From IMG/VR virus record IMGVR_UViG_3300046167_000632, positions 1 to 62,030 of that record: a stretch of 62,030 nucleotides of DNA. One strand, written 5' to 3'. Source of the DNA: a virus. Under the pieces are notes generated by a model, which saw only the letters and a list, made by a program, of their open reading frames with translations, made no database searches and was not told the origin of the DNA. The first letter of the stretch is position 1; every line of letters starts with the position of its first letter. Both the position numbers and the translations under genes were made by a program. This document shows, one piece after another, positions 1 through 62,030 of this stretch.

Positions 1-1
1 T

Positions 2-127
2 AGAATAGCAAAAACTAGAGAAAAAGGTAAACAAGCACTAGAAGATGGTAACACTTCAAAAGCTATGAGATTAAAGCGTAGAGAGAGAAGACTTAAAAAA
101 AGAATAGCTAAAAAATCTAATAAATAA
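2..127 (+). CDS. C-terminal part of a small basic protein (truncated by window edge)
   Basis: An open frame runs from the first bases to a TAA at 125-127 and encodes 41 residues very rich in Arg and Lys (for example RRERRLKKRIAKK near the end). The start lies outside the window. It may be the tail of the gene cut at the right edge (61757-62030): if the ends are joined, one base must be removed to keep the frame. Function unknown; a nucleic-acid-binding or virion role is only a guess from charge. Confidence 0.5.
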   Translation, partial: RIAKTREKGKQALEDGNTSKAMRLKRRERRLKKRIAKKSNK

Positions 128-186
128 AACAGATAGGACTGTATAAACCTAAAAAATAATATAAACGACAAAAAACTCAAAAAATT

Positions 187-492
187 ATGTCACAAAGATT
201 AAAAATTAATTATGAGCAATACGGAAGCAAAAAGACAGCTGTGTTTAACGCAGACGATATTTTTCGCGCTGTTTTTGTTCCAGATGGACTTGGAGATGAT
301 AAAGTGTATTTGTACACGTCAACTGGCTCTTATTTCATCGTACAAAGTGTAGGTTCAGATTTCGGTGTTAGTGCAATAGCTATAGAAAAAGCTATTAACG
401 ACGCTTTAACATCAAATCCAGGAGGTAGAGTTGTTGAAATCACACCAGCTGGTATGGAAGGTGTTGGAGATATAATCACAAACCCAAGTTAG
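187..492 (+). CDS. Hypothetical protein, 101 aa
   Basis: An ATG follows an A-rich leader, as for most genes here. The product has a plausible globular composition with no signal peptide or membrane segment and a Gly/Pro-rich C-terminus. It lies at the start of the rightward block leading into the holin and terminase genes, so a minor virion or packaging role is possible. I do not recognise the family. Confidence 0.7.
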   Translation: MSQRLKINYEQYGSKKTAVFNADDIFRAVFVPDGLGDDKVYLYTSTGSYFIVQSVGSDFGVSAIAIEKAINDALTSNPGGRVVEITPAGMEGVGDIITNPS

Positions 493-494
493 AA

Positions 495-560
495 ATGGTA
501 GACACAGTTAGCAAGGGGTTAAACATCCCTTGCAGTTGTGCTGCTAGAAAAAAGCATTAA
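495..560 (+). CDS. Micro-ORF, 21 aa with CxC motif
   Basis: This short frame starts two bases after the preceding stop and encodes MVDTVSKGLNIPCSCAARKK plus a final His. The Cys-Ser-Cys and a basic tail look non-random, and the spacing suits a translationally coupled peptide, but at this length coding cannot be proven from one sequence. Confidence 0.35.
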   Translation: MVDTVSKGLNIPCSCAARKKH

Positions 561-589
561 ATAAGATATTACCTTATAAAAAATAATAT

Positions 590-898
590 ATGGCATTTAA
601 ACTGGACAACCCACCTTATTCAAGTGATAACACACCTATATATAGGGTTGATATGGAAAATGGTGTTCTAGGTAAGGCCAATAAAAACGGTACCATAATA
701 TTAAACAATAATCTAAGCCCTTTTCAGGAACAAGATGTTATAGACCATGAAATGGTGCATATAGATCAAATGAGACGTGGTGATTTAGATTACGATGATA
801 ATTACGTTTATTGGAAGGGTAAAAAATATTCAAGAGCTCAAATGAGTGAAGGCTCTCCTAATTTAGCCTGGGAAAAAGAGGCGTATAGAAATTCATAA
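590..898 (+). CDS. Small HExxH metallopeptidase-like protein, 102 aa
   Basis: The sequence carries an HEMVH motif in the context DHEMVHIDQ (about residues 54-62), the zinc-binding HExxH signature of metallopeptidases. The third ligand cannot be assigned with certainty. At 102 residues it is a minimal domain of the kind sometimes carried in phage virion or lysis regions. It lies upstream of the holin gene and may process a virion protein or act at the host envelope; this is inferred from position. No signal peptide is seen. Confidence 0.6.
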   Translation: MAFKLDNPPYSSDNTPIYRVDMENGVLGKANKNGTIILNNNLSPFQEQDVIDHEMVHIDQMRRGDLDYDDNYVYWKGKKYSRAQMSEGSPNLAWEKEAYRNS

Positions 899-910
899 AT
901 AAACTAAAAA

Positions 911-1402
911 ATGGCAAAATTAAAAAACGAATCAAAACCGCCTTTTTACAAGACAGGGCCTATATACCTAACTGATGATGATCCCGCCGGACCTAGTAGT
1001 CCTAAAGCAACTAAATCTAGTAAAAAACCTGGCTTGCCAGGCTACCAGCCTCTTGGTGATGCCGATAAAATGAAAGGTGATAGTGTTGAAGCACAAGCGC
1101 TTAACACTATTAACGCTAAGGCTCAAAAAAAGATAAAAGCAGAGCATAAGAAACGTGATTTAGATACTAGATCCGTAAAAATAGGAGAAAAGATCGGAAT
1201 GGGCTATAAGGTTGTTGGTATAAATCCAAAAACAGGTGATGTTTTTAGTAGAAAAGGGAATAGATCTACGGTTTATAAAACCCCCAGAAGAGAAGCACAA
1301 AGATACTCACAATCGATAGGTCAAGGATATTCAGTTCCAATTACAACAGAAAAAATAAAATACGGCTACGACAGCAGTGGTAATATTTTTGAAGTAAAAT
1401 AA
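911..1402 (+). CDS. Hypothetical basic protein, 163 aa
   Basis: The protein is Lys-rich with a low-complexity Pro/Ser/Lys N-terminus (residues 8-50) and a more ordered C-terminal half containing two Tyr/Gly-rich stretches. It overlaps the holin start by one base (TAATG), so the two are probably translationally coupled. No family recognised; its composition resembles small phage structural or DNA-binding proteins. Confidence 0.65.
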   Translation: MAKLKNESKPPFYKTGPIYLTDDDPAGPSSPKATKSSKKPGLPGYQPLGDADKMKGDSVEAQALNTINAKAQKKIKAEHKKRDLDTRSVKIGEKIGMGYKVVGINPKTGDVFSRKGNRSTVYKTPRREAQRYSQSIGQGYSVPITTEKIKYGYDSSGNIFEVK

Positions 1403-1803
1403 TGAAAAAAATATTAGAATTTTTCAGTACTAAGGTCTTTAAGCAAGTTGGGGATGTAGTTGACAAACTATTTACCAGCGAAGAAGAAAGATTAAATGCT
1501 AGAAATGAAATATTCAAAGTACTACAAGATGCTCAGTTAGAGTTGCAAAAAATGCAGACTGAGATTATTGTAGCTGAAGCTAGCGGTAATTGGTTACAGA
1601 GAAGCTGGAGACCAATACTAATGCTTTCATTTGGTTTTATAATAATATATACAAAATTCATATCACAATTATCGGCACAACTGATAACACCTACGTTAGA
1701 ACCTCAATTCTGGGGTTTACTAGAAATAGGTATTGGAGGTTATGTGATAGGTAGAAGTGGTGAGAAAATAGTAGATAAGCTAGGACCTTTATTTAAGAAG
1801 TAA
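1402..1803 (+). CDS. Holin of the 3-TM gene-transfer-agent/phage type
   Basis: Length (133 aa) and layout match the 3TM holin family: an amphipathic N-terminal half ending in the signature GNWLQRSWRPILML (about residues 71-84), then hydrophobic segments around residues 78-95 and 105-120. The family opens the inner membrane at the end of infection. The matching endolysin candidate is the M15 peptidase at 61396-61755, at the other end of the window, consistent with a circular map. The start overlaps the stop of the upstream gene. Confidence 0.85.
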   Translation: MKKILEFFSTKVFKQVGDVVDKLFTSEEERLNARNEIFKVLQDAQLELQKMQTEIIVAEASGNWLQRSWRPILMLSFGFIIIYTKFISQLSAQLITPTLEPQFWGLLEIGIGGYVIGRSGEKIVDKLGPLFKK

Positions 1804-1857
1804 TTAATAGGTAAACGGTGTAATTATATATAAAAATAAACAATTAAATTAAATAAA

Positions 1858-2115
1858 ATGGGAAAATTAACAGAAGAACAATTAAATTCAGTAAAAAAAT
1901 CACAAGCAAAAATAAACGCCATACTGCTTGAGATAGGTTTTTTAGAAACCAGAAAAGCTGAATTTTTAGGAGCACATTTTGAAGCTGCTAAAGCATTAGA
2001 GGAAATTAAAAAAGAGCTAAAAGAAGAATATGGTGATATAACCATCAATTTAGCTGATGGATCTTTTGACAAAGTGGAAGCTAAAGATACAAAAACTCTT
2101 GAAGTAGTTGACTAA
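1858..2115 (+). CDS. Coiled-coil hypothetical protein, 85 aa
   Basis: Residues 1-60 are Lys/Glu-rich with heptad-like spacing, predicting a coiled coil; the C-terminus is acidic. The start is preceded by an A/T-rich leader and follows a 54-bp gap after the holin. The stop overlaps the next start (TAATG). Proteins like this commonly sit just before terminase genes in marine phages; function unknown. Confidence 0.7.
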   Translation: MGKLTEEQLNSVKKSQAKINAILLEIGFLETRKAEFLGAHFEAAKALEEIKKELKEEYGDITINLADGSFDKVEAKDTKTLEVVD

Positions 2116-2342
2116 TGGGTTCTGTTATAAGAAAAATAAGTATAGGTTCAGACTATAAGAATGATGCAATGCATTACTCTGTAGGTCAAGAAGTATATGG
2201 CGGTCACAAGATAGCTTATATACTGCTGAGCGAAGAAGATAACTCTTATAATATACACATCAAAAAAAACAATGAGGTAATGCCATGGAAGAAGTTTAAT
2301 TCTAACATGGCAATATCCATTGAATACGATCTTCAGTATTAA
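2115..2342 (+). CDS. Hypothetical protein, 75 aa
   Basis: A compact predicted beta-rich protein coupled to both neighbours by overlapping stop/start codons (2115 and 2342). It contains aromatic and charged residues in alternation (KISIGSDYK, IEYDLQY) with no membrane segment. Its place in the pre-terminase operon suggests a packaging or virion accessory role, but I do not recognise the family. Confidence 0.7.
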   Translation: MGSVIRKISIGSDYKNDAMHYSVGQEVYGGHKIAYILLSEEDNSYNIHIKKNNEVMPWKKFNSNMAISIEYDLQY

Positions 2343-2947
2343 TGAGAAGTGTATACGACTTTATTGTAGAGCCAATAGGAGAGAGATACGACAACGAGTT
2401 AAAAATAGGTGATAAGAAATTAGTTTTAAATTCTAAAATAGAAAGTCACAAGTTTATAAATAATAAAGCTAGAGTGATATCTGTGCCAATAGCCTTCAAA
2501 ACCCCTATAAAAATAGGTGATGAGGTTATTATTCACCACAACGTATTTAGAAGATACTATAACCAAAAAGGTAAAGAGGTAAATAGTAGTAAGTACTTTA
2601 AAGATAATAAATATTTTTGTCAATTAGATCAAATATATTTGTATGGTAGGGATAACTCGTGGAAACCTTTTAATAATAGATGCTTTGTAGCGCCTGTACT
2701 TAATAAGGATGAGTTAGAGCTAAAGAAAGATAAAAACCATGTTGGAATACTAAAGTATGGTAATAGTTCCTTAGAAGCTCTTAAAATAAACGAAGGAGAT
2801 GTTATAGGCTTTACACCTAACAGCGAATTTGAATTTGTCGTTAACGATGAATTATTATATTGTATGAAATCAAAAGATATTGTAATTAAATATGAGCACG
2901 AAAAAAACAAAGCTCAGTATAATCCAAGCTGGGCAAAAAGCAGTTGA
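2342..2947 (+). CDS. Tandem GroES-fold-like protein, 201 aa
   Basis: Two halves each resemble the cpn10 (GroES) core. Residues 43-101 contain KIGDEVIIHHN followed by a tract ending in an aromatic DQIYLY strand. Residues 133-185 contain GILKYGN, INEGDVIGFTPNSEFEF and LYCMKSKDIVIKYE, which line up with the GroES pattern VGN...VGDIVIF...EEVLIMSESDILAIVE. Each half begins with a segment like the GroES N-terminal strand (DFIVEPIGERY; CFVAPVL). Fold assignment is an inference from pattern. A GroEL/GroES pair is encoded at 58610-60407, so a relation to folding of virion proteins is possible. It overlaps the next gene by 56 bases. Confidence 0.6.
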   Translation: MRSVYDFIVEPIGERYDNELKIGDKKLVLNSKIESHKFINNKARVISVPIAFKTPIKIGDEVIIHHNVFRRYYNQKGKEVNSSKYFKDNKYFCQLDQIYLYGRDNSWKPFNNRCFVAPVLNKDELELKKDKNHVGILKYGNSSLEALKINEGDVIGFTPNSEFEFVVNDELLYCMKSKDIVIKYEHEKNKAQYNPSWAKSS

Positions 2948-3155
2948 GGAATTAATAAAGGTAGCTAAAGAGCCTATAGTAGATTCAGGTGACGACATAA
3001 CCGCTGACAGATTAAAAAATGCAGCAGCTACAAAAAAGCTAGCTATATTTGATGCTTTTGAAATACTAACACGTATTGAGGAAGAGAAAAGTATGATAAA
3101 CGACAACATTAAAGAAAAACCTTTTAAGGGTTTTGCGGAAGGGAGATCTAAGTGA
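2892..3155 (+). CDS. terS: Probable terminase small subunit, 87 aa
   Basis: A short helical protein directly upstream of the large terminase, overlapping it by four bases (ATGA). The central part (about residues 35-66, with DITADRLKNAAATKKLAIF) is alpha-helical and the C-terminus is basic. Small terminase subunits bind the packaging site and recruit the ATPase. The call rests on size, helix content and position; sequence similarity to well-characterised small terminases is not obvious. Confidence 0.5.
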   Translation: MSTKKTKLSIIQAGQKAVEELIKVAKEPIVDSGDDITADRLKNAAATKKLAIFDAFEILTRIEEEKSMINDNIKEKPFKGFAEGRSK

Positions 3156-5380
3156 TGTACGAGCAAACATTAGTAAAAACGTTAGATGATTACATTAAGC
3201 CATCAGTTGTAAAGAAAAATAACAGACATAAGAAGTGGAGCTATGGTTACAATGAAGATCATGATATAGTTATAATAAGTAAAGACGGTACTTTAGGCGA
3301 AGTAGTACAAATACAAAACCTAGTTATAGGTTTGCCATCTGAACCTGAGAAAGTCTATAAGCGTTCAAATAAAAGAGCAGAGCAGAAGTGGGAAAAGTTA
3401 AACTACCCCAAAGAGCTATTGAAAATAAAAAGTGTGTTTGACTGGGAGAAATATCCTAACGCGTTTAAAGAAAAATGGTATGACTATATTGATGAAGAGT
3501 TTAAAAGACGTGAAGAAGGTTTTTGGTTCAAAAACAACGGTGTTGCTAATTATATTACTGGCACTCACTATATGTTCTTGCAGTGGTCCAAGATTGATGT
3601 TGGGGCAGCGGACTATAGGGAATCAAACAGATTATTCTTCATATTCTGGGAAGCTTGTAAATCAGATGTACGTTGCTACGGAATGTGCTATCTTAAGAAC
3701 AGACGGTCAGGGTTTTCTTTCATGGCGTCAAGCGAAGCGGTTAATCTCGCTACAATATCCACAGACTCAAGGTTCGGAATTTTATCAAAGTCTGGTCAGG
3801 ATGCAAAAAAGATGTTTACTGATAAAGTGGTACCCATCTCAGTTAATTATCCCTTCTTCTTCAAACCAATCCAGGACGGTATGGACAGGCCGAAGACGGA
3901 GCTCGCCTATAGAGTCCCAGCCTCCAAACTTACCCGTAAGAAACTCGACGAAGGTATTGCTTCCGAGGAGAGGCAAGGTCTTGATACCACGATCGACTGG
4001 AAGAACACCGGGGACAACTCGTACGATGGGGAAAAACTAAAGATATTAGTACATGATGAAAGTGGTAAATGGGAAAGACCTGACAATATATTAAACAACT
4101 GGAGGGTTACAAAAACATGTTTACGACTAGGTAAAAGAATTGTAGGTAAGTGTATGATGGGTTCAACATCAAATGCTTTAGATAAAGGTGGTGCTAATTT
4201 TAAAAAATTATATTATGCTTCAGACGTCAGGGAGAGAAACCGCAACGGGCAGACTAGCTCAGGACTATATTCTTTGTTCATACCTATGGAATGGAATTAC
4301 GAAGGATTCATCGACGCTTATGGAGTACCTGTATTCGATACGCCAAGTGAAAAGATTAAAGATCCAACAGGTGAGCTAATAACTACAGGAGTAATAGAGC
4401 ATTGGGAAAATGAAGTTGATGGTTTAAAAAACGATCAAGATGGTTTAAACGAATATTACAGACAATTTCCAAGAACTGAAAAGCATGCTTTTAGAGATGA
4501 AGCTAAACTATCTCTATACAACCTAACCAAGATATACGAGCAAATAGATTATAACGAAGAGGTTAAAAATAAAAGTCTAGTAACTAGAGGTAGTTTCCAC
4601 TGGAGAGGTGATGTTAAGGACACCGTGGTTGAGTTTAAGCCAAACAATAATGGTAGGTTTTATGTTTCATGGGTTCCATCAGCTAACCTACAGAATAATG
4701 TTATAGTAAAAAACGGGCTTAAATACCCTGGCAACGAACATATAGGTGCATTTGGGTGTGACAGCTACGATATATCAGGTACAGTTGATAAAAGAGGATC
4801 TAACGGAGCTTTACATGGTTTAACTAAATTTAATATGGACAATGCTCCATCTAATATGTTTTTCCTAGAATATATAGCTAGACCTCAAACAGCTGAGATA
4901 TTCTTTGAAGATGTGCTTATGGCTTTACATTTCTATGGTATGCCTATATTAGCTGAGAACAACAAACCTAGATTGTTATATTATTTAAAAAGAAGGGGTT
5001 ATAGAAACTTCTCTATCAATAGACCTGACAAGTTGTATAACAAACTTTCGGTTACTGAGAAAGAAATAGGTGGAATACCAAACTCTAGTGAAGATATAAA
5101 GCAAGCACACGCCGCGTCCATAGAGACATACATAGAAGATTATGTTGGTTTTACGGGTGAAGGTTACGGACAAATGTATTTACAAAGAACATTAGAGGAC
5201 TGGGCTAGATTCAATATTAATAATAGAACAAAGCATGATGCTACTATAAGTTCTGGTCTTGCTGCAATGGCTTGTAATAAAAACAAGTATTCACCAGCTT
5301 ATAAAACAGAAAAAAGAAAAGTTCAATTATCTTTCAACCGTTATGATAACAATGGAAATATTTCAAAAATAATAAAATAA
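3152..5380 (+). CDS. terL: Terminase large subunit (DNA packaging ATPase-nuclease)
   Basis: At 742 residues it is in the range of large terminases. A divergent Walker A region reads YLKNRRSGFSF (about residues 179-189), and a Walker B with catalytic Glu reads KILVHDESGKW (about 297-307). The C-terminal nuclease domain starts near GAFGCDSYDIS (first metal-binding Asp near residue 537). The N-terminal part has an aromatic-rich lead with an ITGTHYMFLQW segment, reminiscent of terminases from Bacteroidota phages. It pumps DNA into the prohead through the portal encoded next. A stretch at about 3840-4020 is unusually GC-rich for this genome. Confidence 0.9.
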   Translation: MMYEQTLVKTLDDYIKPSVVKKNNRHKKWSYGYNEDHDIVIISKDGTLGEVVQIQNLVIGLPSEPEKVYKRSNKRAEQKWEKLNYPKELLKIKSVFDWEKYPNAFKEKWYDYIDEEFKRREEGFWFKNNGVANYITGTHYMFLQWSKIDVGAADYRESNRLFFIFWEACKSDVRCYGMCYLKNRRSGFSFMASSEAVNLATISTDSRFGILSKSGQDAKKMFTDKVVPISVNYPFFFKPIQDGMDRPKTELAYRVPASKLTRKKLDEGIASEERQGLDTTIDWKNTGDNSYDGEKLKILVHDESGKWERPDNILNNWRVTKTCLRLGKRIVGKCMMGSTSNALDKGGANFKKLYYASDVRERNRNGQTSSGLYSLFIPMEWNYEGFIDAYGVPVFDTPSEKIKDPTGELITTGVIEHWENEVDGLKNDQDGLNEYYRQFPRTEKHAFRDEAKLSLYNLTKIYEQIDYNEEVKNKSLVTRGSFHWRGDVKDTVVEFKPNNNGRFYVSWVPSANLQNNVIVKNGLKYPGNEHIGAFGCDSYDISGTVDKRGSNGALHGLTKFNMDNAPSNMFFLEYIARPQTAEIFFEDVLMALHFYGMPILAENNKPRLLYYLKRRGYRNFSINRPDKLYNKLSVTEKEIGGIPNSSEDIKQAHAASIETYIEDYVGFTGEGYGQMYLQRTLEDWARFNINNRTKHDATISSGLAAMACNKNKYSPAYKTEKRKVQLSFNRYDNNGNISKIIK

Positions 5381-7796
5381 ATGATTTATACTAATACAAA
5401 TAGCTCTTTCCCTAGTCAGGTAGTACCAGATGCGGAAAAGCAAACTTTAGAGTATGGTTATGCTGTCGGTAGAGCTATAGAGAATGAATGGTTTAAAGGA
5501 GATAGAGGTACTAATATAGGTGGTAGATTTGCTAGCAATTGGCAATATTTTCATAAGTTAAGATTGTACGCTAGAGGAGAACAATCCGTTCAAAAGTACA
5601 AAGACGAGTTATCTATAAATGGTGACTTAAGCTACTTAAACCTAGACTGGAAACCTGTAGCTGTTTTATCTAAATTTGTTGACATTGTTGTTAATGGTAT
5701 GACAGATAAAGGCTATGAAATAAAATCATTTGCATCAGATCCTTTTGCTGTAAAAGAAAGAACACAGCACGCTACTGATCTAGCAGAGGATGCTTTTTCA
5801 CAGAACATAATACAAGAAGCTCAGCAAAACTTTGGTATAGATCTAAGTAGAACTAATACACCCAAAGACCAATTACCGAAAGAGCAAGGAAGAATTAGAG
5901 TTGCACATGCAACTTACATATAAGCAAGCTATAGAGATAGCTGAAGAGGAAGCTTATAAATAACGTACTAGATTATAACAAGTACGAAGAAGTTAAGAAA
6001 AGAGTAGCACACGATCTAGTTGTATTAGGTATAGGTGCTAGTAAAACTGACTTCAACTTAGCTAATGGAGTTACTGTTGACTATGTAGATCCAGTTAACT
6101 TAGTTCACTCTTACACAGAGGATCCAAACTTTGAAGATATATATTACGTTGGAGAAGTGAAAAGCGTACCGCTAGAAGAGGTTAAGAAACAATTTCCAAG
6201 CTTGACAGATAAAGATCTTATAGAGATACAGCAGTACCCAGGCGACTCTACCATGACTAGAAATTATAGCACTCAGGATGGTAACTATGACAATGTTCAG
6301 GTATTATACTTTGAGTATAAAACATACAGCAACCAAGTATTTAAGATAAAGCAAACTGATCAAGGTTTAGAAAAAGCTTTAGAAAAAGACGACACGTTTA
6401 ACCCACCTGAGAGTGATAACTTCAATAGAGTAAGTAGATCTATAGAAGTGTTATACAGTGGCGCTAAAATACTAGGGCTATGAAAAAATGCTAAAGTGGG
6501 AGCTTGCAGAAAATATGACTAGACCTTTTAGTGATCAAACTAGAGTTAATATGAATTATACTATATCTGCTCCTAGAATGTACAAGGGTAGAGTTGAAAG
6601 TATAGTTAGTAAGACTATTGGTTTTGCTGATATGATACAACTAACTCACTTAAAAATACAACAAGTATTAGCTCGTATGGTGCCAGATGGTGTGTTTGTT
6701 GATGTTGATGGATTAGCTGAGGTTGATCTTGGTAATGGAACAAATTATAATCCACAAGAAGCTCTTAATATGTACTTCCAGACTGGTAGTATAGTAGGTA
6801 GATCACTTACTCAAGATGGGGATATAAACAGAGGTAAAGTACCAATACAAGAACTACAAACATCGTCAGGTATAGGCAAGATACAAGCACTTATACAAAC
6901 TTATCAATATTACTTACAAATGATAAGAGACGTGACGGGTTTAAATGAAGCTAGAGACGGTAGTCAACCAGCGAGGGATTCATTAGTAGGTTTACAAAAA
7001 TTAGCTGCAGCTGCATCTAACACTGCCACAAAACATATATTACAGTCTCTAATGTATATAACCGTTAGAATATGTGAGAATATAAGTTTAAGAGCGGCAG
7101 ATATGTTAAACTTCCCTTTAACAAAAAATGCACTAATGAACTCCATAAGTAGTTTTAACGTAAATACGTTAGAGCAAGTAGAAAAATTAAACATGCATGA
7201 GTTTGGTATATTCTTAGACTTAGAGCCTGATGAAGATGAAAGACAAGTTCTTGAAAAGAATATCCAAATAGCATTGCAGTCTGGAGGTATAGATCTTGAA
7301 GACGTTATAGATTTAAGACAAATATCTAACATAAAGTTAGCTAATCAAATGCTTAAGATAAAACGTAAGCAAAAGATAGAGGCTGATAGAAAAACGCAAA
7401 TGGAGAATATACAGGCGCAATCTCAAGCCAATGCTAAAGCGGCTGAGAAAGCGGCTATGTCTGAAGTGCAGAAGCAACAAGCGTTAGCTCAAACAACTCT
7501 TCAAATAGAACAAGGGTAAATCTCAATTTGAAATGCAGCGTATGCAAGCTGAGGCTCAGATTAAGAAAGAGATAATGGCTGAAGAATTTAACTATAACGT
7601 TCAGTTAGCTAAAGTAAAAGCTGATGCTGAAAAAGGAAAAGAAAAAGATATAGAAGATCGTAAGGACGAAAGAACTAGAATACAAGCTACTCAGCAATCA
7701 GAGCTAATAGCACAACGTAAAAACGACGAGCTTCCAAAGAATTTCGAGTCTTCAAATGTTGACTCACTAAGCGGTTTTGGATTAGAACAATTCTAA
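5381..7796 (+). pseudogene. Portal protein gene, interrupted by several single-base frameshifts
   Basis: Four collinear open segments (5381-5923, about 5959-6483, 6488-7519, 7533-7796) in changing frames together encode one protein of about 800 residues between terminase and scaffold, the usual portal position. The start is fused to the terminase stop. Between the first and second pieces a short stretch is readable only in a third frame (about 5907-5955). The C-terminal third is helical, Gln/Lys-rich and coiled-coil-like, as in podovirus portals. Because a phage cannot do without a portal, the breaks are most likely sequence errors, not decay. Function is inferred from position, size and helical C-terminus. 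Confidence 0.7.
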
Positions 7797-7835
7797 CTTA
7801 GATAAAAAACTTTATTAATTTTATATTATTATATT

Positions 7836-8961
7836 ATGTCAGAACAAACAGTAAAACAAGAGGGTGAATTTAAATTAAAAAAAAGAAATACGCCTAAAAA
7901 ATTAGCTACACCAGAAAACAATATTACCAAGGTGAGCATGAAAGAACCTTTGATAGATACAGAGCCAGAGGTTACAAAAGTAGTAATAAAAGAAGATGAT
8001 TCGCCTGCTATTGAAAAGCCAGTGGCTGAAGTTATTGAAAGCGACTCGCCTATACAGTTAGTTGAAGAAACAGAAGAAGATGTTAAGGAGGTAGAAGCTG
8101 AGTACAAAGAAGCTATTAGAGATGAAAAAGTAATTGGTAAACCTTTACCAGAGAACATCGAAAAGTTAGTTTCTTTCATGGAAGAGACTGGTGGTAACAT
8201 AAATGATTACGTCAGGCTTAATGCTGACTACTCTAGTGTGGATAACGAAACACTATTAAAAGAATATTATAAACAAACAAAACCTTACTTAGAAGGTGAC
8301 GATATAAGTCTCATGCTAGAAGATTTTTCATATGACGAAGATCTAGATGAGGAAAGAGACATACGCAAGAAGAAACTTGCATTTAAAGAAGAAGTTGCAA
8401 AAGCTAGGAACTTTTTAGAGGAAACTAAGAGTAAATACTACGATGAGATCAAGTTGAAACCAGGCGTAACTCAAGACCAACAAAAAGCCACTGACTTTTT
8501 TAACCGATATAACGAAGAGCAGAAAGCTGGTAAAGCAAAACACTCGGAATTTTTAAAGCGTACTAATGAGCTGTTAACTGACGAATTCAAAGGTTTTGAT
8601 TTCAACGTTGGTGAAAGTAAGTTTAGGTATAGTGTAAAAAATCCGCGAAAGGTAGCAGAAGCACAATCTAATATCTCTGACTTCATTGGGACGTTCCTAA
8701 ATGATAAAGGAGAGGTTAAAGATACTAAAGGTTACCACAAAGCTTTATACGCTGCTAGAAACGCTGATACTAATAGCACAACATTTTTACGAGCAAGGCA
8801 AGGCTGATGCTGTTAAGGATGTTATGGTTAAATCAAAAAACATTTCATCAGAACCTAGAAAAACTAGCAGTGGTGATGTGTTTATTAATGGTTTAAAGGT
8901 TAAAGCTATTTCTGGTGCTGATTCTTCAAAATTAAAGATAAAAACAAGAAAATTTAACTAA
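7836..8961 (+). CDS. Scaffolding protein (one frameshift near 8770)
   Basis: The first frame (7836-8807) is highly charged, starting with Lys-rich and then Glu/Asp-rich low-complexity sequence (residues 1-100), followed by coiled-coil-prone helices. The second frame (to 8961) continues the protein: the segment after AARNADT resumes as HFYEQGKADAV, so one base is probably wrong near 8770. The basic C-terminus (KLKIKTRKF) fits the capsid-binding end of scaffolds. It lies immediately upstream of the major capsid gene, the canonical place. Confidence 0.75.
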
Positions 8962-8975
8962 CAAAATTAAACAAA

Positions 8976-10419
8976 ATGAGTTTAACTCCACAATTTGGTT
9001 CATTGAAACCATCTCAAAAACAAGAGATTTTAGATAGCAATTATCTAAAGTTTAACGACGGTGCTGCTGGAACAGACACTTTTCGCACAACAATACCTAC
9101 CAGAGATCTACGAACAAGAAGTAGAGCGTTATGGAAACAGAACATTATCTGGATTCTTAAGAATGGTAGGAGCAGAAATGCCAATGAGTTCTGATCAAGT
9201 AATTTGGTCTGAGCAAAATAGATTACATATTTCTTACGAAGGATGTACTACTAACGGAACAACTACTATTGACTTACAACAAGATTTAGCACCAGCTGAT
9301 CCTAAAGATTACGTTGCTAATGTTATATCTGTAGGAGCTACTATTGTAGCTTTAGATGGAGCAGGAGTTGAAATAAAAGCTGTTGTAACTGCATCTGACT
9401 TAGCTACTGGTATAATTACCGTTGCCCCTTATACTGCTGCAGACATATCTGCTTTAGCAACTACAGGTGTAAAGGTATTTGTATTTGGATCTGAGTATGC
9501 AAAAGGTTCAAGCACACCTAACTATAGTGCTACTAACGTTAATGGATATGTATCTGTTGACCCTTCTTTCACACAATTCTCTAACTCACCAATCATCATC
9601 AGAAATAAATACGTTGTAAACGGATCTGATATGGCTCAAATCGGTTGGGTAGAAGTTGCTACTGAAGACGGAACATCTGGATATTTATGGTACTTAAAAG
9701 CTGAATCTGAAACAAGATTACGTTTTGAAGACTACTTAGAAATGTCTGTAGTAGAAGGAGAAAAAGCTGGAGCTGGATCTGCTGCTGCGGGTGCACAGTT
9801 TAAAGGTACTCAAGGTTTATTCGCTGCTATCGAAGATAGAGGTAATGTAAATGTAGGATTTACTGCTGCTGCAGGTCTTGATACTTTTGATGATATCTTG
9901 AAAAACTTAGATACTCAAGGAGCTATTGAAGAGAACATGTTATTCTTACAAAGACAAACGTCTTTAGATTTTGACGATATGTTAGCTGCAATCTCTGCAG
10001 GTGCTCAAGGTGGTACTGCTTATGGATTATTTGAAAACTCTGAAGAAATGGCATTGAACTTAGGTTTCTCTGGATTCAGAAGAGGTTCTTATGACTTCTA
10101 TAAGACTGACTGGAAATACTTAAACGACGCTTCTACGCGTGGTGGTATGACTGGACCTTCTTCAATCGAAGGTGTATTAGTACCAGCTGGAACTTCTACA
10201 GTTTATGACCAAGTATTAGGTACAAACATCAGACGTCCTTTCTTACACGTAAGATATAGAGCTTCTCAAGCAAATGACAGAAGAATGAAGCAATGGGTGA
10301 CTGGTTCTGCCGGTGGCGCTGCTACATCTGATCTAGATGCTATGGAAGTAAACTTCTTGTCTGAAAGATGTTTATGTGTACAAGGTGCTAACAACTTTGT
10401 ATTATTCAAAGGAGTGTAA
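8976..10419 (+). CDS. Major capsid protein (one frameshift near 9080)
   Basis: The N-terminal segment (8976 to about 9080) ends with NDGAAGTDTF and the protein continues in the next frame as AQQYLPEIYEQEVERYGNR. Removing one T from the TTTT run near 9080 restores a single frame of about 480 residues. The body is a balanced Gly/Ala/Thr-rich sequence with unusually regular codon use, typical of highly expressed capsid genes. Position after the scaffold, and a stable hairpin directly downstream, agree. HK97 fold is assumed, not shown. Confidence 0.8.
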
Positions 10420-10438
10420 TCACTAACAAATGTAATTC

Positions 10439-10465
10439 TTACCCTCGTTGAACTGACGGGGGTAA
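10439..10465 (+). terminator. Hairpin after the capsid gene (possible attenuator or mRNA-stabilising element)
   Basis: TTACCCTCG pairs with CGGGGGTAA (nine pairs, one G-U) around a 9-base loop. Only a weak T-rich stretch follows, so full termination is doubtful. The position between capsid and downstream genes suggests it tunes expression or protects capsid mRNA. Confidence 0.5.
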
Positions 10466-10501
10466 TTATTACTCTTATAAATTATTTAATTATATTATAT
10501 T

Positions 10502-11335
10502 ATGGCTACAAAAAAAGCACCAGCAAAGAAAGTTGAGGTTGCTCCTCAGCAAGAAATAGCAGTTAAAGCTGCTCCAAAAGTACAAAAACCAGCTAAACCA
10601 AGCTGGGAAATAAAAGATAGAACATATATATTAACTTCTAATAGATCACCGGTAACATTTACAATACCTAGTAAACATACTTCTAAACATGCTTTACTAT
10701 TTTTTGATAAAGAGAGTCGTGAACAAAAAGAATTAAGATATGCAACAAACCAATCTTCTCCATTTGTAAAAGAACAACAAGGAGAAGCTACTTTAGGTCA
10801 CATTATATTTAAAGACGGTTCGTTATTTGTTCCAAAAGAAAAACAAAATCTTCAGAAGGTGCTATCTATGTATCACCCATTAAAGAATAAGGTATACAAA
10901 GAATTAGACCAAGTAGAAATAGCTGAAGACGAATTAGATATATTAGAGATGCAAATTGAAGCTCTTAACGCAGCTAAAAACATGGATATAGATCATGCTG
11001 AAGCTATACTTAGGGTTGAAATAGGATCTAAAGTAACAACAATGAGTTCTAAAGAATTAAGAAGAGACTTATTGTTATTCGCTAAAATGAATCCAGCTTT
11101 ATTTATAGATCTAGCTAATGATGAGAATGTTCAATTAAGAAACTTCGCAATACAAGCTACTGAAAACAATATAATAGAACTGTCAAGTGATCAAAGATAT
11201 TTCACTTGGGCTACTAATGGTAGGAAATTAATGGAGGTTCCTTTTGACGAAAACCCATACTCTGCAATGGCTGCATTCTTTAAAACCGATGAAGGTGTAG
11301 AAGTTTACAGGTCAGTAGAGAAAAAGCTAAAATAA
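10502..11335 (+). CDS. Virion-associated protein downstream of capsid, 277 aa
   Basis: The N-terminus (residues 1-40) is Ala/Lys/Pro-rich and probably disordered. A beta-rich central region (about 45-110) follows, then a helical, acidic C-terminal half. The gene lies between capsid and the duplicated connector genes, flanked by two hairpins. A head-completion or decoration role is plausible from position; no family is recognised. Confidence 0.7.
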   Translation: MATKKAPAKKVEVAPQQEIAVKAAPKVQKPAKPSWEIKDRTYILTSNRSPVTFTIPSKHTSKHALLFFDKESREQKELRYATNQSSPFVKEQQGEATLGHIIFKDGSLFVPKEKQNLQKVLSMYHPLKNKVYKELDQVEIAEDELDILEMQIEALNAAKNMDIDHAEAILRVEIGSKVTTMSSKELRRDLLLFAKMNPALFIDLANDENVQLRNFAIQATENNIIELSSDQRYFTWATNGRKLMEVPFDENPYSAMAAFFKTDEGVEVYRSVEKKLK

Positions 11336-11354
11336 CATGTAATAATTAAAATAC

Positions 11355-11381
11355 GAGAGGTTGCAAAAAATGTAGCCTCTC
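11355..11381 (+). other. Intergenic RNA hairpin
   Basis: GAGAGGTT pairs with AGCCTCTC (eight pairs with one wobble) around an 11-base A-rich loop. No T tract follows, so this is more likely an mRNA processing or stability element than a terminator. Confidence 0.5.
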
Positions 11382-11414
11382 ATATTAAACAAGTAAATTT
11401 AAAAATAAAAGAAA

Positions 11415-12143
11415 ATGGCTATAGACATAAACAAGGTTTATAAAGCTGTTCTAGTTGTACTGGAACAAGAAAAAAGAGGAGTGTTGACGCCTAACGAGTT
11501 CAACAAAATTGCTACTCAAGCACAGCAAGAAATTTTTACTCAATACTTTGATGATTTAAATCAACTACTTGGTATGCCTCAAACCTCATTAGCATACGCT
11601 GATAGGATGGCTTTATTAGATGAAAAAATATCTATATTTAAGAAAAACGAAAACGTTGAACTGATAAATAATATAGCTGAACCTTCGGAAACTGTTCAAG
11701 AATTAGGCTCTGTTATATACAACAGCCCTACTATAGGAGTGCCAGGTAGAGAGGCTCAAAGAATACAGCAATATGAGTTGTTTACAACAAATCAATCTCC
11801 TTTGACTGCACCTACAGAGTTCTACCCTGTGTACATATATGAAGGGAATAAAATAACAATGCACCCAGATAATTTAACAGGTAACAACACTACTGATAAA
11901 GTAATACAATTAAATTACTTGTACTTTCCAGCAGATCCTAAATGGGGATTTGACGTAGATACTGAACTAGGTCATTACGTATATAATGAGTTAGACTCTC
12001 AAGACTTTCAAATACATAAATCAGATCAACCATTGTTGATAGATAAAATACTTAGTTACGCAGGTGTAATGACTAAAGATCAATTTGTAATGTCTTTAGC
12101 TAACGGTAAAGAGCAACAAATAAACGCTAACGATCAAAAATAA
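11415..12143 (+). CDS. Connector/tail adaptor protein, copy A1 (242 aa)
   Basis: The protein begins MAIDINKVYKAVLVVLEQEK with LTPNEFNKIATQAQQEIF near residues 24-41. The same pattern recurs in the gene at 12798 (MAINVNTVYQTVLSILNKEQ, LTPSEFNKLASQVQLDIF), so the two are paralogues. It also shares a DPKWGFDV/DPIWGFTI motif with the second copy. The position after capsid and before the large tail proteins suits a head-tail adaptor in a podovirus. Each A gene is followed by a B gene; see 12149. Confidence 0.7.
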   Translation: MAIDINKVYKAVLVVLEQEKRGVLTPNEFNKIATQAQQEIFTQYFDDLNQLLGMPQTSLAYADRMALLDEKISIFKKNENVELINNIAEPSETVQELGSVIYNSPTIGVPGREAQRIQQYELFTTNQSPLTAPTEFYPVYIYEGNKITMHPDNLTGNNTTDKVIQLNYLYFPADPKWGFDVDTELGHYVYNELDSQDFQIHKSDQPLLIDKILSYAGVMTKDQFVMSLANGKEQQINANDQK

Positions 12144-12148
12144 TAAAC

Positions 12149-12757
12149 ATGGCAGTAACAGATACAAAAACAACAACAGCTTTTATAACGCTGAATGATA
12201 TAATAAATAACTTTATAATATCATACACTGGGCCTGGTAAGCTTATTCCAGATTCAAAAAGAACAGAAGTAATATTTCATGCTAGGCGTTGTCTTCAAGA
12301 ATTTGCTTATGAAACTTTAAAGAGTAAGTTTACAATAGAAGATACAACAATGCCGTCTTCAAATCAACTTAACCTGCCAAAAGACTTTGTAACTACAATT
12401 GAGGTAGGTGCTAAGCCAAACCCAGGAGATCCATTTGAGGTTTTTACTCAAGTAAAATATGATCCAGTAACACCAGGAACTTATGAAGATCCAGGATCTA
12501 ATAATTTTTCAATAGATTACGAATACAAGATTATGTATTTTAGTGTTTCTAACGCAAGTTATGGTGATTTTAAGTTAACGTATTTATCAAACGCTCTTAC
12601 GACGGATGAATCTGCTGCTATTCCAAAGCTAGCTGAAGAAGCTTTATACGCTTGTATGGTTTACGCTATACTAGCAAATAGAGAAAAAGACAAACCCAAA
12701 CTTACTACAAAGATTATTAATAGAAAAAATAGACAAATTAGAAAGATCAAAATCTAG
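12149..12757 (+). CDS. Connector/tail protein, copy B1 (202 aa)
   Basis: Contains LNDIINNFIISYTGPGKLI (about residues 14-32) and HARRCLQEFAYETLKS (about 46-61), both repeated almost unchanged in the gene at 13618, so the two are paralogues. A C-terminal IPKLAEEALYACM helix is also shared. Probably a gp11-like tail tube or adaptor component, as inferred from order (capsid, connector, nozzle). The start lies five bases after the A1 stop, so A1 and B1 are co-translated. Confidence 0.7.
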   Translation: MAVTDTKTTTAFITLNDIINNFIISYTGPGKLIPDSKRTEVIFHARRCLQEFAYETLKSKFTIEDTTMPSSNQLNLPKDFVTTIEVGAKPNPGDPFEVFTQVKYDPVTPGTYEDPGSNNFSIDYEYKIMYFSVSNASYGDFKLTYLSNALTTDESAAIPKLAEEALYACMVYAILANREKDKPKLTTKIINRKNRQIRKIKI

Positions 12758-12797
12758 ATTAATTTTTACTAACTTTTCTGAATAAAAACACACCAGT

Positions 12798-13614
12798 ATG
12801 GCAATAAATGTAAATACAGTGTATCAAACAGTTCTGTCAATACTCAACAAAGAGCAGAGAGGTTTTTTAACGCCATCAGAATTCAATAAGTTAGCTTCAC
12901 AGGTACAGTTAGATATATTTGAAAAGTATTTTGAAGATCTTAATCAGCAAATTAGAGTTCCTCAAGCTGACGATGATTATTCCGATAGGTTAATGAATCT
13001 TGATGAAAAAGTAGCTATATTCAAAACATTTGGTGTAGCTACATACAACAATTCCACTAACCCTAAATTAAAATCTTTCTCGCTACCCATTATAAATGAG
13101 TACGGTGATAATGTTGATTTTTATAGGTTAGGAACTGTAACTTATAACCCAGGATCATCTACTCCTATTGAAGTTCAAAGACTAACAAGAACTGAGTTTT
13201 ACAATATAGATAAATCAGATTTAACATTACCTACTGAAAACTTTCCTGTTTATTTATACGAAAACAGAGGTAATGCAAACAACCCCTGGTCAAGCCATTA
13301 ATAGCAATATACAGAATGTATTGTACGTAAAGCCTTTAAGTATAACTAGTGATATAGAGGTTGATTATATTAGAAAACCTATAGATCCTATATGGGGTTT
13401 TACAATTGGTACAAAAGGTCAATATATATTTACTAATAGTTATTATGACCCATCTAATGGTACAGGTTCTATAGACTTCGAACTTCACGAGTCAGAGCAA
13501 GTAAACGTTATATTAAGGATATTATCATATGCTGGTATAATAATAAGAGATCCACAGATAGTTCAAGCAGCTGCTAGAGAAGTTCAACAAAATGAAATAA
13601 ATCAAAAAAGCTAA
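12798..13614 (+). CDS. Connector/tail adaptor protein, copy A2 (one frameshift near 13290)
   Basis: Paralogue of 11415-12143. The first frame (12798-13301) breaks near the CCCC run at about 13285, and the second frame (13273-13614) supplies the conserved C-terminal half with DPIWGFTI and FELHESEQ. One missing or extra base explains the break. The reconstructed length, about 270 residues, is close to A1. Function inferred as for A1. Confidence 0.65.
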
Positions 13615-13617
13615 CAA

Positions 13618-14730
13618 ATGGGTTTAATTACAGAAAATAATGCACATTACTACTCTGGTCAACAAGAGTATGTTTCAGACTCAAACGCCTCAAATGTTAG
13701 TATAAAGTGGGTTGGAGACGTTGAGTTAAAGCCAACTATACAGGGCGCTCAAAATTCCAACTATCAGGTATTTATAAACAATCAACTCAAAACAGAGTTT
13801 ACAGACTATAACTTAGTTAATGGTTCTGTTGTTATCACGTCTTTGTTGGCAGGGGATGTAGTGATTATACAGCTTATAGAATCTGCTAGACAAGAGAATT
13901 ATGGATCTTATTCTTATATAAAGCTTGATGATATTATAAATAACTTTATAGTTGCTTACGTAGGTGATGGAAAACTAATACAAAGCTGTAAAAGAACTGA
14001 TTTAATTTTTCATGCTAAAAGAGCAATGCAAGAATTTAGTTATGATACTTTAAAAAGCATTAAATCGCAGGAATTAACTATACCACATAACTTGAGTATT
14101 GTGATACCACAAGACTACGTAAACTACGTTGGTATGTCTTGGTATGACAGTAATGGTGTTGGTCACAAAATCTACCCAACAACGCTAACAACTAATCCAC
14201 TTAAAAAACCAACACAGGACAATCAAGGTATACCAATTCAGGATAGTTTTGGAAATAATATACAAGGTACATCTGTGGTAGAAAAAAGGTGGAAAAATAA
14301 CTTTAATCAAGATATAAATTCAAGCAACATAGATTCTATTAATAACGGTGTGAGCAATGGTTATGGTTCTGCTTACGGCTTAAACCCTCAATACGCGAAC
14401 TCTAATGGTTGGTTTACTATAAACGAAAGAGAAGGTAAGTTTTCATTTTCTTCAAATCTAGTTGATAGATTAATAGTTTTAGAATATATATCTGATGGCT
14501 TAGCTTATGACTTAGACACTAAAGTTCCAAAGCTAGCAGAAGAAGCTATGTATGCATATATGTCTCATGCTGTTTTATCAGGTAGGGCTAACCAGCCAGA
14601 ATACATTGTCAATAGGTTGAAAAAAGAAAAATCTGCTAAACTAAGAAATGCTAAAATAAGATTATCTAACATAAAACCTAGCGAGATAGTTCAGGTTATG
14701 AGAGGTAAATCTAAATGGATAAAACACTAA
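13618..14730 (+). CDS. Connector/tail protein, copy B2 with N-terminal extension (370 aa)
   Basis: Residues from about 100 match B1 (LDDIINNFIVAYVGDGKLI, HAKRAMQEFSYDTLKS, VPKLAEEAMYAYM). An extra N-terminal domain of about 100 residues, beta-rich with SNYQVFINNQ, is absent from B1, as is a Ser/Asn-rich insertion around residues 215-255. The basic C-terminus is longer than in B1. The duplicated copy may have specialised, for example as the ring touching the next tail protein. Confidence 0.7.
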   Translation: MGLITENNAHYYSGQQEYVSDSNASNVSIKWVGDVELKPTIQGAQNSNYQVFINNQLKTEFTDYNLVNGSVVITSLLAGDVVIIQLIESARQENYGSYSYIKLDDIINNFIVAYVGDGKLIQSCKRTDLIFHAKRAMQEFSYDTLKSIKSQELTIPHNLSIVIPQDYVNYVGMSWYDSNGVGHKIYPTTLTTNPLKKPTQDNQGIPIQDSFGNNIQGTSVVEKRWKNNFNQDINSSNIDSINNGVSNGYGSAYGLNPQYANSNGWFTINEREGKFSFSSNLVDRLIVLEYISDGLAYDLDTKVPKLAEEAMYAYMSHAVLSGRANQPEYIVNRLKKEKSAKLRNAKIRLSNIKPSEIVQVMRGKSKWIKH

Positions 14731-14736
14731 AATTAA

Positions 14737-17700
14737 ATGGCTAGTTTCAAGAATATTTTCATAAAGTCCAAGATGAATAAAGATCTTGACGATCGATTAT
14801 TACCTCAAGGAGAATATAGAAATGCAATAAATATACAAATTAGTAAATCAGAGTCTCAAGACGTAGGTGCTTTAGAAAACGTTTTAGGTAATGAAGTAGT
14901 TTTTGATCTTCAGTCTTTTAAAAAAGGTTCTGGTAGAGATCTTGTATGTATAGGTTACTTAGTATCTGAGGTTGACTCTAGTGTTTTTTTGTTTTTAACA
15001 GATAATACAATTGAAAATAACTCCAACGGAGTTTATGATCCTTCTGCTTCAAACTTTATAGTTAGATTAATTATATCACCAAATGCTTCCATACAAAGTG
15101 TAGCTTTAGTTCAAGGTGCTTTTTTAAATTTCTACGAGGGAAATCCTATACATGGTGTTAATTTATTAGAAGATCTTTTATTTTGGACTGATAATAGAAA
15201 TCAACCTAGAAAAATAAGAGTTAGCGCCGCAGCGGATTGGGGTGGTTACTACAGTATAGAAGATACAATATCTGTAGCAAAGTATATGCCTTATAACGCA
15301 CCTGTTCTTTGGCAAGAGAGTAGCGTGGTTGGTGAATATGAAACTACCATGAAAGATGTTGTTAGCGCAGTTTTACCAGACCCTACACTAGCTAATCCAT
15401 ATTACAATGCTAATTATCAAGGTGATCCTGATTACTTAGAGGATAAATTTGTTAGGTTTAGTTATAGATTTAAGTTTGATGACGGTGAGTATTCTGTATT
15501 TGCACCATTTACACAAGAGTGCTTTATACCAAAGCAAGATGGTTACTTTTTGTATACCAACGATGATGATAATGATATGTCAGCAGCTTATAGAAGTACT
15601 GTTGTTGATTTTATGGAAAACAAAGTAAATCAAATTGATTTATTAATAGATTTACCTAAAGTAGGTGATCCAAATTATGTAACAACTCTAGAGAATGTAA
15701 CTAGCCATTTTAAGATAGTAGAGATAGATATATTATATAAAGAATCAGATGGTTTAGCTGTAGCAGTTGTAGACACTATAACACCTGCTCAAATATCAGC
15801 TCAATTTGACTCAGCAAACCCTTCAAATACATATAAGTATACATACTCTGGAACAAAACCTTTTAGAACTCTTCCAGAAGATCAACTAATTAGAGTGTAT
15901 GACAAGGTTCCTGTAAAAGCTTTAGGTCAAGAGATAATAAGCAATAGGATTGTATACAGTAATTTTCAAACAAAACATACACCTCCGGTTGTAGAATATA
16001 ATGTTGGAGCAGGAGCTAAGAAAAGTTTTGATATAACAACAAGTCCAAATAACCAAACTTCGTGGACTACAAGCATAGTAGAATACCCAAATAGCACTTT
16101 AAAACAAAATAGAAACTACCAAGCTGGTTTTGTTTTTTCTGATAGATTTAGTAGAACCACATCTACTGTATTATCAAACTCATCAGACTCAACCGTTTCA
16201 GGGCCAAGCGCTACTCAGTTATCAACAGTTTATTCCGGGTACAACCCTTCAGGTGTAGACATAGGTCAATGGCCAGGTGATTCTTTGTTTATTGACGTAA
16301 AAGAAAAAATACAAACAACACCTATTAATTTAAATCTTTACCCCGGTGTATACAATGGAGATCCTAGTGACCCTAGTTATAATCCTCTAGGCTTTTATAC
16401 TTGGAAAGTTGTTGTAAAACAACAAGAGCAAGATTACTATAATGTATATCTTCCAGGAGCAATAACAGCATATCCAGAAGACGCTACTTTAGAAACGGGT
16501 TTAACTTCTCATATAACGTTATTAAACGACAATATAAATAAAGTACCTAGAGATTTATCTGAGGTAGGTCCTGATCAAAAACAGTTTAGAAGCTCTGTAA
16601 AGTTATTTGGTAGGGTTGAGAATTCAAACGTAACCGCAACAGGAGTAGCTCCTTATAAATTTGGAGTAGTTAATGAACAATATTATCCCTCAAGATCGTC
16701 TGATACGGTTTCTACAGTATCTAATATGTTTGATATGTTTAATATAGATCCCACAGGAACTATTCCTAATGAATACCCAGAGGCTTTTTACGAAGCGGAA
16801 TCAAATCCTTTGATTGGTAGAGTTAGCACATCAAATAAGTTTGGACAAATAGACCCAATAACAGGAAGTTTAACTTATAGTATACAAAATTTAGCTGTTT
16901 ACGAAACAGAGCCGATAGAATCTAGACTAGATATATACTGGGAAACTAGTAGTTCAGGTAAAATAAGTGATTTAAACGATCAAATAGATACAGATGGAAG
17001 CCAAACTATATTTAATATAGTAAATCTTGATTGGTATGTAAACGAATACTTTGGAATATATAGTGGGACCCCTTCCAGCCCAGAGCCCGGAGGAACAACA
17101 GATCAACCATCGGCAGCTAATGGTCTTCTTGGTAGATTTAGATCTGTTGTAACAGGTCAATTTCAATTTGAAGACTCCGTAGGAAATCCAATACAGACCA
17201 TAGTAAACCCATCTTTTACCGTAACTGACGCATCGCCAGGTGGAATAGATCGAACTTCTGATTTTGAATTAATACAGATAACAGGAACTCTTAACGGAGG
17301 AACAGGTAGTTACACTGATTATCAGGGAAATTCAACCCCTGCTTTAGCGGAAGACTCTTTTATAATAGTAAATAAAGCGTATAGAATATACACCTCTGTC
17401 AACGAAGATCAATTTGATTTTGTTGTTACAATAACTGGTACAGACGGAAATCCTACTATAATACCTCCACCACCTCCGTACACTCAGTTTTTTACATCAT
17501 TACCTACTCAAGGTGAAACAGAAGTAGACAACTTAGATACGATAATAGTAGGTGGTGAAACTTTTGGAGATGGAGCTATTTCTTGGGGACAAACTTCAAC
17601 AATAGTTGATTATGCTAAAGCGTGCCCTAACCCTCCTTCTTTACAAGTACCTATTGGATTAGCTACACAGCTTAAATTTTATGGATCTAATGGATCTAAT

Positions 17701-19320
17701 GCTTTATCTGCTGGTTTAAATAATCAAGAGGGTATTGTATGGAATATATCTGAGCAAACACAGGGTGGTAATACTGTTGCGATTTTTACAATAAACAATA
17801 GTGGGGAAATTAGTGACAGCCCGAGTAATCCTGCGCGTGGTGTTTATGATTTAGAAATAACCTTATCTGGCCCAGATAATTCATCTGATACTTGTTCTTT
17901 TCAATTAATTGTAGGTGAAACACCTGCTGATGGTAGCTTTAGTGTTAAAAACGACTTAACACTAAAAGCAAACTATGCTTATATACTAAGTGCTCACAAC
18001 TCAACAACTAATCCTTTTAGTCAATTAACTTCAGGTGCAGGGAATTCATTTACTGAAGTATATCCACTCTTACAAGATATTCCTAATACTGATCTTGTGT
18101 TTGCTCCTGCTTACATACCACCGGTTAATATTGGGCCACCGCCTCCACAAAACCCAAACGAAGGAACTACTACAACTGGATGTTCAGGTGTTCCCAATAG
18201 TCAAGACTATAATTACCTTGAAAGAAATAAAATACCTTCAGGAATAAATGCTAATTTAGCAGGTCCTTTAACTAAAGGTACAGCGTATATTAGCTTGCAG
18301 CCATATTTAGATGCAGCTAAAGGTAGTACAAACTCGACTCCTAACTTTGTAAATAACAACGATGTCTCTTGGGTTATAGAGTATAGAGTAGACTCTAGTT
18401 CACCGTGGGTAGCTGCAAAGGATATAGAAGGAAATGTATTGTCTTTTAACAGCGAAGTTAGTGGGTATGCAAGCCCTACTCAAATAAGTGGAAATACTGG
18501 TATTAATCAAACATTACCAGTACCTAACCCTCCATTTCCTCCAACGACTTCAGAAACAGATATAATTTATGGATCTTCTGAAGGACCTGGATTCGTAGGT
18601 AATTATGCTAATTGGATCAGGGTTGGTGCTGAAAATAACGCTAGCTCGGGAAGTTTCGGGGGAACTTTTGGTAGAGCAAAATATGGTAGATGGGCTGCTG
18701 TAGGTAAGAGCCCTTATTCAAGTGAATCAGATAAATTTGGTGAATACAGGGTTGTTGTGCAAAGAATAGGTGGAAACCAAGACAACTGTCAATCATGTGC
18801 TGCTATACCAGGGAGTTTGAATAATAGTCAAAACAACTTTGCAGGCGCTGGAGCTATTATTGAGACAGGGGATTTTTATTATGACTTAGGTCCTGAAGTT
18901 GCTTTTGGATATAAAATAAATCCAGCATTAAAAAGCAGTCACACTTTAGCTAAAGACGAAACAACTCACAATCAGGTAGTTTATGCTAGAGAAGGTGTGC
19001 ATAGATATGTTACTACTTTTTATACAGATGCTTCACTTCAAACCCCTTATACTGGATATACTCAAGTAAACACTACTACTGATAAATATTTATCTTATAT
19101 TTCTATAGAAAGTGACGGGCAAGATACAAACGGGTTCCCTTATACAACACCTTATAATTCAGGAACAAGTAGCTCGATTAACTCTGGATTAGCTTTAGCT
19201 GCGGAAGGAGCCGGTAGAGATAATGCTACAAACACTACATCTCAGAACTTAAGAACTTGGTCTTGCGAAATGAATCCAACAACTGGTTTAAAAGTAAAAG
19301 CATCTGCGCAACCTAGATAA
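14737..19320 (+). CDS. Large tail protein, nozzle/stabilisation type (1527 aa)
   Basis: The N-terminus reads MASFKNIFIKSKMNKDLDDR and then LLPQGEYRNAINIQ and SQDVGALENVLGNEV. This is a signature I know from podovirus tail nozzle or stabilisation proteins. The rest is a very long Ser/Thr/Asn/Gly/Pro-rich beta protein, with Ig-like or fibre-like stretches and a Pro-rich segment (IIPPPPPYTQF near residue 908). It probably forms the distal tail tube, with host-contact domains fused on. No frameshift is seen across 4.6 kb. Confidence 0.75.
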   Translation: MASFKNIFIKSKMNKDLDDRLLPQGEYRNAINIQISKSESQDVGALENVLGNEVVFDLQSFKKGSGRDLVCIGYLVSEVDSSVFLFLTDNTIENNSNGVYDPSASNFIVRLIISPNASIQSVALVQGAFLNFYEGNPIHGVNLLEDLLFWTDNRNQPRKIRVSAAADWGGYYSIEDTISVAKYMPYNAPVLWQESSVVGEYETTMKDVVSAVLPDPTLANPYYNANYQGDPDYLEDKFVRFSYRFKFDDGEYSVFAPFTQECFIPKQDGYFLYTNDDDNDMSAAYRSTVVDFMENKVNQIDLLIDLPKVGDPNYVTTLENVTSHFKIVEIDILYKESDGLAVAVVDTITPAQISAQFDSANPSNTYKYTYSGTKPFRTLPEDQLIRVYDKVPVKALGQEIISNRIVYSNFQTKHTPPVVEYNVGAGAKKSFDITTSPNNQTSWTTSIVEYPNSTLKQNRNYQAGFVFSDRFSRTTSTVLSNSSDSTVSGPSATQLSTVYSGYNPSGVDIGQWPGDSLFIDVKEKIQTTPINLNLYPGVYNGDPSDPSYNPLGFYTWKVVVKQQEQDYYNVYLPGAITAYPEDATLETGLTSHITLLNDNINKVPRDLSEVGPDQKQFRSSVKLFGRVENSNVTATGVAPYKFGVVNEQYYPSRSSDTVSTVSNMFDMFNIDPTGTIPNEYPEAFYEAESNPLIGRVSTSNKFGQIDPITGSLTYSIQNLAVYETEPIESRLDIYWETSSSGKISDLNDQIDTDGSQTIFNIVNLDWYVNEYFGIYSGTPSSPEPGGTTDQPSAANGLLGRFRSVVTGQFQFEDSVGNPIQTIVNPSFTVTDASPGGIDRTSDFELIQITGTLNGGTGSYTDYQGNSTPALAEDSFIIVNKAYRIYTSVNEDQFDFVVTITGTDGNPTIIPPPPPYTQFFTSLPTQGETEVDNLDTIIVGGETFGDGAISWGQTSTIVDYAKACPNPPSLQVPIGLATQLKFYGSNGSNALSAGLNNQEGIVWNISEQTQGGNTVAIFTINNSGEISDSPSNPARGVYDLEITLSGPDNSSDTCSFQLIVGETPADGSFSVKNDLTLKANYAYILSAHNSTTNPFSQLTSGAGNSFTEVYPLLQDIPNTDLVFAPAYIPPVNIGPPPPQNPNEGTTTTGCSGVPNSQDYNYLERNKIPSGINANLAGPLTKGTAYISLQPYLDAAKGSTNSTPNFVNNNDVSWVIEYRVDSSSPWVAAKDIEGNVLSFNSEVSGYASPTQISGNTGINQTLPVPNPPFPPTTSETDIIYGSSEGPGFVGNYANWIRVGAENNASSGSFGGTFGRAKYGRWAAVGKSPYSSESDKFGEYRVVVQRIGGNQDNCQSCAAIPGSLNNSQNNFAGAGAIIETGDFYYDLGPEVAFGYKINPALKSSHTLAKDETTHNQVVYAREGVHRYVTTFYTDASLQTPYTGYTQVNTTTDKYLSYISIESDGQDTNGFPYTTPYNSGTSSSINSGLALAAEGAGRDNATNTTSQNLRTWSCEMNPTTGLKVKASAQPR

Positions 19321-19363
19321 CATATAAGCGGTAAAACACTTATAAACATGTAATATATATACT

Positions 19364-20920
19364 ATGGCACTAATAGAAGTAAAATACTATAACTCATTCA
19401 CCTTAAGGAAAAGTGTAGACTCAAACAGCGACATAAAATGGTTTGGTTCTAGAGGTATACCTCAATCTTTAGGTGGCTGGTACCAGACCGGTAATGTTCC
19501 AGAGGATGATAATGACCTAAACTGGGCTATTGAAGAGTCTAGAATTAGAGGCGGTTATAATAATACTTCAACTTCTTTAGGTGCTAAAGCTTACTTAGTA
19601 GAAGATGAGCCTAGTGGTAGTGTTAGAGGTAATGCTATGATATATTCAGGTATATATAACTCTAGAACAGGTATAAATCAAACAAATCAATTTTCTGTAG
19701 GTGAAGAAATAACTAAAGCAACTGATCCGGCTAACGGTAGTATACAAAAGCTATACGCCGAGGATTCTAATTTGGTTATATTTTCAGAGAAAAAAGTAAG
19801 TAGAGCTCTTATTGATAAAGACGCTATATATACGGCTGAAGGGGGAGGTACTTCTGTTAGTCAACTAAACCTAGTGATTGGTCAAATAATACCTTACGCT
19901 GGAAACTGGGGTATAGGAACAAATCCAGAAAGCTTTGCTGTATACGGTTATAGAAAATACTTTGTAGATAAGAACAGAGGAGCTGTTTTAAGGTTGTCTA
20001 GAGACGGTATAACTGAAATATCAAACTATGGTATGATTGACTGGTTTAGAGACAATCTGAGTATTGTAGACTCTTCAAGTTTTGGGCCAGGTAAAATAAT
20101 AGGTGGTTGGGATATATACACTAAGCAATATACTTTATCACTACAACCAAGCACGCCGCTTACATCAAGACCAGAGTTTGGTTCTTTAGAATATAGTACT
20201 CTTCAATTTGATGAAGCTGTTTTAGGTTGGCCTTCTTTTTATACGTTTAAACCTAGATTTACTTTTAGCCTAGCAAACAGAATGTACAGCATAGGTAATC
20301 AAGCTGGTAATTGGAACAAACTATATGTACACAACAGCACAAATGTTGATAGAGCTGAATTCTACGGAGAGTATAATAACTCAAAAGTAACTTTTGTAGT
20401 AAATCCAGAAGTAAGTACAAGTAAAGTTTTTAAAACAATAAGCTATGAAGGTAGTAATGGTTGGGAAGTTTCAGAATATGTTTCAGATGTTACAGGTGTT
20501 GATAGCTATGAGTTGGATAGTGGCGGAAATCCTATATGGATTTTACCACCTAGTTTAATAGATACTACAAACCCAATAAGTAGTTATTATGAAGGTGAAT
20601 ACATAATAAACCCTATACAATCAAGCTCCACATATAACGAGCCTGTTTATAGACCAGACTATGTTAGTACTTTTGGATCTAATAACCCGCCTTATAATAA
20701 AGAATATGCTGGTTTTGTTAGAAAAGAAAATAAATATTATGCTAATCTAGTAAATAATAGCGAAGGTCAAACAATGCCTGGAGAAATTATATTCGGAGAA
20801 GACATGACGGGTATAAAAGGTTACTATTGCACTGTGACTTTACAAAACGATAATAGTACTAACCCCGGTGGAGCTAAAGAGCTTTTTGCTGTAAATTCCA
20901 CTTTTGTCGTTAGTAGCTAA
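19364..20920 (+). CDS. Tail protein, 518 aa
   Basis: A beta-rich protein with repeated Gly/Asn/Tyr patches. The segment YRKYFVDKNRGAVLRLSRDG (about residues 203-222) followed by ITEISNYGMIDWF looks like a propeller blade of podovirus tail nozzle proteins. It follows the 1527-residue tail protein after a 43-bp gap containing a small hairpin (TATAAG/CTTATA, about 19323-19344). The two may be split parts of one nozzle. Assignment is by pattern and position. Confidence 0.65.
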   Translation: MALIEVKYYNSFTLRKSVDSNSDIKWFGSRGIPQSLGGWYQTGNVPEDDNDLNWAIEESRIRGGYNNTSTSLGAKAYLVEDEPSGSVRGNAMIYSGIYNSRTGINQTNQFSVGEEITKATDPANGSIQKLYAEDSNLVIFSEKKVSRALIDKDAIYTAEGGGTSVSQLNLVIGQIIPYAGNWGIGTNPESFAVYGYRKYFVDKNRGAVLRLSRDGITEISNYGMIDWFRDNLSIVDSSSFGPGKIIGGWDIYTKQYTLSLQPSTPLTSRPEFGSLEYSTLQFDEAVLGWPSFYTFKPRFTFSLANRMYSIGNQAGNWNKLYVHNSTNVDRAEFYGEYNNSKVTFVVNPEVSTSKVFKTISYEGSNGWEVSEYVSDVTGVDSYELDSGGNPIWILPPSLIDTTNPISSYYEGEYIINPIQSSSTYNEPVYRPDYVSTFGSNNPPYNKEYAGFVRKENKYYANLVNNSEGQTMPGEIIFGEDMTGIKGYYCTVTLQNDNSTNPGGAKELFAVNSTFVVSS

Positions 20921-20933
20921 ACAATTAAATTAA

Positions 20934-21338
20934 ATGCAATTAAATATTAGAAAATTAAAAGAGAGCGACTGGGAAACCTTATGTTCTTGGTGGGATCAAT
21001 GGCCTGAATGGCATAACCCACCTAGAGATTTTTTACCTGACAATGGTAAAGGAGGTTTAATGGTTGAAAAAGACGTGCCTATTGTGGCAGGTTTCATATA
21101 TTACACTAACTCTAAGGGAGCTTTATTGGAATGGGTTGTATCTAATCCAGATTACAAAGAAGCTGACAGAAAACACGCTATAGCGCTTTTAATAAATGCG
21201 GCTGAAGAAGTTTGTAAGAGCAACGGTGTAAAGTACATGTTCTCTATAGGTAGAAATAAATCATTAATAAATATACATGAAGAGCTTGGGTGGAAAGTAG
21301 ATCCTAGTCACTCTCATGAAATAGTAAAATTCTTTTAA
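20934..21338 (+). CDS. GNAT-like acetyltransferase-fold protein, 134 aa
   Basis: The layout fits a minimal GNAT fold: N-terminal beta-alpha (LNIRKLKESDWETL), a central strand pair (IVAGFIYYTNSKGALLEWVV), a helix (HAIALLINAAEEVCKSNG) and C-terminal HEELGWKV. The acetyl-CoA-binding loop (Q/RxxGxG/A) is not clear, so activity is uncertain. Such proteins occur inside virion operons of marine phages; whether they modify a virion protein or are structural is unknown. Confidence 0.6.
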   Translation: MQLNIRKLKESDWETLCSWWDQWPEWHNPPRDFLPDNGKGGLMVEKDVPIVAGFIYYTNSKGALLEWVVSNPDYKEADRKHAIALLINAAEEVCKSNGVKYMFSIGRNKSLINIHEELGWKVDPSHSHEIVKFF

Positions 21339-21339
21339 T

Positions 21340-22044
21340 ATGGCAGTATTTTCAGCAATCGGCGGTGCGGTAGCATCAGGAGCAGCTAAGAAGGCAGGTA
21401 AAAGAGCTAGGGCAGACAAGCAAAGAGCTGAAGCTGAGTTAGAGTCTATAAAAAATTCAAGACAAGATATAACAAATCCCTTTGCTTCGACACAAGACCT
21501 TAGTAGTCTAGCATCTGATTTGAGTGGACAATTATCAAATCCTTTTGATGACTTAGGTGTAGCTACAAAAGCAGCCGAAATACAGATAGAACAAGCTGAT
21601 ATATCTCTAGCTAATACCTTAGATACTATAAGAGCTACTGGAGCTAGCGCCGGTGGAGCAACTGCCTTAGCTCAAGCGGCTTTACAAGGTAAGAAAGGTG
21701 TTGCTGCTAACATAGAACAACAAGAAGCTAATAACGAAAAACTAAGAGCTCAAGGAGAGCAAAACTTGATGAACGCTAAAATGTCTGAGCAGCAAAGATT
21801 ACAGAATATCGCTATATCAGAAGGTCAAAGAGTTCAAGCAGCTGACGCTGCTGGTCAACAATTTATGTTCCAGGCTGGTGAAAACAGGGTAAATATGGAT
21901 CTTGACAGGGCATCTGGTCAAATAGATCAAGCACGAGCACAAGAAGCTTCAGCTAACCAAGCTCAAGCTGCCGCTTGGAGTAACGCATTGACTTCAATAG
22001 GTGGTAATGTAACATCAGCAGCCGTTGGAGGTCTTTTTGATTAA
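21340..22044 (+). CDS. Internal virion protein (small ejection protein), 234 aa
   Basis: Ala/Gln-rich, almost wholly helical, with a hydrophobic Gly/Ala N-terminus (residues 1-16) followed by long amphipathic coiled coils. This composition is typical of the smallest internal core/ejection protein of podoviruses (gp14-like in T7), which inserts in the outer membrane. The gene is the first of three ejection-type genes in a row, and its start is one base after the previous stop. Inferred from composition and order. Confidence 0.65.
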   Translation: MAVFSAIGGAVASGAAKKAGKRARADKQRAEAELESIKNSRQDITNPFASTQDLSSLASDLSGQLSNPFDDLGVATKAAEIQIEQADISLANTLDTIRATGASAGGATALAQAALQGKKGVAANIEQQEANNEKLRAQGEQNLMNAKMSEQQRLQNIAISEGQRVQAADAAGQQFMFQAGENRVNMDLDRASGQIDQARAQEASANQAQAAAWSNALTSIGGNVTSAAVGGLFD

Positions 22045-22058
22045 TAAAAAAATAAAAC

Positions 22059-23633
22059 ATGAGTTATAGAAATCCACAAATAATAGTAGATAGATCAGCT
22101 GAGATATGGGCTCAAGGTGTTGCTAAAGTAGGTGATGTGCTAAACAGAGGTATAGAAGCCTATGCTACAGCTAAAAGAAAATCTGAAGATGCAAAGCGTA
22201 AAAGAGATGAAGCTAAAAACAGGTTTCTAGTAAACGCCGAAATAGAACAAGACAAAGATATAGTTAAAGCCGTAGGAGAAATAAAAGATACTAAAGTTAG
22301 AGATGTTTTTTCTAAGATATTCACTGAGAAAGGAGATGCTGCTATAAAAGCTCAAACTGAATTAGCAATGAATACAAATCTGTCTCAAATAGCTAGAAAG
22401 GAATATAGAAAAACTATAAGTGATTTCCAATCATACATGTTGAACAGTAAGGATCAAATAAATAATGTAATGGGTAGTGCTCAATCGTTTGATGAAAGAA
22501 CTATTGATCAAATAATAGCTGACGAAGCCCCTAGTAGCGGTGATGAGTTATCTAACTTGCTTGCTGTAATGGCTGTTAATGGTAAAAAATCTCCAGGCGT
22601 AGAAAGTAGTATAGATATAAGCGCTGATGGTGATAATTCAAATAGATTTAAAGTAAACTCTAGGATAAAAGTTGGTAGTCAAATTTACAATAAATTCAAA
22701 GAATCTGGTATGCTGGATGGCTATGAAGAATCTGATGGCTTTGTAAACGTATCTTTTGACAGAGATTTATCTGTATGGGACGGTTCTTTTTTCGAGCCTA
22801 TACCTGCTGAAAGTGATAGAAATAAAAATCTTCAAGAGTCTAATATATTTGATGATAAAAATAAACTTACTAAAGATTTTGTATATCAAAATGTAACTAC
22901 TAGGGTTGTAGGTGGTTTTGAATATACAGAGCAAGTTGTAAATAACGCTGCTATGGAAGACAATGTTGCTTACAGAGATTTAATAAAGTCAAATGCAAAA
23001 GGTATAATGTCTTATCCTATGAAGCAGCAAAAACAATTTATTACGGGAAGATTAAAATGGGATAAAGACACTGCTGATGCTTACGAAAATAGCCCAGTTG
23101 AAAAAAGAGAAGAGTTTTTAATAACCCAAATGATGGATAGAAACTTGAAGTCCTTGGGAACTGAAAGAAAAGCTACAGCTGAAGATGTTAAGAATTTAAA
23201 TATACCTGGTTTAAAAGTCAATGATCCAATATATACTAATAACATAGGTAAACCTAAAGCTGTAAAAGTTGAAAAACAAGAAGAGAAAGAAGAAAAAGGT
23301 TTTAAAGTAAAAGCTGCTGAAAGAGCTGTTAACGATCTTTTAGAAGATCCTATATCTTACTTAACAAACATTGGCGGTCCAGATGCTAGTGGAGTTGCTG
23401 ATAGAAATTACGATGAAGAAACTAAAATTCTTGAATTCTCTATGACAGATAAAAGCACTGGAAATAAAAAAATGAAAAAGTTTGATTTATCAGATAAATC
23501 TCAAGTTAAAAATTTAGCTAGAACATTGTTTAATTTTAGAGGTAATAAAAGTTTAGAGGTTTCTGAAAATATAGATAATGTAGTTGATAAGATATTTGAC
23601 TTTAACGAGACTGGCGATTTACCAATTTTTTAA
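22059..23633 (+). CDS. Internal virion/ejection protein, 524 aa
   Basis: The N-terminus is a long helical segment (MSYRNPQIIVDRSAEIWAQG, then Lys/Arg/Ala coiled coil to about residue 65). The remainder is charged and helical with a Lys/Glu block near residue 405. Position between the small and giant ejection genes matches gp15-like core proteins. No enzymatic motif is seen. The A-rich leader before the next gene suggests coupled expression. Confidence 0.6.
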   Translation: MSYRNPQIIVDRSAEIWAQGVAKVGDVLNRGIEAYATAKRKSEDAKRKRDEAKNRFLVNAEIEQDKDIVKAVGEIKDTKVRDVFSKIFTEKGDAAIKAQTELAMNTNLSQIARKEYRKTISDFQSYMLNSKDQINNVMGSAQSFDERTIDQIIADEAPSSGDELSNLLAVMAVNGKKSPGVESSIDISADGDNSNRFKVNSRIKVGSQIYNKFKESGMLDGYEESDGFVNVSFDRDLSVWDGSFFEPIPAESDRNKNLQESNIFDDKNKLTKDFVYQNVTTRVVGGFEYTEQVVNNAAMEDNVAYRDLIKSNAKGIMSYPMKQQKQFITGRLKWDKDTADAYENSPVEKREEFLITQMMDRNLKSLGTERKATAEDVKNLNIPGLKVNDPIYTNNIGKPKAVKVEKQEEKEEKGFKVKAAERAVNDLLEDPISYLTNIGGPDASGVADRNYDEETKILEFSMTDKSTGNKKMKKFDLSDKSQVKNLARTLFNFRGNKSLEVSENIDNVVDKIFDFNETGDLPIF

Positions 23634-23653
23634 CAATTAAAATAAAATAAAAT

Positions 23654-26600
23654 ATGTATACTTACAAAGATGCTTCATACACTGACGATCAGATAAAAAA
23701 AGCAGCTGAGCAATCTAATATGACTGTTAAAGAATATTTGAAAAAGCTAGAAGGAGATAAAGATCCTGAGCCTAAGATAAAAGACGGTGACTTGCTTGAT
23801 CCAAATTTTCAACAAGACGCTGCAGCGGGTGCGAATGCGGGGTCTCAACCAATGACAGCATCACAAGCGGGATATGTAGAAACAGAAGATACGGAATTAC
23901 TCTCGGAAGATACTTCTTCGGATTCAGTAAAAGTTAAACTACCTAAAGATAGAAAATACGGTAAAATTTTTGAAATTCCAAATTTTAAAAAACAATCACC
24001 TAAAGATATAGCTAATGCTTATAATCAAATGTATGGTGGTAAGGATGGTGGATTTGAATTTACTTCAAATGTAAATAACGTAACTATAAAAGCTTTAAAC
24101 GGTGAATCTATAACGGTAAATACTAAGGGTCTTTCAAATCCAATGGCTCAAGCGCGTATGAGGCAAGCTGATCCGTTCGATTTGTCAGGTAGTAAAACCT
24201 CTCCCCAGCAGGGTATTGGAGACGATCCCCAAGAAGTTATAAATAATTTTCTAAAAGAAAACTTCAATGAGGATTTAAATGTACAAAATCAAAAAAATAT
24301 TAAAAAATTTGAAAGTTCTATAACTGACAATATAGAGCAATTGGCTTATGATTATATTGAATCTGAAGATATTCCTTATGATCCCACTATGCCTATAAAC
24401 TCTTTAATGAAGTCAGATGGTTTTAGAGATTATGTAAGAAAAAACTCCGTTGAGAAATATGCTGAAAATAGAGACATATCAGGCTCTGGTTTTTTTGGTA
24501 GTATAAATTCTGAAGACATTGGCTTAACAGGTACTCAACCTGATAAATTAGTAGATAAAATGTTGCAAGACATGTCTGCTAAAGAAGAGCAATTAAATGA
24601 ATATAATATTATTGAGCAATATGTTAAACCGCTTAAAGAGTCTGGAAATTGGTTAGAAGCTAGTAACAGAGAGAAGTTGCAACATATAAATAGTATAAAA
24701 GACCCTAAACAAAAAGAACTTGCCAAGGTTAATGATAGATTAATTAAAATAAAAGAAAGCCTAAATCAACCTAATACAGGTGTTGGTGATGTGTCTCAAA
24801 GTGCTTTATCAGATGAATTTGAAAAACTAAAAGAAAGAGCTTCGCTTCTATTAAAACAAGCTATAGATGAAGATGCTGAGTTTTTATTTGCCTCAGACGG
24901 AACTAGAATTTCACCTGCATTAGCTAAAGCAAGTGGTGTAGATGTTGTTGATTTAACAAAAGACTATGATATAGCTAAAGTTGAGTTAAAAAAGAAACTA
25001 GATACCTCAGACTCTCAAACAATACAGAATGATTATAGAATACACTTAGCTGAATTTAGTGGTTTTCAAGAAGAGATAAATACTCGAAAGTTTGATATTA
25101 AAATCAAAGCTGGATTCATGCAAGAAGGTTCACCATTAGCCGAAAAATTATTTGATAGAGGTTATTCTATGATTGATACTAAAGGCAAGGAAACAACTTC
25201 AGAGTACGCAACAGAGGGTGTTATAAAAGGAGTTACGTTAAAAGACTTGATGGCAGTACAGCCTGGTTTTGCTACAGATGAAATAGTTATATCTAAGCCT
25301 GAAAGTAGACCAGGTGAAGCTACTATAACTATGAGTGATCTAGCTGGTTATGTAGCAAACACAAGACAAACTCAAAAAAGATTATCTACAGAACATGCTG
25401 CTTGGAAACAATTATATCTATTAAATGTAGATCCAGGTTCTATAAAAGCCAATGACATAGTTAGTCAAGGTGGTAATTTTATGGCGGGTGTATTAGATGC
25501 TTTGCCTGGACAAGGCAATGCTGGTTCTGATAGTTTTAGAAAAGATAATTTATTTAGAACAGATAGAGATGACTTGAATGATGCTGAAGCATTAATAAAT
25601 AAAGTAAACTCAACACTAGAACCAGATCAAAAGCCTTTTGAGTTATCTGCTGAGCAAATGGATTCTTTCAAGCAAGGGTTCGGAGAACAGTTTTGGACTG
25701 GTCTAGGTGGTTTTGTACCTATGATCGCGGAATTAGGTTTAGTTAGTGCCATGACTGGAGGTATGGGTAATTCTTTTGGTGTAGCTAACTACTTAAGTAA
25801 GTTAAAAAATGTAACCTACTTAGCTAAAACTGCTACAAAAGGCGCTACGCCTATATCTAGAGCTGTTGTAGCTGCTAAAGCTAAACAAGCTAAAATGAGT
25901 GTTGATGCGTATGTTAAGTCTCAAGGTTTAAGGAAGGCCACAGGTACTGCATTTAACAAGGCTCAAGCATTGTTTATTCAAGGAGCTCAAGAGGAAGGTA
26001 AGATGAAATTACTAAAATTTTTTGGCGTTGATATGCCTACTGGCGCAGGTGCTGGTTTTGTAATTGGTGGTCACGCTATGAGAAAAATATTACCTACTAA
26101 TGTGTTTAAAGGTTTCTCTGGAGCCGCAGCGATGAATACTGCTTTAGAAAAAGGTTTATACTCCGGTTTAGGTGGTGCTGCTGGCGCACAAACAGCTGCT
26201 CCATTAGAAGCCCTAATAGCTGACCTTCAAAACAAAAAATCTTTCGACACTTTTGTAGAGGAGAAGTATGGTGATATGGAAGACTGGGCTAAGCACGCTT
26301 TTATGGAGGCTTTGCAGTTTAGTGTGATTGGATTAACACATGCTAGTAAGGCTGACAGGAGCTTGACTATGCAGTCTAAAAGAAATCTATTACTTAGAAC
26401 AAACAAGGAAATAACTGACAGGTTAGAGAGAGGAGATGTAACAGATCAACTAGGTAACCAATTTCAATTAAGAAATGAATTAATAAATCAAATAAGAGTA
26501 GCTGAAAATAGAGAAAGATTCTTAGATAAAAATGTGTTGGCAGCGGAGACTCAAGGTTTGTTACAGAAATTTAACAAGCAATACAAAAAAGAAAATGGCA

Positions 26601-29600
26601 CAGATGCTTTTACTATGAATGTATCTACCAATGGTGAAGGCATGAAGCTAGGTGAAGGAGAATCAGCAGCCGTTACAAAACGTAATGGTAAACTACATGT
26701 GGATGTTGATGTGTCTAAAATGAATGAAGGTACACTTCCTCATGAAATATATCACGTTGTTTCGCGTTTAACTTTCGGTAAAGACGTAGGTGTACAAAAA
26801 GCACTACAAGAAGGATTAGCTAAGTCTGTTGGTAAAATGGATTTTGAAACTGTTGATCCAAGAACTGGAGAAATAAGAAATATAGAAAACTTACCTGAAG
26901 CAGTTAAAGAAGCTTACGAAAAAACACAAGATAAGGATTCAACTTTTGAGGAATTTAACGCTAACTTAATTGACTTGCTAAGTAGACCTGAAAATAGAGA
27001 CATGTTAATAGAAAACAACGTCTTAGGATCTCTAAAGCAAAATATAAATACTTTTTTAGAAAAATCTTTAACAGGTACTGCTTTAGAAAATACAAAGCTA
27101 GGTAAGGTTTTATTACCTGAACTAAATAATCCTGATGCTGTTGTCAAGTTTTTATCTAGACTAAGTAAAGACTTTGGTAAAGGTAACTATAGCCCAAAAT
27201 TAATAAAGCGATTTCAAGATATAGAAATAACTAAAGACGGTAAGAAACTAATTGAGAAACAGACTGGTAAGGTATTAAACATAGATAAAACTGCTCAAAA
27301 AGAGTTAAAACAAGAGTCTTTAGACCTATCTAATGCAAATAAAAAAGCTTTTGAAGAGTTTGAAGCAACTGGAAACAAATCGGATCTTATAGGTAAGGTT
27401 TATGAAAATAATCAAGGTTTAATACAAAGCTTTGTAAATAGAAAATTTGTAAAAGGATTAGGCGTATCAAGAGAGATGTTTGAAGGGGAGGTTGGATCAG
27501 AGATATACGATAAAATTCTCGGTACTTATTTAAAAAGAGATGCTAAATTAAAAGACGTGCCGTTTGGCGCTTATGCTAGACAAGCCTTGTTTGGTGGCGG
27601 TGCTTTTGGTGGAGGTAGACTTGGTAATATACTAAAAAGACTAGGCCAGCAAGGTGACTTATTTAATAAAGATCTTGAAAGTAAAGAAGCACAATCTGTG
27701 ATGTCTGAGGAGACTAGAGATTTTGATGAAAAAATTGTTTCGGAAAACAAAAAAACAGATCCTAAAGAACTACAATTAAGTATAGATGTTGTAAATGATT
27801 TAGTACCTGAAGTACAGAAAGATTTACAAGAAAAAAGCTTAACTAAAGAAACATATAAATCTTTAAGATTAGGGGAAAACGCTGCTAAAGCTCTAGCGAA
27901 GGCATACGATATACGTGAAAAAGATAAAACAACATCTGATGGTAAAAAGGTTAAAGGAGATTTACTACCAGAGTGGTTCACGGTACCCGCTAGAAACTTA
28001 CCCCAAGGTTCTATGGAAGGTTTTAGAAAATTAAGATCTGAGCTAAACAAAAATGCTCAAATGGTACTTAATATTTTACCTGAAGGTTACACGTTGGATA
28101 AAAAGTCTACAGGTGTGCCAAACTCTATACAAGAAGCATTTTACAATAAAAGAAAAATAGGTAGTAAGAACGTATATGAATTAAAGAAAAACATAAGTAT
28201 AAAGGATGTAAAAGATTTACTAAAAGAGCCAGAAGGTAAATTATATAGAGATAAACAAGTTCAACAGATAAAAGGCTTAGCGGAGTTAGTGTTTAGAGGT
28301 CTGGTGAATAACGTTGCTAGATCAAATATGAAAATAGAAGGAGCAACAGCTATAGAGTTACAGAAGTTAGCTGATGGTAAAAATCCTATGCTAGCTCAAC
28401 AGGTGCTAGGTAAATTAAAAAATACACCTGGACTAAACGAAGTTACTATTAAAAGATTAATTGGTAATTTTTTAGTAGATAGAGAAAAGTTAAGAGAAAC
28501 TAATCCTACTTTTGTAGAAAGATTTGAAAGCGAAATTATACAAGATAATATAGCTAAGGCTGAAGAAGGCAAAGCTGACGCTCCAACATTTAAGACTTCA
28601 GATAAAGCTGATATTAAAATAGCGGAGATAAATGGTGCGCCTAAAGGCGTTGATATAAGCAATATCATAGATGGCAACACCGGTAAGTCTATGCGTTCAA
28701 CAGAGACTTTTAAAAGAAAAACTGGTAAGTTTAAAAAAGGAGTATTTATAAAAGGTACTGAAGGTCCTGAGATGAAAAGATCTATATTTGATACAGCTAG
28801 ACTTGAAACCTTTTTAGATGGAATAAGTGAACTTTCAAAGTATTACCCTGAAGATTTACAGAAATATTTTACTAAAGAGGTTCTACTACAGTCGTTTGGA
28901 AGTACTAGTAGAGGTACCGCTAGAAATGTAGGTAAGGATGCTAGAAAAATAACCACAGAAGGTAAGTTGATGTCAGAGAGTGATCTTAGTAAAGGTCAGT
29001 ATGAAAGAATAACAGATAACCTAGGAAAGCTATATAAAGAAGGTGTATTTGATAATATAGAGCCTGGAGATTTTATGAGTGATGCACAGCAAAAGAATGC
29101 GTTACAAAAATTTCAAAATACCGGAGATATAAATGTTCTTAATAAATACATAAATTCTAAAGATAACGCATATAAATCAGATGTTTATTACGCTATGGGC
29201 GTTGCTAAGCAAAAATATTTATATGATGCTAAAACTTCAGCTGAATTCGAAAAAAGAGCAAAAGTTATATATCAATTAGCAGCTGAGAATAGTGGAGCTA
29301 CTTCTGGTTATGGTAGACAGTTTGTACCTATAATGGCTGTAAAGAAAACAGGTGAACCTGGTAGAATGAAGTTGGAACATTTAAAGTCCTCCTTAGAGCA
29401 GTCGATGCAAGAAGCTAAAGCTATTGTAGAAGGTAGATGGATGAAAGATGGTAAAAAAATAATGAACGACTATAAGGGTATTATATCTTTCAAAAAATAC
29501 CTAGACGTAATAGACAAGTTAGGTGGTGTTACAAATACTTCTGGTTTAGCTAGGATGGTTTTAGATTTCGAAAACTTAAAAGACTACGTAACTGTTGAAA

Positions 29601-32600
29601 GTGGTTTTAAAGAAACTCTATACGATAAATTAATGACTGATAATGCTCAGCGTGTTGGAGCAAAATTAAGAGAGCTAAATGTGCCGTGGATGAAAGACAA
29701 GGTTGCTGCAATATCTCTAGAACCTAGTAAATCTAATGAAGTTTTACTAAAAAGTTCTTTAGATAATAAAGCAGATGTTAAGTCTAGCTGGAAAGCCAAC
29801 GTTGAGTTGTCTAAGAAAGCAGGTACTTTAGACAATAAAAACTCTAGTAATGCTGAATTACTTGAAAATTTAAAAAATAGAGATAAAGCTATTAGCTTAG
29901 CTCAGAAGAAATTAAAAGAAACTAAAAAAGCTAGAGTCTTTGATTTTGATGATACGCTAGCTAGAACTAAAAGCAACGTGCTGTATACAATGCCTAATAA
30001 TGAAGGAGGTTTCAGCAAAGGTTCTACTAAATTAAAAGCTATATTTATGGTTGGTGGTCCTGGCGCTGGTAAAACAAACGTAGGTAAAGGACTACAGCTA
30101 GGTAGAAGAGGTTATAAAGTAGTTAATCAAGATATAGCTCTTGAAGCTATGAAAACAGAATCCGGATTACCTGCTAATGAATCAAACTATACAGCTGAGC
30201 AAAGATCAATTAGGTCTAAGTTAGGTTCTGCCGCTAGAAAAGCAGCTGTAGCTAAGTTCGATAAGTATGCCGCTAATGGAGACGGTATGGTAATTGATGG
30301 CACTGGCGCTTCATATAACGCTACTACTAAAAAGATAAAAGCATTACAAGAAAAAGGCTATGAAGTACATATGGTTGTAGCTAACACACCGTTAGAAACA
30401 GCATTAGAAAGAAACAGAGCTAGAAAAGAAAGATCACTAGAAGATTTTATTGTAGAAAAAACTTATAACCAAGTTCAAGAAAGTTTAGCTAAATATAGAG
30501 AGGATTTTGGAGATCGTTTATACGAAATAAATACTGAAGCTATAGAGTACGGAAAACCACTTCCAGGTGATTTCCTGCAAGGAGTTTACAAAGGAATAAA
30601 CGCTAACAAAGTAGGTAAAGTAGATGCTGCTACATTTGCTAAAGAAGCGGGTAATATGGAAGCTCAAGGAGCTCAATGGGATTTCTCTGAGTTTAGTAAG
30701 GTGATGCAAGGTAGCAAAGGACCTTTATTCGAAGTAGCTAAGTCTATAAGTGAAAGCCCAGGTGAAAGAGATATGTTCGTATTAACAGCTAGACCAGCAG
30801 ATGCAGCTCCAGCTATAAAAAGTTTTTTAAAAGAACTAGGTTTAGATATACCGTTAGAAAACATAACAGGTTTAGCAAATGGAGCTCCATCGGCTAAAGC
30901 TAACTGGATGCTTAAGAAAGCAGCTGAAGGTTATAATGACTTTTACTTTGCTGATGATCACTTAGGTAATGTTAAAGCTGTTAAAGATGTATTAAGTGTA
31001 GTAGATGTTAAAAGCAAAGTACAATTAGCATTAGCACAGAAAAAGCTAGGAAAAACATTTAATGATATAATACAGGAAAAAACAGGTATAGCTTCAGAAA
31101 AAGTTTTTGGAGAAGCTAAAGCTGAAATAATGGGTAAAAGCAAAGGTAAGTTTGATGTATTTATATCACCAACCGCTGAAGACTTTGCTGGTCTACTATA
31201 CAAGACTTTACCAAAAGGTAAAAAAGGTGAAAATGCTCTTAAGTTCTACAAAGAAAACTTATTCGATCCATTTGCTAGAGCTGAGGACAATATTACTAGA
31301 GATCAAGTAGCATTAAGTAATGATGTTAGAGCTTTAAAAAATAGACTGGGTATAATACCTAAGAAACTAAGAAAGAAAAATGAAACAGGTTTTACTAACG
31401 AGCAGGCTTTAAGAGTTCGTATGTGGACAAAAATGGGTTTAGAAGTTCCTGGCTTAAGCAAGTCTGATACTAGCTGAACTTAATAAAGTCATAAAAGATA
31501 ACCCAACATATGAAGCTTTTGCAAATGAACTTCTATCAACAACTAAAGGTGATGGTTGGGCTGAACCAGGCGAAAGGTGGCTTAGCGGTACATTGACTAG
31601 TGATGCTATGGCATTACTTGGTAAAGTAAAAAGAGCTAAGTACTTGGAGCAGTGGAAGCAAAATAAAGATGAAATATTCTCAAAAGCTAATTTAAATAAA
31701 CTAGAAGCAGCTTATGGTAAGAAGTACAGGAAAGCATTAGAAAAGACCTTAGAAAGGATGCAGTCTGGAAGAAATAGAAATTCTAAAAACACGGCTGGCG
31801 ATAGAGCTTTAGATTATATAAATAACTCTGTTGGTGCTATAATGTTTTTAAATACAAGATCAGCTGTTTTACAAACAATTTCTAGTATAAACTTTATAAA
31901 CTGGACAGATAATAATCCTTTAAAAGCTGGCGCTAGACTAGCGGATGTAAAGCAATATTCTAAAGATTTCTTAGAGATAATGAATTCTGACTACTTAGTA
32001 GCTAGACGTGATGGATTAAAATTAAATGTAAGTGAGGCTGAAATAGCTGCAGATACAGGCGCTAAGGGTATAATAAATACAATACTAAAAAAAGGTTTTG
32101 TATTTACTAAATACGCTGATAGTTTTGCTATAGCTTCAGGTGGTGCTACTTTTTATAGAAATAGAATAAACACTTATAAAAAGCAAGGGCTATCTGAGAT
32201 AGAAGCTAAAGAAAAAGCTTTTATAGACTTTAAAGAAATATCTGAAGAATCTCAACAATCATCTAGAACAGATAAGATAAGTCAACAACAGGCTAGTAAC
32301 TTAGGTAGAGTTATTTTAGCTTTTGCTAATACACCAATGCAGTATGCTAGGTTGCAGAAAAAAGCTATGTTAGACCTCGCTAATAGAAGAGGGGATTGGA
32401 GAGAACATACATCTAAAATAGTTTACTACGGATTTGTACAAAACTTAATATTTAATGCAATACAAAATGCTTTATTTGGTTTAGCCTTCGCTGACGATGA
32501 GCAAGATGAAAAGTTACTGTCTAAATCAGGAAGAGTTGCTAACGGTATGGCTGATTCATTACTTAGAGGTACTGGTATACCAGGAGCAGTAGTTGCTTCA

Positions 32601-33029
32601 GTAAAAAATGCTCTTATGGTTATAAATAGTGAGTCTGATAAAAAAAATCCTAAGTATTCTAAAGCTATTAAAGAAATAGTTAGCATGTCTCCAACCATAT
32701 CATCTAAATACAAGAAGCTAGTAAATGCGTCAAAAGCAGCCGAATATGGAGCTTTTGACAACATGGAGTTTAGTTTAGATAATCAAGCATATATGGCTAT
32801 AGCTAATGTTATTTCAGCTACAACAAACGTTCCAGTTGATAGAGCTTTACGTAAAGCACAGAATATAGAAGGTGCTTTAAATGAAGACTATGATACATGG
32901 GAAAGAATAGCTATGGCAGCTGGTTGGCAAGATTGGGAGTTAGGTATAGGAAAAAAGAAAAAGAGTAAGAAAAAGAAAACTACAAAAAAGAAGAAACAAT
33001 CCGGAGGAATAACATTTGACGAATTTTAA
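23654..33029 (+). CDS. Giant polyvalent ejection protein with peptidase-like motif and nested HAD-kinase module (one frameshift near 31475)
   Basis: Two frames (23654-31477 and about 31475-33029) join into about 3120 residues if one base near 31470 is removed, so that SKSD is followed by LAELNKVI. Landmarks: disordered acidic N-terminus (1-100); hydrophobic Gly/Ala membrane-active region (about 680-860); LPHEIYHVV with an HExxH zinc motif (H1030-H1034); HAD motif I FDFDDTLA (D2097, D2099); P-loop GGPGAGKT (2134-2141) and DGTG of a zeta-toxin/AAA_33-type kinase; HAD motif II VLTARP (T2378) and motif IV FADDHLGN (D2434, D2435). The kinase is thus inserted between HAD motifs I and II. The C-terminus is helical and Lys-rich. 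Probably injected with the DNA; the module could repair DNA or RNA ends (5'-kinase plus 3'-phosphatase), which is inference. Confidence 0.75.
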
Positions 33030-33039
33030 AAAATATATT

Positions 33040-33198
33040 ATGAGTGAACAATCACCTTTATTAGGAAAAATAAGCGCGGCTTGTAAGTCTGCGGCAAAAA
33101 GTAAATTTAAAGTATGGCCATCTGCGTATGCCTCAGGCTGGGGAGTTCGATGCACAAAAGCTGGAGGACCAGGTAAATTTGGTAAAAAGAAAAAATAA
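33040..33198 (+). CDS. Small basic Cys-containing protein, 52 aa
   Basis: I chose the ATG at 33040 over an upstream TTG because it follows an A/T leader and leaves the giant gene intact. The product has KISAACKSAAKSKFKVWPSA, then AYASGWGVRC and a Gly/Lys tail. Similar short basic YASGW proteins occur near virion genes in aquatic phages and large viruses. Possibly DNA-binding or a minor virion component; no function is known to me. Confidence 0.6.
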   Translation: MSEQSPLLGKISAACKSAAKSKFKVWPSAYASGWGVRCTKAGGPGKFGKKKK

Positions 33199-33474
33199 AT
33201 GTATATACAGCAATCACCATTTAGTAAAAAAAGTAAAGTCAAGGGTGGAGGTACTAAGAAAGTATGTCTGCCAGCGGCTAAAGTAAGATCAATGAGCTCT
33301 AGTGAGAAAAGTAAAGTGGTTTCTGCTAAAAAGTCGGCTGCTAGCTCTGGTGAATACAAAAGGTCTAGCAAGTCTAATGTTAAAGGTGCTAGAAAACCTG
33401 GAGCTACACTAAGAGATTGGTTTGAAAAAGAAAATTGGATAAACGTAGAAACAGGTGAACCTTGTGGAAAATAA
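33199..33474 (+). CDS. Small basic protein with C-terminal WF...W...PCG motif, 91 aa
   Basis: A Lys/Ser-rich body is followed by RDWFEKENWINV and GEPCG at the C-terminus (about residues 73-90). I know this W-F-x-x-E-x-W...PCG motif from a family of uncharacterised viral proteins (DUF5872-like). Directly downstream of the previous small basic protein; both may package with DNA. Annotation beyond the motif is not supported. Confidence 0.6.
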   Translation: MYIQQSPFSKKSKVKGGGTKKVCLPAAKVRSMSSSEKSKVVSAKKSAASSGEYKRSSKSNVKGARKPGATLRDWFEKENWINVETGEPCGK

Positions 33475-33480
33475 ATAACT

Positions 33481-33762
33481 ATGACTAATAAATTATCAGA
33501 AAGTACTCAAGTAACTTTAGACTTAAAAACAATAGGTATAATAGTTGGTGGAGCTATATCTTTAGCTTCAGTATATTTTGCTTTGCAATCAGATATACAG
33601 CTAGCTAAAGAACTGCCAAAACCTCCTATAGATAGAACAGAATATGATTTAAAAGATCAACTTATTCGTGAAACTATCATAAACATAAATGAAAAAGTAG
33701 ACAATAACAGTAAAAAACTAGACAAAATAGATGAAAAGCTATTTGAGATCATAAACAAATAA
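33481..33762 (+). CDS. Single-pass membrane protein with coiled coil, 93 aa
   Basis: One hydrophobic segment (about residues 18-36, IGIIVGGAISLASVYFAL) is followed by a Pro-rich turn and a charged C-terminal helix (about 55-93) with heptad-like spacing. The topology resembles phage membrane accessory proteins such as holin partners or i-spanins. It is followed after two bases by a secreted protein, so the two may act together at the envelope. Role inferred. Confidence 0.6.
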   Translation: MTNKLSESTQVTLDLKTIGIIVGGAISLASVYFALQSDIQLAKELPKPPIDRTEYDLKDQLIRETIININEKVDNNSKKLDKIDEKLFEIINK

Positions 33763-33764
33763 TC

Positions 33765-34085
33765 ATGAAAAGTATTTTAATTTTAATCGCATTTATATTA
33801 TCTTTTAACTTGTTTTCACAAGAGCCAACATTGCTCTATATGAATTCAGACTGGAACCACAACAATGATTACGAGTTTTTAAAATTAATAAAGGGTGCGA
33901 AGATATTGGAAGTAGACTACGATTCACAGCCTAAAAAATTTAAAGAAGCTATAAGCTCTGTACCTGCTATAATATTGTTTGATAAAAACAAGAAATTAAA
34001 AAAAATATGGCAAGCTGGTTTGACAATGAGATTAACTGTAGATCCTAAAGAAATACAAGAAGTTATAAATGAATTAAATAAATAG
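33765..34085 (+). CDS. Secreted thioredoxin-fold-like protein without CxxC, 106 aa
   Basis: A clear signal peptide (MKSILILIAFILSFNLFSQ) ends in the FSQ cleavage context common in Bacteroidota. The mature part has thioredoxin-like elements: TLLYMNSDW, then KILEVDYD, then the cis-Pro-like SSVPAIILFDKNKKLKKIW. The catalytic CxxC is replaced (SDWN), so it is unlikely to be an oxidoreductase. Exported to the periplasm or outer membrane, it may block superinfection or assist lysis; that is speculation. It is the last gene of the rightward block, just before a terminator. Confidence 0.65.
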   Translation: MKSILILIAFILSFNLFSQEPTLLYMNSDWNHNNDYEFLKLIKGAKILEVDYDSQPKKFKEAISSVPAIILFDKNKKLKKIWQAGLTMRLTVDPKEIQEVINELNK

Positions 34086-34122
34086 GAACAAATATAATGG
34101 GCGTACCATACCCAACGTTCCT
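34084..34122 (+). other. Structured 3' region (nested stems) before the terminator
   Basis: AGGAAC (34084-34089) pairs with GTTCCT (34117-34122) and TGGG (34098-34101) with CCCA (34111-34114) inside. It overlaps the stop of the upstream gene and lies 12 bases before the terminator stem. Confidence 0.4.
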
Positions 34123-34133
34123 GTAACCAAGAA

Positions 34134-34160
34134 AGGGCCCTCATACGAGAGCCCTTTTTT
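34134..34160 (+). terminator. Intrinsic terminator between convergent gene blocks
   Basis: AGGGCCCTC pairs with GAGAGCCCT (one mismatch) around an ATAC loop and is followed by six T residues. It sits between the last rightward gene and the end of leftward nrdA. The opposite strand has only a weak TTTCTT tract after the stem, so it is stronger for rightward transcripts. Confidence 0.85.
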
Positions 34161-34248
34161 AATTACTTATACAGAAACGTGTATAGCATATTGAGTTTTT
34201 TATACACATTAGTTTTTATATGTATAAAAAAGTCATAACTTTTAGCAT

Positions 34249-36030
34249 TTAACCATCACAAGCTAAACAATCTTCACTCATAGCTTGCTGAGCTATATCG
34301 CCGCGTAAAACAGATTCTGTTCTAGTATAGTACAAGGTTTTAACACCTTTTTTCCAAGCATCAAAATGAACTTTGTTTAACCATTTAGGAGTAGCCTCAG
34401 ATGGAAAAGCTAAGTTTAAACTAACTGACTGATCTACATACTGTTGCCTAAGACCAGCTTGATTAACTAACTCTAGTTGATTAATCTCTTTAAAAGTTTT
34501 AAAAACTTCTTTAACTGGAATGCTGTGACCCATAGTAACATTATCCAGAGCATCGATATCCTGTATGCTACCTCCATCAGCCAATATTTTACTCCACGTT
34601 TCATTTGTATTTAGTTTGTGTTTCTTTAATAATTTAACTAACGTCGGGTTCTTCCTAATAAAAGTCCCTTTTGAACTTTGCTCCGTAAAAACATTCGCAG
34701 CCCACGGCTCAATACCAGGAGACACGTTGCCGCTAAGCTTGCTATTAGAAACGGTAGGAGCAATAGCACGCAAATGAGTATTACGCATACCGGTACCAAC
34801 ACACCATAAAGGCTCTCCGTAAATTTCTGCCAGATCTCTCGAGGCTCTTTCACTTTCGATCTTAATTTGCGAAAATATTTTCCTAGTTTCAAACTGTGCA
34901 AGTAAGCCTTCAAAAGGTATACCTCTTTCTTGGAGATATGTATGCCATCCAAGGACTCCCAAGCCCAAAGCACGCCCTTTTGTTGCTGATCTAACACTAT
35001 TCTCGAAACCTCTAAGTCCTTTTGCTCTTTGTATAAATTCTTCCATAACACCATCAAGAAAGTAAATGGCGTCATATATAAGGTTAGTATCTTTCCATTC
35101 GTCATATTTTGCTAAATTTAATGATGATAAACAACATACAAAACTGTGATTCTCATCTGTTGTTAATGTTATTTCTGAACATATGTTAGTCATATGAACT
35201 TTTAGTCCGTTATCTTTATATGCTGCTGGATTTGCTTTGTTAACATTTCCTTTAAACATAATATACGGCTCTCCAGTTGCTTTTCGTTTTCTAAGTAATT
35301 TACTCCATCTAGATCTCGCTTCCTTATCTCCTTGTTCAAGCTTACGCATAAACTTATCACCAATAACTGCGCACTGATGTAGGTTAAGCGATTGTCTGTT
35401 AACATCTCCTTTAGGTTCCCTGATTTCAAGCCACTCCTCGAAGTCATCATGTTCAATGTTGATATTAACTGAGGCAGCTCCACGACGGACACTCCCTTGA
35501 TTAGTTGCAAGAATTGTTGAGTCATATATCTTGCAGAAAGGTACGACTCCGTCTGATGTTCCATTACCTGTAATTCTAGCGCCGGCGGGTCTGATTTGAT
35601 TTATACCGATACCTACTCCACCGCCATGCTTAGCGAGTAGCATCATCTCTAGATTTTTCTGTCCTATGTCTTGTATAGAGTCAGCAACGTCGATACCAAA
35701 GCAACTAATAGGAAGACCGCGATCTGTACCAGTGTTGGAAAGGACAGGAGAAGCAAGACAAAGCCAACCATTCCAAATATAATTAAAAAAGGTTTCAGCC
35801 ATCTCCGGCTTATAAAGTCTACGAGCAACTGTTTTAGCGACTCTTTGGTATGCCTCTCTAGGCGTTTCTCCGTCAAGTAAATATCCCCCGGATATTGTCT
35901 TTTTGTATACGTCCGTATTACCCCACGCAGGGTAATCTTCTCCTTTTTTCCATTCATTATTCCACATTATGTAATTAAGTGTATTAACCAGGCTATTAAC
36001 CCATTTATATTTAAAGCTACTAAGTTCCAT
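34249..36030 (-). CDS. nrdA: Class I ribonucleotide reductase, large subunit
   Basis: Reduces ribonucleoside diphosphates with NrdB. Visible catalytic residues: Cys110 in PISCFG and Cys299/Cys300 in FVCCLSSLNL (redox pair region), N282-x-C284-x-E286 in TNICSEI, the radical-transfer Tyr567-Tyr568 in TLYYTRT, and the C-terminal shuttle pair Cys588-x-x-Cys591. At 593 residues it lacks the N-terminal ATP cone of long NrdA, so dATP feedback inhibition is probably absent, as often seen in phage enzymes. It overlaps a small membrane-protein gene at its start. nrdB lies upstream in the same leftward unit. Confidence 0.95.
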   Translation of the reverse strand: MELSSFKYKWVNSLVNTLNYIMWNNEWKKGEDYPAWGNTDVYKKTISGGYLLDGETPREAYQRVAKTVARRLYKPEMAETFFNYIWNGWLCLASPVLSNTGTDRGLPISCFGIDVADSIQDIGQKNLEMMLLAKHGGGVGIGINQIRPAGARITGNGTSDGVVPFCKIYDSTILATNQGSVRRGAASVNINIEHDDFEEWLEIREPKGDVNRQSLNLHQCAVIGDKFMRKLEQGDKEARSRWSKLLRKRKATGEPYIMFKGNVNKANPAAYKDNGLKVHMTNICSEITLTTDENHSFVCCLSSLNLAKYDEWKDTNLIYDAIYFLDGVMEEFIQRAKGLRGFENSVRSATKGRALGLGVLGWHTYLQERGIPFEGLLAQFETRKIFSQIKIESERASRDLAEIYGEPLWCVGTGMRNTHLRAIAPTVSNSKLSGNVSPGIEPWAANVFTEQSSKGTFIRKNPTLVKLLKKHKLNTNETWSKILADGGSIQDIDALDNVTMGHSIPVKEVFKTFKEINQLELVNQAGLRQQYVDQSVSLNLAFPSEATPKWLNKVHFDAWKKGVKTLYYTRTESVLRGDIAQQAMSEDCLACDG

Positions 36031-36233
36031 TGTTTCCTAGAGCTTGTCTGTATTACTACTAATATAAATCCTACTATATAAAGTTTTGGATCTATAGTCC
36101 ATTGAGCAGCGATTAAAAAACCACTGCCCATATACCCTGCCCTAGTTGCTAATCTCTTCCAAGGAGTTAACCGCTTTTGCCTCACTAGCTTGTTTAGCAG
36201 CCTGTTCCTTAACTCTTTCGATCGCTTTATCAT
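35967..36233 (-). CDS. Small membrane protein, up to 88 aa
   Basis: The second half has two hydrophobic segments (YMGSGFLIAAQW... and KLYIVGFILVVIQT) and ends NGLIAWLI. It overlaps nrdA by 64 bases and the upstream coiled-coil gene by about 90 bases if the first ATG is used, so an internal start nearer the first hydrophobic segment is likely. Small membrane proteins between nrdB and nrdA occur in other phages; function unknown. Confidence 0.55.
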   Translation of the reverse strand: MIKRSKELRNRLLNKLVRQKRLTPWKRLATRAGYMGSGFLIAAQWTIDPKLYIVGFILVVIQTSSRKQWNLVALNINGLIAWLIHLIT

Positions 36234-36372
36234 AATCTGGCATTTGTTTAATTGTTTCTAATACACCTATAGCTATTGTAGCTGTCTGGTTTAATTCACT
36301 TATTAGTTTTTGATTGATCAAGCCTAAGGTCTCAATCTTATTCTTCATCTCAATCAGAGTCTGTTCTTTCAT
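36142..36372 (-). CDS. Coiled-coil hypothetical protein, 76 aa
   Basis: A helical Glu/Lys/Gln/Leu-rich protein with heptad-like spacing along residues 1-75, lying 38 bases downstream of nrdB. No family recognised. It is preferred over overlapping frames because of protein-like composition and its A/T-rich leader. Confidence 0.6.
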   Translation of the reverse strand: MKEQTLIEMKNKIETLGLINQKLISELNQTATIAIGVLETIKQMPDYDKAIERVKEQAAKQASEAKAVNSLEEISN

Positions 36373-36410
36373 ATAACTGTTTTATAATTTCATTTTTATT
36401 TAATTCTATT

Positions 36411-37379
36411 TTACCAAATGTCTTCGTAGTCTTCATCTTCTCCAGCTTTTGAATAATCAGTCGGCCTAATAGCGAAAAAATCAGTATGAGTGACGCCCCC
36501 GGTAAGATGGTAAAACCAATCAAGATTAGCTGCTGCTTTCTCGTCATACGCGAAGTAGTTGCCCAAGTCGACATAACCAAGTTCCACAAGTTTTTCATTT
36601 GTTCTCTTTTTTATAAAATGCTTTAGATCATTAGCTGATATACCTTCTATATCGCCCATCTCAAACATCTTCTCAATGTATTTAATCTCTAAGTCAACCA
36701 TTGTCTCTGCTGCCTTTACAACATCCTCTCTACACAAGTTAAGTAACTGATTGTCTTCCTGACACATATGCCTAAATAATTGACAACCCATTTTGCTATG
36801 CAATGATTCGTCTCTTACAGACCATTTCATTTGCTGCCCAATTCCTTTAAGTAGATTACGTAACTGAAAAGAATACAACACTGCAAAGGCAGAATAAAGA
36901 CTAACACCTTCAGCGAAGGCTGAAAATATAGCAAGAGATTTAGCAATACCAGTTGTATTGTTGCCATCGTAAGAAACGAGGTTATCAAAACGATCTGCCG
37001 TAGCAGGTTCGTGTAAAAATGCTTCATAATCTTCTAATTTTAAAGTTTCATTTAAATAACTATAAGCTACTGCGTGTACAGTCTCTTGCGAGCCAAACAT
37101 CATTGCCATTTGCTGGATCTCGTGTTTAGGAAACCATCCAACAACTTTCTGAGTCCAATAGTCTGACACTGCGCATTCCGTCTGAGCAAACCCAAGTAAA
37201 ATGTTTCCGACGAGATGTTTTTCTTTTTCGTTAAGTTTTTCATTCCAATCTTTTATATCGCTTTGCATTGAGATCTCAGTATGTAACCAAAATGCTTGTG
37301 CTTGTTTTAACCAACCCTCAGTGTAGTACTCAGGGTATTCAAATGGCTTGTATGCTATTCTTTCATCAAATAATCCCAT
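36411..37379 (-). CDS. nrdB: Class I ribonucleotide reductase, small subunit (radical-generating)
   Basis: The di-iron ligand pattern is complete: Glu68 (TEC; Glu in place of the more usual Asp), E99-x-x-H102 in QETVHAV, Glu157 in FAEGVS, and E191-x-x-H194 in RDESLHS. The radical Tyr106 lies four residues after H102, as Tyr122 does in E. coli. The acidic C-terminus (EDEDYEDIW) is the NrdA-docking tail. Supplies the tyrosyl radical for NrdA. The start overlaps the stop of the upstream small gene by one base. Confidence 0.95.
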   Translation of the reverse strand: MGLFDERIAYKPFEYPEYYTEGWLKQAQAFWLHTEISMQSDIKDWNEKLNEKEKHLVGNILLGFAQTECAVSDYWTQKVVGWFPKHEIQQMAMMFGSQETVHAVAYSYLNETLKLEDYEAFLHEPATADRFDNLVSYDGNNTTGIAKSLAIFSAFAEGVSLYSAFAVLYSFQLRNLLKGIGQQMKWSVRDESLHSKMGCQLFRHMCQEDNQLLNLCREDVVKAAETMVDLEIKYIEKMFEMGDIEGISANDLKHFIKKRTNEKLVELGYVDLGNYFAYDEKAAANLDWFYHLTGGVTHTDFFAIRPTDYSKAGEDEDYEDIW

Positions 37380-37540
37380 TATGTTTTTGTAAATTGTTTT
37401 ATTGTTTCTAATTCATTTTTCCAAGCATCTATATGAGCCAATATTACGGGCTTAGTAGTAGACTTAGATACGTTCTTCATATCGTAAAGCACATTGTCTA
37501 TAAATAATCTTACGCTTTCTATTACTAAGTCCTTGTCCAT
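37379..37540 (-). CDS. Small hypothetical protein, 53 aa
   Basis: Starts MDKDLVIESVRLFIDNVLYD and ends with an acidic/aromatic helix. The stop overlaps the nrdB ATG (TAATG), indicating translational coupling. Helical, no membrane segment or motif recognised. Confidence 0.55.
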   Translation of the reverse strand: MDKDLVIESVRLFIDNVLYDMKNVSKSTTKPVILAHIDAWKNELETIKQFTKT

Positions 37541-37692
37541 TATTTAAATACCTTTAGTGATATATCAAAAAATGGTATATAAAGTACGTGTATTGAAAAT
37601 TCTTCCTCTACGTAAGATCTAAATCCAAGCAATACGCCTGGGTAAAAACCTACTTCTATTATCCAAGCTGTTTCTTCTTCGTTTTCTTTCAT
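37540..37692 (-). CDS. Small hypothetical protein, 50 aa
   Basis: Starts MKENEEETAWIIEVGFYPGV, an acidic N-terminus followed by a hydrophobic, aromatic body. The stop overlaps the next start (TAATG). Short but in a continuous chain of coupled leftward genes, which supports coding. Function unknown. Confidence 0.55.
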   Translation of the reverse strand: MKENEEETAWIIEVGFYPGVLLGFRSYVEEEFSIHVLYIPFFDISLKVFK

Positions 37693-37859
37693 GTGCATAT
37701 AATATTATATCTTTTATGTAATTGTTCTATATCTATTGATCTTACTTTGCCTTTTACCTCCCAGCTCCATTTAACCCATTTGTCAATCTTTCTCTCTGCA
37801 TACCTTTGTCTAGCTATTATTTTCTTTTCGAAAGGATTAGCTCTATCGTTCTGTCGCAT
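37689..37859 (-). CDS. Small basic protein, 56 aa
   Basis: Arg/Lys-rich with aromatic residues (RQRYAERKIDKWVKWSW in the middle), suggesting nucleic-acid or membrane interaction. ATGA overlap with the downstream gene and a 43-base overlap with the endonuclease gene upstream. No family recognised. Confidence 0.55.
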   Translation of the reverse strand: MRQNDRANPFEKKIIARQRYAERKIDKWVKWSWEVKGKVRSIDIEQLHKRYNIICT

Positions 37860-38272
37860 TCTTTTTGATTTTGTGGTTTATATAATGTAACTGTTGGAAA
37901 CTGGTTCATAACTAATCTTTTGAATAACTTCCATCTCATTGGAAAAGACTCGTTAGCTCTACCTTTTGTTTCTATTATAAAATCATCTCCTATGAAATCA
38001 GGTGTGTACTTAATAGGTAATATACGTTTACATCCTCTATTTTTGTATTCACCTTTTCCATTTGATTGTCTTTCATATACTTCATTTTCAAAATGAAAGC
38101 CACTCAGTAGTACAAATGTTTCTCCTTCGTACTTGGCTTTTATCTTAGCTTTTTTTAACGCCATATACATATAACGTTCTAAGCCTGAAGCAAATTTGAT
38201 CCCGTCATAAGTAACTTTCTTACTTACAACAGGACCTCTTTTCTTTTTAAAAGGTCTCTTACCTCTTATCAT
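37817..38272 (-). CDS. Endonuclease I-like Holliday-junction resolvase (T7 gp3/DUF1064 type)
   Basis: The active-site pattern of the PD-(D/E)xK fold is visible: Glu32 in SGLERYM, Asp92 in YTPDF, then Glu101-x-Lys103 in IIETKG. The basic N-terminus (KKKRGPVV) suits DNA binding. Enzymes of this type cut branched replication intermediates before packaging. Lengths of about 150 residues are usual for T7-like resolvases. The neighbouring replication genes agree. Confidence 0.8.
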   Translation of the reverse strand: MIRGKRPFKKKRGPVVSKKVTYDGIKFASGLERYMYMALKKAKIKAKYEGETFVLLSGFHFENEVYERQSNGKGEYKNRGCKRILPIKYTPDFIGDDFIIETKGRANESFPMRWKLFKRLVMNQFPTVTLYKPQNQKECDRTIELILSKRK

Positions 38273-38618
38273 GATAACCGATTACTTCATAGTTAACGTC
38301 TAAGTCTCCTAAGTTGTCGTAATGTAAACCGCTATTACCGTTTTGTGATATAACCTTCATTCTTTCATCTTCATAAGCATGATGCTTTAACATCAACTCT
38401 TCAACCTCATCTGACAAGCAGCGTTTAGCAGCTTCAATATATAATAATGCATCCATTAACTCTTCTTGAACATCTACTAAAAACCTATTAAGATCTTTCT
38501 CTTGGCCCTCTATCTCTTGCATCATTGTAGCTCCATACTTTTTCTGACCTACCAAACTACGTTCATCCATTTTTCTAAGTACTTTTCGTACTATTTCATC
38601 CTTTGTTTTTATTTTCAT
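38259..38618 (-). CDS. All-alpha NTP-pyrophosphatase-like protein, 119 aa
   Basis: The segment GQKKYGATMMQEIEGQEK followed by LVDVQEELMDALLYIEAA (about residues 24-63) resembles helices of MazG/dUTPase-like all-alpha nucleotide pyrophosphohydrolases, with an EExxDA-type metal site. The C-terminal third is Asp/Asn/Gly-rich. It may hydrolyse a non-canonical or unwanted dNTP. Adjacent to a clear MazG and a ThyA-family gene, it forms a nucleotide-pool group. Family assignment tentative. Confidence 0.55.
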   Translation of the reverse strand: MKIKTKDEIVRKVLRKMDERSLVGQKKYGATMMQEIEGQEKDLNRFLVDVQEELMDALLYIEAAKRCLSDEVEELMLKHHAYEDERMKVISQNGNSGLHYDNLGDLDVNYEVIGYHDKR

Positions 38619-38620
38619 AA

Positions 38621-39370
38621 TTATAAGCTTTCTTGTTTAACAAATGTTCCATTAACCATTTTACCCTGTCTAGACTTTATAACGTTATACGCGCTGTCTA
38701 TACATTTTTCTATGCTATAGCCTCTAAGCTCTGCTAAGTTAGTTAATACAACAACCATATCGCCAATAGCATCTATTACTTCAGGTTCATCGTTCTTTAA
38801 TATAGCCTGAGCAAGCTCACCAGCCTCTTCCATAAGTTTCACAAACTGAGTTCTGGCATCACCTGATTTATATATACCCTTGTCTCTAGCCCATTGACGT
38901 ATATCATCAAACCTGTTTGATTCTGTATTTTGCTCTATAAACTTATTAGCGTATGCTTTATTATATATATAACATCTGTTTACGTTAAACATAGATGTTC
39001 TAGCGTTTTTAACTATCCAGTCAATAGTTTGATTGTCTAAGCTAAATACTCCATTATTGGTTGACCATTTTAAGCCTATATTATCCATAAGTTGTCCTTT
39101 AAGCTTATTTAAAGGCACTGGAAATGTTGATGTTTGTTCTGTTGCGTTTATATTCATTTGATTAAATAGTTTTTTATATGGTTTTATATCTACTTTGTAG
39201 CCATAAGACTTTTGAAGTTCTATTTCCTTGTCAGATATATAATCTATATCATCGCTAGTAAGTAGAACTTCGTATTCGTCTGGTCTGTAACCCTGTTGGA
39301 TAGTTACCCGACTATTAAGATCACGTGTAACACCGATCTTTTTACCAGGTATGTGGTATAAATAATACAT
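38621..39370 (-). CDS. mazG: MazG nucleotide pyrophosphohydrolase fused to a GIY-YIG-like N-terminal domain
   Basis: I place the start at the ATG at 39370 (MYYLYHIPGKKIGVTRDL); a longer open frame upstream is noise over the thymidylate-synthase-like gene. Residues 1-60 resemble a GIY-YIG nuclease core (YLYHIPGKKIGVT...R, later a Glu in KEIELQ). Residues about 165-249 are a MazG domain with FVKLMEEAGELAQAI and EVIDAIGDMVVVL, carrying the EExxE and ExxxD metal ligands. MazG cleaves (d)NTPs or ppGpp to monophosphates. The fusion could link nuclease and nucleotide hydrolysis, or the N-terminal fold may only bind. Confidence 0.75.
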   Translation of the reverse strand: MYYLYHIPGKKIGVTRDLNSRVTIQQGYRPDEYEVLLTSDDIDYISDKEIELQKSYGYKVDIKPYKKLFNQMNINATEQTSTFPVPLNKLKGQLMDNIGLKWSTNNGVFSLDNQTIDWIVKNARTSMFNVNRCYIYNKAYANKFIEQNTESNRFDDIRQWARDKGIYKSGDARTQFVKLMEEAGELAQAILKNDEPEVIDAIGDMVVVLTNLAELRGYSIEKCIDSAYNVIKSRQGKMVNGTFVKQESL

Positions 39371-39374
39371 AATT

Positions 39375-40016
39375 TTATAGTTTATTATTATATAGGTGCA
39401 TGTTATGAGCGTGGTGATAATACCAGCCCGTTTCAATAGACAGCCTGTCTGCAACCATTTCCTGCAATGATGCAAATTGATACTGATCATTACAGAAACC
39501 GTACCAGATGTCATTAGAACGCATATAAACTGACATACACAGTCTATTGTTTATGATCGTAAATTGCACAGCATAAGTACATGGCGTGTCATAACCGTAG
39601 TCACTTATTTCTTTAGCATCATATATAGATATAGCTGCTTGTCTAGTGCTTGGATCTCTTCTAAGTATATCAACGACATTATCTAATTGATTTCTACGCT
39701 GCCATTGGTAACCATAATTAGAATTAACCTTACGATCTTCATTTGCCATACGTTCCCATATAGGTGGTATACTACCATATAATTCTCCTAATTTGTCAAT
39801 ACTAGGATCACCAGATAAATACCAAGCCCATTCAGCTGCGGCGTATTTTTTATTCCACTTACGTTCAACATTTGTTATAACTTTATCTGAAGGATTATCT
39901 ATATAAAAACCACAGTTGAATATAGCCCTTGTATCACCAAAGTCAATACCTTTTTGCAGTATTTCATCTATAACACCTTCATATGCTTCATTAGCATTGT
40001 TAAATCTTGTTTTCAT
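39375..40016 (-). CDS. Thymidylate synthase-family enzyme, possibly dCMP hydroxymethylase
   Basis: Conserved ThyA residues fall at exactly the E. coli numbers: catalytic Cys146 in TPCTYAVQF, R166-S167-x-D169 in RSND, G173, and the nucleotide-binding His207 and Tyr209 in MHLY. YGYQW (101-105) is the folate-site motif. Position 177, Asn in dUMP-specific ThyA and Asp in T4 dCMP hydroxymethylase, is Asp here (GFCND). The protein ends at residue 213, about 50 short of E. coli ThyA. So it methylates or hydroxymethylates a pyrimidine monophosphate; dCMP preference is inferred from D177. MazG-type hydrolases next door would suit removal of competing dNTPs. Confidence 0.75.
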   Translation of the reverse strand: MKTRFNNANEAYEGVIDEILQKGIDFGDTRAIFNCGFYIDNPSDKVITNVERKWNKKYAAAEWAWYLSGDPSIDKLGELYGSIPPIWERMANEDRKVNSNYGYQWQRRNQLDNVVDILRRDPSTRQAAISIYDAKEISDYGYDTPCTYAVQFTIINNRLCMSVYMRSNDIWYGFCNDQYQFASLQEMVADRLSIETGWYYHHAHNMHLYNNKL

Positions 40017-40254
40017 ATTTATTGTAATAATATTTATAGTAGCTGTACATCTTGATCCATATATCTAACTTTTTATAGTTGTTTGGATCTGTACTAGTCT
40101 TACCGTTATTTAGTATCTCTATAGTCCATCTAGACTCTCTTATAGCTACTGGCGATATGTATATTTGGTTTCTTACACACCATCTCATAGCTTCAGCCTC
40201 TTCGTTTGTCGGAGTATAATCACCCATATCCCATGGTGACTTTTTCTTACCCAT
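40000..40254 (-). CDS. Hypothetical protein, 84 aa
   Basis: Starts MGKKKSPWDMGDYTPTNEEA and has a Tyr/Lys-rich C-terminus (KMYSYYKYYYNKYE). It abuts the primase-helicase stop and overlaps the ThyA-like gene start by 17 bases. Conserved-looking but no family recognised. Confidence 0.6.
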   Translation of the reverse strand: MGKKKSPWDMGDYTPTNEEAEAMRWCVRNQIYISPVAIRESRWTIEILNNGKTSTDPNNYKKLDIWIKMYSYYKYYYNKYENKI

Positions 40255-41976
40255 TTATTCCCAAGGCATTTTATCAGCTGATACATCTAAAGGTTCATGA
40301 GGTAGAAAACAACCTGATCTTGGTTCCCATTTAAAATGTGCTTCAGCTCCGTTCTCACCGAGGTTTTGAAACTTTATTTTAAGCACCTTAGCTTTAACTG
40401 TTTTGTTCTCATAATCTCTATGTACTAACAAACCGTGATAAGATGCATCGTACCATTCACCACCACCTTTAATGTTATACATTGTAGGCTCTTCAATCTT
40501 ACCATCTTTGTCTTTGTACATTTTAGTTGGATGCGCTACGATAAATACAAGTACATCAAACTTCTTAGCAAATGTTTCTATCTTAGTGAGATACTCCATT
40601 GTATAACGGTTAACATCCTCTGTCTTACAGTCTACGTCTCTAACTTTATTAAACGGATCAATAACTAGGCATTTAATACCTTTACGTTTAACTAGCTCAG
40701 CAGCTTTTTTAAGCACTGACTCTAGGGTATAACGTTCCATATCAATGTGAAAGTAATTACTATTACAATGATCTGCTATTTGATTCCATTTATCTCCACC
40801 GATATCTTCTTTAGTTGGCATACCTTGCCAAGTCTTACGCATTAATTTATGAGCGTGTAGATATGTCGGTACATTCTCTGGAGATGCGAAAGCTGTTTTC
40901 CAACCGTAGTTTGCGTTATAGCCAACAACCATTTGATCCACAAAATCCGACTTCCCTGAAGAAGGTATTCCAGTGACAGTAATAAATTGACCAGTATACG
41001 TAGAAAATATATCGTCAAAGTTCTGTAAACCAATTTGGAAGCCAGGCTTAAAACCATTACGAACAAAGTCAGTGACTTCATCCTCGATATCTCTGAACGT
41101 AGTAACGTTTTCAAGAGGTACGGGCCTCGCGCCAGTGATTCTTTCTGTAAGTTTTTCTTTGCCATATTTTTGTAAGTATTCATTTGCGTCTTTACAGTCT
41201 TCAAATGTTGATAGAAAACAAACCTCAGATCCTAGCCTTCTAATTAACTCTGTCTGCAATGCTTGTCCAGCTTCGTCAGAGTCTACAGCTAATATAATCT
41301 TTTCTTTATCTTCAAAGTAATCAATACAACTATCTAAGTAGTCTAAGTTGTTAGAGTTAAGTGTAGCACCATTTGGAACTGATATAGCGTTTGTGATACC
41401 TGCTTCATGCAGCGCTAACACGTCCATCTCGCCCTCTACTATAACACAATATTCATAGCCTACAATACTATCTATATTATAAAAGACTTTCTCAGCCCCT
41501 TTATATAATTTAAAGTTCTTTCTTCCATCTCGGTATTTAACGTTTGTTAACTCACCGCCCATAAAATAATTGAACTTTATAACATTCTCGGTTTTACCGG
41601 TCTGTGGCATCCACTCAGGACCCTCACTGATTTGTAAATCAATAAGAGTCTGAGCTGATATACCTCTTGCTTCAAACCATCCTATAACCTTATCACTTAC
41701 AAACTCAGGTTTTTCTGGATTTGTTTTGACTTCAGGTTTTATATATACTTTCTCAGCTTTACCTTTACGCTGATAGGTGTGTAATTGAAATGATTTGTTA
41801 CAGTTGTGACAAGTACCGAGACCCCGTTCCCAATCATAAGAAGCACATTTTGCTTTTTGATTTTTGGGTTTCCTATTGTGAGAGCATAAAGGGCATGTAC
41901 CCTGTTTTTTACCCTCTTCTAGGCCATGCTGATTGAAATTTTCAATAGCAAATCCATTGATCTCTGTTGTCTGCAT
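40255..41976 (-). CDS. Bifunctional primase-helicase (T7 gp4 type)
   Basis: Domains in order: a zinc-binding primase domain (Cys28, Cys31, Cys56, Cys59), a TOPRIM core with Glu181 in VEGEMDVLALHEAG and Asp232/Asp234 in AVDSDEAG, and a RecA-like DnaB helicase with Walker A GIPSSGKS (336-343) and Walker B CLVIDPFNKV. Makes RNA primers and unwinds DNA at the fork. Length 573 matches T7 gp4. No phage DNA polymerase accompanies it here, so it presumably serves a host polymerase. SSB and recombination genes lie upstream in the same unit. Confidence 0.92.
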   Translation of the reverse strand: MQTTEINGFAIENFNQHGLEEGKKQGTCPLCSHNRKPKNQKAKCASYDWERGLGTCHNCNKSFQLHTYQRKGKAEKVYIKPEVKTNPEKPEFVSDKVIGWFEARGISAQTLIDLQISEGPEWMPQTGKTENVIKFNYFMGGELTNVKYRDGRKNFKLYKGAEKVFYNIDSIVGYEYCVIVEGEMDVLALHEAGITNAISVPNGATLNSNNLDYLDSCIDYFEDKEKIILAVDSDEAGQALQTELIRRLGSEVCFLSTFEDCKDANEYLQKYGKEKLTERITGARPVPLENVTTFRDIEDEVTDFVRNGFKPGFQIGLQNFDDIFSTYTGQFITVTGIPSSGKSDFVDQMVVGYNANYGWKTAFASPENVPTYLHAHKLMRKTWQGMPTKEDIGGDKWNQIADHCNSNYFHIDMERYTLESVLKKAAELVKRKGIKCLVIDPFNKVRDVDCKTEDVNRYTMEYLTKIETFAKKFDVLVFIVAHPTKMYKDKDGKIEEPTMYNIKGGGEWYDASYHGLLVHRDYENKTVKAKVLKIKFQNLGENGAEAHFKWEPRSGCFLPHEPLDVSADKMPWE

Positions 41977-41993
41977 TTAATTTAATTTAATTG

Positions 41994-42101
41994 TTAATCT
42001 CCATCTCTACAATGAGGACATATGTCGCAGAATTCAAATTCTTCTATGTCCATTCCAGCATGACAAATCTGACACGCTGTCTCTCCGTTATTTCTATACA
42101 T
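41994..42101 (-). CDS. Zinc-ribbon mini-protein, 35 aa
   Basis: Two Cys pairs, ACQICHAG and FCDICPHC, form a convincing zinc-binding ribbon in only 35 residues. It starts at the stop of the SSB gene (TAATG overlap) and ends 18 bases before the primase-helicase start. Possibly a DNA-binding accessory of the replication complex; inferred from position. Confidence 0.6.
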   Translation of the reverse strand: MYRNNGETACQICHAGMDIEEFEFCDICPHCRDGD

Positions 42102-42412
42102 TAGAACGGTAAATCATCTTCTTGAGCAGTTAACTGTGGAGCCGCTTGTTGCGGTTGACCATCTCTAGGCGCTGCAGCAACATTGTCACCATTAGTCCAT
42201 ACAACTTTTACATTACCTAAATAAACCTTTGGAGCTTTAGCCTCACGTTCTTCCTTAGACTGTTCTACTACTACAGGTCCTTGGTTACCGTAGTTATCAA
42301 CTTCATCGTTGATTGTTATTGTAATTGGTAAATAGTTACCTTTTTTACCCTTGTAGATCTTGTCTTTAGGTATTTCATTTAAGTTGATGTTTGCTTTAAT
42401 AATACTTGCCAT
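42101..42412 (-). CDS. ssb: Single-stranded DNA-binding protein
   Basis: A 103-residue beta-rich protein with a Gln/Ala/Pro-rich linker (about 78-95) and the acidic hydrophobic tip EDDLPF. That tail is the hallmark of SSB proteins, which use it to recruit replication and repair partners. Set between exonuclease and primase-helicase genes. The OB core is short and diverged, so the call rests on tail and context. Confidence 0.8.
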   Translation of the reverse strand: MASIIKANINLNEIPKDKIYKGKKGNYLPITITINDEVDNYGNQGPVVVEQSKEEREAKAPKVYLGNVKVVWTNGDNVAAAPRDGQPQQAAPQLTAQEDDLPF

Positions 42413-42424
42413 AATTTCCTTTTG

Positions 42425-43165
42425 TTATAAAGTCTTGTTAATAAAAAATTGTTGTGGATCGAAATCCGGTGTTTCGTAGAACAGTTTGTACTGATCTACA
42501 GCTCTTTGTACTTTATCTAAACCGCTTTCATAGAAAGCATCTGAACAGTCGAATATTCCTATTTGATGTGTGTTCTTATCTATAGCTATAAACACTAAGT
42601 CATAGCCGAACAGTCTTCGATAAATGTACGCTTGACTGTCGTAGTTATAACGAAAAGCTGAGCTTCTGAATTTTGATATATCACTTGTTGTTTTAAGATC
42701 AATAACTAATTTCTCATCGTGGTTAACGATATCTGCTTTACCTTTCCACCATAACCCTTCAATCTGTTTAACTCCAGGTTGTTCATACTCGACATTAATA
42801 CCATTGATTAGATCCATACAAACTTTGTTCTGTTTCATTGTATCAATTAGTAATTCTGTCTTGTCTACCTCGTGTTGTAGTAGACACATTTCACCGCCTG
42901 AAATCTCCTTATAAGCCTTTGTATTTCTTGTCGTAGATTCCACTATTTTAAAATTCTTTAGTTTATCTGGCTCTAATATAGCCGTGTGGAAATAACCACC
43001 AACTAAGAAATTAATATTAGTACCTTGACGTTGGTTAAGGGCTAAAGGGTTTTTTAACAATGTAGATATATCAGAATTACTTCTAAACTGTTGACCAAAC
43101 TCTCCATAGTAATGCTCATCTATTTTAAGCTTTTCTAATATATCTTTTCTTGTTAAATCATCCAT
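42425..43165 (-). CDS. RecE-like 5'-3' exonuclease (PD-(D/E)xK; DUF3799 type)
   Basis: The active-site region reads GKADIVNHDEKLVIDLKTTSD (split: GKADI and IDLKTT), with Asp of the GKAD strand and the D-x-K of DLK, about residues 141-160. The N-terminal LLKNPLALNQR and HTAILEP helices fit the family. Paired with an ERF single-strand annealing protein, it would resect dsDNA ends to make tails for recombination and concatemer formation. Two bases separate it from the ERF gene. Confidence 0.82.
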   Translation of the reverse strand: MDDLTRKDILEKLKIDEHYYGEFGQQFRSNSDISTLLKNPLALNQRQGTNINFLVGGYFHTAILEPDKLKNFKIVESTTRNTKAYKEISGGEMCLLQHEVDKTELLIDTMKQNKVCMDLINGINVEYEQPGVKQIEGLWWKGKADIVNHDEKLVIDLKTTSDISKFRSSAFRYNYDSQAYIYRRLFGYDLVFIAIDKNTHQIGIFDCSDAFYESGLDKVQRAVDQYKLFYETPDFDPQQFFINKTL

Positions 43166-43166
43166 A

Positions 43167-43718
43167 TTATAAAGTTGTTAATTTAGTTTCTATCTCTTTA
43201 GAGATACTGTATTTAGCTTTTATAGCTGATAACTTACCTCCTTTTTTAATAAACTCCACTGCTTTTGGATAAGCTGGATCTTTTTCTGAGGTTAACGTGT
43301 TTTTAGCTTTCGGTGCTTTACCGTGAGTGTTCGTTGCATCACTGTCCGCAGTGTCGTCAATCAAGAATAGATTACCTAACGCGTATTTTTTTGCGTACGA
43401 GGATGCACTACCAAATTGCTGAGGTACATTCATACCTTTTTGATTTAAGTCTACGCCAACTATAGCAGTAGCGTGTATAGCATTATCACCGTCACTAATT
43501 GTAGCGGTTGACTGCATCATTGGTAATGGATCAACACTGATAATTTCTTCATTGATTCTTACACTAACTCCTAACTCTAACAGAAAGGGTTTTATTGCTT
43601 CTAGGATGTCTTCGGCTGATCTGAAGTTGTACTTGCCGAATGAATTAAACCTACTTTTCTTCGATTTAAATCTTGTCTGGACTGACGCCAGTTTGTCATT
43701 TAAGGTATTTAATTTCAT
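43167..43718 (-). CDS. erf: ERF-family single-strand annealing protein
   Basis: The ERF core is recognisable: GKYNFRSAEDILEAIKP near the N-terminus and QQFGSASSYAKKYALGNLFL (about residues 101-120) followed by DDTADSDA. ERF proteins form rings that anneal complementary DNA strands. The C-terminal Lys-rich arm (about 130-183) is typical. A 63-bp AT-rich gap upstream (43719-43781) probably holds a promoter for this leftward replication unit. Confidence 0.88.
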   Translation of the reverse strand: MKLNTLNDKLASVQTRFKSKKSRFNSFGKYNFRSAEDILEAIKPFLLELGVSVRINEEIISVDPLPMMQSTATISDGDNAIHATAIVGVDLNQKGMNVPQQFGSASSYAKKYALGNLFLIDDTADSDATNTHGKAPKAKNTLTSEKDPAYPKAVEFIKKGGKLSAIKAKYSISKEIETKLTTL

Positions 43719-43781
43719 ATTAGTCTATACATATATAATTACATATTAATTTTAAGTTTTACATAAATTTTTTCACTTAAC
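43719..43781 (-). promoter_or_regulatory. AT-rich intergenic region, candidate promoter for the recombination/replication unit
   Basis: This is a rare non-coding gap in the leftward genes and includes a TATGTAATTATATATG stretch 15 to 30 bases before the ERF start. It does not carry the repeated TGGATAAT motif of the early island, so a different sigma factor could act here. Promoter activity is inferred. Confidence 0.35.
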
Positions 43782-44561
43782 TTACAGGAAGTCAATCACT
43801 TGCGAGCTATCTACATTGGCTATTAACTTGTCTATTGCAGCCTTTTTTATCTCAGATATTCGCACATAATTACTAACTCCAGTTATATTCAACTTAACAG
43901 CTATTTCTTTAGCTGAGTGCTTGTCACAGTCCATACCGTAACTCAGTCTTACTACTTCATACTCAGCATTGCTTAAGTATTGTTTCATTATACCCATAAG
44001 ATATGCATTCATTAAATCTATATTGTAAGATTCAGATTCATCCGCAACATCATAACTCATTTCAACATCGTCGTTCTTATAAGTATTACTTTTACTTGTA
44101 TGCTTATTATCTAATGAAGCAAACATACTAGTTATAAATATTTTACTTAAGTCTTCGTTGTCGGGATTTTTACGTATCTCGTTTAGTTTATGCTCTGGTA
44201 TTCTCATACCGCCTTTGTTTATATCTATTCTTCTACGTATTGCACCTTTAATTCTCTTACTTAAAAATGATTTTAAAGTTTTTTCAACATCAGGTGATTC
44301 ATCTATAACTAACCAATCTATTTTATTTACAGCCTTGATTAATGCTTCGTTACCTATTTGTATTAAGTCATTAATACTTAGTATTCCAGAGGCTTGATCG
44401 CTGGTTGAAAACTTTCTAGCTAAATTTTCTACTAAAGGCATAAACTTTATTATAAGTTCGTCTTTAGTGTATTCATCCCAGAACTTACCTTCAAGATTAG
44501 CTATAGATGTTTTAACATCTGTTTTATATCTTATATAATTCTGTACATTATATTTCTTCAT
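43782..44561 (-). CDS. Phage-encoded sigma-70-family factor
   Basis: Region 2-like sequence: LIIKFMPLVENLARKFS then ILSINDLIQIGNEALIKAVNKID (about residues 36-82; core binding and -10 recognition). A region 3-like KGGMRIPEHKL follows, and a C-terminal region 4-like helix-turn-helix: LSNAEYEVVRLSYG then SAKEIAVKLNITGVSNYVRI (about 200-240). At 259 residues it is a group 3/4-like factor. No phage RNA polymerase is seen, so it would redirect host polymerase, probably to late promoters. Its targets cannot be read off with certainty. Confidence 0.85.
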   Translation of the reverse strand: MKKYNVQNYIRYKTDVKTSIANLEGKFWDEYTKDELIIKFMPLVENLARKFSTSDQASGILSINDLIQIGNEALIKAVNKIDWLVIDESPDVEKTLKSFLSKRIKGAIRRRIDINKGGMRIPEHKLNEIRKNPDNEDLSKIFITSMFASLDNKHTSKSNTYKNDDVEMSYDVADESESYNIDLMNAYLMGIMKQYLSNAEYEVVRLSYGMDCDKHSAKEIAVKLNITGVSNYVRISEIKKAAIDKLIANVDSSQVIDFL

Positions 44562-44658
44562 ATTGATCTATTTTTTCAAAAGCTTTAGCCATTAAATTAT
44601 CGTTAGCGTAATGTATATTACCTATCTTAGCCATCCACTCGTTAAAGTCTTGTCTCAT
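44548..44658 (-). CDS. Small hypothetical protein, 36 aa
   Basis: MRQDFNEWMAKIGNIHYAND at the start, helical and slightly acidic. It overlaps the upstream HTH gene by four bases and the sigma-factor start by 14 bases, fitting a coupled reading chain. Function unknown; it could modulate the sigma factor. Confidence 0.5.
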   Translation of the reverse strand: MRQDFNEWMAKIGNIHYANDNLMAKAFEKIDQYEEI

Positions 44659-45275
44659 AATTGTTGGTTTAATAATTCTTTTTCTTTCTTCAATGTATTG
44701 TTCATGTTTCTGTATATAGTTCTAGTTGAGCAATCAAGCAAACCAGCTAGACCGCTTATAGTTATTTTCTTGCCAAACTCGTTAATATCTAACATACATT
44801 GGTAAATTGCTTCACTATCTACATTACTAGTTTTACCTATTAACTTACCGACTATACTTAGTTTCTCACTGACAGTCAGCATGTTATGATCTTTAAATAT
44901 AACTTTACGTAATTTATTTCTAGGTGGTTCATCAAGATCACTCATTAATACATCATATACTATTTTTTCATAGTGCCAAGAGCTAATATCAAAGGTAACA
45001 AATCCATTTTTTTTATCACATATAACTTTAGCCATGTTATCAAACTGATCTTGATTCATAGTGGTATTTAAATACCATAAAACATACAAATGCCATTTAA
45101 GACTTTTGTAAGAGGTTATCTTAGCGTTGGTGTTAAATAATGTGTAGCATTCATAAGTACCATTTTCAAAGAACATATACTTTTCAGTTTCTATAGTAGG
45201 TATATCGCTTATAGGGTCTTGTCTATATACGATGCCTCTGTTTACTAAATATTTTATGTTTCTTGTATATGACAT
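44655..45275 (-). CDS. HTH DNA-binding protein, putative autoregulator or replication initiator (206 aa)
   Basis: The C-terminal part has a helix-turn-helix: ITISGLAGLLDCSTRTIYRN (about residues 171-190), followed by a charged helix. The N-terminal 150 residues are a distinct alpha/beta domain. The start codon lies inside the left arm of an inverted repeat (45270-45311) that recurs at 54199-54241 and 55617-55658, so this protein is the obvious candidate to bind all three. Repression of its own gene plus action on the divergent region around 55.6 kb would make it a switch or an origin-binding protein. Inference, but well placed. Confidence 0.7.
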   Translation of the reverse strand: MSYTRNIKYLVNRGIVYRQDPISDIPTIETEKYMFFENGTYECYTLFNTNAKITSYKSLKWHLYVLWYLNTTMNQDQFDNMAKVICDKKNGFVTFDISSWHYEKIVYDVLMSDLDEPPRNKLRKVIFKDHNMLTVSEKLSIVGKLIGKTSNVDSEAIYQCMLDINEFGKKITISGLAGLLDCSTRTIYRNMNNTLKKEKELLNQQL

Positions 45276-45311
45276 TAGCCCCTTACTATATAATCTTATG
45301 GGCTGTTGTCA
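45270..45311. promoter_or_regulatory. Inverted-repeat operator, copy 1
   Basis: TGACATTAGCC (45270-45280) and GGCTGTTGTCA (45301-45311) are imperfect inverted arms with a 20-base spacer. The spacer read leftward contains TATATAGTAAGG, closely matching copy 3. The left arm contains the ATG of the HTH gene, suggesting a leaderless, autoregulated transcript. Confidence 0.7.
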
Positions 45312-45366
45312 CAGTACCCTTTTTCTTAGTTTTATTTTTTTTAAGATTTTCAATCTTATCCTTCAT
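45286..45366 (-). CDS. Possible basic peptide, 26 aa
   Basis: MKDKIENLKKNKTKKKGTVT and a short tail form a Lys-rich peptide that ends inside the operator region. Composition is simple and the coding call weak; it may just be A-rich spacer. Confidence 0.25.
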   Translation of the reverse strand: MKDKIENLKKNKTKKKGTVTTAHKII

Positions 45367-45370
45367 GCCT

Positions 45371-45868
45371 CTAAAGTTGGTTGTCAAGTTGTGTACGTAT
45401 AATTTTCTGCTCATCTTTATTTTTTATTTTGTGTTTTTCATTTTCATAATAGTTCCAGTATGCTGATATACTATCGTCTTGCACCTTGTATTCTTCTGGC
45501 ATACATTGAGGAGGTTCTGTAAAAGTACCCACCGGCATACCTAGAGGTAATTGTTTTAAAACTTCTTTGCATTTCTTAATTGTTAAATGTGTTTTGTTAT
45601 ATCTTTTAGTATATTCTTCTCCTAATGCTAGCATGTGTTTATACAACCACATATACTGTTTAGCATTTTGCCTACACCATATAGTCGATGGATGATTATA
45701 ATGCGCTTTCTTATACGGAACTTCTACCATAGGGTAATTTAGTTCCGCATAATGATGATGCGCAGTACAAAGCATCTGAGCTGATTCTAAGATCATCTTA
45801 ACTACATGCTTATTGTATTGTATTCTAGCAGCTTTAACTGGATCTCTGTGTAAATAAAATATATTCAT
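45371..45868 (-). CDS. Conserved phage protein, possible pyrimidine-dimer glycosylase-like fold (165 aa)
   Basis: The N-terminus MNIFYLHRDPVKAARIQYNK followed by HVVKMILESAQMLCTAHHHY is a pattern I know from a widespread phage family of about 160-200 residues. It resembles, distantly, the T4 endonuclease V-type excision proteins. Further conserved-looking parts are NHPSTIWCRQN and AYWNYYENEK. If related, it would start repair of UV-damaged phage DNA, useful in surface seawater. Biochemical role unproven. Confidence 0.6.
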   Translation of the reverse strand: MNIFYLHRDPVKAARIQYNKHVVKMILESAQMLCTAHHHYAELNYPMVEVPYKKAHYNHPSTIWCRQNAKQYMWLYKHMLALGEEYTKRYNKTHLTIKKCKEVLKQLPLGMPVGTFTEPPQCMPEEYKVQDDSISAYWNYYENEKHKIKNKDEQKIIRTQLDNQL

Positions 45869-45870
45869 AA

Positions 45871-45957
45871 TTACTCGTAATGTTTATCTAATAAAATCAT
45901 AGCTACTTCCTTGCTTATCATGTTTTCGTTATATAATTTCCATATTAACTTACTCAT
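45871..45957 (-). CDS. Micro-protein, 28 aa
   Basis: MSKLIWKLYNENMISKEVAM and a short charged tail. It overlaps the ligase gene end by eight bases upstream and stops three bases before the next start. Plausible but short. Confidence 0.35.
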   Translation of the reverse strand: MSKLIWKLYNENMISKEVAMILLDKHYE

Positions 45958-46777
45958 AATTTCTAATTGTTTTGAAGAACGGATGCCTGTAGCTATTAGC
46001 CTTAGTACGTTCGAAGTAAGTAAAGGTAGCACGCTGACCTATGTAGTCATTAATGTTAATGAGTATGTCTGCTAAATCCTTGTAGTTGTAGCCTTTGCCT
46101 GGTGGACAACCAAACCGTACACCTTCGTCATCTAGCATTATAAACTTACCAAGCGTGCCTTGTCGCTTACCTTTACCTTCTACGTAGTCTACAATAGTAG
46201 CTTCAGTGTCGTGAAAGTCTTTGAACTTTTGTAAGTTATAAGAACGTTTTTGTTCATATCTTTTATTCAGTCTAAGTATAGAGCCTTCATAGCCCTGAGC
46301 CAAGTGTACATTATGTAACATCTTAGCTTCATCATAACTACTGACTAATGTATTTTTAATAAGAGTTAATGAAGCAGCTATAGGTAGATTTGTAGTCAGC
46401 CAATTAAATCTTTGTTCATACACAGGACCTTCCGCAATAGTATCATAAACATGATACTGTACAAGGTGTTGTGCATTTCTCATATCGTCTTCAGTTGGAG
46501 TTTGTTTTCTAACTAAAGATATAATTTTCTCAAAGTCATTGCTCAACGCGTGGTTGTAAAGCTCACCGTCTAGTACAGTGAACGGATGTTTAGAAAAGAA
46601 GTCTTGTAGATCATAAGTTATATGTCTTACATTTTTGAACTCCTTACCTGTACGTGAGTAAGCACCGTCTTTGGTAAATATACAACGCACGCCATCTAGC
46701 TTAGGTTGTAAGAAAACTTTCTCGGACCAGTCGACAGGTTTCTTGTCTACTTTGTATGCGAGCATAGGTTTTATCAT
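45950..46777 (-). CDS. ATP-dependent DNA ligase
   Basis: Motif I FLQPKLDGVRCIF gives the AMP-accepting Lys26 and the conserved Asp-Gly-x-Arg. Motif III-IV regions are visible as TVLDGELYNH and QGYEGSILRL, and motif V as NLQKFKDF. A C-terminal OB domain (about 190-275) follows. At 275 residues it is a compact phage ligase that seals nicks during replication and recombination. It overlaps the upstream coiled-coil gene by four bases. Confidence 0.92.
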   Translation of the reverse strand: MIKPMLAYKVDKKPVDWSEKVFLQPKLDGVRCIFTKDGAYSRTGKEFKNVRHITYDLQDFFSKHPFTVLDGELYNHALSNDFEKIISLVRKQTPTEDDMRNAQHLVQYHVYDTIAEGPVYEQRFNWLTTNLPIAASLTLIKNTLVSSYDEAKMLHNVHLAQGYEGSILRLNKRYEQKRSYNLQKFKDFHDTEATIVDYVEGKGKRQGTLGKFIMLDDEGVRFGCPPGKGYNYKDLADILININDYIGQRATFTYFERTKANSYRHPFFKTIRNYE

Positions 46778-47028
46778 AATTCTTTTATTTTATTTTCTAA
46801 GTATTTTATTTTTCCATGTATAAGAGCAGCTTTAGCATAATCTTCTTGTTCTTCAGCTCTCTTTAATTCTCCCTTCCAATGGTATATCTCTTCAAGCACT
46901 AGTTCCTTTGTCTCTTGCTCGACACTAACATTAAATTGCTGATCCCATTCGTCTTGCTTTTTTTGTAAAGCAGTTAGAATAATATCAGCAACTTTGTTAG
47001 CTAGAATATCTAACTCTTTGTCTGTCAT
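46774..47028 (-). CDS. Coiled-coil protein with UVR-like C-terminal helix pair, 84 aa
   Basis: The C-terminal EEQEDYAKAALIHGKIKYLE (about residues 59-78) resembles the UVR motif of UvrB/UvrC, a helical hairpin for protein contacts. The N-terminus is helical and acidic. Its gene is coupled to ligase by overlap, so it could tether ligase or a repair factor; inferred. Confidence 0.55.
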   Translation of the reverse strand: MTDKELDILANKVADIILTALQKKQDEWDQQFNVSVEQETKELVLEEIYHWKGELKRAEEQEDYAKAALIHGKIKYLENKIKEL

Positions 47029-47262
47029 TTAGTTAGCGTAGTTAAACTTGTAAACTGGTAAAATATATTTGTTAATAAATTTACCTTTAGACTGTGAAGA
47101 TCTTAAACCTTCAAAGACATGATTCGGTACGCCTTCGTAATTATAGCGACCGCCATTGTTAAACGTAAGAGTAAGTCTGTAGTTATCGTACTTGTAACTT
47201 GCTCTGTCAATTGCTGTAGAGTTAACATCTACAGTCTGCATTGGTAATACTAATCTGTTCAT
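47029..47262 (-). CDS. KTSC-domain protein, 77 aa
   Basis: The pattern V-N-S-T-A-I, LTLTFNNGGRYNYEGVPNHV and SSQSKGKFINKYI fits the KTSC domain, a small fold often found alone in phages or fused to RNA/DNA enzymes. A promoter-like repeat (47295-47326) lies 32 bases upstream of its start, so it leads the ligase group transcript. Function of the domain is not established. Confidence 0.75.
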   Translation of the reverse strand: MNRLVLPMQTVDVNSTAIDRASYKYDNYRLTLTFNNGGRYNYEGVPNHVFEGLRSSQSKGKFINKYILPVYKFNYAN

Positions 47263-47294
47263 AAGTGTTTAATTTAATTGTTAATATTTAGTTT

Positions 47295-47326
47295 ATTATC
47301 CATTAGTGAATAAATTTTGTTTGTAA
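47295..47326 (-). promoter_or_regulatory. Early promoter-like repeat, copy 1
   Basis: On the minus strand TTACAAACAAAA, 12 bases, TGGATAAT. Lies between 47328-47933 and 47029-47262; leader to the ATG about 32 bases, A-rich. Confidence 0.6.
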
Positions 47327-47327
47327 A

Positions 47328-47933
47328 TTAATGAAATACTAATCCTACTTTTACAGTGTTGTTAAACCATCTTGTAGCATGTAGGTCAATAGAAGACGCA
47401 TCAGTATAGCCAGCGCTATTAAGGTCATCGTTACTTTTAAATATTTTGGTATGCCTGTGTTTTCTTTCATCTATTAAATGTTTTTGTTTCCCTGAGTCAG
47501 AGAAGATTATATCATAATTATCTGGTAATGAGGTTTTTAACATCATATCAATCATATTAGTGTAACTGTAAAACCGTACGTTAGGATTGCTATTAGCAAT
47601 GTCGATCCACTTTTTTAGATATGCGCGAGAGTAATAATCGCCGCTATCATGGACTCTGACGTAATCAGGTTTCTTCTTACGTATTTCAGCGTTCATAGCA
47701 TCAACAAACATGTCAGTTTTGCTGAGTTGATAACGCTTTTCAAACGCAGGTTTTACGTTACTCCAGATGTAGGCTCCTTTCTTGGCATAACAGAATTTAA
47801 CACAACTGTCAGCCATGGGGCACGTCAGTTTCCCGCTAGCAGATTTGTAGGCAGGAATACCGAAGTTAAAGACCCGAAGCCCGAGTTCTTTTGATGTCTT
47901 TTTTAATTTAGTATTTTGAGTCAGTAAGTTCAT
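47328..47933 (-). CDS. GP88-family protein, 201 aa
   Basis: Matches the pattern of the phage gene-88 family: NTKLKKTSKELGLRVFNFGI, KLTCPMADSCVKFCYAKKGAY (Cys-rich core, about residues 36-54), and VRVHDSGDYYS. Four Cys in the core suggest metal binding or an iron-sulfur site. The family is common in phages of diverse hosts but its biochemical role is unknown. It ends five bases before promoter repeat copy 1 begins. Confidence 0.75.
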   Translation of the reverse strand: MNLLTQNTKLKKTSKELGLRVFNFGIPAYKSASGKLTCPMADSCVKFCYAKKGAYIWSNVKPAFEKRYQLSKTDMFVDAMNAEIRKKKPDYVRVHDSGDYYSRAYLKKWIDIANSNPNVRFYSYTNMIDMMLKTSLPDNYDIIFSDSGKQKHLIDERKHRHTKIFKSNDDLNSAGYTDASSIDLHATRWFNNTVKVGLVFH

Positions 47934-47935
47934 AG

Positions 47936-48199
47936 TTAATCTAGTAATACCATATATGCTTCAACGTTATTCTTGCGAAACCAAGATAATGCTTTATGAA
48001 ACTCGTTAATTTGTTTTTCAGTAACTGTTTTAGGTGCTACCTCCATTACATATTGACTACCCATTATGAAGTCATACATTGATAGCTCGACAGCACTAAG
48101 CTCGTAGCTATCTCCACTGAAAGGGTTTGTTACTAATTCACCTTTGTCGTAAATCATACCTTTAAACCACTTAGGTACTGTTTGTTCTTTAGTTTTCAT
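47936..48199 (-). CDS. Hypothetical protein, 87 aa
   Basis: Contains KWFKGMIYDKGELVTNPFSG and SAVELSMYDFIMGS in the first half, then a helical ending. It overlaps the next upstream gene by 11 bases. Similar short proteins with a YDKGE...NPFSG stretch occur in phages, but no function is known. Confidence 0.65.
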   Translation of the reverse strand: MKTKEQTVPKWFKGMIYDKGELVTNPFSGDSYELSAVELSMYDFIMGSQYVMEVAPKTVTEKQINEFHKALSWFRKNNVEAYMVLLD

Positions 48200-48857
48200 T
48201 TTTTAATTCTTTAAATATTAATTCACCTTTAATGGCTCTTTCGATAGTTAGACCATAATGATTAGCTACAATCTCATACCTTGCTCTGTCTTTAATTATT
48301 TGACTAGCATAGTTTAAGTACCTATAGTCTTCATCTACTGTTAGATTTATAGCTCCTATATATAGTTTAGGTAGATCTTTGTTAAACTGATCGTCTTGAG
48401 AGATCATCTCTATGTATTGCAGTGTATTTATAGGGTTAACTACTTTATGGCTATAACCTTCATCAAGTAGCTCATCTATAATTTCGTCTTCGATTCTACA
48501 TAATAGATCTTCGTAGTGTCTAGTGATAGCATCTTCAACAAAGTCATAGTTGTCACAGTATATCTGATTGTAGTCAGGTATTGCTTCGTATAACACATCT
48601 GTAAGTTCGCTTTCATAGTAGTATACGTCTTCACTAACATTTATACTTTTGTCATTAGCAGTAGCAATCCACACAGAGTAACCATCAGCTGTTGATTCTT
48701 CGTATACACTGAAGTCAGGGTTTCGCCATTGATCAGTTATTTCACATTCGTAGTGTGCAAGCACTTGGTTTCTAGCGTGCTCATCATCGCAACCTTCGAT
48801 CCAGCCTTTTTCAGCCATTTTCTCAGTTATTAACTTATCTGTTATATACTTAGTCAT
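48189..48857 (-). CDS. Acidic hypothetical protein, 222 aa
   Basis: Strongly acidic and Tyr-rich (for example VYYYESELTDVLYEAIPDY), mostly helical, no membrane segment. Acidic proteins in early phage regions are often inhibitors that mimic DNA or bind host factors; that idea is untested here. Overlaps its upstream neighbour by eight bases. Confidence 0.65.
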   Translation of the reverse strand: MTKYITDKLITEKMAEKGWIEGCDDEHARNQVLAHYECEITDQWRNPDFSVYEESTADGYSVWIATANDKSINVSEDVYYYESELTDVLYEAIPDYNQIYCDNYDFVEDAITRHYEDLLCRIEDEIIDELLDEGYSHKVVNPINTLQYIEMISQDDQFNKDLPKLYIGAINLTVDEDYRYLNYASQIIKDRARYEIVANHYGLTIERAIKGELIFKELKNEN

Positions 48858-49098
48858 CTGTCTCTGATATTAAAATGTTATCACCATGTTTAAAATCCCA
48901 TGTAGAAACTCTAAAGAATTCTATATCAGCCCATGTATATAACGAGCTAACGTCACCTATAGTCAAGTCACTGTAGAACGTAGTGCTGTTTAACTTTGCT
49001 ATAATTAGTCTTACAGATGTACTGTATTTTTCTTCTTGCGAAGCTAGAGCTTCTTTGATTTCAGGCCTTAGCCTTTCGTAAATTGTTAATCTTGCCAT
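48850..49098 (-). CDS. Hypothetical protein, 82 aa
   Basis: Starts MARLTIYERLRPEIKEALAS, helical, with a beta-rich C-terminal half. First gene after promoter repeat copy 2 (leader about 24 bases), so it heads a three-gene transcript. No family recognised. Confidence 0.65.
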   Translation of the reverse strand: MARLTIYERLRPEIKEALASQEEKYSTSVRLIIAKLNSTTFYSDLTIGDVSSLYTWADIEFFRVSTWDFKHGDNILISETDD

Positions 49099-49122
49099 TT
49101 TTATTTATTTAATTACATTTAT

Positions 49123-49154
49123 ATTATCCAACTTTATTTTAATTTTGTTTGTAA
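49123..49154 (-). promoter_or_regulatory. Early promoter-like repeat, copy 2
   Basis: Minus strand TTACAAACAAAA, 12 bases, TGGATAAT. Its 5' edge touches the 3' end of tRNA-like element A. Confidence 0.6.
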
Positions 49155-49250
49155 CTAGTGAGGAATCGAACCTCATACCCGTCGGTAGCCATAGTCATTA
49201 TATGCTCGTGAAGACGTTTACATATTTCAGTACTAAACCTGACCTAGTTG
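49152..49250 (-). tRNA. tRNA-like element A (non-canonical)
   Basis: Read leftward it ends with a perfect T-arm, TGAGG-TTCGATT-CCTCA, followed by CTAGTTA, which pairs with CAACTAG at the 5' end (six of seven pairs). A hairpin TACC-GACG-GGTA precedes the T-arm, like a class II variable arm. I could not fold a convincing anticodon arm, so amino-acid identity is not assigned. 99 bases is long for a tRNA. Confidence 0.4.
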
Positions 49251-49334
49251 CCGGCTATTATGTGATCGTTAATCGTATCTGTCGCCATCGGTTTTCTTAT
49301 TTAGATAGAGCTATATACCGTAAAACTCTTTTAG
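49251..49334 (-). other. Spacer between tRNA-like elements
   Basis: Non-coding AT-rich spacer; nothing recognisable apart from its possible role in RNA processing. Confidence 0.3.
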
Positions 49335-49426
49335 TAACTAGTTGAGGAATCGAACCTCAATACTCGTCAGTAGTATGCGCACCACGATCGAGCTAATGCC
49401 CCGGTAATCGCAACCATACCTAGTTG
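49335..49426 (-). tRNA. tRNA-like element B (non-canonical)
   Basis: Same acceptor strands (CAACTAG/CTAGTTA) and same T-arm (TGAGG-TTCGATT-CCTCA) as element A. The hairpin before the T-arm is TACT-GACG-AGTA: compared with A both sides changed together and pairing is kept. The internal part (TTAGCTC and a GG-containing loop) resembles a D-arm. The anticodon arm is unclear. Confidence 0.4.
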
Positions 49427-49618
49427 CCGCTAGCTATTCGCTTATGTGTAGTCATCGAGCCGACGTCACGCTGTACCTCGTCGTTAGACTTCTCGCTGTG
49501 CTTAGTCGCCTTTAATCATACCTAATTAAGCTACTCGTCTAGCTATTTACTACCTTAGAGGATCTTCGTTAGCTTAACCACTTAAAATACCGTAGCCGTA
49601 CTAAGCCCTCCACCGTGT
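49427..49618 (-). other. Non-coding region with a degenerate third repeat of the tRNA-like 5' segment
   Basis: A segment at about 49512-49549 (leftward AATAGCTAG...TTAATTAGGTATG) repeats the sequence that begins elements A and B (AATAGC...AACTAGGT), but no T-arm accompanies it. No open frame is convincing here. Confidence 0.4.
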
Positions 49619-50071
49619 TTATATTCTTTTATATAATACACCATCAACTTCGATTACATCTTGCACTGAGTCTAAGTCGTAGTTTCTTATTAAGTATTTT
49701 TCTAGATACACTAATCTAGCAAGGCCGTTAGTTATTTTTACTCTTTGTACACCTGTGCAAGAGCTCACATTTAACTCGCTATTGTCACTAAGTGTCATAT
49801 AATAACTAGTTGTTGGTCTTTGAGGATTTATTTGGTAGCAAGATAAATCATTAAACCTACTTCTTATTATTTTACGAACCATACCTGATTTGTATGTAGC
49901 GAATTTACATAAACCATACTTTTTGTGGTTAAGTTGAAACGTTCTAGTTCCGTTTTTACGCTGTGTATTTGTAGTTACATCAGTTAGTAGTGGGTACTTA
50001 GCAAGCATTAACTCTACATACTTGTCTTCTAGCTCTTTTCGGCGAGCTTGCCAATGTGTTAGTGTATTCAT
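49619..50071 (-). CDS. Hypothetical protein, 150 aa
   Basis: I choose the ATG at 50071 (MNTLTHWQARRKELEDKYVE), which lies directly after the upstream stop, over one 36 bases earlier that overlaps the neighbour. The protein is basic, with YKSGMVRKIIRSRFNDLS in the middle, and looks globular. No family recognised. Confidence 0.65.
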   Translation of the reverse strand: MNTLTHWQARRKELEDKYVELMLAKYPLLTDVTTNTQRKNGTRTFQLNHKKYGLCKFATYKSGMVRKIIRSRFNDLSCYQINPQRPTTSYYMTLSDNSELNVSSCTGVQRVKITNGLARLVYLEKYLIRNYDLDSVQDVIEVDGVLYKRI

Positions 50072-50072
50072 A

Positions 50073-50261
50073 TTATCTTCGTCTTTGTGATTTATGTACA
50101 AGCGCACTTAGCTCTTGACTTACTATTTGAATTGTATTACCTGTTTTATGGTAAGTAATTGGAACATAAGAATGTTTTTTTACTTCAGAACAGGGTGGAC
50201 ATGTCTTATATCCTAAGTTTAATCGGTAAGGGTGGACTTCGTCGCCGCATTTACAGTACAT
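50073..50261 (-). CDS. Small zinc-finger-like protein, 62 aa
   Basis: MYCKCGDEVHPYRLNLGYKT followed by CPPC gives a Cys4-type site (CxC...CxxC) in the first 24 residues; the tail is basic. First gene after promoter repeat copy 3. Possibly binds DNA, RNA or host polymerase; function unknown. Confidence 0.65.
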   Translation of the reverse strand: MYCKCGDEVHPYRLNLGYKTCPPCSEVKKHSYVPITYHKTGNTIQIVSQELSALVHKSQRRR

Positions 50262-50290
50262 AGTTTATTATTTTTATTTGTTACATATAT

Positions 50291-50322
50291 ATTATCCAGT
50301 AGTAATTTTATTTTGTTTGTAA
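50291..50322 (-). promoter_or_regulatory. Early promoter-like repeat, copy 3
   Basis: Minus strand TTACAAACAAAA, 12 bases, TGGATAAT; 29 bases before the zinc-finger gene. Overlaps the last codons of the upstream gene slightly. Confidence 0.6.
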
Positions 50323-50733
50323 ATAATTTAATACACTTGACCAATCAGGAAATTTATCACTACCAAACTGTATAAGTTCGCCACTGAACTCACCCGCACC
50401 GTTAGCCGTTCTGTCATCTATCAAGTAATCTCCACTTAATAAGTTTTTGTGGTTAGATAAGATCAACTTTTTATAAGCGTGTTTACCTAAGTGTTTACTT
50501 ACCCACATTCTCTTATGAGTCCATGATTCAGGCATACCCCATGGAGCAGTGGATAGTATATAAACATCAAAGCCATCGGTTTCGCATAACTTTTTAAATG
50601 CTTCAACCGCATAACCTATAGGTCGTAAGTCTTTAAATATATTTGAGTGCCAACCTGTTCTATTTAGCTCGGTTTGTAGATCAACAAGGACACCGTCCAT
50701 GTCTATGTATATTATCTTATTCTTGTTTTTCAT
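50308..50733 (-). CDS. 5'(3')-deoxyribonucleotidase-like HAD phosphatase, 141 aa
   Basis: HAD motif I YIDMDGVLVDL (nucleophile Asp11, acid Asp13), motif II ILSTAPW, and motif IV YLIDDRTANGAG near the C-terminus fit the NT5C family. It would dephosphorylate (deoxy)nucleotides and help balance pools with MazG and the ThyA-like enzyme. Its 3' end runs into promoter repeat copy 3. Confidence 0.82.
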   Translation of the reverse strand: MKNKNKIIYIDMDGVLVDLQTELNRTGWHSNIFKDLRPIGYAVEAFKKLCETDGFDVYILSTAPWGMPESWTHKRMWVSKHLGKHAYKKLILSNHKNLLSGDYLIDDRTANGAGEFSGELIQFGSDKFPDWSSVLNYLQTK

Positions 50734-50923
50734 AATACTTTCTCTTAGTAGACATATACATTTTCTCGATAGCTAAGAACATAACCATATCGTGGAGTTC
50801 GTTATATTCATCTCCGTTAACGGGTTGATCTGCTATTTGCCAATCAATACTGTCTTCCATTAATTCCTTAGTTACGTCAGCAATACCTTGTGCTATTTCG
50901 TCTATTTCTTTCATCTTACTCAT
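50717..50923 (-). CDS. Acidic hypothetical protein, 68 aa
   Basis: Acidic N-terminal helix (MSKMKEIDEIAQGIADVTKE) and a Met-rich C-terminal helix. Overlaps its downstream neighbour by 17 bases. No family recognised. Confidence 0.6.
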   Translation of the reverse strand: MSKMKEIDEIAQGIADVTKELMEDSIDWQIADQPVNGDEYNELHDMVMFLAIEKMYMSTKRKYYEKQE

Positions 50924-51047
50924 ATATTATTTCATCTAGTAGTTCATCTTTGTCAAATCCGTTATCAAGTGCAAGTTGAAATGCGTCAACACCATACTTT
51001 TCATTGAATTGCTTTATAGTTAATTTATTTGTTTTAAACTTATTCAT
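50916..51047 (-). CDS. Small hypothetical protein, 43 aa
   Basis: MNKFKTNKLTIKQFNEKYGV, then an acidic helix. Stop overlaps the next start by eight bases and its ATG overlaps the previous stop (TAATG). Coupled chain supports coding. Possible small helical DNA-binding unit. Confidence 0.55.
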   Translation of the reverse strand: MNKFKTNKLTIKQFNEKYGVDAFQLALDNGFDKDELLDEIIYE

Positions 51048-51301
51048 TACTTTTGGTTTAATATTGTTACTTCAACCCAACCTTTTTCTGAATGGTTAGC
51101 TTCACATTTAACACCAGCTTTAGTTAGTTCATCTTCTAGTTTTATCGCTGCATCCCATAAACTTGGTTCTGGTATCTCATCATGGTCATCGTCATAGAAC
51201 ACATCACCTCTACACTGAAAAAACCTATCGTCGTAGTCATTTTCTACGTATTCGAAATCCCATCCGTTAATTCTAGTATCTTGTTTCATCCACTCTTTCA
51301 T
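51047..51301 (-). CDS. Acidic hypothetical protein, 84 aa
   Basis: Asp/Glu-rich (VFYDDDHDEIPEPSLWDAAI) with an alpha/beta layout like small ferredoxin-fold proteins (KLEDELTKAG, then a WVEVTIL strand). Could be an anti-defence or host-inhibitor protein by its early position; untested. Confidence 0.6.
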   Translation of the reverse strand: MKEWMKQDTRINGWDFEYVENDYDDRFFQCRGDVFYDDDHDEIPEPSLWDAAIKLEDELTKAGVKCEANHSEKGWVEVTILNQK

Positions 51302-51303
51302 AT

Positions 51304-51429
51304 CTATAATTGATTTATTAGTTCTTGTACTTCATTAAACAGCATTTCATCTATCTGTTTTCTTGAATAGTGGTCTTTATACGCTTCGTATACTAAATCC
51401 CACGGGTTTTTAACTGGTTCGTCGTTCAT
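51304..51429 (-). CDS. Small acidic protein, 41 aa
   Basis: MNDEPVKNPWDLVYEAYKDH then a helix ending NEVQELINQL. Flanked by coupled genes. Function unknown. Confidence 0.5.
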   Translation of the reverse strand: MNDEPVKNPWDLVYEAYKDHYSRKQIDEMLFNEVQELINQL

Positions 51430-51641
51430 TATAAGAATTTTTTAACTTGTTCTTTGATTAATAATATATCTTTATCTGTTATGCGCATAGCTTGATCATA
51501 GTCTACGGTGTTCTGTATTATATCACTAAAGCTTTCCCACATCTTAAGATCCATTTGCATAGCAATAGAATCTATACTTTCCTCTGACAAACTTTGTTGA
51601 TCTTCTTGGATCTCATGCCATTTTTTTACTGAATCGCTCAT
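51429..51641 (-). CDS. Acidic helical protein, 70 aa
   Basis: Helical, acidic (KKWHEIQEDQQSLSEESIDS). One-base overlaps at both ends (ATGA/TAATG type) tie it to its neighbours. No family recognised. Confidence 0.55.
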   Translation of the reverse strand: MSDSVKKWHEIQEDQQSLSEESIDSIAMQMDLKMWESFSDIIQNTVDYDQAMRITDKDILLIKEQVKKFL

Positions 51642-51844
51642 TAGTCTTGGTATTTTTTAAGTGTCATACTGTTTACTTTATCTATGATCTCGTTACCTAC
51701 TAAAGTAAAATAACCAGGTGCATATATAGATCTTTTACCATCAGCTTCAGCTGCTAATACATCTTTTTCTGCTTCTTCGATAGCGTGTTTTAACGCTGTT
51801 TGGATGAAATACTTTTCAAATCCATTAAATTTAGTTTTACTCAT
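51641..51844 (-). CDS. Hypothetical protein, 67 aa
   Basis: MSKTKFNGFEKYFIQTALKH, then an Ala/Glu helix and a beta-rich GYFTLVGN segment. Coupled to its neighbours by one-base overlaps. No family recognised. Confidence 0.6.
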   Translation of the reverse strand: MSKTKFNGFEKYFIQTALKHAIEEAEKDVLAAEADGKRSIYAPGYFTLVGNEIIDKVNSMTLKKYQD

Positions 51845-52110
51845 TATAGTGTCTTTTTTATTATTAGTAATTGCTTTGTGTCAAACTTCTTGTGAGTTTC
51901 TTGCCACATACGGTTGTGGGTGAACTTTCTAGCTTTTGCGAAGTTAGATTTCTGACGAGTTGTAATACTATTGTATTCTTTGTCAGTTAGTCCACCACAT
52001 ACACCGTTTGCTCGAACAGCACGTCTATGCCCGTCTGCTCGTGATTTTTTCTGTAGTTCCGAGTAAGCTAGTAGCTCTTTCATAGTTCTCGGGTTAGATA
52101 CTACGTCCAT
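51844..52110 (-). CDS. Basic hypothetical protein, 88 aa
   Basis: Arg/Lys-rich with a Cys-Gly-Gly turn (RAVRANGVCGGLTDKEYNSI) and an aromatic basic helix; could bind nucleic acid. Overlaps its upstream neighbour by 10 bases. Confidence 0.6.
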   Translation of the reverse strand: MDVVSNPRTMKELLAYSELQKKSRADGHRRAVRANGVCGGLTDKEYNSITTRQKSNFAKARKFTHNRMWQETHKKFDTKQLLIIKKTL

Positions 52111-52295
52111 ATACTCTCAGGTTTTTGAATATAAGTTAAACCTTTGTAGTTGAACCATTGAGTTATACCTTCTCTGTCTTCATCCTCGTTATAGATGAAA
52201 GCAAACTTTCTAGGTAGATTACCTACAGTATAGCCTTTGAAGACAACACCGTTGAGTTTTATTGTACTTGAATTTTTAAATTTAATTTTCTGCAT
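52101..52295 (-). CDS. Hypothetical protein, 64 aa
   Basis: Beta-rich (TIKLNGVVFKGYTVGNLPRK, then FAFIYNEDEDREG). First gene after promoter repeat copy 4 (leader 27 bases). No family recognised. Confidence 0.6.
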   Translation of the reverse strand: MQKIKFKNSSTIKLNGVVFKGYTVGNLPRKFAFIYNEDEDREGITQWFNYKGLTYIQKPESIWT

Positions 52296-52322
52296 AGTTT
52301 ATTATTTATTATTTACATTTAT

Positions 52323-52354
52323 ATTATCCAATAGAAATATTATTTTGTTTGTAA
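52323..52354 (-). promoter_or_regulatory. Early promoter-like repeat, copy 4
   Basis: Minus strand TTACAAACAAAA, 12 bases, TGGATAAT; begins four bases after the stop of the upstream gene. Confidence 0.6.
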
Positions 52355-52358
52355 TTTT

Positions 52359-52538
52359 CTACTTGTATATCTCATTTATTAGATCTTGTACTAACATGTC
52401 TTCAGTCTCTTCCTCTGCAGGAATACAGTCCGTTTCTACAAATAGCTCGATCTTACGAACAGTTTGTTTTTTGCTTAAATAGCTACTTATAAATTTAAAG
52501 TAACTTATAGTTTCTTCTGACCAATAGAATAGACTCAT
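52359..52538 (-). CDS. Hypothetical protein, 59 aa
   Basis: Starts MSLFYWSEETISYFKFISSY and has an acidic C-terminal half with EEETEDMLVQDLINE. Aromatic N-terminus, no clear membrane span. Overlaps nothing; one base separates it from the gene upstream. Confidence 0.55.
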   Translation of the reverse strand: MSLFYWSEETISYFKFISSYLSKKQTVRKIELFVETDCIPAEEETEDMLVQDLINEIYK

Positions 52539-52539
52539 A

Positions 52540-52674
52540 CTACTTGAATTTAGCAGCGACTTCTTGTATTTCTACTTTGTCTTGATGATCTAATCCACTA
52601 GTTTGACTTGCGTACATTCTTAGTACATAGTGTACAAAGGTACAATCGCTTTCTGTAAGTTGTATATTTCTCAT
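52540..52674 (-). CDS. Small hypothetical protein, 44 aa
   Basis: MRNIQLTESDCTFVHYVLRM, then a helical tail. Tightly packed between neighbours. Function unknown. Confidence 0.5.
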   Translation of the reverse strand: MRNIQLTESDCTFVHYVLRMYASQTSGLDHQDKVEIQEVAAKFK

Positions 52675-52676
52675 AA

Positions 52677-52775
52677 TTAGTTTTTTATCGCCCAAGCAGC
52701 AGCGCTACCTAGTTTAGTTAATACTTTGTTTGCTTTTTTTAGTACTAATAGTACTTTGTGTGAAAATTTTATCAT
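52677..52775 (-). CDS. Small basic peptide, 32 aa
   Basis: MIKFSHKVLLVLKKANKVLT followed by a short Ala-rich helix. Amphipathic and basic, so membrane-active or RNA-binding behaviour is possible. Directly follows promoter repeat copy 5 (leader only 17 bases), which supports expression. Confidence 0.5.
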   Translation of the reverse strand: MIKFSHKVLLVLKKANKVLTKLGSAAAWAIKN

Positions 52776-52792
52776 TGTTATTAGTTTATTAT

Positions 52793-52824
52793 ATTATCCA
52801 ATAGTTATTATTATTTGTTTGTAA
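52793..52824 (-). promoter_or_regulatory. Early promoter-like repeat, copy 5
   Basis: Minus strand TTACAAACAAAT, 12 bases, TGGATAAT; one base differs from the consensus. Confidence 0.55.
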
Positions 52825-52827
52825 TTC

Positions 52828-53100
52828 TTAATCGCCTGTATACTCACCTGAGTATGTATTAGAATACCAATCTCTTCGCGCTTCGTGCACTAGATCTTGT
52901 ATTTGTAATAGATCTTGTCTTTGATCGATCAAGTGATCTATTTCATCTCGCATATCTTGCTCGCTTAGTTTAGTAAACATACTTGTTTCTAAGCCATCTA
53001 GTAAGTTTCTGTCATTGCAGTGATAGTTATCGTACTTGATACCATTCCAAGTCTCGCTTAGTATATAAGTATACTCTATATTTCTGTAAGTTTTAGTCAT
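52828..53100 (-). CDS. Acidic hypothetical protein, 90 aa
   Basis: Tyr/Asp/Glu-rich; TYILSETWNGIKYDNYHC then a long helix with two Asp/Gln/Leu segments. Ends three bases before promoter repeat copy 5. Family unknown. Confidence 0.6.
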   Translation of the reverse strand: MTKTYRNIEYTYILSETWNGIKYDNYHCNDRNLLDGLETSMFTKLSEQDMRDEIDHLIDQRQDLLQIQDLVHEARRDWYSNTYSGEYTGD

Positions 53101-53230
53101 TATTAGTAGATTTATAAAAGTTAATTCTTGTAAGTATCTCGCATCGAGAGATCTTACCTTCCACTTGTAATAGTATATCGCTTGACATATCTATTTTTTT
53201 ACCATTAGGTAGATTTAGTATAAATTGCAT
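53093..53230 (-). CDS. Small hypothetical protein, 45 aa
   Basis: MQFILNLPNGKKIDMSSDIL then a basic tail. The stop overlaps the next start by eight bases. Function unknown. Confidence 0.5.
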   Translation of the reverse strand: MQFILNLPNGKKIDMSSDILLQVEGKISRCEILTRINFYKSTNND

Positions 53231-53240
53231 AGTTTATAGT

Positions 53241-53360
53241 TTAGTAGAAGTCATAGTATATATCTATTACTTGAGATCTTTGATCACTAGTTAGTTCGTT
53301 AAAGTCTTTCTTGAATATTCTTCTTGATATTTTTAGTAAGGTATATGATTTTGTACACAT
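53241..53360 (-). CDS. Small basic protein, 39 aa
   Basis: MCTKSYTLLKISRRIFKKDF followed by an acidic Tyr-rich tail. It lies just downstream of tRNA-like element C in the leftward direction. Function unknown. Confidence 0.5.
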   Translation of the reverse strand: MCTKSYTLLKISRRIFKKDFNELTSDQRSQVIDIYYDFY

Positions 53361-53382
53361 AGTTTTATTATTTATTAGTTAG

Positions 53383-53458
53383 TAGTCGTTGGTGGAATCG
53401 AACCACCTCACAAAGTAGAGCTCACGTAGTCAAAATGCAGAGTGAAACCGTTACGACT
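53383..53458 (-). tRNA. tRNA-like element C (non-canonical)
   Basis: 76 bases with a T-arm GGTGG-TTCGATT-CCACC and acceptor strands AGTCGTA/AACGACT (six of seven pairs), so overall size suits a tRNA. No good anticodon stem is found in the expected place; TTCAC/GTGAG pair around a 16-base loop instead. May be a degenerate tRNA or a tRNA mimic. Confidence 0.4.
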
Positions 53459-53475
53459 TGTTTGATCTGAGAGTA

Positions 53476-53703
53476 CTATTTTTCTAGTACTTCTCGAGCG
53501 ATCACTGGTACACTAGTTGAAGAAGTGTAAGACTTGTACTTAATGAAGCACGCCATATTTTCCAGTTTAGACTTCATTACTTCATACACTTTATCGTGAT
53601 TGTAGGTAACTGTTTTACCATTTTTGAAGTTGACAGTGATTAACTGATTTTTACCGATTAGAGATTTTCTGATTACAAATCTTTTTGAAATTAAAGTTGA
53701 CAT
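53476..53703 (-). CDS. Hypothetical protein, 75 aa, paralogue 1
   Basis: Shares SKRF(V)IRKSLIGKNQ, YNHD and KYKSYTSSTS with the protein at 54857-55087, so the two are recent paralogues. Basic, beta-rich N-terminal half with an FKNGK turn. A promoter repeat (copy 6) precedes it by 52 bases. Duplication within an early region suggests selection, for example against a variable host target. Confidence 0.65.
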   Translation of the reverse strand: MSTLISKRFVIRKSLIGKNQLITVNFKNGKTVTYNHDKVYEVMKSKLENMACFIKYKSYTSSTSVPVIAREVLEK

Positions 53704-53755
53704 AGTTAAAATTATTTAGTTATTATTATTATTATTATTAGTTTGTTACATTTAT

Positions 53756-53787
53756 ATTATCCAAATGGAATATTATTTTGTTTGTAA
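53756..53787 (-). promoter_or_regulatory. Early promoter-like repeat, copy 6
   Basis: Minus strand TTACAAACAAAA, 12 bases, TGGATAAT, followed by a (TAA)n-rich leader to the ATG at 53703. Confidence 0.6.
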
Positions 53788-53790
53788 AAT

Positions 53791-53958
53791 TTATATAGTT
53801 TTAAAAGTTATAAAGTTTTTAGTTAATAGTTTTGGAATATCAATATTAGAAGGATTATTAATAATTTTAAGTTTATTATTTAAAGTTATAATATTAATAT
53901 AATTATTAGTTAATAAGTTAGTAGTTTGTTTAATTTGGTATTTATTTATTAAAAACAT
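53791..53958 (-). CDS. G-depleted small protein gene, 55 aa
   Basis: MFLINKYQIKQTTNLLTNNY, Asn/Ile/Leu/Lys/Thr-rich. Apart from the ATG, the coding strand of 168 bases has essentially one other G (a GAT codon). It lies neatly between promoter repeats 7 and 6, which supports expression. Composition is unlike its neighbours; function unknown. Confidence 0.5.
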   Translation of the reverse strand: MFLINKYQIKQTTNLLTNNYINIITLNNKLKIINNPSNIDIPKLLTKNFITFKTI

Positions 53959-54004
53959 AGTTATTATTTTTTAAAGTTTATTATTATTATTTATTTTCAT
54001 TAAT

Positions 54005-54036
54005 ATTATCCAATACTTAATTTATTTTGTTTGTAA
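54005..54036 (-). promoter_or_regulatory. Early promoter-like repeat, copy 7
   Basis: Minus strand TTACAAACAAAA, 12 bases, TGGATAAT; 46 bases before the G-depleted gene. Confidence 0.6.
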
Positions 54037-54198
54037 AAGGTGTATAATTATTTATTAGTAAAAATAGTTACAGAAGTATAATACTCTTTCTCTTCTTGTA
54101 CAATACAGAAAGTTTCTCGTAGGACGGAGTCTACTCTTCCGATCTTGTTTCAGAATCAGGCCTGCAATGGAACACTAAACTTAGTTTCTCAAAAAGTG

Positions 54199-54241
54199 TG
54201 ACATTTGCCTATTAGATTAAGATAGTAACAGGCTATTGTCA
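54199..54241. promoter_or_regulatory. Inverted-repeat operator, copy 2
   Basis: TGACATTTGCC (54199-54209) and GGCTATTGTCA (54231-54241), spacer 21 bases. It lies just past the stop of the leftward gene at 54246-54395, with no gene of its own downstream on the plus strand. The 54037-54198 stretch before it has no convincing gene. Confidence 0.6.
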
Positions 54242-54245
54242 CAGT

Positions 54246-54395
54246 TTACAGATGCTCATCAACTAGCATGTTGAGATCATCCCACAGTTTTCCAGTTTGT
54301 TTAGTATCATACACATCATAGATTGTATATACTTTATTGTCCACTGTCAATTCATAAAGATCATTGTCTTGATCAATTTTAAATGATACTACCAT
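54246..54395 (-). CDS. Acidic small protein, 49 aa
   Basis: MVVSFKIDQDNDLYELTVDN then a helix with DDLNMLVDEHL. The gene is rich in GATC sites. Its start overlaps the upstream stop (seven bases). Function unknown. Confidence 0.5.
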   Translation of the reverse strand: MVVSFKIDQDNDLYELTVDNKVYTIYDVYDTKQTGKLWDDLNMLVDEHL

Positions 54396-54559
54396 TGTTT
54401 TCTAGGATTAAATTTGATTTGTACAACATATTCATTTTTCTCTTGATCATCATCTCTGTGATCACAATATTCTGAGAAGTCTATTATTTTTGATTGATCC
54501 AGTGTATCATAAAATTTGTTGAGGTTTGAGATCCCTGTGATCATTTTTTCTATTATCAT
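54389..54559 (-). CDS. Acidic small protein, 56 aa
   Basis: MIIEKMITGISNLNKFYDTL, then an Asp/His/Glu-rich middle (YCDHRDDDQEKNEY) and a beta strand. GATC-rich like its partner. Function unknown. Confidence 0.5.
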   Translation of the reverse strand: MIIEKMITGISNLNKFYDTLDQSKIIDFSEYCDHRDDDQEKNEYVVQIKFNPRKQW

Positions 54560-54607
54560 AATTATTAGTTTTATTATTATTAGTTTATTATTATTAGTTT
54601 ATTATTA

Positions 54608-54778
54608 TTAGTTTATTATATTATTTAGTTGTGCTAAATTTTGTTTTAGGTTTTGAATATTATTAATTGAAATTAGGTGATTTTTTAGATAATTGTTTTT
54701 TAAGTGTTCTGGTGTAATTGTAGTTGAAGGGTGAAATAGATTTTTGTGAGTTAAGATTTGGTTGATTAATTTTTGCAT
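54608..54778 (-). CDS. G-depleted small protein gene, 56 aa
   Basis: MQKLINQILTHKNLFHPSTT, then Asn/Leu/Ile/Lys/His-rich. The 171-base coding strand holds only about three G residues including the ATG. Preceded by promoter repeat copy 8 (leader 39 bases), so probably expressed. Similar in composition, not in sequence, to 53791-53958. Confidence 0.5.
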   Translation of the reverse strand: MQKLINQILTHKNLFHPSTTITPEHLKNNYLKNHLISINNIQNLKQNLAQLNNIIN

Positions 54779-54817
54779 AGTTGTTAATTATTTAAGTTAT
54801 TATTTATTTACATTTAT

Positions 54818-54849
54818 ATTATCCAAGTTGGATTTCGTTTTGTTTGTAG
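54818..54849 (-). promoter_or_regulatory. Early promoter-like repeat, copy 8
   Basis: Minus strand CTACAAACAAAA, 12 bases, TGGATAAT; one difference in the first element. Confidence 0.55.
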
Positions 54850-54856
54850 TAAGATC

Positions 54857-55087
54857 TTAATCAGTTATGATTAATGATCTTGTAACTACAGGCATTGAAG
54901 TTGATGAAGTGTATGATTTATACTTAGCCCAACAGTTCATTGTTTCAAGTTTTGGTTTCATAACATTGTATACATCGTCGTGATTGTACTTTGAAACTTT
55001 TCCGTTTTTGAATGTTACTTCAATGATTTGATTTTTTCCGATTAATGATTTGCGAACAACAAATCTTTTTGATTTTAAGATTGACAT
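54857..55087 (-). CDS. Hypothetical protein, 76 aa, paralogue 2
   Basis: Paralogue of 53476-53703: shared SKRFVVRKSLIGKNQ, VTFKNGK, YNHDDVY and KYKSYTSSTS, with divergence at the C-terminus. Led by promoter repeat copy 9 (leader 47 bases). Same unknown function or a divergent target. Confidence 0.65.
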   Translation of the reverse strand: MSILKSKRFVVRKSLIGKNQIIEVTFKNGKVSKYNHDDVYNVMKPKLETMNCWAKYKSYTSSTSMPVVTRSLIITD

Positions 55088-55134
55088 AATTTATTTATTT
55101 TATTTAGTTATTATTAATTATTTATTTCATATAT

Positions 55135-55166
55135 ATTATCCATTATATATATTATTTTGTTTGTAA
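55135..55166 (-). promoter_or_regulatory. Early promoter-like repeat, copy 9
   Basis: Minus strand TTACAAACAAAA, 12 bases, TGGATAAT. Confidence 0.6.
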
Positions 55167-55185
55167 GTAGTTTACGATAATTCGA

Positions 55186-55356
55186 TCAAGATTTCCTGGA
55201 TAGATCGAAATCGTTACGAGCTGCCCAAGCCTTGAGCTCAGGGATTGGACCGAAGAAGATCTCTTCGACTGATCCGCGTTGATCATGATCAAGCTCCGCG
55301 TAAAGCTTTTGGTGAAGACTCATTGAGATCTTATCAATTGTGGTAAGGTATGACAT
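55186..55356 (-). CDS. First early gene: small acidic protein, 56 aa, GATC-rich
   Basis: MSYLTTIDKISMSLHQKLYA, then ELDHDQRGSVEEIFFG and LKAWAARNDFDL. Its codon use is far more GC-rich than the neighbours and it holds seven GATC sites. It is the most upstream leftward gene, led by promoter repeat copy 10, so it may be the first phage protein made. Function unknown. Confidence 0.6.
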   Translation of the reverse strand: MSYLTTIDKISMSLHQKLYAELDHDQRGSVEEIFFGPIPELKAWAARNDFDLSRKS

Positions 55357-55397
55357 ATTTTGTGATTTAGATGTAGAGCTTAATTGCTTACATATAT

Positions 55398-55429
55398 ATT
55401 ATCCATGATCATATGTGTTATGTTTGTGA
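55398..55429 (-). promoter_or_regulatory. Early promoter-like repeat, copy 10 (outermost)
   Basis: Minus strand TCACAAACATAA, 12 bases, TGGATAAT; the most diverged first element of the ten. Drives the leftmost-firing, most upstream early gene. Confidence 0.55.
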
Positions 55430-55616
55430 AATCAGCTCTACGAAAATGATCGATGATCACAGTATGGATCGATCCTACGAGGCAAAACGTAAAACGTAAA
55501 ACGAAAAACGTAAAAAATGTGGGGCCGTGGGCTAAATGAAAATGATTTTGTGATCAGGGGCCGTTGGTGAAAAAAGAGGTGTAACACTTTTACCCCTATA
55601 TATCTAACGAAAACTA
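55430..55616. other. Divergent intergenic region, candidate origin or control region
   Basis: This gap separates leftward early from rightward virion genes. It contains a 7-bp tandem repeat (55484-55511), GGGGCCGT direct repeats (55521-55528, 55557-55564), several GATC sites and a hairpin GGTGTAA/TTACCCC (55578-55596). No convincing gene is present. Confidence 0.5.
55484..55511 (+). repeat. Tandem 7-bp repeat, four units
   Basis: AAAACGT, AAAACGT, AAAACGA, AAAACGT in direct succession with exact period 7. Iteron-like, in the divergent gap. Confidence 0.75.
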
Positions 55617-55658
55617 TGACATTAGCCTTATAGAGTATATAGTAAGGGGCTATTGTCA
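55617..55658. promoter_or_regulatory. Inverted-repeat operator, copy 3
   Basis: TGACATTAGCC (55617-55627) and GGCTATTGTCA (55648-55658), spacer 20 bases containing TATATAGTAAGG. It lies 58 bases before the first rightward gene and is the mirror orientation of copy 1, so it probably controls rightward transcription. Confidence 0.7.
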
Positions 55659-55715
55659 CATTATTGTAAAAAATAGCTGTTTTATGTGAGTATATATACT
55701 ATAATAAATAGAATT

Positions 55716-56033
55716 ATGGCTAAACCAAAGAAAAAGGGAGGACCTATACAAAAGTTATCACCTACTGGGCGTGCTAGAAAGGCTGCTAGAGACGTGTGTT
55801 ATGCTAAAGGATGGGTATGGAACAAAGATAATGGTACATGCTCTAAATCTGGAGAGGGAACATCGACAAATGCTTTGCAGAGAAAAGAGAAAAAGGCAGA
55901 AAATCAAAGAATAGGGCAGAATAGTAGCACAGATATACACCATATTGGTGGTAAATTAGGTAAAACTAAAAGAGTACCAACTGGTAGCAACAGAGGAGAT
56001 AGCGGAGATGGCACAAAGAACGACAGAGAATAA
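55716..56033 (+). CDS. Basic hypothetical protein, 105 aa
   Basis: I choose the ATG at 55716 (MAKPKKKGGPIQKLSPTGRA) over one 30 bases earlier, since it follows a TATAAT-containing A/T leader. Lys/Arg/Gly/Ser-rich with two Cys (DVCYAKGW, GTCSKSG) and a disordered C-terminus. First gene of the rightward block after operator copy 3. Perhaps a DNA-binding virion protein; family unknown. Confidence 0.65.
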   Translation: MAKPKKKGGPIQKLSPTGRARKAARDVCYAKGWVWNKDNGTCSKSGEGTSTNALQRKEKKAENQRIGQNSSTDIHHIGGKLGKTKRVPTGSNRGDSGDGTKNDRE

Positions 56034-56048
56034 TCAAAAAAATAAAAC

Positions 56049-58158
56049 ATGGCAATAATATATTCATATCCAGTAGCATCAGCTGTTGAAGCTGGTGATC
56101 TAGTGATAGGTACTGATACAACTGGTAAGCAAACAAAAAACTTCACGCTGCAGTCGATAGTTGACTTGGTACCTGATAATGTAAACGGTACAGTAGGTAC
56201 TATACCAGTATTTACAGGAACTAAAGCTATAGGTGATTCTTGGATTATTCAGACCCTTAACCCAAGTGTAAGCTCTGGAAAACTGGTATATGTTGAGGGC
56301 AGCCTTGGTGTAGACGCATCGGCAACTGTTGCTGAATTTTTTGAGGTTGGTGGAAGTGCTAATATACTTGGTAGTCTAACTGTTGGCGTGAACCCATATC
56401 CAAACATGCCAAACTCTCATCTAAAAGCACCTGCATTAACCGCGGTAAAAGCAACATATGGCTCTACAGATGTAAGAGAAGGTATAGTTTATATAGGTGG
56501 TTGGATTGATGATGCTTCTGGTGGTTCCACTTATTCTGACTATACATTAAATTTGTATACAAAAAATCAGTTTGATGATCCAGTCACTTTTACCGACGCT
56601 AAGGCTTTTGAATATAAGTTTAACGATGGCTACGTATTCGCTAGAATTCAGGCAGAAGACTATGCTGGCGGTAATATAAATCCTTTATGGGAAATAGGTG
56701 ATGTAGAATCAGAGAATACCACATATGCGTGGAGAGTTAATTTTGGTAACTACGCTGAGTTCTCTAGTAAATACCTCGGTGTTACGGCTTTTAAGGTAAC
56801 ACCTTCAAGTGTTGAAGTAAATACACCACTAGCTTTAACAGATGATATCGATATGAACGCGTCTGGTAAAATAATAGATCTATTAGACCCTACAGATCCG
56901 CAAGATGCAGCAACAAAAAGTTATGTTGATGCTGGTAACACTGGTCAAGTAACAGGAACAGGCACAAACGGATCTTTACCACTATGGTCAGATGGGCCAA
57001 ACGGGGTGTTAGGTAACTCTGCTATTAAACAACATATGGGTAACAATATTACTATAGGGTCACCTAACGTTGGTTCACAAGGTAACTATACTTTATCTGT
57101 GGGTAACGGCAATGACTTTGCTAGTGGCGCAGCAAGAGTTTTAGCTGTAGGTAACGAAAATGGCTTTGCTAGTGGCACAGCAAGAGTTTTAGCTGTAGGA
57201 CTTGGTAACGTTGTGATGGACCCGACAGGTGTTGTGGACTCAGCTATTATAGGTTTATCTAATCAAGTTCAAGGTAGTTATTCATTAACTGTTGGGCAAA
57301 ACAATCAAACGAATAGCGGAACTAGCTTTGTGGCTGGTATTGATAATATTACTTCTTCAGGCGTTCCAAGACAATTTGTAATTGGTAGAGAAAACGCTGT
57401 AGATTCTATTGACACTATTGTTTTAGGTGACAGAAATATAGTTACAGAAACAGGTGATGGTTTTGGGTCTATGATGGTGTTTGGGCACTTAAACGATGTA
57501 AAAGGTGATCGTATACTTTGTTTAGGTACGTCTAATATTGTAAACAGCGACAATCAAGGAGCTTATATTATTGGTGCTGGTAGTAGTTCTACTGCTGATA
57601 GAACATATTCAGTTGGTCAACAAAATGCAATTACTGGCAATGAGTCCTATGCTTTTGGAAAGTCTAATACAATCGCAGCTTCTGCATCTGTGGCCGTTGG
57701 TACTAACAATAGTATATCTGCTGTTGAAAAAGCATATGCATTTGGTTTTGGAAATGATAATATTAATTTTAAATCATTTGCAATAGGGGATAATAACGAT
57801 GTTTTAAGTGCACAAAGAACTTATTTAATTGGTAGAGAAAATAAACCCGCTACGGACAATACATTATTCTAGGGCAATACTCTGACCCTAGTGTTCTTAG
57901 GACGAGTAACATAAACTGGTAGGATCAACCGTAGCTTTCGGGGTTGGGGTAAACAATGGAATAAGACGAACAGCTTGGGAGTTCAGGGGCAAACCAACAT
58001 CCACAGGCGATACAAGTGCGGGTGACTCTATGCAGATTATGGCGTGGGCTTTGCTCTATAGCACTTCTTATGCGGATGACACGGCGGCAGCGGCAGGTGG
58101 AGTTGAAGTAGGACAATTATATAGAACTGGAAGTACAGTTAAAATAAGAATGACATAA
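56049..58158 (+). CDS. Tail fibre with YadA-like beta-roll repeats (two frameshifts near 57866 and 57919)
   Basis: The N-terminal part (MAIIYSYPVASAVEAGDLVI) begins like fibre attachment domains. From about residue 345 to the end, repeats of the type AxAxGxxNxxx (SYAFGKSNTIA, SVAVGTNNSIS, SFAIGDNNDV) match the YadA/Hep_Hag head beta-roll, which forms trimeric adhesins. The frame closes at 57872, but two single-base corrections restore it through LGQYSDPSVLRTSNINW and GSTVAFGVG to a typical fibre C-terminus (GGVEVGQLYRTGSTVKIR). Reconstructed length is about 700 residues. Probably the host-binding fibre. Confidence 0.78.
57102..57199 (+). repeat. 48-bp tandem repeat inside the fibre gene
   Basis: Two adjacent units encode the same 16-residue beta-roll turn (FASGAARVLAVGNENG, then FASGTARVLAVG). 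Near-identity at DNA level shows recent duplication. Confidence 0.75.
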
Positions 58159-58168
58159 AATAAAACAA

Positions 58169-58483
58169 ATGGCAAATTGGAAAGTATTAGAAATGAATCA
58201 CCAAGTATCAGATGGGTATGTAGTGGAAGTTACTACGGTGTGCGAGAAAAAAGACGGTCCTGGTTATGCTCGTAAAGTGTTTATTAGTGAATACGAAGGT
58301 GTACCGGGGACTGGCTATATTCCCTACGAAGATCTTACTGAAGAAGTGGTATTGAGCTGGGTTAAAGATGATTTAGGGGCTGGGGTTGTTTTACAAACAG
58401 AAACAAATATAGACGCGGCAGCTTTAGCTAACAAGGAAGCTATTGTGAATCCCCCGCTTAAGAGTGGGGTACCATGGGTATAA
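58169..58483 (+). CDS. Tail-fibre-associated small protein, 104 aa
   Basis: Begins MANWKVLEMNHQVSDGYVVE; beta-rich, acidic in the second half (DLTEEVVLSWVKDDLGAG), ending with GVPWV. Small proteins of this kind (W-x-V-L, then SDG) often follow fibre genes in marine phages, perhaps as chaperone or cap. Role inferred. Confidence 0.6.
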   Translation: MANWKVLEMNHQVSDGYVVEVTTVCEKKDGPGYARKVFISEYEGVPGTGYIPYEDLTEEVVLSWVKDDLGAGVVLQTETNIDAAALANKEAIVNPPLKSGVPWV

Positions 58484-58609
58484 AAAATAAACAACTTAAT
58501 AACGCCTACTAGTGTAACGCTTGAAATAAAATAGTAAAAAACACATAAAAAGAGTAATAATAAAATTACTAGTTATATTACAATCAAATAAAATTTAATC
58601 AAATAAACT

Positions 58610-60163
58610 ATGGATGCAATAGTTAAAAATCTAAACTTCGGAGAGAAGGCTAGAAAAAACGTCTATGAGGGTATAGACAAGTTAACAAAAGCTGTAAGCT
58701 CTACATTAGGTGCTAGCGGTAAATGCGTTATGCTAGAAGATCACACTGGTAAACCAATAATAACAAAAGACGGTGTTACAGTGGCAGAGTCAGTTATATT
58801 AAGAGATCCAGTTGAAAACATGGGAGCTACGCTTTTAAAAGAAGCGGCTCGTAAAACTGTTAAAGAGGCTGGCGATGGTACAACTACAGCTACAGTACTT
58901 GCTCATGCAATACTTACTGAGGCTTACGAAGTCTTAGATAAAACAAATAGTAGAGATTTAAAAGAAGGTATTGACAAGTCTGTTGAAGCTGTTGTAGATT
59001 ACTTAAAAGAGAACTCTGTAGAAGTAACTGATGACATGCTAGATCAAGTAGCTACTATATCAACCAACAACGATCCTGAATTAGGTAAGATAATTGGTGA
59101 TGCTTTTAGGTTAGTTGACTTAACAGGTGTTGTCGTAATGGAACCTACAGAAGATAATGAAACTTCGGTTGAATTAGTCGAAGGTGTAGAGTATGACAAA
59201 GGACTTGTAAACTCACATTTTGTAACAAGCAAAACAAAAAGAGCTGCAGAACTTGAAAACGCTTTAGTGTTAATAGTAGAATCACCAGTTGAGTCTATAA
59301 GAAAAATACAAAGTGTTTTAGAATATGTTATAAAGAATAACAAGGCTTTATTAGTCATAGCTGATTGTGAACAAAGCGTTATATCGGCACTGGCAATGAA
59401 TAAGGTTAAGGGTAATATAAAAGTAAACGTCATAAACGCACCTACATATGGTGTAAGCAAAAAAGATACATTAAATGACTTAGCACTATTAACTGGCGCT
59501 ACAGTTATAAATGAAGATCTTGGAGATGATATGGACCTTATACAACCAGAATATCTAGGAAGTTGCTTAAAAAGCATTACAACAGACCTAGAGACTATAA
59601 TACAAGTAGAGGATAATAATCCAGATGTAGAAAAACTAGTCAAAGACTTAAGACATCAAATAGAAACAACTAAAAATCCTAACGAGATAATAAGACTAGA
59701 AAGAAGACTTGGTAGAATATCGGCTAAGGTTGCTATTGTCAAGGTTGGGGCAAATTCTGAAATAGAATTAAAAGAAAAACAGGATAGGGTTGAAGACGCT
59801 ATCTGTGCTACTAAAGCCGCAATAAAAGAAGGTATTGTTTCTGGTGGTGGCATTGCACTCCTAAATGCATCAAACAAAATAAAAGCAAAAACAGTAGGGG
59901 AGAAAGTTTTATTGAAGGCAATAAAGGCTCCATTTAAAACAATACTAAGTAATGCCGGTATAGATAAATACGACAAGCCTGATGCTGATGGTAAAGGATT
60001 AAACGTGGTTACAGGAAATATGGTAAATATGATAGACTCAGGAATTATCGATCCTTTACTAGTAACTAAAAGCGCTTTAAGAAACGCGGCTTCTGTAGCA
60101 TCAACAATACTATCTACTGATTGTGTAATTAATAACTTGAGGATTGATGATAGCAATAGGTAG
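58610..60163 (+). CDS. groEL: Phage chaperonin GroEL (Hsp60), 517 aa
   Basis: Chaperonin signatures are intact: N-terminal [32 protein letters not shown] (catalytic Asp54), [11 protein letters not shown] (nucleotide-binding Asp89), and [22 protein letters not shown] near the C-terminus (the E. coli Asp398 region). The apical domain is the most diverged part and the C-terminal Gly-Gly-Met tail is absent, giving 517 residues against 548. A GroES gene overlaps its end. The leader (58484-58609) is AT-rich and non-coding. It probably folds virion proteins too large or unusual for host GroEL. Confidence 0.93.
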
Positions 60164-60407
60164 GAATTTAATAATAAACAAACATAAAGTAGGTACTGCT
60201 AAAACAAAAGGTGGTTTACTACTTGCTGAATCTCAAAGAGAGGATATACGATATATACAAGCTGACGTTGTTAGTGTTGGTAATGAGGTTGAAGGTATTA
60301 AAACTGGAGATCAAATATACTACGATAAACACGCTGGGCACGGTATAGAGCATAATGGTGAAAAATATCATATTATAAGATTTCAAGACGTAGTTGTTGT
60401 TTTATGA
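60144..60407 (+). CDS. groES: Phage co-chaperonin GroES, 87 aa
   Basis: The mobile loop KTKGGLLLAE (about residues 20-29; compare GGIVL in cellular GroES) and the core GDQIYYDKHAGHGIEHNGEK and IIRFQDVVVVL fit cpn10. It overlaps groEL by 20 bases, so the pair is co-translated. The usual cellular order is groES then groEL; here it is reversed. Confidence 0.85.
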   Translation: MMIAIGRNLIINKHKVGTAKTKGGLLLAESQREDIRYIQADVVSVGNEVEGIKTGDQIYYDKHAGHGIEHNGEKYHIIRFQDVVVVL

Positions 60408-60847
60408 AAAGGCTAGAAGCAAGGGACATAAAAGATATGAACTTGTTGAAACACTATCGAGTAATAAGACGGTGGGCTTGCAGGAACAACAACCTTAATG
60501 ATGCTGATTTAGAGCTATTAATATATCTTGATTGTATGGACCTATTTTCAAAGCACGACTTTGAAATGGGTGTATACTCTTATAGTTGGGATAACAGGCG
60601 TTGGAACAGGCTTTTAAAAGAGGGTTGGATAACAGTTTGGCGCCATAGAAACAGGAAAGATATAAAATATAGTATATACAAGGTATCTTTCAAGTGTAAG
60701 CAACTTATAAATAGAATATACAAAGTAATGCTAGGTGAAGAAGATATACCGACAGGTAAATCAAATAGCATTATAACAGGAGAAACTTACACTGATAAAG
60801 TGTTAAGAACGTCAATAAGAAACATTAATAGAGATAAAAATAGATAA
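60404..60847 (+). CDS. Winged-helix-like protein, 147 aa
   Basis: A helix-rich N-terminus, then WNRLLKEGWITVWRHRN (about residues 66-82), which reads like a winged-helix recognition helix and beta wing, then a basic tail. Could be a transcription regulator or a structural linker. It overlaps groES by four bases. No family assigned. Confidence 0.6.
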   Translation: MKRLEARDIKDMNLLKHYRVIRRWACRNNNLNDADLELLIYLDCMDLFSKHDFEMGVYSYSWDNRRWNRLLKEGWITVWRHRNRKDIKYSIYKVSFKCKQLINRIYKVMLGEEDIPTGKSNSIITGETYTDKVLRTSIRNINRDKNR

Positions 60848-60848
60848 T

Positions 60849-61190
60849 ATGTACACACCACTAGATTTAAATGCTAAGCAAGAGGCTAACCTAAATGAAG
60901 GATTAAAAGCAGCTATAGAAGCTAAAGAAGGTAAAGGTGCACCAACTCAAATGGGTTATGACGCACCAGCAAAGCAGGTTGTAGTAGACCCTATGACAGG
61001 GATGCCTACGCAACAAGAAGAGATGACAAACGTGCCACCTCAACAATATAACACAATGGGTAATGCTAGGCCAATTTTTTCAAAACAAGCACAATTGTAT
61101 TCTGAAAAAATAAATGGTACGTTTCCAGAAAGACAAAATTCAGTTTTTGCTTCGCCTGTGTTTAAGAAAGATTGTAATAAAAAATACTAA
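60849..61190 (+). CDS. Hypothetical protein, 113 aa, disordered middle
   Basis: MYTPLDLNAKQEANLNEGLK, then a Pro/Gln/Met-rich low-complexity region (about residues 36-75) and a Cys/Lys end. Such proteins occur next to lysis genes in virion blocks. No function recognised. Confidence 0.6.
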   Translation: MYTPLDLNAKQEANLNEGLKAAIEAKEGKGAPTQMGYDAPAKQVVVDPMTGMPTQQEEMTNVPPQQYNTMGNARPIFSKQAQLYSEKINGTFPERQNSVFASPVFKKDCNKKY

Positions 61191-61191
61191 T

Positions 61192-61392
61192 ATGAAAGAC
61201 ATTAAACAATTAAAAGTAGATTTAGCCGGTCAAGTAGGTGAAAACGCTATATGGGATGGACCTCTAAGTAAAGAAGGTTTTCCAATGGGTAAAGGATCTA
61301 GTTCAGGTTCTCAAGGTATGGAGGTTAGTAAAGCCGACTGTGGTTGCGACTCTGTAAAAGGACCTATCACTTCAAGAGCTAAGGCATATTAA
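61192..61392 (+). CDS. Small Gly/Ser-rich protein with CGC motif, 66 aa
   Basis: I choose the ATG at 61192 (MKDIKQLKVDLAGQVGENAI) over an earlier in-frame ATG that overlaps the previous gene. Gly/Ser-rich middle and ADCGCDSVKG near the C-terminus. Function unknown. Confidence 0.55.
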   Translation: MKDIKQLKVDLAGQVGENAIWDGPLSKEGFPMGKGSSSGSQGMEVSKADCGCDSVKGPITSRAKAY

Positions 61393-61395
61393 TAA

Positions 61396-61755
61396 ATGAA
61401 GTTTAAGTACTTTACTTACGATGAGTTTGATTGCCCAAGCCTAAAAGGTAGTGGTAAAAAAGTGAGTGATGAGCTAATAAGCATGCTAGATATTGTTCGT
61501 AAAAAGTACGGTAAGTCAATAACTATAAACTCAGGGTATAGAACACCTGAGAGAAATGAAAAAGTAGGTGGTAAACCTGGTTCATCTCATTTAAAAGGAT
61601 TAGCAGTTGATATTGCGTGTAAAAACTCTACAGATAGATTAAAACTGACAAGTGTATTACTAGAGGTTGGATTCAGTAGAATAGGTATGGGCTCAACATT
61701 TATACATGTAGATATAGATAAAGATAAATCACAAAACGTCCTTTGGACATATTAA
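61396..61755 (+). CDS. M15-family peptidase, probable endolysin
   Basis: The zinc site is complete: His65 in GSSHLKGLAVD with Asp72, and His104-x-Asp106 in FIHVDID. INSGYRTPERNEKVGG precedes it, as in D-Ala-D-Ala carboxypeptidase/L-alanyl-D-glutamate endopeptidases of the Peptidase_M15_3 type. It would cut peptidoglycan peptides to release virions. No signal peptide, so it needs a holin, found at 1402-1803 if the ends are joined. Confidence 0.85.
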   Translation: MKFKYFTYDEFDCPSLKGSGKKVSDELISMLDIVRKKYGKSITINSGYRTPERNEKVGGKPGSSHLKGLAVDIACKNSTDRLKLTSVLLEVGFSRIGMGSTFIHVDIDKDKSQNVLWTY

Positions 61756-61756
61756 T

Positions 61757-62030
61757 ATGAGATCACCTCTTAATATAACAGAAAGCTCGTACGAGAAAAG
61801 AAACAAAAAAATGCGTTCAAAGCATAAGGCTGAAACTGGTAAGACACTAGGTAGAAGGTTGACTGAAGGCACAAGCTCCAGAAGGGTTAGTTTTGCCTGC
61901 AGGTTTCGCTGGAATGTCAGGTGCCATGAAGAACGCTAAAGGAGAACCTACTCCATATGCTAAAGCTCTTAAAAAATGGGGTTTTGGAAGTAGAGAATCT
62001 GCTAGAAACTTCTGTCAAAAAAATAAATCT
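61757..62030 (+). CDS. Basic protein, cut at window edge (frameshift near 61870)
   Basis: The first frame (MRSPLNITESSYEKRNKKMR, to 61939) loses sense near 61870. The other frame continues as APEGLVLPAGFAGMSGAMKN, then KKWGFGSRESARNFCQKNK to the edge, so one base is probably wrong. GMSGAMKNAKGEPTPYA and the WGFGSRE motif look conserved. Likely a virion or DNA-binding protein; it may continue in the fragment at 2-127. Confidence 0.55.

Follow-up and report, generated by a model that had tools for sequence, protein, structure and literature searches.

Short genes almost without guanine, probably an early class in Bacteroidota-type phages

Introduction

E. coli RelE makes its main cut in mRNA before a G at codon position 3. 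For RelE, YhaV and HigB, the accessible text of two papers places a G just downstream of the cut, with the 5' part of the gene favoured (PMC8546651, PMC5224514); a frame free of G and closed by TAA would escape such enzymes. The genes described here depart from the E. coli RelE preference in that they are depleted of G at all codon positions. Phage T4 offers a possible analogue of the proposal made below, in that RegB, a RelE/YoeB-like phage RNase, cuts GGAG/U motifs in early phage mRNA, mostly in translation start regions, and reshapes early expression; the accessible sections of the source mention no G-less genes (PMC3014915). The same source describes T4 Dmd, an early product that binds RnlA, and another describes TifA (85 aa), which inhibits ToxN (PMC9391042). 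As small phage proteins that counter host RNases, Dmd and TifA may be analogues of the products of the G-less genes, and the accessible parts of both papers do not mention G avoidance. A RegB-like gene was not identified at the present locus.

Bacteroidota ribosomes do without Shine-Dalgarno pairing and favour A-rich, unpaired start regions. Kozak-like starts of this kind, with A-rich leaders and A at -3, resemble those found here, and an A-rich start with A preference is described for F. johnsoniae in the accessible part of PMC6847099. That bias belongs to the start region, whereas in the G-less genes it is the whole frame that is affected. To my knowledge, no natural set of protein genes lacks one nucleotide at every codon position, and a search of titles and abstracts for guanine-free protein genes turned up none among the papers listed, a weak negative because most subscription papers lie outside its coverage. 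Here I describe two nearly G-free genes, A and B, which belong to a class of short (~50-80 codons), promoter-proximal, probably early genes of Bacteroidota-type phages.

Results

The window, i.e. the whole stretch of DNA analysed, is a virus contig of 62,030 bases whose primase-helicase is nearest, among isolate phages, to that of Cellulophaga phage phi10:1 (43.9% identity). Its products include ribonucleotide reductase, DNA ligase, ERF, a protein with a crAss-type muzzle domain, another with a MazG domain and, from 58610-60163, a phage-encoded chaperonin (Cpn60/TCP1, E 2e-59). Genes run rightward from ~55.7 kb and leftward from ~55.4 kb, and the leftward array opens with many short genes. I infer that this short-gene region is the early region and that the repeat ACAAACAAAAT-N12-GGATAATA, present in seven copies in the window, all on the minus strand, is its promoter. 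The product of 43782-44561 (minus strand) has a weak match to sigma-70 region 2, below the Pfam cut-off, and is, judged by sequence, a possible candidate for the reader of GGATAATA promoters. Among 433 leaders behind such boxes in the loci fetched for comparison (handles beginning with L), G makes up ~2% of positions -20 to -1 and A stands at -3 in 87%. These G-poor, A-rich leaders leave little room for Shine-Dalgarno sequences, and their Flavobacterium-like combination of A at -3 with ~2% G makes a Bacteroidota bacterium the likely host.

Gene A (ORF1; 53791..53958, minus strand, 55 aa) and gene B (ORF2; 54608..54778, minus strand, 56 aa) had been singled out in a preliminary description as frames of 168 and 171 nt with about 2 and 3 G, and a base count of both minus-strand ORFs confirms those figures (coding strand A82 C19 G2 T65 for gene A, A88 C35 G3 T45 for gene B). 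As the start codon supplies one G in each, avoidable G comes to one in gene A (in an Asp codon) and two in gene B (in one Glu and one Ala codon). The intervening genes contain G and GATC, as that description had also stated: 54389-54559 and 54246-54395 hold 26 and 29 G, and 5 and 3 GATC, respectively. The putative promoter repeat likewise precedes both ORFs, at 54004..54034 (minus strand) for gene A and, as a variant whose box is 45 nt ahead of the ATG, at 54817..54847 (minus strand) for gene B. Between repeat and start codon, the A-rich leader of gene A (53959..54003, minus strand) contains one G, near the probable transcription start; behind the gene, G returns in the next promoter repeat (53755..53785, minus strand; box GG).

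Sliding-window strand composition, run over the whole 62 kb, places both minima on these two ORFs. Plus-strand C (equivalent to coding-strand G) averages 24.1 per 150-nt window (sd 6.4), falls to 1 on each ORF, and is 5 in the lowest window elsewhere. The five longest C-free runs (114, 78, 76, 74 and 66 nt) are in or beside the two ORFs, the maximum elsewhere being 59, and the window has a single ATG with 112 G-free bases after it, an arrangement seen in 0 of 100 dinucleotide shuffles. Given the codon usage of ORFs of at least ~200 codons in the fetched loci, where 48% of codons contain G, the probability of no more than one G codon in 54 is 1.6e-14. General composition, which had been named as an explanation that would undo the observation, thus does not account for the G depletion, whether judged by windows, by this probability or by the distribution of genes described below.

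ORF1 is a genuine gene. Its relatives in IMG/VR (family A) form a 15-sequence alignment in which the others are 36-82% identical to the window copy, and the family is under purifying selection. In loci L041 and L063 one and the same protein is encoded by sequences that differ at 7 nucleotides, each difference being synonymous, and neither sequence has a G past the start codon; in some members the start-codon G is the sole G. Codon counts over 15 members (omitting L059, which is 1 nt from L058) give AAA 109 to AAG 0, CAA 35 to CAG 0 and TTA 79 to TTG 0, with no AGY serine and no NCG codon. Where L025, L027 and L047 carry 4-6 G, all of these are in codons unable to avoid G. Summed over the 15 members per 10 nt, the count of G is 25 at the promoter box (-30 bin), drops to 1 and 2 over the last two bins ahead of the start, and is 0-6 through the frame, start codon aside; it returns downstream, reaching up to 18 per 10-nt bin ~100 nt past the stop (14 members). 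Third-position pairwise differences involving G are 0 of 385 in gene A and ~18% of 707 in the adjacent gene, here called KSKR (7 genomes, the pairs being non-independent).

An AlphaFold2 model of gene A built from the 15-row alignment (mean pLDDT 96, pTM 0.77) has a predicted beta-alpha-beta-beta-alpha-beta topology by DSSP, like that of ferredoxin-like domains, and gene A is accordingly predicted to adopt a ferredoxin-like fold. The best structural match on a second look was 4zoq_A (VIA-align: Z 7.8, rmsd 1.8, 53 aligned residues, 11% identity). With Z below 8, 11% identity and an arrangement that is very common, the match does not imply a function. Searches of gene A, gene B and KSKR against Pfam and PHROGs gave chance-level matches only, tblastn with gene A and KSKR found no match in 50,697 isolate phage records, and a gene A profile found nothing in three genomes that hold KSKR relatives. 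One 69.4 kb contig, 3300046170_000347 (L011 and L012), has gene A close to each end, which suggests a terminal repeat or an assembly overlap.

ORF2 is probably a genuine gene as well, with thinner support from sequence than gene A. One homologous ORF was found, in L013 (L014 is not counted apart from it once identical ORFs are removed), 69% identical across the matched part and with 9 G in its 168 nt besides that of the start codon, so that the property is partly lost. The preliminary description had held that loss in homologues would count against the pattern; it is kept in the ORF1 family and in another family, but partly lost in this relative of ORF2. PADLOC returned one weak match, to gene B (E 0.01), and nothing convincing.

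KSKR (the label is coined here) is a conserved gene of ~75 residues with up to two copies per locus. In the window, one copy adjoins gene A (53476..53703, minus strand) and has normal G, 36 of 228; the second (54857..55087, minus strand) is just upstream of gene B. The repeat at 53755..53785 belongs to the copy behind gene A and another, at 55134..55164 (minus strand), to the other copy. In most family-A cases KSKR is 50-90 nt downstream. Its predicted structure has a pLDDT of 92.8, and fold and sequence searches gave no significant or convincing relative. Resemblances to enterotoxin B subunit (E 0.077 to 0.92) and to archaeal splicing endonucleases or YoeB were at chance level and were not used. 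As to a RelE-type toxin, PDB sequences gave no RelE-family profile match and Foldseek listed YoeB weakly, at E 1.7 and rmsd 17.5; Foldseek lists are ranked matches only, and the absence of a family from them is uninformative. For KSKR, tblastn confirmed 421 matches in IMG/VR; genome contigs gave 12, several of them on short contigs of MAGs from unrelated phyla. Alignments of KSKR omitted L056 (broken frame) and, in a second version, also eight other fragmentary, long or divergent ORFs, of 96 representatives. The early region of the window (52000-55600) has a surplus of GATC, 37 against 16.5 expected from trinucleotides; a GATC peak around KSKR is absent in up to 78 relatives. A segment at 53388-53462 (minus strand) looks tRNA-like by eye, with a T-arm-like hairpin; ARAGORN and Rfam gave no match to it, and it folds no better than shuffles (z 0.51).

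Among the 165 distinct KSKR genes whose upstream sequence spans 400 nt or more, 14 have a G-less gene immediately before them; these phages, then, do not all carry the class. In loci fetched by the promoter and not through KSKR, 4 of 414 genes within 1.5 kb of KSKR are G-less, whereas none is among 599 at a greater distance or among 705 in loci where KSKR is absent. Of the 12 KSKR-relative loci in genome contigs, L274 and L276 carry a further G-less gene. KSKR could be the partner or simply a fellow early gene.

To place these genes among their neighbours, 268 loci fetched via family A, family B, KSKR or the promoter (7 being pieces of the window) yielded 3,041 plausible genes, each having 18 or more choice codons, ORFs with identical nucleotides being counted once; as the KSKR-derived loci are the best 80 of 421, the counts describe this sample, not all such phages. 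Codons with obligatory G have a median share of 38% and fall below 5% in 19 genes, of which 17 are also without any synonymous G codon and 2 have some, while genes with at least 15% obligatory-G codons average 19-23% synonymous G. Short ORFs behind the box are similarly bimodal (21 of 564 below 6% G codons, 7 at 6-15%). Instead of the tail that a composition artefact would give, the G-less genes form a separate mode, though intermediates exist. There is no mirror class without C: across 5,644 ORFs, 3 low-C ORFs stand against 22 low-G ones, and by their coordinates the 3 are antisense to two G-less genes plus one low-complexity frame.

A wider set of 24 G-less genes, whose rule leaves out L027 (11% obligatory G) and L031 (upstream in-frame ATG), both counted elsewhere, contains no Gly, Cys or Trp in 1,381 codons and almost no Ala, Val, Arg, Asp or Glu. 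All 24 stop at TAA, against 411 of 555 comparison genes. G at codon positions 1, 2 and 3 is 0.068, 0.014 and 0.028 of baseline, and of the 40 G that remain, 28 are in Asp or Glu codons, an excess over the 11 for other residues (Fisher 9e-8, rounded baselines). Pressure on nucleotides might be expected to leave just these, since other residues have G-free stand-ins (Ile for Val, Lys for Arg, Thr or Ser for Ala) and the acids have none. The remaining G also lie mostly in the 3' half (32 of 40), a skew inflated by the shared descent of family A.

The G-less genes fall into several families: A, B, L042/L137 (with L251 and L159 at E 2e-4 to 0.02), L050, L085, L047:5367-5522 and L276. These miss each other at the thresholds used or match weakly, and their short length may mask remote kinship. 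Among the matches listed, relatives of L042/L137 were on those two contigs only. The L085 family keeps few G besides that of the start codon, namely 2, 3 and 3 in three genomes whose copies are 80-92% identical, whereas L276 has 1 G and its nine relatives have 14-29, so that this protein needs no G-less coding. With L013 at 9 G and L025, L027 and L047 at 4-6, the property is graded. Three further short genes, L117:74-313, L224:5671-5904 and one in L119 (minus strand), have 12-15% G codons; by eye they resemble a common early gene (window 52101-52295), of which they may be relatives poor in G, and they may be intermediates in G loss.

A GATAAT box lies 10-74 nt ahead of the ATG in all 26 inspected G-less genes. 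By script (genes below 12% G codons, box within 80 nt), it was found for 23 of 27 G-less genes, while the remaining genes gave 681 of 3,392 and the remaining short genes 504 of 1,627; mechanically taken starts are probably to blame for the 4 misses. Promoter position alone is not the cause, since in 112 long genes close to a promoter G codons account for 32% or more of the first 50.

As a control on chromosomes, an ATG with 127 G-free bases behind it was sought in genomes from the family and the class of the genome holding L279 (uncultured Flavobacteriales), two sets that share genomes, and was found in 1 of 35 and 5 of 149, respectively; in the class-level search the reversed pattern gave 18 matches against 11. 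Of 12 places fetched, 8 are interrupted by in-frame stops and the other 4, though open, look repetitive by eye, so no phage-type G-less gene was seen in this control.

Discussion

The class is very probably real and selected at the nucleotide level. Because the depletion respects gene borders, affects the coding strand and extends to TAA stops, selection on RNA is indicated, and I infer that the pressure acts on translated RNA. Composition, local hypermutation, DNA unwinding and protein need are, each taken alone, poor accounts of the data, and selection against G in translated mRNA fits best. What exerts it is a more tentative matter. My best explanation overall, put forward as quite possible and not as probable, is that a G-directed RNase selects for G-free translated mRNA. 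Early in infection, an mRNA-cleaving activity directed at G, perhaps ribosome-dependent, would be at work; candidates would be a host A-site RNase of the RelE/HigB type or a RegB-like shut-off RNase of the phage. A G-free frame with a TAA stop would offer the cutter no target, the G of the start codon would be safe because AUG sits in the P site, and small G-less proteins, for example an inhibitor of the cutting activity, would still be made. Selection on the nucleic acid would strip G, and the proteins would adapt to the eleven residues for which a G-free codon exists (F, L, S, Y, P, H, Q, I, T, N and K).

Escape from a G-specific RNase had been suggested for genes A and B beforehand. It fits an avoidance that runs approximately from transcription start to stop, at both the synonymous and the amino-acid level, but the cutter itself remains hypothetical: PADLOC, Pfam and PHROGs gave nothing convincing as a nuclease. 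An A-site mechanism leaves the start codon unexposed and would explain its universal G, weakly, since ATG is the start codon anyway. Depletion extends to codon position 1 as well as the position 3 favoured by RelE, so the agent would need a broader taste or would be a free RNase; leaders are already G-poor across the group, and untranslated regions therefore cannot separate the two. Speaking against an RNase, early genes that contain G would be cut, and some are apparently on the same transcripts, since a G-containing gene follows without an intervening box in L042 and L050. The absence of a G-less gene ahead of most KSKR genes and the graded G content, with 9 G in the homologue of gene B and 4-6 in some family-A members, also count against it. 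Two neighbouring ideas were set aside, a GA-specific collateral RNase because residual G codons are mostly GAN, and Rho utilisation, which calls for C-rich, G-poor RNA, since family A has little C either (10-32 per ~170 nt). That these are G-null messages, from which key early proteins are made while a guanine-directed activity, ribosome-bound or phage-made, destroys other mRNA, is a more specific and rather unlikely reading; if true, its price would be an amino-acid alphabet of 11-12 letters without glycine.

The main rival to an RNase is unstructured mRNA for ribosomes that do not use Shine-Dalgarno pairing: tiny cistrons would extend the G-poor leader through the frame and so maximise initiation and translation. 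I regard this as possible but doubtful. The leaders themselves, with their F. johnsoniae-like composition (PMC6847099, accessible part), suit it, and 23 G-less ORFs fold at -1.3 to -7.0 kcal/mol per 100 nt against a mean of -17.0 for ordinary ORFs (the first 60 short ORFs of the list). The distance from box to ATG has a median of 22 nt for G-less and 34 nt for ordinary genes (p = 0.07), and G-less genes number 15 of 243 at 24 nt or less and 12 of 551 at longer distances. In ordinary genes, too, such a short leader goes with a lower share of G codons among the first ten (0.27 vs 0.33). Past those ten codons, however, the same ordinary genes have normal G (0.43, n = 226), C is less avoided than G, and an amino-acid change over at least 50 codons far exceeds what initiation needs. 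The earlier suggestion that structure is avoided holds insofar as the G-less ORFs fold weakly, but these show no sign of avoiding the A-U pairs left to them (mean z -0.57), so structure is a possible target and not a required one. GTP-sparing transcription, by which the first early cistron would be completed while GTP is scarce (through a ppGpp response, phage MazG or defence), draws on the same G-free stretch from about the transcription start to the stop codon of a first cistron, and on the MazG-domain protein of the window. It is unlikely, as translation itself consumes GTP and some transcripts appear to run on into G-containing genes; I know of no precedent.

The remaining alternatives bear on DNA or protein. 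Local mutation bias, in which deamination of template C to U turns coding G to A and proteins drift towards N, I, K and Y, would account for the enrichment of these residues as G-to-A products of D/S, V/M, E/R and C. It is nonetheless improbable: the border to KSKR, with its normal G and normal A/G differences, is sharp, which argues against a local mutational process and leaves no sign of G-to-A hypermutation; frames remain open, with family A under purifying selection; and A-T, A-C and C-T differences are all present in the G-less genes, nearly only G being missing. That the proteins themselves require a glycine-free composition rich in N, I, K, L and T, with codon bias following, gains from the prediction of gene A as a well-folded small protein, but synonymous G is absent too, the property is common to several families and similar-sequence relatives of L276 use G, all of which makes this very unlikely. 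Hardly any weight attaches to an element at the DNA level, a C-free template serving replication, unwinding, or escape from modification or restriction. Its location in the divergent region where strand skew changes would suit such an element, yet the depletion tracks the coding strand and gene ends, the mirror C-less class is absent and the family-A protein frame is conserved. Unwinding in particular, raised in the preliminary description, is poorly supported, as G resumes in the next gene and the depletion is not that of a DNA region.

Conclusions

If pressure from a G-directed RNase is the cause, these genes would point to a layer of conflict between Bacteroidota and their phages that is directed at guanine and has yet to be described, and their composition would serve as a simple signature by which to search for counter-defence genes. 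Should the cause be translational, gene A is still a confidently predicted natural fold made from ~12 amino acids without glycine, useful for questions of minimal alphabets, and natural G-less messages would offer tests of how ribosomes that do without Shine-Dalgarno pairing choose their mRNAs.
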